From Alcanivorax sp. (GTDB lineage: Bacteria > Pseudomonadota > Gammaproteobacteria > Pseudomonadales > Alcanivoracaceae): DNA of 34,485 bases. The notes below the pieces were generated by a model that ran no database searches, was not told the origin of the DNA, and saw only the letters and a program-made list of their open reading frames with translations. The position numbers and the translations under genes were made by a program. The first letter of the stretch is position 1, and every line of letters begins with the position of its first letter. Positions 1-34,485 of this stretch are shown here, one piece after another. The stretch lies in contig JAKUPL010000003.1 of assembly GCA_022449455.1 (NCBI GenBank), positions 286,307 to 320,791 of the forward strand, written 5' to 3'.

Positions 1-367
1 CGGCGCGGAACGGACTGATGAAGGCGGTGACCACCACCAGACCGGCGTCCACCATCAGCTTGGCCACCTCGGACACCCGGCGGATGTTCTCGGTGCGGTC
101 CTCGTCGCTCATGCCCAGGTTCTTGTTCAGCCCGTGGCGCACGTTGTCGCCGTCCAGCAGATAGGTGTGCTTGCCCTGCTCGGTGAGCGCCACTTCCAGG
201 GCGTTGGCCAGGGTGGACTTGCCGGACCCGGACAGACCGGTCAGCCAGATGCATTTCGGCACCTGGGCCTTCTGCTTCGCCCGGTCGGCTTTGGTGATAT
301 TGGACTGGTGCCAGATGACTTCGGCTTTGGCGTCGTTTTCGCGTTGTTGGTAAGGGGTGTCGGTCAT
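1..367 (-). CDS. cysC: Adenylylsulfate (APS) kinase CysC, 5' part, runs off the window
   Basis: APS kinase phosphorylates adenosine 5'-phosphosulfate to PAPS in the cytoplasm. About 122 N-terminal codons are visible. They contain a Walker A P-loop, GLSGSGKS, near residues 44-51, then [12 protein letters not shown] and a DRTENIRR segment, all typical of CysC. The short leader before the P-loop, with the VIWH motif, fits a free-standing CysC rather than the C-terminal half of a CysN-CysC fusion. The ATG at 365-367 is preceded by AGGAAGG, a good ribosome binding site. The next metabolic gene is a SLC13 permease on the same strand, so a sulfate uptake and activation group is plausible. PAPS is also the donor for the sulfotransferase encoded at 28375-29478. 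The 3' part lies outside the window. Confidence 0.93.
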
Positions 368-389
368 GGTCCTTCCTGTTCGTTTCGCA

Positions 390-847
390 GTTACAAGTTG
401 AAAGTTAAAAGTTGAAAGGGAACGACCTCTCAACTATCGGTGTTCGATGCCTGCAATCAGGCTTTGGATCATGCGTGAGATTTCTTGTACCTCGCGCAAC
501 CAACGGGACGCCGTTTCGGGGTCCAAATACTCTATCTCCCTGGCGATGTATATCTGCGTTCGCAGTTCGCCCGCCGAGCCTTTTGCGTAGCTCCAGAATC
601 GAGCCCGGTCCCTAGTCGAAAGCCGCTCGTAACCCTCCGCCAGGTTACAAGGGACCGATAATCCGCTGCGGGTAATCTGATCCCTGAACCCGAAGTCCCT
701 CGACTGGGCAAAATACTTGTAGATATCCGCGCTCAATCGCGCCGACCGTTTCCATACATCCAAATCCTCGAAGCGCATCCTTGCTCTCCTCCTGTTTTCC
801 ACCGGCCACGAAGCCGCCCTTTCAACTTTTAACTTTTAACTTTCAAC
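390..847. mobile_element. 458-bp unit bounded by inverted arrays of 7-bp repeats, carrying a four-helix-bundle gene
   Basis: The left edge (390-417) is four consecutive 7-bp units of consensus GTTRAAA, the first degenerate. The right edge (820-847) is four units of the complementary form TTTYAAC. The inner 20 bases of each edge, 401-420 and 817-836, are perfect inverted repeats. The only gene between them is the four-helix-bundle ORF at 434-778. The right array supplies the last codon and stop of the SLC13 gene, as expected if the unit inserted at that 3' end. No transposase is present. Calling it mobile is inference from the structure; target-site duplications could not be identified with confidence. 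Confidence 0.6.
434..778 (-). CDS. Four-helix bundle protein, S23/IVS-encoded family
   Basis: This 114-residue protein has the family opening MRFEDLDVWKRS, followed by FGFRDQITRSGLSVPCNLAEGYER and AKGSAGELRTQIYIA, the hallmarks of the bacterial four-helix-bundle family first found in 23S rRNA intervening sequences and related to the Avd proteins of diversity-generating retroelements. The biochemical role is unknown; the fold suggests a small helical oligomer with a basic surface. I chose the ATG at 776-778 because AGGAGGA lies about 8 bases upstream and the family normally starts here. A GTG at 800-802 in frame would add 8 residues that overlap the ribosome binding site. The gene is alone inside the heptad-bounded unit 390-847. 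No rRNA, reverse transcriptase or variable repeat lies nearby, so neither classic context applies. Confidence 0.88.
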   Translation of the reverse strand: MRFEDLDVWKRSARLSADIYKYFAQSRDFGFRDQITRSGLSVPCNLAEGYERLSTRDRARFWSYAKGSAGELRTQIYIAREIEYLDPETASRWLREVQEISRMIQSLIAGIEHR

Positions 848-2624
848 TCACCCCGAACGGCCAGAAAACCGGTATCAGCGCGGTGCTGACGGCGGCGGCG
901 AGGATCGACATGGGTACGCCGATGCGCAGGTAATCCGTGAAGCGGTAGCCGCCGGGGCCCATGACCATCAGGTTGGTCTGGTAACCCAGCGGGGTCATGA
1001 AGCTGGCGCTGGCGGCGAACATGACGGCGACGATGTAGGGCATCGGCGATACGCCCAGGTGCTCGGCGACGCCGGTGGCGATGGGGAACACCAGCACCGC
1101 GGCGGCGTTGTTGGTGATCACCTCGGTGAACAGGGCGGTGATCACGTAGACCACCAGCAGCGCCAGCCAGGGGTTGTCGATGCCCTGCCCCATCAGCGCG
1201 TTGACGATAAAGGCGGCGGTGCCGCTTTCTTCCAGGGCGGTACCGAGGGCGAAGGCGGCGCCGATCACCACCAGCACCGGCAGATTGACGCTCACGTTCA
1301 TGCGCGCGCGGTTGACGGTGACGCAACGGGTGGCGAGCAGCAGCCCGGCGGCGATAAAAGCGGCTTCCAGCACCGACAGCAGGCCGATCACGTTGATCGC
1401 CACCATGCCCACCAGGATGGCGGTGGCCAGCGGCGCCTTGGAAAAGTCCGGCGGGGTGGAGTCGCTGAGCGGGCTGACCAGCATGAAATCGCGGCGGTAG
1501 CGGTATTGCTCGACGAAGGTCTGGCCGGTTTCCAGCAGCAGGGTGTCGCCGACGCGCAGGACCTGCTCGCCCACCTTGCCGGGCTGGCGGCGGCCGCCGC
1601 GGCTGATGCTGAGGATGGCGGCCTGGTAGCGGGTGCGGAAGGCGCTGTCCTTGACGCTGTGGTTGAGGCCGGGGAACTCCGGGCCGATCACCACTTCCAC
1701 CAGGCAGCGCTGGTGGTTGTTGAGCTTGAGCTTGTGGGCGCCGCCGTGGGCCGGCACCAGGCCGTTGATGCGCTGCAGCTCGCGGGCGCAGTCCGGGGCG
1801 CCGATAAAGGCGAGCTGGTCGCCGGCCAGGATCTGCATGTCCGGGCCCACCGCGGTATAGAGCTTGTCGCCGCGCTGGATTTCGGTGAGGTAGCCGTGGG
1901 TCAGGTTGCGCAGGCCGGCGTCCTGGATGGTTTTCTGGTGCAGCGGGCTGCCCTCCGGCACCACCATTTCCACATGGTATTCGCGGGCCCGCTCCACCTG
2001 CTCCACCAGGCCCGCCCGGTCAGGCAGCAGGCGGCGGCCGAGCAGCAGCAGGAATGCCGAGCCGGCCAGCAGCAGCGGTACGCCCACCCAGGCCAGGTCG
2101 AAAATGTGGAACCCCTCCAGGCCGCGGCGCTGCATCATGCCGTCCACCACCAGGTTGGTGCTGGTGCCGATCAGGGTGCAGGTACCGCCGAGGATGGCCG
2201 CGTAGCTGAGCGGCAGCAGCAGTTGCGAGGCGGACAGTTTGAGACGCTGGGCCCACTCCTGCACCGCCGGGATCATCATCGCCACCACGGTGGTGTTGTT
2301 GAGAAAGGCGCTGAGCAACGCGGTGGGGGCGATCAGCCGGGTCTGGCTGCCGGTCAGGGTTTTCGGCTGGCCCAGCAGCTTGTGGGCGATCCAGTAAATG
2401 GCGCCGGTGTCGCGCAGGGCGGCGGCCACCACATAGAGCACCGCCACCGTCATCAGGCCCGGGTTGGCGAAGCCGGCCAGGGCCTGGTCCGGGCTGATCA
2501 CGCCGCCCACCAGCACCGCCACCAGGGCCGCCATCATGGTGACCTCGGCGGGCACCCGGTTGCTGGCCAGGGCGCCGAGCACGGCGGCCACGACCAGCGA
2601 GGTGAACAAAATATCCGGCGTCAT
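843..2624 (-). CDS. SLC13-family permease with two TrkA-C-like domains, probable sulfate transporter
   Basis: This 593-residue inner-membrane protein has an N-terminal membrane half (about 1-205), a soluble insert (about 210-390) with two RCK_C/TrkA-C-like domains, and a C-terminal membrane half (about 405-593). Family signatures are FLNNTTVVAMMIP and GGTCTLIGTSTNLVV in the first half and TEVITNNAAAVLVFP with PLGYQTNLMV in the second, the paired helical-hairpin NTT/NT motifs of DASS transporters. Members with this insert often carry sulfate, and the cysC neighbour supports that, but dicarboxylate or another anion cannot be excluded. The ATG at 2622-2624 has only a weak upstream GGAG. The serine codon and TGA stop (843-848) lie within a heptad repeat array, so the C-terminus has probably been altered by that insertion. 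Confidence 0.9.
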   Translation of the reverse strand: MTPDILFTSLVVAAVLGALASNRVPAEVTMMAALVAVLVGGVISPDQALAGFANPGLMTVAVLYVVAAALRDTGAIYWIAHKLLGQPKTLTGSQTRLIAPTALLSAFLNNTTVVAMMIPAVQEWAQRLKLSASQLLLPLSYAAILGGTCTLIGTSTNLVVDGMMQRRGLEGFHIFDLAWVGVPLLLAGSAFLLLLGRRLLPDRAGLVEQVERAREYHVEMVVPEGSPLHQKTIQDAGLRNLTHGYLTEIQRGDKLYTAVGPDMQILAGDQLAFIGAPDCARELQRINGLVPAHGGAHKLKLNNHQRCLVEVVIGPEFPGLNHSVKDSAFRTRYQAAILSISRGGRRQPGKVGEQVLRVGDTLLLETGQTFVEQYRYRRDFMLVSPLSDSTPPDFSKAPLATAILVGMVAINVIGLLSVLEAAFIAAGLLLATRCVTVNRARMNVSVNLPVLVVIGAAFALGTALEESGTAAFIVNALMGQGIDNPWLALLVVYVITALFTEVITNNAAAVLVFPIATGVAEHLGVSPMPYIVAVMFAASASFMTPLGYQTNLMVMGPGGYRFTDYLRIGVPMSILAAAVSTALIPVFWPFGVS

Positions 2625-2767
2625 CGTCGGCCAAGGCTCCAGCGGTCTGGTGGTCCGGGGAATGGGCTGGATGGTAGCCGGTTTTTTATAACCTGCAACC
2701 GACGATTCGTTCTTTGCTTATTACGTAGAGGGCATCCTGAGGCGACCGCCCGGTCACACAAACTATC

Positions 2768-2796
2768 TTGACAGCCTCACGGCTCCGAGATAACAC
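2768..2796 (+). promoter_or_regulatory. Candidate sigma-70 promoter of the catabolic operon
   Basis: A perfect TTGACA at 2768-2773 is followed by 17 bases and TAACAC at 2791-2796, a moderate -10. It lies 67 bases before the first gene of the operon, just upstream of the palindromic operator. The -10 match is only 3 of 6, so the exact register is uncertain. Confidence 0.5.
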
Positions 2797-2809
2797 TTCC
2801 ATCATTACG

Positions 2810-2827
2810 TACGAACATTCGTTCGTA
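2810..2827. promoter_or_regulatory. Palindromic operator, probable TetR-family site
   Basis: Two perfect 7-bp arms, TACGAAC at 2810-2816 and GTTCGTA at 2821-2827, are separated by 4 bases. The size and composition are typical of TetR-family operators. It lies 14 bases downstream of the proposed -10 and 36 bases before the first start codon, so a bound repressor would block initiation. The only TetR gene in the window, at 11385-12104, is the last gene of this operon, which makes it the natural candidate for binding. That pairing is inference. Confidence 0.6.
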
Positions 2828-2862
2828 GAGAAATAAATCAAACAAAGTTACGGGAGAGCACC

Positions 2863-5013
2863 ATGCAAGTGTTGATCGTCGGGGCCGGTATCGCCGGCCT
2901 GACTGCCGCCATCGCCTTACGCCATAAAGGCATTGACGCCACCATCGTCGAGCAGGCCCCCAAGCTCACCGAGATCGGCGCCGGCATCCAAATCGCCGCC
3001 AACGGCTCGGTGGTATTGCGTGAGCTGGGCCTTGAGCAGGCCGTGGCCGCCAAGTCGGTGATTCCCCAGTCTTTCGACATGCGCGACATCCTCACTGGCA
3101 AGCAGCTTTGGGACGTACCGCTGGGTGATGCCGGGGCACACCGCTGGGGGGCGCCGCTGTATAACATCCATCGCGCCGATCTGATCGGGCTCCTGGCCGA
3201 TCGCCTGCCACCGGACAGTTTGCGGCTGGGTCAGCGTTGCAGCGCCCTGGAGCAGGATGGAACCGGCGTCACCTTGCATTTGGATAATGGCGAAACATTG
3301 CGCGGCGACGTGTTGATCGGTGCCGACGGCATCCATTCGGTGGTTCGCCAGCGGTTGTTCGGCGAGGACAATGACGACGTGCAATTCTCGAACATCTTGA
3401 TGTGGCGGGCGCTGATCCCCGCGGATCGCTTGAAGCACGTGGACCTTCCGGAGCGGGGCAACTACTGGTTCGGGCCCGGCCGTACGCTGATTACCTATTG
3501 GATTCGCCCACAGAATCTTTACAGCATTCTGGCGTCGGTACCATCCGGCGAGGTGCGGCGGGAATCCTGGACCGAAAGCGGCGACATCGATGAATTGCGG
3601 GCCTCGTTTTCCGGGCTGGAACCGCGTGCCCAGGCGATGATGGACGAAATCGACAGCGCCTTTATCACCGGCATGTTCTACCGCGACCCGATCGAACGCT
3701 GGACCGATGGGCGGGTCAGCCTGATGGGTGACGCGGCACACCCGATGGTGCCGTTTCTTGCCCAGGGCGCCTGCCAGGGCATGGAGGACGCCTGGGTGTT
3801 GGCCACCATGCTGGAGCGCCATCATGCCGACCCGGCGGCCGGTCTCGCGGAGTACGAACAGCGCCGACGGCCACGGACCACCCGGGTGCAGTCCGGCGCC
3901 CGCGCCATGGTGAAGATGGTGCATGAATCGGATCCCGAGCGAATCAAATCCCGCAACGGGCGCTGGAAAGGCATGCAGCATATCGATCCGTTGTCGGAGG
4001 CTACCTGGTCCTTTGTTTGGGAGTACGACGTACTCAAGGAAGTGAACCGCCCCGCCGGCGAGGTTCTGGGTCTGTCCGCCACCCGCGAGGCGAAGACCAT
4101 GGATCGCCCGGAAAGCCAGCGCGCCTTCGAAATGTGGAAGTCAGCGTTTACCCCGGAAGACGTGGCGCGCGGTCATGATGGCATGCGTGAAGGGTATGAG
4201 CGCTTCTTGACCACCCATTTTCCGTTGCGCGAGCCGGGCACGGTGGAAGAGGTCGAGTTGGGGGGCGTGCCAGCGTTCCGGGTCGGCAAGGCCGGCACCG
4301 AAAGCCCCTTGGTCCTGCATTTTCATGGTGGCGGTTACATGCTCGGCTCCGCCCGGAGCTCGCTCGAATACGCATCGCGCCTGGCCACCGCCGTGGGCGG
4401 CGAATGCGTGACCGTGGACTACCGGCTGGCGCCGGAAGCCCCCTACCCCGCGGCGCTTGACGATGCGGTGGACGCTTACCGGGGTCTGCTGCGCGCCGGC
4501 GTGGCACCGTCACGTATTTTGTTGAGCGGCGAGTCGTCCGGCGGCGGCCTGGCGCTGGCCCTGAGTCTGGCCTTGAAGATGGCCGGCGATCCGCTGCCAG
4601 CCGGCATCGTGGCGATCTGTCCGTTCACCGATCTGACCTTGTCCGGCGCCAGCATCAAGGACTTCGCCGGCGAGGACCCCGCCGCCCACCGCGATACCCT
4701 GGCCCTGATGGCGGCCTCCTATTTTCAGGGACATGAACCCCGTGATCCGCTGGTTTCCCCGCTGTTCGGAGACCTGAAAGGGTTGCCCCCCCTACTTCTT
4801 TCGTCGGTGGAAGGCGAATCGCTGTACAGCGACAGCACCCGCCTGCGGGAGCGCGCCCTGGCGGCGGATGTGGATGTAACCTTCCTGCCTGTACGCGATT
4901 CAGTACACGTCTACACCTTGTTCCCCTTCCTGCCGGAAACCGAAGCCACTCTCAAAACCTTGGGCGAGTGGGCCACCCGTGTAGTGGGCGAACCAACCCG
5001 CGCCACCGCCTGA
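2863..5013 (+). CDS. Fused FAD-dependent monooxygenase / alpha-beta hydrolase
   Basis: The protein has 716 residues in one uninterrupted frame. Residues 1 to about 395 form a group A flavin hydroxylase like salicylate or 6-hydroxynicotinate hydroxylases: GAGIAG at 7-12, the DG motif GADGIHS at 153-159 and the GD motif GDAAHP at 289-294, followed by AQGACQGMEDA. Residues about 430-716 form a hormone-sensitive-lipase-type hydrolase: oxyanion motif HGGG at 488-491, DYRLAPE at 519-525, nucleophile elbow GESSG with Ser558, and His682. The catalytic acid is less clear; Glu652 in GESLYSD is the best candidate. No signal peptide is seen, so it should be cytoplasmic. It could hydroxylate an aromatic acid and hydrolyse an ester or product, but the substrate is unknown. 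GGGAG precedes the ATG. It heads the transporter-ligase operon. Confidence 0.88.
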   Translation: MQVLIVGAGIAGLTAAIALRHKGIDATIVEQAPKLTEIGAGIQIAANGSVVLRELGLEQAVAAKSVIPQSFDMRDILTGKQLWDVPLGDAGAHRWGAPLYNIHRADLIGLLADRLPPDSLRLGQRCSALEQDGTGVTLHLDNGETLRGDVLIGADGIHSVVRQRLFGEDNDDVQFSNILMWRALIPADRLKHVDLPERGNYWFGPGRTLITYWIRPQNLYSILASVPSGEVRRESWTESGDIDELRASFSGLEPRAQAMMDEIDSAFITGMFYRDPIERWTDGRVSLMGDAAHPMVPFLAQGACQGMEDAWVLATMLERHHADPAAGLAEYEQRRRPRTTRVQSGARAMVKMVHESDPERIKSRNGRWKGMQHIDPLSEATWSFVWEYDVLKEVNRPAGEVLGLSATREAKTMDRPESQRAFEMWKSAFTPEDVARGHDGMREGYERFLTTHFPLREPGTVEEVELGGVPAFRVGKAGTESPLVLHFHGGGYMLGSARSSLEYASRLATAVGGECVTVDYRLAPEAPYPAALDDAVDAYRGLLRAGVAPSRILLSGESSGGGLALALSLALKMAGDPLPAGIVAICPFTDLTLSGASIKDFAGEDPAAHRDTLALMAASYFQGHEPRDPLVSPLFGDLKGLPPLLLSSVEGESLYSDSTRLRERALAADVDVTFLPVRDSVHVYTLFPFLPETEATLKTLGEWATRVVGEPTRATA

Positions 5014-5053
5014 ACTCGCGGCCATCAACCAAAAACAACAACGAGGAAGCATC

Positions 5054-6277
5054 ATGAAAAAGCCAATAAAAACCGGTGTGTTCGCTTTGAGTCTGCTGTG
5101 CGGCGCCAGCGCCGCCGCCGACATATCCGACGAGATGGTGAAAATCGGTGTGCTCTCGGATATGTCCGGCATCTTCTCGGACCTCAGCGGCGAAGGCGCC
5201 GTGACCGCCGCGCGCATGGCGGTGGACGATTTCGTCGCCAACGAGGATCCGGCATTCCAGGTGGAGCTGGTCACCGCCGATCACCAGAACAAAACCGATG
5301 TGGCCGCCAGCCGCGCGCGCGAATGGTATGACACCCAGGGCGTGGACATGATCACCGACGTGATTAACTCAGCGGTGGCCCTGGCGGTGTCCGAGGTCAC
5401 CCGTGACAAGGATCGGATGCTGATGGTTACCGGCTCCGGCTCCACCGCCATCAACAACGAGCAATGCTCTCCGAACACGGTGTTTTACGCCTGGGACACC
5501 TATTCTCTGGCCAACAGCCTGGGGCGCACCCTCACCGACCAGGGCTACAAAAAATGGTATTTCGTAACCGTGGACTACGCGCTCGGCAAGGCGATTGAAT
5601 ACGACGCCACCAAGGCCGTGGAGCAGGCCGGTGGCGAAGTAATTGGTTCACTGCGCCATCCAATGGGGACCTCCGACTTCGCCTCGTTCATGCTGCAGGC
5701 GCAGGGTTCCGGCGCGGATGTTATCGGCATCGCCAACGCCGGCGCCGATCTGCACAACGCGATCCGGGTGGCCAATGAATTCGGGATCAGCCAGCAGCAA
5801 AAGATCGTTGGCCTGTCGGCCAGCATGACCGACGTTCACGCGCTGGGCCTGAATACCACCCAGGGCATGCTGCTGGTGGAAGGCTTTTATTGGAATCAGG
5901 ACGAACAGGCGCGGACCTGGAGTCGCCGCTTCCAGGAGAAAACGGGCAAGATGCCGAACATGCTCAATGCCGCCACCTATTCCGCGATCACCCAATATCT
6001 GAGTGCCGTGAAGCGGCTGGGCAGCGACGACGCCGATGCCGTGATGGCCGACCTGCAAGAGCGTGAATTCAACGACCTTTTCGCCAAGAACGGGCACCTG
6101 CGCCCCGATGGTCAGTTGATTCACGACGTCTACCTGTTTCAGGTGAAAACGCCCAAGGCATCAAAAGGCGATTGGGATTACTACGAGCTGGTCGACACCA
6201 TCCCCGCCGAGCGTGCCTATCAGCCGCTCTCCGAATCCCGTTGCGAGCTGGTCAAGAGGGCGGGGAGTCGCACATGA
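5054..6277 (+). CDS. Periplasmic substrate-binding protein of a Liv/HAAT-type ABC importer
   Basis: This 407-residue protein has a signal peptide (MKKPIK, then a hydrophobic stretch ending ...GASAAA near residue 22) and a mature type I periplasmic binding fold: VKIGVLSDMSG near the start, ADHQNKTDVAASRAREW, ITDVINSAVALAV and YYELVDTIP near the end. It belongs to the LivK/AmiC-like group that also binds aromatic acids, amides and other carboxylates, so branched-chain amino acids should not be assumed. GAGGA precedes the ATG. Its last codons overlap the next ATPase start by ATGA at 6274-6277, giving translational coupling. It should deliver ligand to the permease pair encoded at 7781-9708. The ligand is presumably the substrate of the preceding fusion enzyme or the following ligase. 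Confidence 0.92.
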   Translation: MKKPIKTGVFALSLLCGASAAADISDEMVKIGVLSDMSGIFSDLSGEGAVTAARMAVDDFVANEDPAFQVELVTADHQNKTDVAASRAREWYDTQGVDMITDVINSAVALAVSEVTRDKDRMLMVTGSGSTAINNEQCSPNTVFYAWDTYSLANSLGRTLTDQGYKKWYFVTVDYALGKAIEYDATKAVEQAGGEVIGSLRHPMGTSDFASFMLQAQGSGADVIGIANAGADLHNAIRVANEFGISQQQKIVGLSASMTDVHALGLNTTQGMLLVEGFYWNQDEQARTWSRRFQEKTGKMPNMLNAATYSAITQYLSAVKRLGSDDADAVMADLQEREFNDLFAKNGHLRPDGQLIHDVYLFQVKTPKASKGDWDYYELVDTIPAERAYQPLSESRCELVKRAGSRT

Positions 6278-7041
6278 CCGACGCGGTTTTGGAAACCCGC
6301 GGGTTGAGCAAAACCTTCCTGGGCTTCACCGCCGTGGATGGGGTCGATCTGAGCGTGCAACGGGGCCATATCCACGCGCTGATCGGCCCAAACGGGGCCG
6401 GTAAGACCACGCTGTTCAACCTGCTCACCCGGTTCCTGGAGCCGAGCGCCGGCGAGATCCGTTTCGACGGTACTGCCGTTACCGCTCTGCCGCCACGCCA
6501 GGTGGCGCGACGAGGAATGGTCCGCTCCTTCCAGATTTCGGCGGTGTTCGCGGGCCTCAGCGTGCTGGACAACGTGCGTGTAGCGTTGCAGCGCAAGCTG
6601 GGTTTGTCACTGCACTTCTGGCGGAGCGTGCGGGTGCTTGACCAGATCAACGAACAAGCACTGGCCATTCTCGACCAGGTGGGTCTGGCGGAACTGGCCA
6701 ACGAGGCCGCTGGCGCCCTGCCCTACGGGCGCAAGCGGGCGCTGGAGCTGGCCACCACGCTGGCCATGGATCCGGTGCTGATGTTGCTCGACGAACCCAC
6801 CCAGGGCATGGGCTATGAGGATGTCGACAGGGTCACCTCGCTGATCAAGAAAATCAGCGCCGGCCGGACCGTGCTGATGGTGGAACACAACATGAAGGTC
6901 GTGGCGAGCATCGCCGACACTCTTTCGGTATTGCAACGCGGGCGCTTGCTTGCCACCGGCAGCTATCAGGAAGTGTCGGCCAATGAAGAAGTCATCCGTG
7001 CCTATCTGGGCGGCGGTCGGCGTGGAGGCACGGCGGCATGA
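6274..7041 (+). CDS. ABC importer ATPase, LivG type
   Basis: This 255-residue cytoplasmic ATPase carries Walker A GPNGAGKT at about residues 38-45, a Q-loop in VRSFQISAVF, the relaxed signature ALPYGRKRALE usual for LivG proteins, Walker B VLMLLDEPTQGM and the H-loop in MVEHNM. It would pair with the LivF-type subunit encoded next to power the LivH/LivM permease. The start is the ATG at 6274, which overlaps the preceding stop by four bases. An upstream in-frame extension to 6172 would lie inside the binding-protein gene and resembles no ATPase sequence. The 3' end overlaps the next gene by ATGA at 7038-7041. Confidence 0.93.
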   Translation: MTDAVLETRGLSKTFLGFTAVDGVDLSVQRGHIHALIGPNGAGKTTLFNLLTRFLEPSAGEIRFDGTAVTALPPRQVARRGMVRSFQISAVFAGLSVLDNVRVALQRKLGLSLHFWRSVRVLDQINEQALAILDQVGLAELANEAAGALPYGRKRALELATTLAMDPVLMLLDEPTQGMGYEDVDRVTSLIKKISAGRTVLMVEHNMKVVASIADTLSVLQRGRLLATGSYQEVSANEEVIRAYLGGGRRGGTAA

Positions 7042-7754
7042 GCGATGTTCAAGAAGTACTCGCGCTGGACAACCTGCAGGCCTGGTACGGCGAATCCCAT
7101 GTGCTGCAGGGCGTGACTTTCCGCGTCCAGGCCGGTGAGGCAGTCACGCTTCTGGGCCGTAACGGCGCGGGCCGGACCACCACGCTGCGAGCCATCCTCG
7201 GGTTGACCGGTCGACGCAGCGGGTCGGTGCGATTGTTCGGGCGCGAGACGGTGGGCCTGCCCACCCATCGCATCGCCCGGCTGGGCGTGGGCTACTGCCC
7301 CGAAGAGCGAGGCATATTCGCCAGCCTCTCCTGCGAGGAGAACCTGCGCCTGCCTCCACGCCTTAGTGGCGACGATGCGGGCCTGAGCCTGGAGGAAATC
7401 TACTCGTTGTTCCCAAACCTGGCGGAGCGTCGACACAGCCCGGGTATGGCGCTGTCCGGCGGCGAGCAACAGATGCTGGCGCTGGCGCGTATTCTGCGCA
7501 CGGGCGCGCGCCTGCTGTTACTGGATGAAATATCCGAGGGTCTGGCGCCGGTGATCGTCGACACGCTGGGCGAAGCCATTCATGCGCTGCGTGAACGTGG
7601 CTACACCATCGTCCTGGTGGAACAAAACTTCCACTTTGCCGCCGGCCTGTGCGACCGCCTTCTTTTCATGGAGCACGGCCACATCATCGAAAGCCTGACG
7701 CCAGCGCAGCTGGACGACCAGGCGGACCGTGTGGCACGGCTGCTGAGTGTCTGA
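7038..7754 (+). CDS. ABC importer ATPase, LivF type, with Walker A Lys replaced by Arg
   Basis: This 238-residue subunit has LSGGEQQMLALAR as a clean signature, Walker B LLLLDEISEGLAP, and the H-loop position is Gln in LVEQNF, as is usual for LivF. The Walker A reads GRNGAGRT at 40-47, so the normally invariant phosphate-binding Lys is Arg46; the codon is CGG. Arg at this position also occurs in some other LivF-like proteins as far as I recall, so it may be tolerated, but it predicts altered ATP handling with the partner LivG site intact. It overlaps livG by ATGA. A 26-base gap with GGTAGGGTGA separates it from the permease gene. Confidence 0.92.
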   Translation: MSDVQEVLALDNLQAWYGESHVLQGVTFRVQAGEAVTLLGRNGAGRTTTLRAILGLTGRRSGSVRLFGRETVGLPTHRIARLGVGYCPEERGIFASLSCEENLRLPPRLSGDDAGLSLEEIYSLFPNLAERRHSPGMALSGGEQQMLALARILRTGARLLLLDEISEGLAPVIVDTLGEAIHALRERGYTIVLVEQNFHFAAGLCDRLLFMEHGHIIESLTPAQLDDQADRVARLLSV

Positions 7755-7780
7755 TCCCCAACCACAGGTAGGGTGAAGTT

Positions 7781-8662
7781 ATGGATATTTTCGGCGTACC
7801 GATCACCGCCTTGTTGGCACAGCTGATGATCGGGCTGGTCAACGGCTGCTTCTATGCCGTGCTCAGTCTCGGGCTGGCGGTGATCTTCGGCATGCTGCAT
7901 GTGATTAATTTCACGCACGGCGCCATGTTCGTGCTCGGCGCCCTGTTCAGTTGGGCAGGGCTATATTATTTCGACATCAACTATTGGGTCATGCTGGCGT
8001 TGGCGCCGCTCATCGTCGGCGTGTTCGGCATCGTGCTGGAACGGTTGTTTCTCAGGCGCATCTATCACCTGGACTACCTGTATGGCCTGCTTCTGACTCT
8101 CGGTCTGACGCTGATCATCGAGGGCGCGGTGCGCTCCGCCTTCGGCGTATCCGGCCGCCCCTACGGCCCACCGCCGATTTCCGGTATCACCAATTTGGGT
8201 TTTCTGATGATTCCCAACTACCGATTGTGGGTGATCATCGCATCGTTGCTGGTGTGCGCGGCCACCTGGTTCGTGATCGAGCGAACGCGCCTCGGCAGTT
8301 ATCTGCGCGCGGCCACCGAAAACCCCAAGCTGGTGGAAGCGTTCGGCATCAATGTACCGATGATGGTCAGTCTCACCTTCGGGTTCGGTGTGGCCCTGGC
8401 GGCCTTCGCCGGCGCGCTGGCGGCACCGGTGATGCAGGTGTCGGCACTGACCGGGCAGACCATGATCGTCATTGTCTTCGCGGTGGTGGTGATCGGCGGG
8501 ATGGGCTCGATTCTCGGCACCGTGGTCACCGGTGTCTGCCTGGGCCTGGTGGAGGCGCTGACCAAGGTGTACTACCCCGAAGCCTCTTCCATGGTGATGT
8601 TTCTGGTAATGGTGCTGGTGCTGATGGTGCGCCCGCACGGCTTGTTTGGAGGTCGCGAATGA
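7781..8662 (+). CDS. ABC importer permease, LivH type
   Basis: This 293-residue polytopic inner-membrane protein has about eight hydrophobic segments. The N-terminus LLAQLMIGLVNGCFYAVLSLGLAVIFG and the FTHGAMFVLGA segment are typical of LivH. The EAA-like coupling loop is in RAATENPKLVEAFGINV, and the late GGMGSILGTVVTG is conserved. It should pair with the LivM-type permease to form the transmembrane pathway. A plausible ribosome binding site, GGTAGGGTGA, precedes the ATG. The stop overlaps the next start by ATGA at 8659-8662. Confidence 0.92.
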   Translation: MDIFGVPITALLAQLMIGLVNGCFYAVLSLGLAVIFGMLHVINFTHGAMFVLGALFSWAGLYYFDINYWVMLALAPLIVGVFGIVLERLFLRRIYHLDYLYGLLLTLGLTLIIEGAVRSAFGVSGRPYGPPPISGITNLGFLMIPNYRLWVIIASLLVCAATWFVIERTRLGSYLRAATENPKLVEAFGINVPMMVSLTFGFGVALAAFAGALAAPVMQVSALTGQTMIVIVFAVVVIGGMGSILGTVVTGVCLGLVEALTKVYYPEASSMVMFLVMVLVLMVRPHGLFGGRE

Positions 8663-9708
8663 CCGCATCGTTTACTTCACGCCGGATATCACCGCGCGCC
8701 AGCGCCTATGCGCTGTTGCTGATCGCCCTGATTGCGGCCCCCTGGGTCGGGCTCTACCCGGTCCTGGGCACCAAGATACTTTGCTACGCGTTGTTTGCCT
8801 GCGCCTTTCATTTACTGCTTGGCTATACCGGCCTGGCGTCGTTGGGCCATGCGGCCTTTCTCGGCGTCGGGGGCTATCTGGCCGGTTATGGGGTAAAAGC
8901 CTGGGCACTGCCACCGGAGTTGGCATTGCTCGCGGGCCTGGCGGCTGGTGCCCTGCTTGGTCTGGTGATCGGCTTTATCTCGATCCGGCGCTCGGGCATC
9001 TATTTCACAATGATCACGCTGGCGCTGGCCCAAATGGTGTATTTTCTGTGCGTGCAGATACCGCAAACCGGTGGCGAGGACGGTCTGCAGGGCATCGACC
9101 GGGGGCTTTTGTTCGGCGTGCTCGATCTGCGCGACGACACGGCCATGTATTACACCGTACTGGTAATCGCGGTCGCCTGCTTCCTGTTTATCGCGCGGGT
9201 GGTGTACTCACCGTTCGGACAGGCGCTGCAAGCAATCAAGGACAATGAACCCCGTGCCATTTCCCTGGGCTACCATCCGCCCCACTACAAGCTGATCGTT
9301 TTTATCTTGTCAGCGGCACTGACCGGGCTGGCCGGCGCGCTCAAGGCGATCAGCCTGGGGTTCGTGACCTTATCCGATGTGCACTGGATGACCTCCGGCC
9401 ATGCCCTGCTGATGACCTTGGTCGGTGGGATGGGTATTTTGTCCGGCCCGGTGGTCGGCGCGCTGGCCCTGGTGGTACTGGAGAACAAGATGGGCGAACT
9501 GGGTACGCTGATCGCCGGCGCCACCGGCATTGCCTGGTTCACCACCCTCGGGGAGTCGGTGATGATGGTGATGGGGATCGTCTTCGTGATCTGCGTACTG
9601 GCATTCCGCCGCGGTATTATGGGTGAAGTGGTCGCCCTGCAACAGCGTCGTCGCGGCACCCCCGCTTCCAGTTCCACCACCTCCGCTTCACGGGAGCCGC
9701 AGCCATGA
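8659..9708 (+). CDS. ABC importer permease, LivM type
   Basis: This 349-residue integral membrane protein has signatures LLGYTGLASLGHAAFLGVGGYLAGYG, the long FISIRRSGIYFTMITLALAQM helix and the coupling loop FGQALQAIKDNEPRAISLGY, all characteristic of LivM. The C-terminal tail, about 30 residues rich in Arg, Ser and Thr, is predicted to be cytoplasmic. The start is the ATG at 8659 overlapping the livH stop. The same frame is open well upstream inside livH, but that sequence is not LivM-like. The gene ends with another ATGA overlap (9705-9708) into the acyl-CoA ligase, tightly tying transport to CoA activation. Confidence 0.92.
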   Translation: MTASFTSRRISPRASAYALLLIALIAAPWVGLYPVLGTKILCYALFACAFHLLLGYTGLASLGHAAFLGVGGYLAGYGVKAWALPPELALLAGLAAGALLGLVIGFISIRRSGIYFTMITLALAQMVYFLCVQIPQTGGEDGLQGIDRGLLFGVLDLRDDTAMYYTVLVIAVACFLFIARVVYSPFGQALQAIKDNEPRAISLGYHPPHYKLIVFILSAALTGLAGALKAISLGFVTLSDVHWMTSGHALLMTLVGGMGILSGPVVGALALVVLENKMGELGTLIAGATGIAWFTTLGESVMMVMGIVFVICVLAFRRGIMGEVVALQQRRRGTPASSSTTSASREPQP

Positions 9709-11378
9709 ATCAAGCCCGCGTCTTTTCCGCCCCCCATTGGCCGCCGCGGTTGTCGCGCACCATCCACCCGCCACGCACCTCGCTCTGGGACAACGTGGCC
9801 GTCAGCGCCCGGCGCTATCCGGACAAGGTCGCGATCCGCTTCTTTGATCGGGAACTGACCTACCAGGACCTTTACACGCAATGTGAAGCGCTGGCCGGCT
9901 GGTTGCACCGGGCCGGTGTGCGCGCCGGCGACCGGGTACCGGTGATGATGCAAAACTGCCCGCAGTTAGTGATCGCGCACTATGCGGTAATGCGCGCCAA
10001 TGCGGTGGTGGTGCCGGTGAATCCAATGAACCGGGCCGCTGAGCTGGAACACTGCATCCGCGATGCCGGTGCGCGGCTGGCGATCTGCTCCGCGGAGCTG
10101 GCCGACGAAATGGTCCGGGCCAGCGAAGCCCTGCCCGAGAGCCGGAAGCTCGACGAGATCCTGGTGACTCGCTACGGCGATGGCTTCGGTGAGGTCAATG
10201 GAGCAGCGATACCAGAGGATTGGCGGGCATGGCTGTTTGCGGAGCCGCCCACGCCGATGTCAGGCCCGCGTCTGAGCCAATGGGACGACGCCTTGCACAG
10301 CGGCGCCCGCCCGCCGGTGCTCGACGACAATCCGGACACACCCTGCCTGTTACCCTACACCAGCGGCACCACGGGCGCACCCAAAGGCTGTGTGCATCAC
10401 CACACCTCAATCATGCACAACGCGGTGGCCTGTTGGCATTGGATCAACGGCGATCCGGACAGCGTGATGCTGGCGGTGTTACCACTGTTCCACATTACCG
10501 GACTGGTATGCGTGATGCATGGGACGCTTTACGGCGGGGGTACTCTGGTGATGATGCCGCGCTGGCACCGGGATCTGGCCTGCCGGCTGATCGAAGATGC
10601 CGGCATCACGCATTGGCTGTGCATTCCGACCATGGTGGTGGATCTGCTCGGGTCGCCGGACCTGGAACGCTACGATTTGTCACGGCTGGCGTTCATCGGT
10701 GGTGGGGGCGCCGCCATGCCCGAGGCGGTGGCCGAGCGGCTGCGCGAAATATATGGCCTGGCATTCGTTGAAGGTTATGGGCTCACGGAAACCTCTGGCC
10801 CCACCCATATGAATCCTCCGCAGCGACCCAAGCTGCAATGCCTGGGCATCCCGTTCGTGAGCACCGAGGTGCGGGTGCTGGAGCCAGACTCCCATGTCGA
10901 ATGCGCGGAGGGCGAGAACGGCGAGATCGCCATTCATGGGCCGCAAGTGTTCCAGGGCTATTGGAACAACGAGGACGCCACCCGCGCCAGCTTCGTGGTG
11001 CTCGACGGCAAACGCTTTTTCCTGACCGGCGACCTGGGCCACCGCGACGCGGACGGCTATTTTCATATTACCGATCGCATTAAAAGGATGATCAACGCCG
11101 CCGGCTACAAGGTATGGCCCGCTGAAGTGGAAAACATTCTATTCCGGCATCCGGGTATTCAGGAGGCATGCGTGGTGGCGGCGCGGGATCCCTACCGTGG
11201 CGAGACCGTGAAGGCGGTGGTGGTGCGTCGCCATGACCATCCGGCGCTCGGCGCCGAGGACATTATCGACTGGAGCCGAGCGCACATGTCCGCCTACAAA
11301 GTTCCGAGGATCGTGGATTTCGTGGACGAATTGCCCAAGAATGGGAGCGGCAAAGTCATGTGGCGAGCACTGCTTTAG
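9705..11378 (+). CDS. AMP-forming acyl-CoA ligase
   Basis: This 557-residue ANL-superfamily enzyme would convert a carboxylic acid, ATP and CoA to an acyl- or aryl-CoA in the cytoplasm. Visible motifs are the P-loop YTSGTTGAPKG near residues 219-229, EGYGLTETSGPT, the hinge segment FHITDRIKRMINAAGYKVWPAEVE, and the C-terminal NGSGKVMW with catalytic Lys550. Length and motifs resemble medium- and long-chain or aryl-CoA ligases; the acid cannot be told from sequence. It is translationally coupled to the LivM gene, so imported acid is probably its substrate. Six bases separate it from the TetR gene. Confidence 0.92.
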   Translation: MNQARVFSAPHWPPRLSRTIHPPRTSLWDNVAVSARRYPDKVAIRFFDRELTYQDLYTQCEALAGWLHRAGVRAGDRVPVMMQNCPQLVIAHYAVMRANAVVVPVNPMNRAAELEHCIRDAGARLAICSAELADEMVRASEALPESRKLDEILVTRYGDGFGEVNGAAIPEDWRAWLFAEPPTPMSGPRLSQWDDALHSGARPPVLDDNPDTPCLLPYTSGTTGAPKGCVHHHTSIMHNAVACWHWINGDPDSVMLAVLPLFHITGLVCVMHGTLYGGGTLVMMPRWHRDLACRLIEDAGITHWLCIPTMVVDLLGSPDLERYDLSRLAFIGGGGAAMPEAVAERLREIYGLAFVEGYGLTETSGPTHMNPPQRPKLQCLGIPFVSTEVRVLEPDSHVECAEGENGEIAIHGPQVFQGYWNNEDATRASFVVLDGKRFFLTGDLGHRDADGYFHITDRIKRMINAAGYKVWPAEVENILFRHPGIQEACVVAARDPYRGETVKAVVVRRHDHPALGAEDIIDWSRAHMSAYKVPRIVDFVDELPKNGSGKVMWRALL

Positions 11379-11384
11379 GATTTT

Positions 11385-12104
11385 ATGACACAAGTCAAGA
11401 CTCGACGTTCGCGCAATGGAGCGCGCTTACCCAATGACCGCGGCATTCCGCAGTACATGGGTGAGAACATCGAAAAGGACCTGGAAGAGGTCTCCCTGCG
11501 CGCTGGCGGCACCATGCGCAACCGCATTCTGGTTGCCGCCATCGCCCTGTTCGCCGAGCGCGGCTACGAGAACCTGAACATGCGGACGCTGGCCAGCTGG
11601 GTGGGGCTCAAGGCGCCGACGTTGTACAACTATTTCCCTTCCAAGGAAGCCCTGCTGGTAGGTGCCATCGATCAGGGCATGGACGATTTCTTCGGCTACA
11701 TCCTTGACGGCATCGAGGCGGTTCCTCGTGAACAGAGGCTGTTTGAGATCGTACACCGCCATGCCGGTTATAAATTGCGCCACCGGGCCATCGCCCGCGC
11801 CAACGACCGGCTGATCGACCCGCAGTTCGCGCGCATGTTCCTGCCCGAGGAAGCGGCCCGGGATTTCGGCTCGCGCATGGCGCGGTACCGCCATCAGGTG
11901 GAGGATCTGGTGGGTGATCATATACCGCACGACGGCGCGGTAAGCACCAAGGTGGTCACCCTGGCAATCCTCAGCCAATGTGACCGTATTGCCTACTGGT
12001 ACAACCCCAAAGGGAACATGACCGAAGAGCAGGCTTTGGAACAGATCACCATTCTGACACGGCGCATGCTCCATGATATCCCGCGAGAGGCCCGCTCCGG
12101 CTGA
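11385..12104 (+). CDS. TetR-family transcriptional regulator with N-terminal extension
   Basis: This 239-residue DNA-binding protein has its helix-turn-helix at about residues 45-90, ending in LKAPTLYNYFPSKEALL, the standard TetR recognition helix and Tyr-Phe clamp. The C-terminal ligand-binding region is all helical and unassigned. About 43 residues precede the usual TetR start, longer than average; an internal start at Met25 or Met44 is possible, although AGGA lies four bases before the chosen ATG. As the last gene of the operon it probably senses a pathway acid or CoA ester and represses from the palindrome at 2810-2827. Confidence 0.9.
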   Translation: MTQVKTRRSRNGARLPNDRGIPQYMGENIEKDLEEVSLRAGGTMRNRILVAAIALFAERGYENLNMRTLASWVGLKAPTLYNYFPSKEALLVGAIDQGMDDFFGYILDGIEAVPREQRLFEIVHRHAGYKLRHRAIARANDRLIDPQFARMFLPEEAARDFGSRMARYRHQVEDLVGDHIPHDGAVSTKVVTLAILSQCDRIAYWYNPKGNMTEEQALEQITILTRRMLHDIPREARSG

Positions 12105-12126
12105 TCGGCGGCACGGGGCGGTTCCC

Positions 12127-12146
12127 ACGGGATCAGCCCGTTATTT
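12127..12146 (+). terminator. Weak terminator hairpin after the TetR gene
   Basis: ACGGG (12127-12131) and CCCGT (12137-12141) form a 5-bp stem with a 5-base loop, followed by TATTT. It lies between the convergent stops of the TetR and DUF1330 genes. The short stem and interrupted T run make it a modest candidate. Confidence 0.4.
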
Positions 12147-12539
12147 CTCCCGGTTACAGATCAAGCGCGCTTCCTCCAGCGCGGCGGTGCGATGCTTGGT
12201 CGCTTCCCGGTATTCCGGGTCCGCCAGCATGGTGGCGAACGCCTGGATTGACGGGTAGCGCACCAGCAGCACCTCGTCCCATTGCTCGTCCTCCGGGGCG
12301 ATCACGCCGGCCAGGGTGTGGCCGCTCCATACCATTTCGCCGCCCACGCCCTGGACCTTCTGGAACGCCACCTTGGAATAGCGGCGGTAGGCTTCGCGGC
12401 CGTCGTAATCGGCCTCGCCGTCCTTGTAGCGGGCTCTGTCGCGGAAGCGAAGCAGGTTGAGCATGACGATGGGGGTGTCGGCGGGGATGCTTTTGAGAAT
12501 CTCCGGCAGGCGCTTGGGATCCGGGTCGACCACGGGCAT
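12141..12539 (-). CDS. DUF1330 family protein
   Basis: This 132-residue soluble protein belongs to the DUF1330 group, small ferredoxin-like alpha-beta barrels with no settled function. Typical segments are PIVMLNLLRFRD, YRRYSKVAF, WDEVLLVRYPSIQAFATMLADPEY and the closing HRTAALEEARLI. I start it at the ATG at 12537-12539, because AGGAG lies about 8 bases upstream; in-frame Met codons further upstream add residues with no family similarity and no better ribosome binding site. It converges on the TetR gene and is probably monocistronic. REP elements lie upstream. Its neighbours give no functional clue. Confidence 0.83.
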   Translation of the reverse strand: MPVVDPDPKRLPEILKSIPADTPIVMLNLLRFRDRARYKDGEADYDGREAYRRYSKVAFQKVQGVGGEMVWSGHTLAGVIAPEDEQWDEVLLVRYPSIQAFATMLADPEYREATKHRTAALEEARLICNREK

Positions 12540-12654
12540 GGGAAGGCTCCTGTTGTTGTCATGTGTTGTCATGGGAGTCCCAGGGTGCCGTGGCCGGCGC
12601 GCGCCGCCAATGACCGATTGCGTCATCCATTTGGCCGCGCCGCCCCCCGCCGAA

Positions 12655-12752
12655 CGATGGTCCCACCGCGGCCTTCCTGTGGGAGCGGTGGTCCCACCGC
12701 GATTCCACGGCGCCGGCTAACCCTATCGCGGTCGGACGACCGCTCCTACAGG
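12655..12752. repeat. REP cluster (three copies) at the yigZ 3' end
   Basis: The region holds a partial REP at 12658-12671, an imperfect palindromic REP at 12679-12706 and an opposite-facing REP at 12724-12752. They share the core (GTAGGAGCGGT, central palindrome, ACCGCGAT) with the copies that flank the RAYT gene at 20691-21158. The last copy contains the TAG stop of yigZ (12746-12748). Confidence 0.85.
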
Positions 12753-13333
12753 ATCTGGATGCCGTTGGCGGCGCAGAAAGCGTCCAGCTCCGGCAGCCGC
12801 GCCTCCGGCAGGGTCAGGCGCACACGTACGGTCTCGCCGTAGTCCACGTCGTCCAGATGGCCGTCGTGCTGGTCGCACCAATGGCGCAGGGGCTGCTCCA
12901 GGGCGAAGCCAAGCCGCAGGATCACGGTGCGCTCGGGTACCTGCTCAATGACGTCCATGGCGGACAGCACCGCCTCGGCGGCGCCGGCGTAGGCGCGCAC
13001 CAGGCCGCCGGCGCCCAGCTTCACGCCGCCGAAATAGCGGATCACCACCACCATCACATCGCCGACGCCTTTGTGCTGGATCACGTTGAAGATCGGCTTG
13101 CCGGCGGTGCCGGAGGGTTCGCCGTCGTCGTTCATGGCGCCCTGGCCGGAGTTCGGCGCGCCGATCAGCCAGGCGTGGCAGTGATGGGTGGCATCCGGGT
13201 AGCGGGCGCGGGCCTGCTCGAGCACCGCCTGGCCTTCCGCCCGGCTGCGCACCGGGCGCAGCCAGGCGATAAAGCGGCTTTTATTGATCTCCAGCTCGCG
13301 ATCCACGGGGCCGGCAGGGACGGGGTAAGTCAT
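12746..13333 (-). CDS. yigZ: YigZ / IMPACT family protein
   Basis: The 195-residue protein has the two-domain layout of bacterial YigZ. An N-terminal IMPACT domain (about 1-120) contains ELEINKSRFIAWL, DATHHCHAWLIG, NDDGEPSGTAGKPI and VVVIRYFGGVKLGAGGLVRAY; the C-terminal half is ferredoxin-like. Homologues are linked to nucleic-acid or translation-related functions, but the bacterial activity is not firmly known. I start it at the ATG at 13331-13333; a TTG two codons upstream is less likely. No good Shine-Dalgarno is visible, because a heptad-repeat element (13344-13508) begins 11 bases upstream. The stop codon lies inside a REP, so both ends of the gene adjoin repeats. Confidence 0.9.
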   Translation of the reverse strand: MTYPVPAGPVDRELEINKSRFIAWLRPVRSRAEGQAVLEQARARYPDATHHCHAWLIGAPNSGQGAMNDDGEPSGTAGKPIFNVIQHKGVGDVMVVVIRYFGGVKLGAGGLVRAYAGAAEAVLSAMDVIEQVPERTVILRLGFALEQPLRHWCDQHDGHLDDVDYGETVRVRLTLPEARLPELDAFCAANGIQIL

Positions 13334-13343
13334 CGGCAAGGAC

Positions 13344-13508
13344 GATACAGGATGCAGGATTCAGGATGCAGCGCGGCGCCAGGCCAGGAGACCCGGTTGG
13401 CGCGCACTACGCGTCCTTGCGTATCGGCAGCAAAAGTCATGCTAATACGCAGGGCTGTCCACCCACGCCAACGCTCACCCCTGTATCCTGCAGCCTGCAT
13501 CCTGTATC
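13344..13508. repeat. 165-bp non-coding element with inverted arrays of 7-bp units (element A)
   Basis: The left edge (13344-13371) is four 7-bp units of consensus GATNCAG. The right edge (13481-13508) is four units of the complementary CTGNATC form, one degenerate. The interior holds two nested inverted repeats: GTTGGCG (13396-13402) with CGCCAAC (13466-13472), and TGCGTAT (13418-13424) with ATACGCA (13445-13451), so the single strand could form a long interrupted stem. No convincing ORF is inside. Elements at 16819-16915 and 32783-32926 share the edge repeats. Confidence 0.8.
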
Positions 13509-13524
13509 CGCGGCCACCGGCCGC

Positions 13525-14499
13525 CTAAACCCGCAACACCACGGCGCCGTGGGTTTTGCGCGCTTCCATGTCCTGGTGGGCGCGGCCCACGTCCTTGAGG
13601 TCGTAGAGAGCTGGCGCGGCGGGCGTCAGGGTGCCGTCCTGGAGGGCGGCGAAAAACTCCGCGGCCACCTGGTCGCGGCGCGCCAGATCGCCGATGTAGT
13701 GGCCGAGCATGGGGCGGGTCACGCTCAGCGAGGCGGCCGCCAGGCGCGGCATGGCCAACGGCTCCACCGGCCCGGAGGACTGGCCGAAGTTGACCAGATG
13801 GCCGCGCGGTGCCAGGCAGGCCAGGGACCCGTAGAAAGTGTCCTTGCCCACCGAATCGTAGGCCACGTCCACGCCCTTGCCGCCGGTGATCTCCTTGACG
13901 GTGGCGGTGACGTCCTGCTCGCGGTACAGGATCACGTGGTCGCAGCCGCCGGCGCGGGCCTGCTCGGCTTTGGCCTCGCTGCCCACGGTGCCGATCACGG
14001 TGGCGCCCAGATGGTGGGCCCACTGGCACAGCAACTGGCCGACGCCGCCGGCGGCGGCTTGCACCAGCAGGGTGTGCGACGGCTTCAGGGCGAACACGTC
14101 GGTCATCAGCACCCGGGCGGTGAGGCCGCGCACCATCATGCCGGCCACCAGGGTGTCGTCCAGCCCCTCCGGCAGGCGCACCGCATTGTCCGCCTTGATC
14201 AGCCGCTCTTCCGCGTAGGCGCCGTAGCCGTGGGCGATGTAGGCGACCCGGTCGCCCACCTGGAAGCGCTCCACGCCCTCGCCCACCGCCAGCACCTCGC
14301 CGGCCCCTTCCAGGCCGGGCACGCCGGGCAGCGGCAGGGTCTGGTAGAGGCCCGAGCGCACGTAGATATCGTGGAAGTTGACCCCCACGGCGGTCTGCTT
14401 GAGATGCAGCTCGCCCGGCCCGGGAGCGCCGATATCGATGTTCTCGGCTTTCAGTACTTCGGGGCCGCCGGCTTGATGCATGACCATGGCAATCGGCAT
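13525..14499 (-). CDS. NADPH:quinone oxidoreductase, zeta-crystallin type
   Basis: This 324-residue medium-chain dehydrogenase/reductase lacks the structural zinc-site cysteines and resembles QorA. The N-terminal GroES-like domain contains VGVNFHDIYVRSGLY and LPGVPGLEGAGEV; the Rossmann domain contains VQAAAGGVGQLLCQWA and later VAYDSVGKDTFYGSL. It would reduce quinones or other alpha,beta-unsaturated carbonyls with NADPH in the cytoplasm. AAGGAG lies five bases before the ATG at 14497-14499, a strong site. Downstream comes heptad-repeat element A, then yigZ on the same strand. It is separated by about 90 bases from the upstream cation transporter. Confidence 0.9.
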   Translation of the reverse strand: MPIAMVMHQAGGPEVLKAENIDIGAPGPGELHLKQTAVGVNFHDIYVRSGLYQTLPLPGVPGLEGAGEVLAVGEGVERFQVGDRVAYIAHGYGAYAEERLIKADNAVRLPEGLDDTLVAGMMVRGLTARVLMTDVFALKPSHTLLVQAAAGGVGQLLCQWAHHLGATVIGTVGSEAKAEQARAGGCDHVILYREQDVTATVKEITGGKGVDVAYDSVGKDTFYGSLACLAPRGHLVNFGQSSGPVEPLAMPRLAAASLSVTRPMLGHYIGDLARRDQVAAEFFAALQDGTLTPAAPALYDLKDVGRAHQDMEARKTHGAVVLRV

Positions 14500-14587
14500 G
14501 GAAACTCCTTAAACGATGAAAACAGGGCCCAAAATCGGCCTCCAAGCCCTAAAACACCCGCCCATTCGCCCACCAATCCCATAAAAA

Positions 14588-15559
14588 TCAAACCCTTATC
14601 GGGGTCCGACCCCGGGGAGGGGCCCCGGGGAGGGGGCTGATGACGATTTCGTAGAGGCGCCAGTCGTGGTGGTTGAGGGCGCGGGTGGCTTCGGCGATGT
14701 TGTGGGTGAGGTTATCATCACTGTGCGGCACCACGAAGGCTTCACCGCTGAACACGTGGCCTTCTTCGCGCAGGCGTACCTCCGCGTGCTTCACCCAGGG
14801 CATGGCGCGGAGCCTGGCGGCCAGTTCCTCGGGCAGCGGCGAGGGTTCGGTTTTGGCGGTGAAGCGGGGGTGCCGGTCCAGGGTGTCGCCCACCGCCTCC
14901 CGCAGGTTCTTGAAGCCGTCGCTGATGATGTCCAGGGAGATCAGCGCGCCGGCCAGGGCGTCCGCCCACCACCAGCCGGCGCCCACGCCCAGCACGCCGA
15001 TGGCCGCGGCCAGCCCGGTCATCCAGTCCGCCTTGCTCATTTTGGCGTCGGCGTAGACGGTTTTCTCGTGGACCTGTTCCGCCAGCCGTTCCTGGAAAAA
15101 GCCCAGCGTAAGCGGGATCACCACGCTGTAGGCCAGCGCCGCGATCATCACCCAGCCCATCCAGATGGAGTGGCCGAACAGCTCGATGACCCCGATGGTG
15201 GGGTGTTCCATGCTCACCAGCTTGATCAGCGAGTCCACCAGCAGAAAGCCGCCCATCATCAGCAGCGCCACCGAGGCGGCGAGGAAGGCGATGATGGTGA
15301 GCCGCTGGTAGCCATAGGGGTAGCGCTCGTTCGGTGTGCGGTCCCGAAAGCGCACCACCAGCAGGAACATGATGGCCGGCAGCAGCGACAGGATGTCCTC
15401 GTACCAGCCGGCTTTCATGGCCTGGCTGTTGCCCAGGGCGAAATACATCACCGCCACGATGCTGATACGCAGAACCAGGTTGAGCCATTCCAGGCGCACC
15501 AGCCGTTCAACGGCCCGGTGCTTGTCGTCGGGCAAACAGTAAGCCGCGCGTACTTTCAT
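14588..15559 (-). CDS. Cation diffusion facilitator family transporter, atypical metal site
   Basis: This 323-residue membrane protein has about six transmembrane helices and a cytoplasmic C-terminal domain. CDF features are NERYPYGYQRL after helix 2, YADAKMSKADWMTG at helix 5 and WWADALAGALISLDIISDGFKNLREAVGDTLD. Compared with E. coli YiiP (Asp45, Asp49, His153, Asp157), the transport-site positions appear to be Asp55, Leu59, Met174 and Asp178, so two of four ligands are missing and zinc may not be the substrate. The alignment was made by eye. The last 15 or so residues are encoded by a GC-rich palindrome and tandem repeat at 14600-14635 and look acquired. Its start overlaps the stop of the upstream solute-binding lipoprotein by four bases, implying a two-gene operon. 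Confidence 0.85.
   Translation of the reverse strand: MKVRAAYCLPDDKHRAVERLVRLEWLNLVLRISIVAVMYFALGNSQAMKAGWYEDILSLLPAIMFLLVVRFRDRTPNERYPYGYQRLTIIAFLAASVALLMMGGFLLVDSLIKLVSMEHPTIGVIELFGHSIWMGWVMIAALAYSVVIPLTLGFFQERLAEQVHEKTVYADAKMSKADWMTGLAAAIGVLGVGAGWWWADALAGALISLDIISDGFKNLREAVGDTLDRHPRFTAKTEPSPLPEELAARLRAMPWVKHAEVRLREEGHVFSGEAFVVPHSDDNLTHNIAEATRALNHHDWRLYEIVISPLPGAPPRGRTPIRV
14600..14635. repeat. Palindrome plus 13-bp tandem duplication at the CDF gene 3' end
   Basis: CGGGGTC and GACCCCG (14600-14614, one central base) form a tight palindrome. It runs into two adjacent copies of a 13-bp GC-rich unit at 14610-14622 and 14623-14635. The sequence encodes the C-terminal tail of the cation transporter. 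Palindromes of the GGGGTC...GACCCC type are common dispersed repeats in proteobacteria. Confidence 0.65.
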
Positions 15560-16299
15560 TGGGATTCCCCTCCCTGGCCATCCGGGTAGGCACGGCTGGC
15601 GTCAGCCAGGCGGGCCGGCAGGTCGTCGACGCCGTTCAGGTGACGCTGCACCAGGGCCAGCCAGGCGTTCTCGCCCTTGGGCACCGCCATCACGTGGCGG
15701 TCGGTGCGCAGCACCCAGGGCCCCACGGTGAGGCCGCGGGCCCGCAGCCACCAGTGCGCGCCGCCCAGGGCCTGGCCGGTGGGCGGTGGCCCGTCGAAGG
15801 GCACCACGCGGGCGCCTTCGTCGTGCAGGGCATCGGCCAGATGGTTGACGCGGGGCACGTGCACGGTCTGGCCGTCCAGGTTGTCGGGCGGCGCCTTGCC
15901 GGCGCCGGCGGGAAAGCCCACGCCCGCCGGCAGTTTGGCGTAGGGCTTGGTCAACGCCACCTGTTTTGTCAGCGCCGGGTTGTCGCGCAGGCCGCCGATC
16001 ACCAGGTCGATCTGGCGCTGTTTCAGGGCGGCAATCAGTTCGCTCTGCGCGCCCCAGTGCCAGCGCACCCGGGCGTCCAGCGCGGCGGCGATCTCCCGCG
16101 CCAGGTCGACCTCCACCCCGGCGGGCGGGTCGCCACGGACCACCCAGGGCGGGTTTTCGGTAACGCCCACATGCAGCACCCCGCCGCGCACCCGGTCCAG
16201 GGTGCCTTCCATGTCGCGGGGGTAACGGCAGCCGGGCCCGGCCAGCAGCAGGGCCAGGCACGCCAGCCACAGCAAACGACGCGCTCCGTGCGTCACCAT
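15556..16299 (-). CDS. Solute-binding lipoprotein, SBP_bac_3 family
   Basis: This 247-residue protein has a lipoprotein signal peptide ending at LAGPGC (Cys24). The remainder is a type II periplasmic binding protein of the amino-acid-binding SBP_3 family: LHVGVTENPPWVV at the mature N-terminus, VEVDLAREIAAAL, then LIAALKQRQIDLVIGGL and TKPYAKLPAGVGFP. No ABC permease or ATPase accompanies it; instead its stop overlaps the start of a cation diffusion facilitator gene. It may serve a distant transporter, act as a sensor, or support the neighbour. GGAGAG precedes the ATG at 16297-16299. It is divergent from the copper-storage-like gene across a 182-bp gap. Confidence 0.85.
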   Translation of the reverse strand: MVTHGARRLLWLACLALLLAGPGCRYPRDMEGTLDRVRGGVLHVGVTENPPWVVRGDPPAGVEVDLAREIAAALDARVRWHWGAQSELIAALKQRQIDLVIGGLRDNPALTKQVALTKPYAKLPAGVGFPAGAGKAPPDNLDGQTVHVPRVNHLADALHDEGARVVPFDGPPPTGQALGGAHWWLRARGLTVGPWVLRTDRHVMAVPKGENAWLALVQRHLNGVDDLPARLADASRAYPDGQGGESQ

Positions 16300-16481
16300 G
16301 GCGCTCTCCTTGCGTTTTGTTGCGGTTCCTTTTTTCTAGACCCGTGTCGGGCGCCCGTCAAAAGCATTCAGCATTCTTTTACGTATTGTTCACGCAAATG
16401 CCGAGCGCTCGCTTGCCGCGAGCGCGCGCCCGTTGCTAGCGTCGAAGCCGTGAACCCACGATCCACATCAAGGAGGATGTC
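16300..16481. other. Divergent intergenic region
   Basis: This 182-bp gap separates the solute-binding lipoprotein gene from the Cys-rich four-helix protein gene and must hold both promoters. Small GC-rich inverted pieces are present around 16400-16440, but I could not identify a convincing MerR/CueR-type copper operator or clear -35/-10 pair. Confidence 0.5.
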
Positions 16482-16808
16482 ATGGCGATCAATCACAGTA
16501 GCTGTATCGAGGCCTGCAACCGTTGCGCGGCCTATTGCGACCATTGCGCGGTGAGCTGCCTGGAGGAAGGCAACCGGGAAGCGATGGCGGAGTGCATCCG
16601 CCTGGATTTGCAGTGCGCGGCGATCTGCCGGCTGGCGGCGCAATATCTGGCCCAGGACAGCCGCTTCGCCATCCAGTTGTGCGAGCTGTGCGCCGAGGTG
16701 TGCAAGGCCTGCGGCGAGGAGTGCGGCAAGCACGACCACGACCATTGCCGCGAGTGCGCCGACGCCTGCATGGCGTGCGTACGCGAGTGCAGCGGCCTGG
16801 CGGCCTGA
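16482..16808 (+). CDS. Cys-rich four-helix-bundle copper-storage-like protein (Csp3/DUF326)
   Basis: The 108-residue protein contains 19 cysteines, mostly in CxxC and CxxxC spacing along four predicted helices (for example Cys8, 12, 15, 19, 22, 26 and Cys67, 70, 74, 77, 81), plus a His-rich HDHDH segment at 84-88. This is the pattern of Csp proteins, in which cysteines line the core of a helical bundle and bind many Cu(I) ions. No signal peptide is present, so it matches the cytosolic Csp3 type. A strong AAGGAGG lies upstream of the ATG. No copper regulator or efflux gene is adjacent; the atypical cation transporter at 14588 is nearby on the opposite strand. Confidence 0.88.
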   Translation: MAINHSSCIEACNRCAAYCDHCAVSCLEEGNREAMAECIRLDLQCAAICRLAAQYLAQDSRFAIQLCELCAEVCKACGEECGKHDHDHCRECADACMACVRECSGLAA

Positions 16809-16818
16809 GACAAAAGAC

Positions 16819-16915
16819 GATGCAGGGTACAGGATTCAGGATTCAGGGGAGGGCGTGGCGCCATGTTGCTGGCCGCTGCCGTCGCCCCTGAATCCTGCAT
16901 CCTGCATCCTGTACC
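16819..16915. repeat. 97-bp non-coding element with inverted arrays of 7-bp units (element B)
   Basis: Four 7-bp units of consensus GATNCAG at 16819-16846 face four complementary units at 16888-16915. The edges continue inward as CAGGGG versus CCCCTG. It fills the space between the convergent 3' ends of the copper-storage-like gene and uvrB, where it may also act as a bidirectional terminator. It is the shortest of the three elements of this family. Confidence 0.8.
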
Positions 16916-16941
16916 GGGCGGCGAATGCCGCCCTTGTCCTT

Positions 16942-18957
16942 CTACCGCATGAAGCCTTCTTCGCGGAGCTTGTGGATTTTGTCGCGCACCGCCGCGGCCT
17001 GCTCGAACTCCAGGTTCTTGGCGTGCTCCATCATTTCCGCTTCGAGCTTCTCGATGTCCTTGGCCACTTCCGCCGGTGAGCGGGCCACGTACTTGCCCTT
17101 GTCCTCGGCCACCTTGCGGTTGCGCTTGCGGTCGGGCTGGCCGGCGCCGGTGGTGTAGGCGTCGTCCATGATGTCGCGGACCATCTTCTTGAGCGACCGC
17201 GGGGTGATGCCCTGTTCCTTGTTGTGGGCGATCTGCTTGTCCCGGCGGCGCTCGGTCTCGTCCATGGCGCGGCGCATGGAGCCGGTGATTTCGTCCGCGT
17301 AGAGGATGGCGCGGCCATTGAGGTTGCGCGCCGCCCGACCGATGGTCTGGATCAGCGAGCGCTCGGCGCGCAGGAAGCCTTCCTTGTCGGCGTCCAGGAT
17401 CGCCACCAGGGCCACCTCCGGCATGTCCAGGCCCTCGCGGAGCAGGTTGATGCCCACCAGCACGTCGAACTTGCCCAGCCGCAGATCGCGGATGATCTCC
17501 ACCCGCTCCACGGTGTCGATGTCGGAGTGCAGGTAGCGCACCTTGACGCCGTGCTCGTTCAGATACTCGGTGAGGTCCTCGGCCATGCGCTTGGTGAGGG
17601 TGGTGACCAGCACCCGCTCGCCCTTCTCCACCGACTCGCGCACCTCGCCGAGCAGGTCGTCCACCTGGCTGCCCGCCGGGCGCACCTCGATGGCCGGGTC
17701 CACCAGGCCGGTGGGCCGCACCACCTGCTCCACCACCTGGCCGGCGTACTTCTCTTCGTAGGGCCCGGGGGTGGCGGAGACGAACACCATTTGCGGCGCC
17801 AGCCGTTCCCATTCCTCGAACTTGAGGGGCCGGTTGTCCAGGGCCGAGGGCAGCCGGAAGCCAAACTCCACCAGGGTTTCCTTGCGCGAGCGGTCGCCTT
17901 TGTACATGCCGCCGAGCTGGGGAATGGTGACGTGGGATTCGTCGACGATCAGCATGGCGTCGTCGGGCAGGTAGTCGAACAGGGTCGGCGGCGCCTCGCC
18001 GGGCTGGCGGCCGGAGAACAGGCGTGAGTAGTTTTCCACGCCGTTGCAGTAGCCCAGCTCCTGGAGCATTTCGATGTCGAAGCGGGTGCGCTGCTCCAGC
18101 CGCTGGGCTTCCACCAGCTTGTTGTTGTCCTTGAGCGTCTTGAGCCGGTCGTCCAGCTCGACCTTGATCTGGTCGATGGCCTTGAGCACCGTCTCCCGGG
18201 GGGTCACGTAGTGGCTCTTCGGGTAGATGGTGATGCGCCCCACCCGCTTGATCACCTCGCCGGTGAGCGGGTCGAAGATGCTGATGTCCTCGACCTCGTC
18301 GTCGAACAGCTCGATGCGCACCGCCTCTTTCTCTTCCTCCGCCGGGAAGATGTCGATGACGTCGCCGCGCACCCGGTAGGTGGCGCGGCGGAAGTCCATC
18401 TCGTTTCGGGTGTACTGCAGCTCGGCGAGCCGGCGCAGCAGGTCGCGCTGGTCGATGCGGTCGCCGCGCACCAGGTGCAGCACCATGGCGTGGTAGCTGG
18501 CCGGGTCGCCCAGGCCGTAGATGGCGGACACGGTGGCGACGATGATGGTGTCGCGGCGCTCCAGGATCGCCTTGGTGGCGGACAGGCGCATCTGCTCGAT
18601 GTGCTCGTTCACCGAGGCGTCCTTCTCGATGAAGGTGTCGGAGCTGGGGACGTAGGCTTCCGGCTGGTAGTAGTCGTAGTAGGAGACGAAGTACTCCACC
18701 GCGTTCTCCGGGAAGAACGCCTTGAACTCCCCGTACAACTGGGCGGCCAGGGTCTTGTTGGGCGCCAGGATGATGGTGGGGCGCTGAACCTGCTGGATCA
18801 CGTTGGCCATGGTGAAGGTCTTGCCGGAGCCGGTCACGCCGAGCAGGGTCTGGTGGCCCAGGCCGTCGTGAATGCCCTCCACCAGGCCGGCGATGGCGGT
18901 GGGCTGGTCGCCGGCGGGCTGGTACTCCGAATGCAGCTTGAAGGCGGTGTCTGCCAT
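16942..18957 (-). CDS. uvrB: UvrABC system protein B
   Basis: The 671-residue protein is the DNA-damage-loading helicase-like subunit of nucleotide excision repair; it receives DNA from UvrA and recruits UvrC. Visible are Walker A GVTGSGKT near residue 40, the beta-hairpin region [21 protein letters not shown], Walker [12 protein letters not shown], the helicase motifs [33 protein letters not shown] and QTIGRAARN, and a C-terminal UVR motif ([20 protein letters not shown] onward). I start it at the ATG at 18955-18957, with GAGG seven bases upstream; a longer frame to 19041 adds residues unlike UvrB. Length matches the family. It is divergent from the aspartate aminotransferase gene. Confidence 0.97.
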
Positions 18958-19131
18958 GTGTCCTCGGTGCGGTAATAAAGGGAAAAATCCATGGGCCCGG
19001 CGGGGCTCAGGCTGGGAGGTGCTCCCCGAATGCGGTAACATTACGGGCCCTGAATCGCGCTACGGCGCGTCGTCCAGGGTGCCCCCGGCATGGCGCCCGG
19101 GGCGTCAACTCATTAGAGAGATGAGGAGTGC

Positions 19132-20322
19132 ATGTCCGATATCAACCTTTCCGACCGCGTACAACGCATCAAGCCTTCCCCGACGCTGGCGATCACCTCC
19201 AAAGCCGCTGAACTGCGTGCCGAGGGCAAGGACATCATCGGCCTGGGCGCGGGCGAGCCGGATTTCGATACCCCGGATCATATCAAACAGGCCGCCATCG
19301 AGGCGATCAACGCCGGTAAAACCAAGTATACCCCGGTGGACGGCACTCCCGGCCTGAAGAAGGCCATCATCGCCAAATTCAAGAACGAGAACGGCCTGGA
19401 CTACGAGGCCAACCAGATCCTGGTGTCCAGCGGCGGCAAGCAGAGCTTCTTCAACATGGCGCTGGCGCTGTTCAACGACGGCGACGAGGCGATCATCCCG
19501 GCGCCTTACTGGGTGAGCTACCCGGACATGGTGAAAGTGGCCGGCGGCGTGCCGGTGATCCTGGAAACCGACGTGGACAGCCGCTTCAAGATCACCCCGG
19601 AACAGCTGGAAGCGGCGATCACGCCGAAGACCCGCCTGTTCGTGATCAACAGCCCGTCCAACCCGTCCGGCATGGCCTACTCCGAAGAGGAACTGGCCGC
19701 CCTGGGCGCGGTGCTGGAAAAGCACCCGGACATCGTGGTCGCCACCGACGACATGTACGAGCACATCCTGTGGACCGGCAAGCCGTTCGTGAACATCGTC
19801 AACGCCTGCCCGGCGCTGTATGACCGCACCGTGGTGATGAACGGCGTGTCCAAGGCCTACTCCATGACCGGCTGGCGGATCGGCTACGCCGGCGGCCCCC
19901 AGAAGCTGATCGCGGCCATGAAGAAGGTGCAGAGCCAGAGCACCTCCAACCCGGCCTCCATCAGCCAGGCCGCCGCCGAGGCCGCCCTGTCCGGCGACCA
20001 GCAGTGCGTGAAGGACATGGTCAAGGCCTTCAAGGAGCGCCACGACTATGTGGTGGACGCCCTCAACAAGCTGCCGGGCGTGACCTGCGCCGCCGGCGAC
20101 GGCACTTTCTATGCCTTCCCGGACTTCTCCGGCGCCATCGCCGCCATGGACGGGGTGGAAAGCTGCACCGACCTGGCCGCCCAGCTGCTGGAGACCGCGG
20201 AAGTGGCCCTGGTGCCCGGTTCCGCCTTCGGCGCCCCCGGCTGCCTGCGCCTGTCGTTCGCCACCGGCATGGACACCCTGAAAGAGGCGATCCGTCGCAT
20301 CGAGCAGGCACTGTCTAAATAA
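19132..20322 (+). CDS. Aspartate aminotransferase, class I (PLP-dependent)
   Basis: This 396-residue cytosolic enzyme of the class I aminotransferase Igamma/Ib-like group transfers the amino group between aspartate and 2-oxoglutarate. Typical segments are LGAGEPDFDTPDHIK near residue 40, KYTPVDGTPGLKKAI, NSPSNPSGMAYSEEEL and the PLP site GVSKAYSMTGWRIGYAGG with Schiff-base Lys241. ATGAGGAG lies just before the ATG. A promoter would be expected in 18958-19131, shared with divergent uvrB; a GC-rich hairpin is visible in the leader around 19082-19102. Prephenate as an alternative substrate is possible in this family. The gene is followed by tRNA-Asn. Confidence 0.93.
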   Translation: MSDINLSDRVQRIKPSPTLAITSKAAELRAEGKDIIGLGAGEPDFDTPDHIKQAAIEAINAGKTKYTPVDGTPGLKKAIIAKFKNENGLDYEANQILVSSGGKQSFFNMALALFNDGDEAIIPAPYWVSYPDMVKVAGGVPVILETDVDSRFKITPEQLEAAITPKTRLFVINSPSNPSGMAYSEEELAALGAVLEKHPDIVVATDDMYEHILWTGKPFVNIVNACPALYDRTVVMNGVSKAYSMTGWRIGYAGGPQKLIAAMKKVQSQSTSNPASISQAAAEAALSGDQQCVKDMVKAFKERHDYVVDALNKLPGVTCAAGDGTFYAFPDFSGAIAAMDGVESCTDLAAQLLETAEVALVPGSAFGAPGCLRLSFATGMDTLKEAIRRIEQALSK

Positions 20323-20344
20323 GCAACAAACGGTCCCCCGGGTG

Positions 20345-20373
20345 TTGACGCCCCCGGGGGCCGCCACTACTAT
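20345..20373 (+). promoter_or_regulatory. Promoter of tRNA-Asn
   Basis: TTGACG at 20345-20350, a 17-base spacer and TACTAT at 20368-20373 match a sigma-70 promoter well. The bases just after the -10 are GC-rich (ACGCGCC), as in growth-rate-controlled stable RNA promoters. It begins 23 bases after the aminotransferase stop. Confidence 0.7.
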
Positions 20374-20389
20374 ACGCGCCTCAAGTTAT

Positions 20390-20465
20390 TCCGCCTTAGC
20401 TCAGTTGGTAGAGCAGCTGACTGTTAATCAGCGGGTCGCTGGTTCGAGCCCAGCAGGCGGAGCCA
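20390..20465 (+). tRNA. tRNA-Asn (anticodon GTT)
   Basis: This 76-nt cloverleaf has acceptor arms TCCGCCT (20390-20396) and AGGCGGA (20455-20461), a D-arm in AGCTCAGTTGGTAGAGC, the anticodon stem-loop CTGACTGTTAATCAG with GTT at 20423-20425, and the T-loop GGTTCGAGCC. The discriminator base is G, as in tRNA-Asn, and CCA is encoded at 20463-20465. It has its own promoter upstream and a terminator downstream. Confidence 0.98.
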
Positions 20466-20470
20466 AACAG

Positions 20471-20502
20471 AAGGGCCTATCCATCGGGTGGGCCCTTTTT
20501 CT
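20471..20502 (+). terminator. Rho-independent terminator of tRNA-Asn
   Basis: AAGGGCC (20471-20477) pairs with GGCCCTT (20491-20497), followed by TTTCTT. It begins five bases after the tRNA CCA. Confidence 0.85.
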
Positions 20503-20533
20503 TTGCCCGCTGATTGAGCGGCCTGCGGCCGCT

Positions 20534-20598
20534 ATCGCGGTCGGACGACCGCTCCTACACGAGGGCGTGGCGTAGGAGCGGTGGTCCCACCGCGATCG
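20534..20598. repeat. BIME (REP pair) upstream of the RAYT gene
   Basis: Two oppositely oriented REP sequences, 20534-20560 and 20571-20598, have a short spacer. The full 65 bp is an inverted copy of the unit at 21158-21221, with about six mismatches, so the transposase gene is bracketed symmetrically. Confidence 0.9.
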
Positions 20599-20690
20599 CT
20601 TTTCTCTGACACCGATTATCCGCGATGGCGTACGGATTTCGACGCCACCCGCCTACTGACGCGGTCAATGGCCGGTCTTATGCTCCACCC

Positions 20691-21158
20691 ATGATATCCC
20701 CTTTCCCTACCGCCCCCGGCGGGCACCGTCTTCGTATCGGCCGGTATTCCGAACCGGGCCGGGCTTATCTGGTGACCACGGTGACCCGGGATCGGCGGGC
20801 CCGGTTTCTTGAAATGTCCGCCTCTCTCGCCACCATCCGCTGTCTGCGCACCATGGACGCACAGCGGGTCAGCCGGACCCTGTGTTATGTACTGATGCCG
20901 GACCACTTGCACTGGCTGATGGTGCTGGGCAGCGGCGCGTCATTGCCGGAAGTGGTACGGCGTTTTAAAAGCTACAGCGGCCGCCAGCTTGGTGGGTCCG
21001 TCTGGCAGCGGGGCTTCCATGACCGGGCGCTGCGCCGCGAGGCGGACCTGCTGCCGGCGGCGCGTTATGTGGTCGCCAATCCGTTGCGTGCGGGGCTGGT
21101 GCGGCGTCTGGGTGATTATCCGTATTGGGACGCGGTGTGGTTGGAGGGTGGCGGGTGA
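20691..21158 (+). CDS. REP-associated tyrosine transposase (RAYT)
   Basis: The 155-residue protein belongs to the IS200/IS605-related Y1 transposase group that is domesticated to spread REP sequences. Diagnostic parts are RIGRYSEPGRAYLVTTVT, the HUH metal motif in MPDHLHWLMVL and the C-terminal WQRGFHDRALR with ARYVVANPLRAGLV, which holds the probable catalytic Tyr. It cleaves and rejoins single-stranded REP hairpins. I start at the ATG at 20691, just before the conserved region; an ATG at 20625 would add 22 residues with no recognisable similarity, and neither has a strong ribosome binding site. The gene lies between inverted BIMEs, and its TGA stop merges into the downstream REP. All catalytic parts look intact. 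Confidence 0.92.
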   Translation: MISPFPTAPGGHRLRIGRYSEPGRAYLVTTVTRDRRARFLEMSASLATIRCLRTMDAQRVSRTLCYVLMPDHLHWLMVLGSGASLPEVVRRFKSYSGRQLGGSVWQRGFHDRALRREADLLPAARYVVANPLRAGLVRRLGDYPYWDAVWLEGGG

Positions 21159-21221
21159 TCGCGGTCGAACGACCGCTCCTACGCAACGCCCTCGTGTAGG
21201 AGCGGTCGTTCGACCGCGATC
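21158..21221. repeat. BIME (REP pair) downstream of the RAYT gene
   Basis: REPs at 21158-21184 and 21194-21221 face each other. The unit is the inverted counterpart of 20534-20598, including its spacer sequence. It begins at the last base of the RAYT stop codon. Confidence 0.9.
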
Positions 21222-21319
21222 AGCGCATCAGGCAGCCGGTCACCGCGCCGTCATACTTCCTCTCTATGGTGCTTTTTTCCTAATCGGGCGCTCGCCCCTT
21301 TTCACCTGGAGAAGTACCC

Positions 21320-22960
21320 ATGAATGTTCGCGCTGATTCCCTTTTTTCCCGCCGCGCGCGCTGGACGCTGTTGGCCTGCGCGGTGGCGTTGAGCGCCTGC
21401 GGTGGTGATAGCGACAACGATCCGGTCGGCGGCGGCGACCCGGACCCGGCGCCGCCGGTGGCGCGGTCCGGCGGCTGGACGCATGGCGATCTGCACGTGC
21501 ATACCTTCCAGTCGGACGACGCCCAGGTGTCGCTGGAAAGCGTGCTCGACGACGGTTTCGATCGTTACCAGCTGGATTGGATGGCGCTGTCCAACCATCT
21601 GCGGCTGTCCGGGCGGGACCACACCGGCACCAGCCTGCAGGGCGGCGCCATTCCTTTTTCCCGGGGGCTGGTGGACTACGAGAAGCCCTATGTGGAGCAG
21701 GCGCGGGCGGAGGGCCGTTATCAGGGCAAGACGGTGTTTTCCACGGTGGAGTGGGACATGCCCACCCACGATCATGTGAACATCGGCATCGGCCTGGACG
21801 ATCCCTACGGCGAGGACAGCCTGCGGGCGGTGGCGCAGTTCGAGTATCTGTTCACCAACCGGGACCCGGCGCTGTTCGATCCGGCGCTGGTGGCGTCGGT
21901 GAGCGACCAGAGCCGCGCCTACTCCACCCATGCGGATTCGTTGAAGGCGCTGGCGTGGCTGCGTGACCGCCACCCGGACAGCTACATGCTGCTGAACCAT
22001 CCGAACCGGTACATGAATAAGTATACGGTGGCTCAGTTGCGGGAAATGAACGACCTGGCGCCGGAGATCTTCTTCGCCATCGAGGGCATGGTGGGCAACC
22101 AGATGGAACCGGACCGGGGCGGCTATGTGGAGGCTTACACCGACGCCAATCTGACCTCGCGCACCTATGGCGGTACCGATTACATCGTGTCCAAGCTGGG
22201 CGGACCCTGGGACGCCCTGCTGGGCGAGGGGCGCCGGATCTGGACGGTGGCCAATTCCGATTACCACTTCACCACCGCCCAGGGCCGCTACAGCAGCGGC
22301 TACGCACCGGGCGAATACGCCAAGACCTATGTGTGGCTGGAGGACGACGCGCGCACCCCGGCGGACCTGCTGGCGGCGTTGCGTGGCGGCCGCCTGTTCG
22401 GCGTGTTCGGTGACCTGATCGACGCGCTCGACTTCCAGGCCGAGGGCGCCGACGGCGGCGCGGTGATGGGCGGTGAGCTGGCGGTGGCCAACGGCGATCA
22501 GGTGACGGTGACGATCCGTTTTCGCAGTCCGGAGAGCAACCACTACGAATACCCGCTGGAGAGCGGCCATCGGGTCAATGCCCGGCCGGTGGTGGACCAC
22601 GTGGATCTGATCGCCGGCGACGTGAGCGCGCCCGCCGCCCCGGAAGAGGCCGGCTACGCCGAGGCCACCAATCCCAGCACCCGGGTGGTGGCCCGTTTCA
22701 ACGCCAACGACTGGACCGTGGACGAGGACGGCTTCGCCACCGTCACCCACACTCTCACGGTGACCGGCGATCAGTACCTGCGTCTGCGTGGCACCAATCT
22801 GGCGCCGAACGTGGCGGGGGAAACCGTGGACGGCGAACCGCAGCCGGACCGCAAGGTGGACCTGGGCAACGACGCGGCGCGGTTCGATGCCATTAATGCG
22901 CGCAACTATAACGATCTGTGGTTCTATTCCAATCCGATCTTTGTGACCGTCGAAGGCTGA
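21320..22960 (+). CDS. Secreted lipoprotein with PHP-type phosphoesterase domain
   Basis: This 546-residue protein has a lipoprotein signal peptide with lipobox LSAC (Cys27), then a Gly/Asp/Pro linker (28-50). From residue 55 it has HGDLHVHTFQSDD, the metal-binding opening of a PHP domain, followed by DWMALSNHLRLSG, STVEWDMPTHDHVNIGIG, LNHPNRY and WTVANSDYHF, which supply further His/Asp ligands. Residues about 385-546 look beta-rich. PHP proteins hydrolyse phosphoesters using a metal cluster; this one should act in the periplasm or at the outer membrane. GGAGAAG precedes the ATG. It is followed by a strong terminator and so appears monocistronic. The substrate is unknown; its position beside a glycan locus may or may not be meaningful. 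Confidence 0.86.
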   Translation: MNVRADSLFSRRARWTLLACAVALSACGGDSDNDPVGGGDPDPAPPVARSGGWTHGDLHVHTFQSDDAQVSLESVLDDGFDRYQLDWMALSNHLRLSGRDHTGTSLQGGAIPFSRGLVDYEKPYVEQARAEGRYQGKTVFSTVEWDMPTHDHVNIGIGLDDPYGEDSLRAVAQFEYLFTNRDPALFDPALVASVSDQSRAYSTHADSLKALAWLRDRHPDSYMLLNHPNRYMNKYTVAQLREMNDLAPEIFFAIEGMVGNQMEPDRGGYVEAYTDANLTSRTYGGTDYIVSKLGGPWDALLGEGRRIWTVANSDYHFTTAQGRYSSGYAPGEYAKTYVWLEDDARTPADLLAALRGGRLFGVFGDLIDALDFQAEGADGGAVMGGELAVANGDQVTVTIRFRSPESNHYEYPLESGHRVNARPVVDHVDLIAGDVSAPAAPEEAGYAEATNPSTRVVARFNANDWTVDEDGFATVTHTLTVTGDQYLRLRGTNLAPNVAGETVDGEPQPDRKVDLGNDAARFDAINARNYNDLWFYSNPIFVTVEG

Positions 22961-22970
22961 GTGTTTTCCG

Positions 22971-23004
22971 GGAGTCGGGCCCCTGCCCGACTCCTTCTTT
23001 TTTT
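22971..23004 (+). terminator. Strong rho-independent terminator after the PHP lipoprotein gene
   Basis: A perfect 10-bp stem, GGAGTCGGGC (22971-22980) with GCCCGACTCC (22985-22994), and a 4-base loop is followed by a T-rich tract to 23004. Confidence 0.93.
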
Positions 23005-23178
23005 AAAATTCTTTTATTTGGCGGGCTCGTTCACACGGCGTTGACCTAGCCGTTCACAAACCCCGCAACCCACCCCCTTCACGCTGCCTTCCTGCCTTTA
23101 AACTGCCCTTTCAGCCGTGCCCGCGATGGCATGGTTTCCCTCCCATGGACCCGGATGCACGACTTCGAGGGATTGGGT
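23005..23178 (+). promoter_or_regulatory. Leader region of the sugar transferase gene
   Basis: This stretch must carry the promoter. It shows a direct repeat CGTTCACA at 23028-23035 and 23051-23058, starts 23 bp apart (about two helical turns), and a TTGACC at 23041-23046 between them without a convincing -10 at the right distance. The repeat could be an activator site; confidence is low. Confidence 0.3.
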
Positions 23179-24498
23179 ATGCCCAATGATGGCGCGGTAA
23201 TATCAACCCCGTCGCAGAATTTTCTTGAGTTCGAACCGACGCGCCATCGGCGCTGGTACGAACGTATTCTTCTCAACACGCCGCTCGGCTATGCGCTGTC
23301 GTTGCTGCTGGTGGCGTTGGTGCCTTTTCATCTGGGCTACGGCTATTGGGATTCGCCGGCGGACCCGAATCAGTTATGGACGCTCGGCATCCTGGCCCTC
23401 GCCTTTATGGTTAACACGCTGCTGTCACGGGCGCTGTCGCAGTACCCGGGCGGCAATCTGATCGCCTACCAATTGTCGGTGACCGCCGTCACCATCGGAC
23501 TGACGTTGCTGACGATCACCGCCTGCCGGCTGGGTTACGCGCGCAAACCGCTGTTCATCGGCTTCGCGCTGCTGATGGGCGCCCAGGTGGCGACGGTGTT
23601 GTTGAAGGCACGCTTTCGCTACACCAAGTTCGCGCTGGTGCCCGGCGGGCGCCTGACGACGCCGCCGGATGGCCGGGATTGCGCGCGCTTTCTGGTGCTG
23701 AAAAATCCGCGGGACCGGCGCCGGTTCGATGCCCTGGTGGTGGACATGGACGCGCCGCTCAGCGATGAGTGGGTGCGCTTTATCGCACGGCACAACGCCC
23801 GCAATATTCCGGTGCTCAGCGGCAAATATCTGAACGAGTCGCTGGACGGCAGCGTCGATCTGGACGGGCTCAGCGCCTCGGATCTGCGCGCGCTGCAACC
23901 CAATCCCCTGTACCTGCTCGGCAAGCGGCTGCTGGATGTGGCCGGCGCGGTGTTGCTGCTGCCGGTGGCGCTGCCGGTGCTGGCGCTGGTGGCGTTGGCG
24001 ATCCGGCTGGAGTCACCGGGGCCGGCGTTGTTCATTCAGGACCGGGTGGGCGGTGGCAATGAACCCTTCCGCATGCTCAAGTTCCGTTCCATGCGCCTGC
24101 CGGACGACGAGCGCAGTGACCGGCCGCGTTTCGCCGATGAGGAAGAACACCGCATCACGCCGCTGGGCCGGTTGCTGCGACGCAGCCGGCTGGATGAGTT
24201 GCCGCAGCTCTGGAACGTGCTGAAAGGCGACATGAGCCTGATCGGGCCGCGACCGGAGCAGCCGCGCTTCGCCCGTTCTTTCGACCGGGCGGTGCCCTTC
24301 TACAGCTACCGCCACATCATCAAGCCGGGCATCACCGGCTGGGCCCAGGTGCAGCAGGGTTACGCCTCCGATGTGGTGGACACACGCCGCAAGGTGGAAC
24401 ACGACTTCTACTACATCAAGCACCTGGGGCCGGTACTGGATATCCTGATCGTGATGAAAACCCTGCACACCATCGTCACCGGCTTCGGCGCGCGCTGA
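23179..24498 (+). CDS. Polyprenyl-phosphate sugar-1-phosphate transferase (WbaP/WcaJ-like)
   Basis: The 439-residue membrane enzyme starts glycan synthesis by moving a sugar 1-phosphate from a UDP-sugar to undecaprenyl phosphate. The N-terminal part (to about residue 140) has several hydrophobic helices and is followed by a variable cytoplasmic region. The C-terminal Bac_transf catalytic domain (about 245-439) starts KRLLDVAGAVLLLPVALP and has SPGPALFIQDRVG, FRMLKFRSMR, LGRLLRRSRLDELPQLWNVLKGDMSLIGPRPE and KPGITGWAQVQ. I chose the ATG at 23179 for its upstream GAGGGA; in-frame ATGs at 23131 and 23155 are alternatives. Its stop directly abuts the stop of the convergent glycosyltransferase gene. 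The sugar (galactose, glucose or an N-acetyl sugar) is not determined. Confidence 0.9.
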   Translation: MPNDGAVISTPSQNFLEFEPTRHRRWYERILLNTPLGYALSLLLVALVPFHLGYGYWDSPADPNQLWTLGILALAFMVNTLLSRALSQYPGGNLIAYQLSVTAVTIGLTLLTITACRLGYARKPLFIGFALLMGAQVATVLLKARFRYTKFALVPGGRLTTPPDGRDCARFLVLKNPRDRRRFDALVVDMDAPLSDEWVRFIARHNARNIPVLSGKYLNESLDGSVDLDGLSASDLRALQPNPLYLLGKRLLDVAGAVLLLPVALPVLALVALAIRLESPGPALFIQDRVGGGNEPFRMLKFRSMRLPDDERSDRPRFADEEEHRITPLGRLLRRSRLDELPQLWNVLKGDMSLIGPRPEQPRFARSFDRAVPFYSYRHIIKPGITGWAQVQQGYASDVVDTRRKVEHDFYYIKHLGPVLDILIVMKTLHTIVTGFGAR

Positions 24499-26636
<2,138 letters not shown>

Positions 26637-28385
26637 TTATTCACCGAATTGATGCTTCCAGAAAACTTCACTGGTGAGATCACCATGGGCCCGACGATAG
26701 GCCTGGCGCAGGCGTGGTCCTTGTAGGAGTAGTGCTACCCAGAGGCGAGCCGACCGCCAAGCCACCGTGAAGAAATAGCGTTTATCGTGACGCGCAAGAA
26801 AAATCGGCCGACCACCACTTTTGTAGAGCACCGCGCGCCGCAGGAAGGCAACGCGGGTGAAGGGCGAGAGTGCAAAATCCACCGATACAGTGTCCAACCG
26901 CTTGAACAGGCGGGTCGGCAGAAGATGCCCGTTCAGCGTCATCATTCTGAACAGACGAGCGAGACGGCCTTCAGGGGCATGAAACTCAAAGTCATCGAGA
27001 AAACGCTCTGCGTTCTCGCTGACCGGATGCTCGTATCGGGTGTTGGCCTTAAGCCGCGCGCGCCGCTCGCTCAGGTCGATATGCTCGGCCCAGAACGCCG
27101 GCCCGGCCAGCACATCACTGGCCGCCTGACATTGCGCCATGGTGCGGTCGTAACACAGCCCAAACGCGGATTTCATCGCGGAGGCGGCGAACCACATCAT
27201 CACCCTCCCCCAACCACCGTGTAGCAATGCGGTGACCAGCGTCGAACGGGTGGACAGATAGGTGACCATGGGACCCGACTTGGCGGCGAAATCTTCCTGC
27301 CAGGTGGCCACTCCATTGAGCGTGATGATGCGGAAATCATGGCTCAGGGAGAACTCGATATCGTCGCCACGCACGAAAAAGGGGAACGGAAAGCGGCGAA
27401 CCTTGCTGATGGGGAAAAGAAAAAACCACCAAGCCCCGTAATTGATATGAACTGGCTCTTCGTTCGCTAACACCTGGGCATAATCGCGCAGGTCCCGGCC
27501 GCTATTGAGAGGTCGCACCAGACCGTCGAAGGCGGCTCCGGCCTCATGTTGAACAAACATCCGCTCTTTTTTGAGCATGGCGCCGGCGATGCTCAAGGCC
27601 CCATCCCGGGAATAGGAAAGGAAAGCATGAGCCCGTTCCAAAGCGGTAACTTCGCAGGCGGCGTCGTCGTCCATGAACAGACAATGGGTGAAGCCCGACA
27701 GCGCGCTAACCTCGGACAGGCCCCGGGCGAAGCCGCCAGCGCCACCCAGGTTGCGATTCTCAAGAACCTTTAGATGTTCGGTTTCCCGGGCATCGATGGC
27801 GTCGCCATTATTAATAATGAACGCCTTTATCCGCACGCCCCTGCTGTTTACCTGATCCAGAAAATCCGCCAGCCGCCGGGCGGTGGCGGCAATGTCAGCG
27901 AAGCGGTTGAAGGTGGTGATGACAATCGCCAGGCCCACGGTGCGCGACGCTTCCTGGTCGGTACCGAACGAGACGGTGTGCACCCGGGTCGGCGTTAACG
28001 CCACGATCTCCACATAGAGAGAGGCGTGGTCCATGGTGGCAAGGTCCTCGCTGATCACCAACCCGTCACCCAGACTGGCGCCAGTGGCGCGCCATTCCTT
28101 CACCAGGGCCTCGCCGCCCCGGTCATTGACGCCCCATACCCTCAGCAATGCTTCACCGTCCATGTCCAGGCAAAGTCGCAGCTGCTTCAGATCCGTATGG
28201 CGTTGCCATTTACGGAGGCTGAAGGCACCAAAGTAGGTGTTGAATCGGGCAGTGCTACCCACACCCAGATGCAAGGTGCGCTCACTGTATGCGTAATTCG
28301 CCTGGCCGCGCAGGCGGACGTACAAGTCCAACTCCGCGCAGAGTTGACCGTCGGGGAGCAGACAGTCGTGCACATCAAAGGCCAT
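26637..28385 (-). CDS. GlfT2-like galactofuranosyltransferase
   Basis: This 582-residue protein resembles mycobacterial GlfT2, the polymerising galactofuranosyltransferase. An N-terminal beta domain (about 1-145) with LDLYVRLRG precedes the GT2 core: IVITTFNR at 154-161, INNGDA, ENRNLGGAGGFARGLSE at 209-225 and the DDD triad at 239-241. WWFFLFPISKVRRFPFPFFVRGDDIEFSL is a strong family segment, followed by the base/metal region ATWQEDF. The C-terminal helical part may contact membrane. It should add Galf from UDP-Galf to a lipid-linked acceptor in the cytoplasm. Its first 11 bases overlap the end of the sulfotransferase gene. An 18-base gap separates it from glf. Confidence 0.88.
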   Translation of the reverse strand: MAFDVHDCLLPDGQLCAELDLYVRLRGQANYAYSERTLHLGVGSTARFNTYFGAFSLRKWQRHTDLKQLRLCLDMDGEALLRVWGVNDRGGEALVKEWRATGASLGDGLVISEDLATMDHASLYVEIVALTPTRVHTVSFGTDQEASRTVGLAIVITTFNRFADIAATARRLADFLDQVNSRGVRIKAFIINNGDAIDARETEHLKVLENRNLGGAGGFARGLSEVSALSGFTHCLFMDDDAACEVTALERAHAFLSYSRDGALSIAGAMLKKERMFVQHEAGAAFDGLVRPLNSGRDLRDYAQVLANEEPVHINYGAWWFFLFPISKVRRFPFPFFVRGDDIEFSLSHDFRIITLNGVATWQEDFAAKSGPMVTYLSTRSTLVTALLHGGWGRVMMWFAASAMKSAFGLCYDRTMAQCQAASDVLAGPAFWAEHIDLSERRARLKANTRYEHPVSENAERFLDDFEFHAPEGRLARLFRMMTLNGHLLPTRLFKRLDTVSVDFALSPFTRVAFLRRAVLYKSGGRPIFLARHDKRYFFTVAWRSARLWVALLLQGPRLRQAYRRAHGDLTSEVFWKHQFGE

Positions 28386-29478
28386 GATATTCAGTCCTCA
28401 TTACATCAATGGCGGTCGCCACCAGCGCACCGGCTGCGGCGGCGCAGCGGTCGTCCCGAAGCGCCGCGAGCAAGGCGGCATGCCGTAGTGCTTCCAGATC
28501 CGGGGGGCACCAGAGACAATAGGGGCGCACTTGCGCCTCGCCCTGCTCAAACAATGGATCTGAAAAGTCCAGGCGCAGCGCCCGGTTGGAACGGCGCCAT
28601 GTATCGCGCAGGGGCTCGCGGAAATACTCAAACGGGGCCTCCGCGCCGGGATCTCCGGGGGGGTCCACCGCCAGCTCGCGGATCAAGTCCACCGCGCGGC
28701 GGTGCACAGGAAGGGAATGCTCAAAGCGATTCAGATGACGCGTCACTTCGAACCCCAAACGCGTCAGCCTCAGGTTACGATTGGGGAAATCCGCCAATCG
28801 GGACGATGGCTGGTAACCGACCAAATCACAGAAGTCGTCCACTATGCTCCCGTTCTTCAAGCGGTCACGGTGGAAGGCACGAAACACCACGGAGTCTTCC
28901 CCGAAGCAACGCACCCACAATTGCCTGAGCGTGTGGTAGTCGCTATGGCAGGCAGGCAGGCTCTCCGCCAGAGTGGCGATGTCCCGGGTATTACGCCGAA
29001 AGCCATATTTGACCAGTTCGTTACACCACGACTCCACGTGTTCATCCTGACGGCGCAGATACGCGATCACGGTCACCGAAGAAAAAAGCGGCTTCAGACG
29101 ATTCGCAAGTAGCGCCACCGCGGATCGCCACCGCGGGCCGTCATCATCGAGAAAGTAAAAGTCCTCGGAGCTGAGAATCACCTTCGGGCAAGCAGTGTGG
29201 CGCACAGCCCGGGCAAGCTGGTCCCAAACCCGGGCGTTCCTGGAAGAATCATGGGGGGTCATGCGTAGCCCGCGCACTGTTTCCTCCCTGAGATCATAGG
29301 ACAGCGCATGGTGGGCGTTATCGTTTTCGACCTCACGCAGGCGCGGATAGAGAAAGCCCTGCTCGCGAAGCCGGTCTCTTTCAAGAGCCAGGAAGTCCTG
29401 CAAAGAAGTGGTTCCGGATTTGGGCTGGCCGATATGAAGGTAGAGCCGTGGGCGACGGCGCCCTACGTTAATGAACAT
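28375..29478 (-). CDS. PAPS-dependent sulfotransferase-like protein
   Basis: The 367-residue protein opens with LYLHIGQPKSGTTSLQDFL (about 12-30), the 5'-phosphosulfate-binding loop of sulfotransferases, and has VILSSEDFYFL and TVIAYLRRQDEHVESWCNELVKYG, where the 3'-phosphate-binding strand and helix (Arg...Ser) are expected. No signal peptide is present, so it should act in the cytoplasm, consistent with modification before ABC export. Its acceptor is probably the galactofuranose-containing glycan made by its neighbours. It overlaps the ATPase gene (29468-29478) and the GlfT2-like gene by about 11 bases each. PAPS could come from CysC at the left end. Some members of this fold have other acceptors, so sulfation of the glycan is inference. 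Confidence 0.82.
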   Translation of the reverse strand: MFINVGRRRPRLYLHIGQPKSGTTSLQDFLALERDRLREQGFLYPRLREVENDNAHHALSYDLREETVRGLRMTPHDSSRNARVWDQLARAVRHTACPKVILSSEDFYFLDDDGPRWRSAVALLANRLKPLFSSVTVIAYLRRQDEHVESWCNELVKYGFRRNTRDIATLAESLPACHSDYHTLRQLWVRCFGEDSVVFRAFHRDRLKNGSIVDDFCDLVGYQPSSRLADFPNRNLRLTRLGFEVTRHLNRFEHSLPVHRRAVDLIRELAVDPPGDPGAEAPFEYFREPLRDTWRRSNRALRLDFSDPLFEQGEAQVRPYCLWCPPDLEALRHAALLAALRDDRCAAAAGALVATAIDVMRTEYHGL

Positions 29479-30124
29479 GCCCGTGCTCCGATTGGTCGAG
29501 ATCGATTACCCGATCGGCCAGCTTGTCTACCTGGCTTTCTGAATGAGACACCAGCACCACAGTCTGCAAGGAGTGTATTTTCTTGCTCATTTCCCGCTCG
29601 GCCTTCTCCCGGAATGACCGGTCACCAACGGTAAGGGCCTCGTCGATCAGCAGCACATCCGGCGACAGGAACATGGCCACGGAGAAGCCCAAGCGGGCGC
29701 GCATCCCGGAGGAGTAGGTCTTGACCGGCTCATCCATGAACGTACCCAGCTCACTGAACTCCGCAATCCGGTTGAGACAAGCGCGTGCCTGCGACTTGGT
29801 ATAGCCAAGCAGCATGGCGCTGAGCACCGCGTTGTCGGTGCCCGGCAACTCTGGATCAAAGCCGGCCTGCAGGCTGAGCAACGATACAGTGACACCATGG
29901 TTGATCAGGCGGCCTTCGTCGGGACGAAGAATCCCGGCCAGCACCTTAAGCAAGGTAGACTTACCGGCCCCGTTACGCCCCATCAGCGCCAGTGTTTCTC
30001 CCTGGTACAGGTCAAACGTCAGCCCGCTGAACGCCTGGTGATAACGTGTCGGGCGGAGCAAGCCACCGCGCCGTTTGTAGCGCACACCCAAGTTGCGAGC
30101 TGACAGAATTACGCGTCCGTTCAT
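29468..30124 (-). CDS. Polysaccharide exporter ATPase, Wzt/KpsT type, short form
   Basis: This 218-residue ABC ATPase has Walker A GRNGAGKST at 49-57, the signature TYSSGMRARLGFSVA, Walker B DVLLIDEALTVGD and the H-loop in VLVSHSES. The YSSGMRARL signature and VGD after Walker B are typical of the TagH/Wzt/KpsT polysaccharide exporters. It lacks the C-terminal carbohydrate-binding domain found in long Wzt proteins, so export would not depend on recognising a terminal sugar cap. I start at the ATG at 30122-30124, which overlaps the permease stop by ATGA; a longer frame reaching into the permease gene is not ATPase-like. It pairs with the TPR-ABC-2 permease. Confidence 0.93.
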   Translation of the reverse strand: MNGRVILSARNLGVRYKRRGGLLRPTRYHQAFSGLTFDLYQGETLALMGRNGAGKSTLLKVLAGILRPDEGRLINHGVTVSLLSLQAGFDPELPGTDNAVLSAMLLGYTKSQARACLNRIAEFSELGTFMDEPVKTYSSGMRARLGFSVAMFLSPDVLLIDEALTVGDRSFREKAEREMSKKIHSLQTVVLVSHSESQVDKLADRVIDLDQSEHGHVH

Positions 30125-31608
30125 TCCACCACCACCCGGGGGAACACCCCTTCCAGCCGCCGGTAGGCGAGAATCACCACCACCAGGCCGATCACGCAAC
30201 CCAACGTGAGCCAGCCCATCTGGTGCCAGTCCGGCCATTGGTGTTCGAGCAGAATCAGGCGGTATTGGTGCAGCAGGTTGGCGATGGGGTTGGCCATGAA
30301 CAGATCGCGCCAGCGCTCGGGGATGGTGTCCAGGGTGTAAAACACACCACTGGCGAACAGCAGGAACTGCAGGCCGGTGGGCACCAGATTGATCAGGTCG
30401 CGGACAAACGGAATCATCATCGCCAGGGCGCAGCCGACCACCACCATCAGCAGCAGTTGCACCAGCACCACCGGTACCAGGGCCAGCCAGTGCACGGTGG
30501 GTGGCAGCCCGTAGAGCAGCAGAAACACCGCCAGCATAAGAAACACCAGGGTCTGCTTGCCCGCGTTCTGCACCACCGCCACCAGCGGGAAAAACAGGGG
30601 CGAGATGCGCACCTGGTTCATCAGGCCACGCCCTTCAACGATGGTGTTGGAGGCGTGCTGCACGGTTTTGGCGAACCACTGGAACGGCACCAGCCCGGTG
30701 AGCAGATAGGCGACGAAACCTTCCCCACCGCGATGCAGCAGCAATCCGAACACCACGTAAAAGACCGCCATGTACAGCAGCGGGTCGATGACCCACCAGA
30801 GATAGCGGAGGTGGTTGCGGTTGGCTTCGGATTTCAGATTAAGACGCGCTTTGGTCCACACCAGGTCGACGAAATTGCGCCCGTCCCGGCGGCGGGGAGG
30901 CGCCACCACCGCCGACTCGGGCGCGTCGCTTTGTTCCAGCCAGTCCACGCCGTGTTCCTCGGCGAGGCGCAAGCGGCGCGCTTCCCGAGGCCGGCCCTGC
31001 CGCTCCTCCACCTCGGCGGCGCGGCGGTAGCCCGCGGGATGGTCGGGAAAACGGCGGCGCACCTCGGCCCAGCGTTGCCGCGCCGCATCCCAATCGCCGG
31101 CGGCCATGGCCAGCTCGGCGTGCTGATCAAAGGCCGGCGCCCACTCTGGAAAAGTGTCGCGGGCGTGCCGGTTAAAACGCAGGGCACTTTCCCGGTCGCC
31201 GGTGGCCATCGCCAGATGAGCGCTGCGCACCCACACCGGCGGGTCGTCGGGAAAACGCTGGCGGGCCTCCTCCAGAAGACGCGTCGCCAACGCCACATCG
31301 CCATCGGCCAGGGCGGTGTTGGCACCCTGCACCCAACCGCCCGGATGATCCTCGAAGCGGGCCCGGGCTTCCGCCAGCAGCTGCCGCGCTTCGCCGTGGC
31401 TGCCCAGCTCGCGCAGCGCCACCGCCGCCTGGATCCAGACCGGCGGATGATCCGGATAAACCACTCGCAGTGTGGCCCAGCGGCGTGCGGCCCGCTGCCA
31501 CTGGCGCGCGGCCATGGCATCAAAGGCCCATTCAAAGGCGTCCCGGGGGGCGAGCCGACGGTCGTGCTCCGGCGGTGAAGAGGTCGTGGGGGAAAGGCTT
31601 TCCGCCAT
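30121..31608 (-). CDS. ABC-2 polysaccharide export permease with N-terminal TPR domain
   Basis: The 495-residue protein is a fusion. Residues about 25-220 contain five TPR-like repeats in exact 34-residue register: the F/YPDHPxxW-type turn recurs at about 51, 85, 119, 153 and 187. Residues about 245-495 are a Wzm/KpsM-type ABC-2 membrane domain with six predicted helices, starting WTKARLNLKSEANRNHLRYLWWVIDPLLYMAVFYVVFG. Ordinary Wzm permeases are about 260 residues and lack the first part. With no signal peptide, the TPR region should be cytoplasmic, where it could dock the glycosyltransferases or sulfotransferase and couple synthesis to export. The ATG at 31606-31608 has a modest GGAAG upstream. 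Confidence 0.9.
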   Translation of the reverse strand: MAESLSPTTSSPPEHDRRLAPRDAFEWAFDAMAARQWQRAARRWATLRVVYPDHPPVWIQAAVALRELGSHGEARQLLAEARARFEDHPGGWVQGANTALADGDVALATRLLEEARQRFPDDPPVWVRSAHLAMATGDRESALRFNRHARDTFPEWAPAFDQHAELAMAAGDWDAARQRWAEVRRRFPDHPAGYRRAAEVEERQGRPREARRLRLAEEHGVDWLEQSDAPESAVVAPPRRRDGRNFVDLVWTKARLNLKSEANRNHLRYLWWVIDPLLYMAVFYVVFGLLLHRGGEGFVAYLLTGLVPFQWFAKTVQHASNTIVEGRGLMNQVRISPLFFPLVAVVQNAGKQTLVFLMLAVFLLLYGLPPTVHWLALVPVVLVQLLLMVVVGCALAMMIPFVRDLINLVPTGLQFLLFASGVFYTLDTIPERWRDLFMANPIANLLHQYRLILLEHQWPDWHQMGWLTLGCVIGLVVVILAYRRLEGVFPRVVVE

Positions 31609-31719
31609 AATGCTTCCGGCAAAAAAACGTGAAGAAAACCTATCACGATGCCGGACGGGAAATCGGTAAGAGGTCGCAAATGGGCGCGACGAAAGAACCG
31701 GTTAGCGAATTTTTACGAA

Positions 31720-31736
31720 ACGGTCGGCGTGACCGT
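31720..31736 (-). terminator. Possible weak terminator or attenuator after galE
   Basis: ACGGTC and GACCGT form a 6-bp stem with a 5-base loop, four bases downstream of the galE stop on the minus strand, followed by TTTCGT. The T run is short, so read-through into the permease operon is likely. The rest of the 132-bp gap (31609-31740) shows no convincing promoter. Confidence 0.35.
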
Positions 31737-31740
31737 AAAG

Positions 31741-32754
31741 TCAGCGATAGCCGGTGGGATTGCGTTCCTGCCAGCGCCAGTGGTCGGCGCACATCTCGTC
31801 GATGCCGCGCCGCGCGCGCCAGCCCAGAACCTGCTCGGCGTGGGCCGGATCGGCAAAGCACACCGCCACGTCACCGGGCCGGCGTTCGACCACCGTGTGA
31901 GGCACCGGACGGCCGCTGGCTTTTTCAAAGGCTCGGATCATTTCCAGCACGCTGTAACCCCGACCGGTGCCGAGATTGGTGGTGATCAGCCCGCCCTGCC
32001 CGAGCAGCGCGTCCAGGGCCGCCAGATGGCCCTGGGCCAGATCCATGACGTGGATATAGTCGCGTACGCCGGTGCCGTCCGGGGTCGAATAGTCGCCACC
32101 GAAAACATTCAGCCGCTCGCGCTTGCCCACCGCCACCTGGGCCACATAAGGCATCAGGTTGTTGGGCGTGTCGCTGGGGTCCTCGCCGATCAGGCCGCTT
32201 TCGTGGGCGCCCACCGGATTGAAATACCGCAGCAGCGCGATGCGCCATTGCGGGTCGGCGCGGTGCAGGTCGCGCAGCATGTCCTCGATGTGCAGCTTGG
32301 TGGCGCCGTAGGGGTTGGTGGCGCTGAGCGGAAAATCCTCGCGAATCGGCACCGTGGCCGGGTCGCCGTAAACGGTGGCGGAGGAACTGAACACCAGGGT
32401 GCGCACCCCGGCGCGCTGCATGGCCTCGAACAGACGCAAGGAACCGACCACGTTGTAGTCGTAGTAGCGCAGCGGTTGGGCCACCGATTCGCCCACCGCC
32501 TTGAGGCCGGCGAAGTGGATCACCGCGCCGATGTCGTGCTCGGCGAACAGGCGGTCCAGCAAGGCGCCGTCGCGGATGTCACCTTCCACGAAGGTCACCG
32601 TGCGGCCGGTGATGCGTTCCACCCGGCGCAGCGCTTCGCGGCTGCTGTTGACCAGGTTGTCGAGCACCAGTACCGGGCGTTGTTCTTCAAGCAGGCGCAG
32701 TACCGTGTGGGAGCCGATGTAACCGGCGCCGCCGGTGACCAGGGTGGTTTGCAT
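31741..32754 (-). CDS. galE: UDP-glucose 4-epimerase
   Basis: The 337-residue short-chain dehydrogenase-type enzyme interconverts UDP-glucose and UDP-galactose using bound NAD. It shows the N-terminal [10 protein letters not shown] (7-16), DIRD near residue 59, [11 protein letters not shown] (80-90), SSSATVYG (123-130) and the catalytic pair Tyr149/Lys153 in NPYGATK; later [15 protein letters not shown] and [11 protein letters not shown] are typical of GalE. It provides UDP-Galp for the mutase encoded by glf. It is the most upstream gene of the minus-strand glycan cluster. Heptad-repeat element C begins 29 bases upstream of its start. GGAGAAG lies before the ATG at 32752-32754. Confidence 0.96.
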
Positions 32755-32782
32755 GACTTCTCCTTTCAGCCCCTGGCGGGGC

Positions 32783-32926
32783 GGTTCAGGATGAAGGATA
32801 CAGGATTCAGGCGCGGGTGGGGTTCGAGGTTTCGTAGCGGCCGCGCCCGCGTTTCAGCGTCGGGACGCGGGCACGGCCATGACGCCAAGGGGGCCCTGCC
32901 CGCGCCTGTATCCTGCATCCTGTATC
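32783..32926. repeat. 144-bp non-coding element with inverted arrays of 7-bp units (element C)
   Basis: The left edge (32783-32810) holds four 7-bp units close to GATNCAG; the right edge (32906-32926) holds three complementary units. The edges extend inward as GCGCGGG (32811-32817) and CCCGCGC (32899-32905). The middle has a strong stem, 32839-32852 with 32865-32878: 5 bp, one mismatch, 8 bp, and a 12-base loop. It lies between the galE start and the recR stop. No convincing ORF is inside. Confidence 0.82.
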
Positions 32927-32928
32927 GC

Positions 32929-33531
32929 TTAGCTGGAAAACGGGCGCCGGCCGCGCAGGGCCTGGGCCAGGGTGGCGCCGTCCACGAACTCCAGGTCGCC
33001 GCCCATGGGCACGCCCTGAGCGATGCGCGACACGCCGACACCGGCTTCGCGGGCCAGGTCCAGCACATAGTGGGCGGTGGCCTCCCCTTCCACGGTGGTG
33101 CCGGTGGCCAGGATCAGCTCCTGAATCTGGCCCTCGTTGAGGCGCTGCTCCAGCACATCCAGCCCCAGCTCGCGGGGGCCGATGCCGTCCAGCGGCGAGA
33201 GCTGGCCCATCAGCACGAAATAATGCCCCCGGTATTCACCGGACTGCTCCAGGGCCAGCACGTCCGCGGGCGAGGCGACGATGCACACCAGCCCGGCGTC
33301 ACGGCGCGGGTCCTGGCAGATCGGGCACAGATCGCCCTCGGCATAGTTGCGGCAACGCTGGCAATGGCGCACCCCGTCCATGGCCGCGGTGAGGGCGCCG
33401 GCCAGCTGGCGGCCGTCCTCGCGGCCGCGCTCCAGCAGCGCGTAGGCCATGCGCTGGGCGGAACGGGGCCCCACCCCGGGCAGGCAGGTGAAGGCCTCGA
33501 TCAGCGATTCCACCAGGGGCGCGTGTTTCAC
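32929..33531 (-). CDS. recR: Recombination protein RecR
   Basis: The 200-residue protein works with RecF and RecO in loading RecA at gaps. It has the helix-hairpin-helix [17 protein letters not shown] near residue 18, a four-cysteine zinc finger [16 protein letters not shown], the Toprim segment [22 protein letters not shown] and [22 protein letters not shown]. Length and order match the family. Its ATG at 33529-33531 overlaps the ybaB stop by four bases. Heptad element C lies just after the stop codon. Confidence 0.97.
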
Positions 33532-33845
33532 GGTTTGAAGCCCGGCGGGAACGGGAAGTCGCCGGCCATGCCCTTCATCATGTCCTGCTGCTGACGCTCC
33601 ACGCGCCGCACCGCGTCGTTGACGGCGGCGGCCAGCAGGTCCTCGAGCATGTCCTTGTCTTCGCTCATCAGGCTGTCGTCGATGGCCACGCTTTTCACGT
33701 CGTGGCGGCCATTCATGACCACCTTGACCAGGCCGGCGCCGGCTTCACCGGTGACTTCGGCCTTGGCCGCGTCTTCCTGGGCCTGCTTCATTTTCTCCTG
33801 CATGGCCTGGGCCTGCTGCAGCAGATTGTTCATGTCGAAATCCAT
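33528..33845 (-). CDS. ybaB: YbaB/EbfC nucleoid-associated protein
   Basis: The 105-residue DNA-binding protein forms dimers with a helical arm structure. [46 protein letters not shown] opens as expected, followed by [12 protein letters not shown] and [19 protein letters not shown]. It sits between dnaX and recR, its normal position in gammaproteobacteria, 21 bases downstream of dnaX. Confidence 0.96.
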
Positions 33846-33866
33846 GGCAACCTCGGTTGGCTGGGC

Positions 33867-34485
33867 TCAGAGTTCCCGCGGGCGGATGCTGTTTTCATCC
33901 AGGCGGGCGTTGAACTGGTCGATCAGGGTCCGCACGGTGTCGTCGTCGAGCAGCGCCTGGCGGGCCTCCGCCAGCCGCTCGGCGCGGCGGGCCTGGTCCA
34001 GGGCCTCCGGCGTGTCGCCGGCGTCGGCCTCGAACTCCAGATTAAGACGGATGCGGCGCTGGAAGTAGTCGCTGAGAGCGCCGGCCAGCTCCTGGGTGCG
34101 CTCCTGGCTGACCAGCACCTGATGGCCGGTGGCCAGGCGCAGGGTCCAGTAGTCCTGGTCGCGGGCGGTCAGCACCGCGTTGCGGGCCAGGTTGCGCACG
34201 GTGCCGTCCAGCGGCAGCCGTTCCACCAGGGCCGCCCACCAGGTGCCCACCTCCTGGTCGGACTCCGGCTCGGCCAGGGGCATGGGGGTGTCTTCGCGGC
34301 GCGGCGCCGGGGCGCTCTCCACCACCGGTTCGGCGGCGGCCGGCGCCGGGGCCGCCACCGGGGCGCTGTCCGCCATGGCCGGGGGCGCCTCGTCCCAGGG
34401 CGGCGGCACCTCGCGCCAGGGCGGCGGAGCGTCGTCGCGGGCGGCGGGCGGCACCGGCGCGGCGCGCTGCACCGCCGGCGCCCCG
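33867..34485 (-). CDS. dnaX: DNA polymerase III subunit tau/gamma, C-terminal part, runs off the window
   Basis: About 205 C-terminal codons of DnaX are present; the frame is open to the window edge. It starts in an Ala/Pro-rich linker (APVPPAARDD..., PPPWREVPPPWDE), followed by the folded tau C-terminal domain that contacts the polymerase alpha subunit: WWAALVERLPLDGTVRNLARNAVL, YWTLRLATGHQVLVS and LIDQFNARLDENSIRP. The clamp-loader ATPase domain lies outside. The dnaX frameshift site that makes gamma in some species is also not in the window. It leads the dnaX-ybaB-recR cluster. Confidence 0.94.
   Translation of the reverse strand, partial: GAPAVQRAAPVPPAARDDAPPPWREVPPPWDEAPPAMADSAPVAAPAPAAAEPVVESAPAPRREDTPMPLAEPESDQEVGTWWAALVERLPLDGTVRNLARNAVLTARDQDYWTLRLATGHQVLVSQERTQELAGALSDYFQRRIRLNLEFEADAGDTPEALDQARRAERLAEARQALLDDDTVRTLIDQFNARLDENSIRPREL

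Follow-up and report, generated by a model that had tools for sequence, protein, structure and literature searches.

Four-helix-bundle genes boxed by matched seven-base repeats in bacterial operons look like a little-noticed mobile element related to rRNA intervening sequences

The closest described system to the locus presented here is the intervening sequence (IVS) in the 23S rRNA of Coxiella burnetii, which is 428-444 nt long, carries an S23 open reading frame in sense and is closed by a 28-bp terminal stem (PMC4990558). According to the same paper, the number of GACAGAT heptamers in the Coxiella IVS differs from strain to strain, and the IVS is excised by RNase III in vitro. The structure 2gsc is described there as a toroidal homopentamer of four-helix bundles, and how IVSs in 23S rRNA arose and move is still called unclear more than 25 years on. 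Dispersed heptamers have been reported as well, namely TAACTGA in Beggiatoaceae, cyanobacteria and Bacteroidetes (PMC4679880) and GGGGAYT/GGGAATC in Nostoc/Xanthomonas (PMC4692102); the main text of PMC4679880 makes no mention of 'S23' or 'four helix'. Two further systems invite comparison. REPIN/RAYT elements and bacterial MITEs are short, inverted, dispersed and probably non-autonomous, and Avd, the accessory protein of diversity-generating retroelements (DGRs), is similar in sequence and structure to the family studied here (PMC10053308). In the openly licensed PMC literature we found no paper tying PF05635 genes in general to heptad arms.

We analysed a stretch of 34,485 nt from an Alcanivorax genome, hereafter the window, in which a PF05635 gene lies between two inverted heptad arrays. 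This gene, its arms and its neighbours are as follows.

2..367, minus strand: cysC (APS kinase, by Pfam), the downstream neighbour, open at the window edge, with its ATG at 365-367 read from the sequence
389..420, plus strand: left inverted heptad array, the 3' arm relative to the gene's direction (sequence and inverted-repeat search)
434..778, minus strand: PF05635 (S23/23S rRNA-IVP, four-helix-bundle) gene, ATG start, 114 codons (open reading frame list and Pfam)
788..793, minus strand: Shine-Dalgarno AGGAGG, 9 nt before the ATG (sequence)
817..848, plus strand: right inverted heptad array, the 5' arm relative to the gene's direction, with the SLC13 stop codon within it (sequence and inverted-repeat search)
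843..2624, minus strand: SLC13-like transporter gene (CitMHS, TrkA_C, Na_sulph_symp), the upstream neighbour (open reading frame list and Pfam)

The unit is 460 nt long. It holds a single gene with a strong ribosome binding site, as the original prediction had it. The open reading frame list starts this gene at a GTG at 802, the longest frame, and the ATG lies at 778. The Pfam match to PF05635 has an E-value of 1.9e-32, and by sequence the nearest solved structure to the protein is 2gsc (E 5e-14). The two arms are 32 nt each, 91% complementary and spaced 396 nt apart, and they contain, as claimed, a perfect 20-bp inverted core (401-420 and 817-836, read from the sequence). The statement that both edges are made of four GTTRAAA heptamers held for the right arm, where 4 of 4 match in complement, and for three of the copies in the left arm (GTTACAA, GTTGAAA, GTTAAAA, GTTGAAA), in which the outermost copy, GTTACAA, does not fit. 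The unit had further been said to end at the 3' end of the SLC13 gene, and indeed the stop codon (843-845) falls within the right arm. The inverted-match score of the arms is 24.5, against 12.5 for the best of 1000 Markov shuffles; a chance origin of the repeats was rejected on these shuffles and on the control stretches at other loci given below.

When the unit is folded as RNA, the predicted structure pairs the two arms (z -4.5). cysC, the PF05635 gene and the SLC13-like gene are all on the same strand. A promoter scan of 340-1100, covering the unit and its surroundings, found no sigma-70 promoter, and from this we infer a common SLC13-cysC transcript. Two terminator-like sites lie in the same interval. 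One of them, 435-410, is in the 3' arm of the gene, so that this arm is also able to form a terminator-like hairpin, which counts against reading the unit as an IVS-type cassette.

The likeness to the Coxiella IVS (PMC4990558) comprises an S23 family protein, a similar length, an open reading frame in sense (here on the same strand as both neighbours, with the common transcript inferred), terminal inverted repeats of about 28 bp able to form a long stem, and tandem heptamers. The window unit differs in being located between two protein genes, in its strong Shine-Dalgarno sequence and in the many gene-less heptad hairpins of its genome. Its position between the SLC13 and cysC genes is outside 23S rRNA, and positions 1-3000 of the window gave no Rfam match. 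Two other PF05635 units do lie within LSU rRNA, one on the Azospirillum plasmid AZO_p2 (L155), where a period of 7 was called on either side of the gene, and one in genome G271 (L173), with a downstream call and upstream heptads seen by eye only. The original prediction had set rRNA intervening sequences aside as beside the point. These heptad-armed relatives within 23S rRNA, and the heptamers and 28-bp stem of the published 23S IVS, do not support that view.

We then asked how common such arms are in the PF05635 family. The first sample, from a scan of named genomes, consisted of the best 80 of 576 relatives by closeness to the window protein; these 80 include Gammaproteobacteria, Planctomycetes, Chlorobi and Campylobacterales. 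Seventy-four loci with at least 180 nt on both sides were kept and 6 with short flanks were dropped, and 64 stretches 800-1000 nt away served as controls. A period of 7 was called upstream in 34/74 loci and downstream in 41/74, against 2/64 and 2/64 controls; it was present on both sides in 25/74 and on at least one side in 50/74. Other periods (4-6 and 8-13) gave 0-3 calls, and 14 is a harmonic. The upstream and downstream flanks were complementary (score of at least 14) at 49/74 loci, compared with 0/64 controls and 1/74 shuffled pairs, and 66% of matched pairs reached this threshold versus 3.7% of pairs made across loci. Moreover, a flank's own partner was the best of the 74 for 35 loci and among the top three for 59/74. 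The heptamer sequence varies from locus to locus, and usually one heptamer serves both arms of a unit. An AG dinucleotide keeps a constant phase (the same phase in at least three of four heptads) in 32/34 upstream and 35/41 downstream arrays, a constancy that no other dinucleotide shows as often.

A second, less selected sample was drawn from a phylum search and comprised 50 places, 30 with loci and 20 hand-picked, of which 49 were usable. Here period 7 was called upstream in 20 loci, downstream in 28, on both sides in 14 and on either side in 34, and 27 had complementary flanks; among 30 controls the corresponding counts were 0 upstream, 1 downstream and 0 complementary. Thus many PF05635 genes elsewhere do carry edge arrays, the outcome for which the original prediction had proposed to look. 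Counting against generality, 25/74 loci of the first sample fall below the complementarity threshold and 24/74, including Shewanella and Amphritea loci, have no period-7 call on either side; in the second sample the figures are 22/49 and 15/49. About a third of loci are therefore without arms at the thresholds used. For a distant paralogue located elsewhere in six genomes, the 700 nt around the gene gave no period-7 call in 3/6 and a call on one side only in the other 3. At one locus (L133, in G383), an 8-bp repeat replaces the heptad beside the PF05635 gene, with a score of 21 of 21 upstream and 18 downstream.

The host sites include nuoC-nuoD and biotin carboxyl carrier-biotin carboxylase in addition to SLC13-cysC, the identities of cysC, nuoC, nuoD and the two biotin genes being assigned by Pfam. 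The upstream neighbour is co-directional with the PF05635 gene in 57/64 cases (p 8e-11) and both neighbours are in 45/61, counts that derive from 67 loci examined with open reading frames called by a simple longest-first rule. Twenty-four plasmid records have a PF05635 match. Among nine plasmid loci examined, eight have period 7 on both sides and the ninth (L153) downstream only. On plasmids of Anabaena and Pseudanabaena (L152, L154), heptad-flanked PF05635 genes lie between cas6 and cas4 of CRISPR operons, and their array sequences differ. A tblastn search of 50,697 phage records gave no match.

We next considered whether the unit moves. At the SLC13-cysC junction of 13 genomes of the genus, a unit is present in 6, the junction is rearranged in four (G005-G008) and it is empty in G002, G009 and G012, so the empty sites that had been anticipated do exist. 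One of them, G002, has an SLC13 segment 98% identical to that of the window's genome and is its sister in the SLC13 tree. In a second genus, six genomes carry a unit at the same junction. With 12 genomes of two genera occupied, the site is old, although its occupants are not all old, and this long occupation qualifies the reading first given to the unit. Between G029 and G024 the genes are 97.0% identical and the arms alike, whereas the adjoining SLC13 segments are 78.1% identical. In this pair the left array marks the change in identity, and on the other side the gene's close similarity extends into the first part of cysC; homologous recombination could therefore have carried the mosaic. All 9 matches to the AGCTAC-heptad in G029 are at the unit, against 340 matches in G024, and it is therefore probable that arms and gene arrived together in G029.

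The opposite pattern is found between the window's genome (G000) and G011, whose SLC13 segments are 90.8% identical, with genes at 64.5% and differing heptamers. Likewise at nuoC-nuoD, identity between G098 and G305 is 93.5 and 93.9% in the flanks against 63.2% in the gene, and the heptamers differ. Arms and gene have thus been exchanged together at two sites. Other comparisons are in step: G004 and G010 share 96.6% in the gene and 96.6% in the flank; G106 and G176, assigned as nuoC-nuoD sites by flank similarity, have flanks at 91.7 and 90.8%, genes at 89.1% and like heptamers; and a third site in four genomes looks vertical, with genes at 81.6-94.0% and flanks at 84.6-92.9%. Overall, the pairwise identities at the three sites are a poor fit to vertical descent at one rate. 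The presence of the unit on the SLC13 tree of the 13 genomes needs 4 changes, about the same as with shuffled labels, and in a tree of the genes at this junction branches are long and few forks are well supported; the case for exchange consequently rests on the pairwise identities. The original prediction is supported in part: the empty junctions, the replacement of gene and heptamer at fixed sites and the one genome whose unit heptamer is found solely at its unit speak for a compact cassette that contains no transposase and is gained, lost or exchanged as a whole. Judged by these comparisons of sequences, the unit behaves as a mobile cassette.

The reading first given also needs the qualification that, in this genus, heptad arrays occur away from the unit. 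The window's genome has 233 overlapping three-heptad matches (at most one mismatch), against 13 for a reversed control pattern. In 30/40 stretches fetched around listed matches, two arrays face each other 21-138 bp apart, a spacing too small for a PF05635 gene. Two further gene-less elements, of another heptamer, lie in the window.

13340..13510, no strand assigned: gene-less inverted heptad element, heptamer CAGGATN, arms 13340-13375 and 13479-13510 (sequence)
16817..16919, no strand assigned: another gene-less inverted element of CAGGATN heptads, arms 16817-16850 and 16882-16919 (sequence)

At least three gene-less elements (L069, L073 and L180:8485-8598) have GCCGCCCTT beside the right array, as in the unit, judged by eye. 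Among 33 relatives, three-heptamer arrays are found in 7/7 genomes with a close unit gene versus 3/26 without one, these three being G002, G009 and G012 (Fisher 3e-5, uncorrected for the relatedness of the genomes). The three heptamers tested have 73, 1 and 39 matches in the window's genome, and in G004, G010 and G011 the unit's own heptamer is outnumbered, among dispersed copies, by another of the three; these counts contradict the idea of a single heptamer per genome matching its unit. Ten other genomes with PF05635, sampled over 400 kb, had 3 arrays, consisting of one inverted pair that is a unit itself and one lone array, and 400 kb from 7 genomes with no PF05635 match held 1 array and no pair. 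The 10 genomes thus contradict dispersed arrays as a general genome-wide companion of PF05635, and since such arrays are nearly absent there, they look like a lineage-specific expansion.

The turnover seen for units has a gene-less counterpart, and array length changes by whole heptads too. One site directly after a stop codon and before a Shine-Dalgarno sequence (L180:17330-17432) holds a CAGGATN element in the window's genome and one of AAGCNNC heptads in G003, and is unoccupied in G002. A target-site duplication, as a DDE insertion sequence or MITE would leave, was not seen where a gene-less element could be compared with its one clean empty site; at the unit's own junction the sequences are too diverged for such a comparison. 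Two very long near-pure heptad arrays (G003:C18:49412-49612 and G031:C3:204960-205287) suggest slippage expansion of single arrays. The same heptad arrays with the same spacing are found on two contigs of the window's genome (L061 on C4, L062 on C12), and this stretch may be duplicated. The dispersed heptamers of PMC4679880 and PMC4692102 are, as set out in those papers, also runs of related 7-mers, mostly intergenic, with their role or mechanism left open. Some unit arms in the genomes compared here are of like form (CAGTTRT in L252, GGGGAGT in L156). Unlike the arms described here, the published heptamers are reported chiefly as direct repeats.

The explanation that we favour, and hold to be probable though far from certain, is that the window unit is an IVS-type selfish cassette housed in an mRNA operon rather than in 23S rRNA, with a paired-arm stem in RNA and exchange as one block in DNA. 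The unit would ride in sense on the SLC13-cysC transcript. In the RNA, its heptad arms would pair into one long stem closing the S23-type open reading frame, and by analogy with the 23S IVSs this stem may be cut by RNase III while the host genes still work. At the DNA level, gene and arms would be gained, lost and exchanged as a block, with exchange seen at the two sites above, at a few tolerated positions between a stop codon and the ribosome binding site of the next gene. Each unit would usually have one heptamer, differing between units and mostly with AG at a fixed phase, and the scattered gene-less hairpins would most simply be non-autonomous derivatives. Candidates for mobilisation in DNA are the protein itself, host recombination at the arrays, or an enzyme acting in trans; it is an attractive idea that a ring-shaped protein might read AG every seven nucleotides.

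Alternatively, the cassette may work at the DNA level only, the heptad arrays being sites that the S23-type protein binds or that anneal in host recombination, through which DNA is excised and inserted, and the RNA stem being incidental. We consider this rather unlikely, although it accommodates several results: the joint exchange of gene and heptamer, a left-hand breakpoint that coincides with the array in the single aligned pair (G029-G024), the numerous gene-less inverted elements and the association of arrays with genomes that have a close unit gene. However, the strong sense orientation is unexpected for a DNA-only element, and we know of no nuclease or recombinase activity for PF05635. 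If the arrays were instead REP-type repeats moved by a Y1 transposase, with the PF05635 gene as a passenger, the many dispersed palindromic repeats and the Y1_Tnp genes of the window's genome would find an explanation. This seems improbable to us, because Y1_Tnp (any match counted) is present in 13/13 genomes of the genus, including G005-G008, in which no array of the three types was found, and because arrays accompany PF05635 genes in many phyla. Arms that belong to an ordinary REP/RAYT family were rejected on the ground that Y1_Tnp presence does not track the arrays; in contrast to REPIN/RAYT elements and MITEs, the arms are here heptad arrays that differ between lineages. A weak Y1_Tnp-like match, below the family cut-off, is located at about 20778-20990 of the window (G000:C23:307084-307296).

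The resemblance of PF05635 to Avd (PMC10053308) raises the question of a protein working with a reverse transcriptase in trans. Such a partnership is very improbable, for the contig of the window has no RVT_1 match, the sole one of its genome being on another contig (C56), and G001, G003 and G004, which carry units and arrays and are 99-100% complete, have none. These three genomes make a reverse transcriptase unlikely as a requirement. As Y1_Tnp is found in all 13 genomes irrespective of arrays, and a reverse transcriptase was matched in none of the three, neither enzyme readily explains the DNA step. What we regard as least probable is that a small gene of the ordinary kind, evolving fast and passed on vertically, happens to lie in an intergenic region rich in repeats, its arms being at most a terminator or attenuator. 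The occupation of the same junction in two genera, pairs in step with their flanks such as G004-G010, and the terminator-like hairpin would all agree with it. Nonetheless, one rate is hard to reconcile with a gene far more alike than its flank in G029-G024 and far less alike in G098-G305, and the matched arms of the first sample and the G029 heptamer found solely at the unit also oppose such descent.

To return to the IVS-type cassette, similar boxed genes in operons of very different bacteria look like a mobile element that is widespread, has drawn little notice and is akin to rRNA intervening sequences. One may go further, to a proposal that is possible but on balance doubtful: PF05635 units would constitute a widespread unrecognised class of mobile elements, in which a ring-forming four-helix-bundle protein would move a cassette bounded by inverted arms in a 7-bp code of its own, constant in AG and free elsewhere. 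The cassette would home to places in operons where a stop codon meets a Shine-Dalgarno sequence. The 23S IVSs would then be one habitat of this class, and the orphan heptamers of cyanobacteria, Xanthomonas and Beggiatoaceae its gene-less footprints. The finding joins three matters, namely how the 23S IVSs arose and move, what the many genes annotated 'four helix bundle protein' do, and why dispersed heptamers occur in several phyla. All three become testable through a single model, that of a cassette with the same private 7-bp repeat in both arms.
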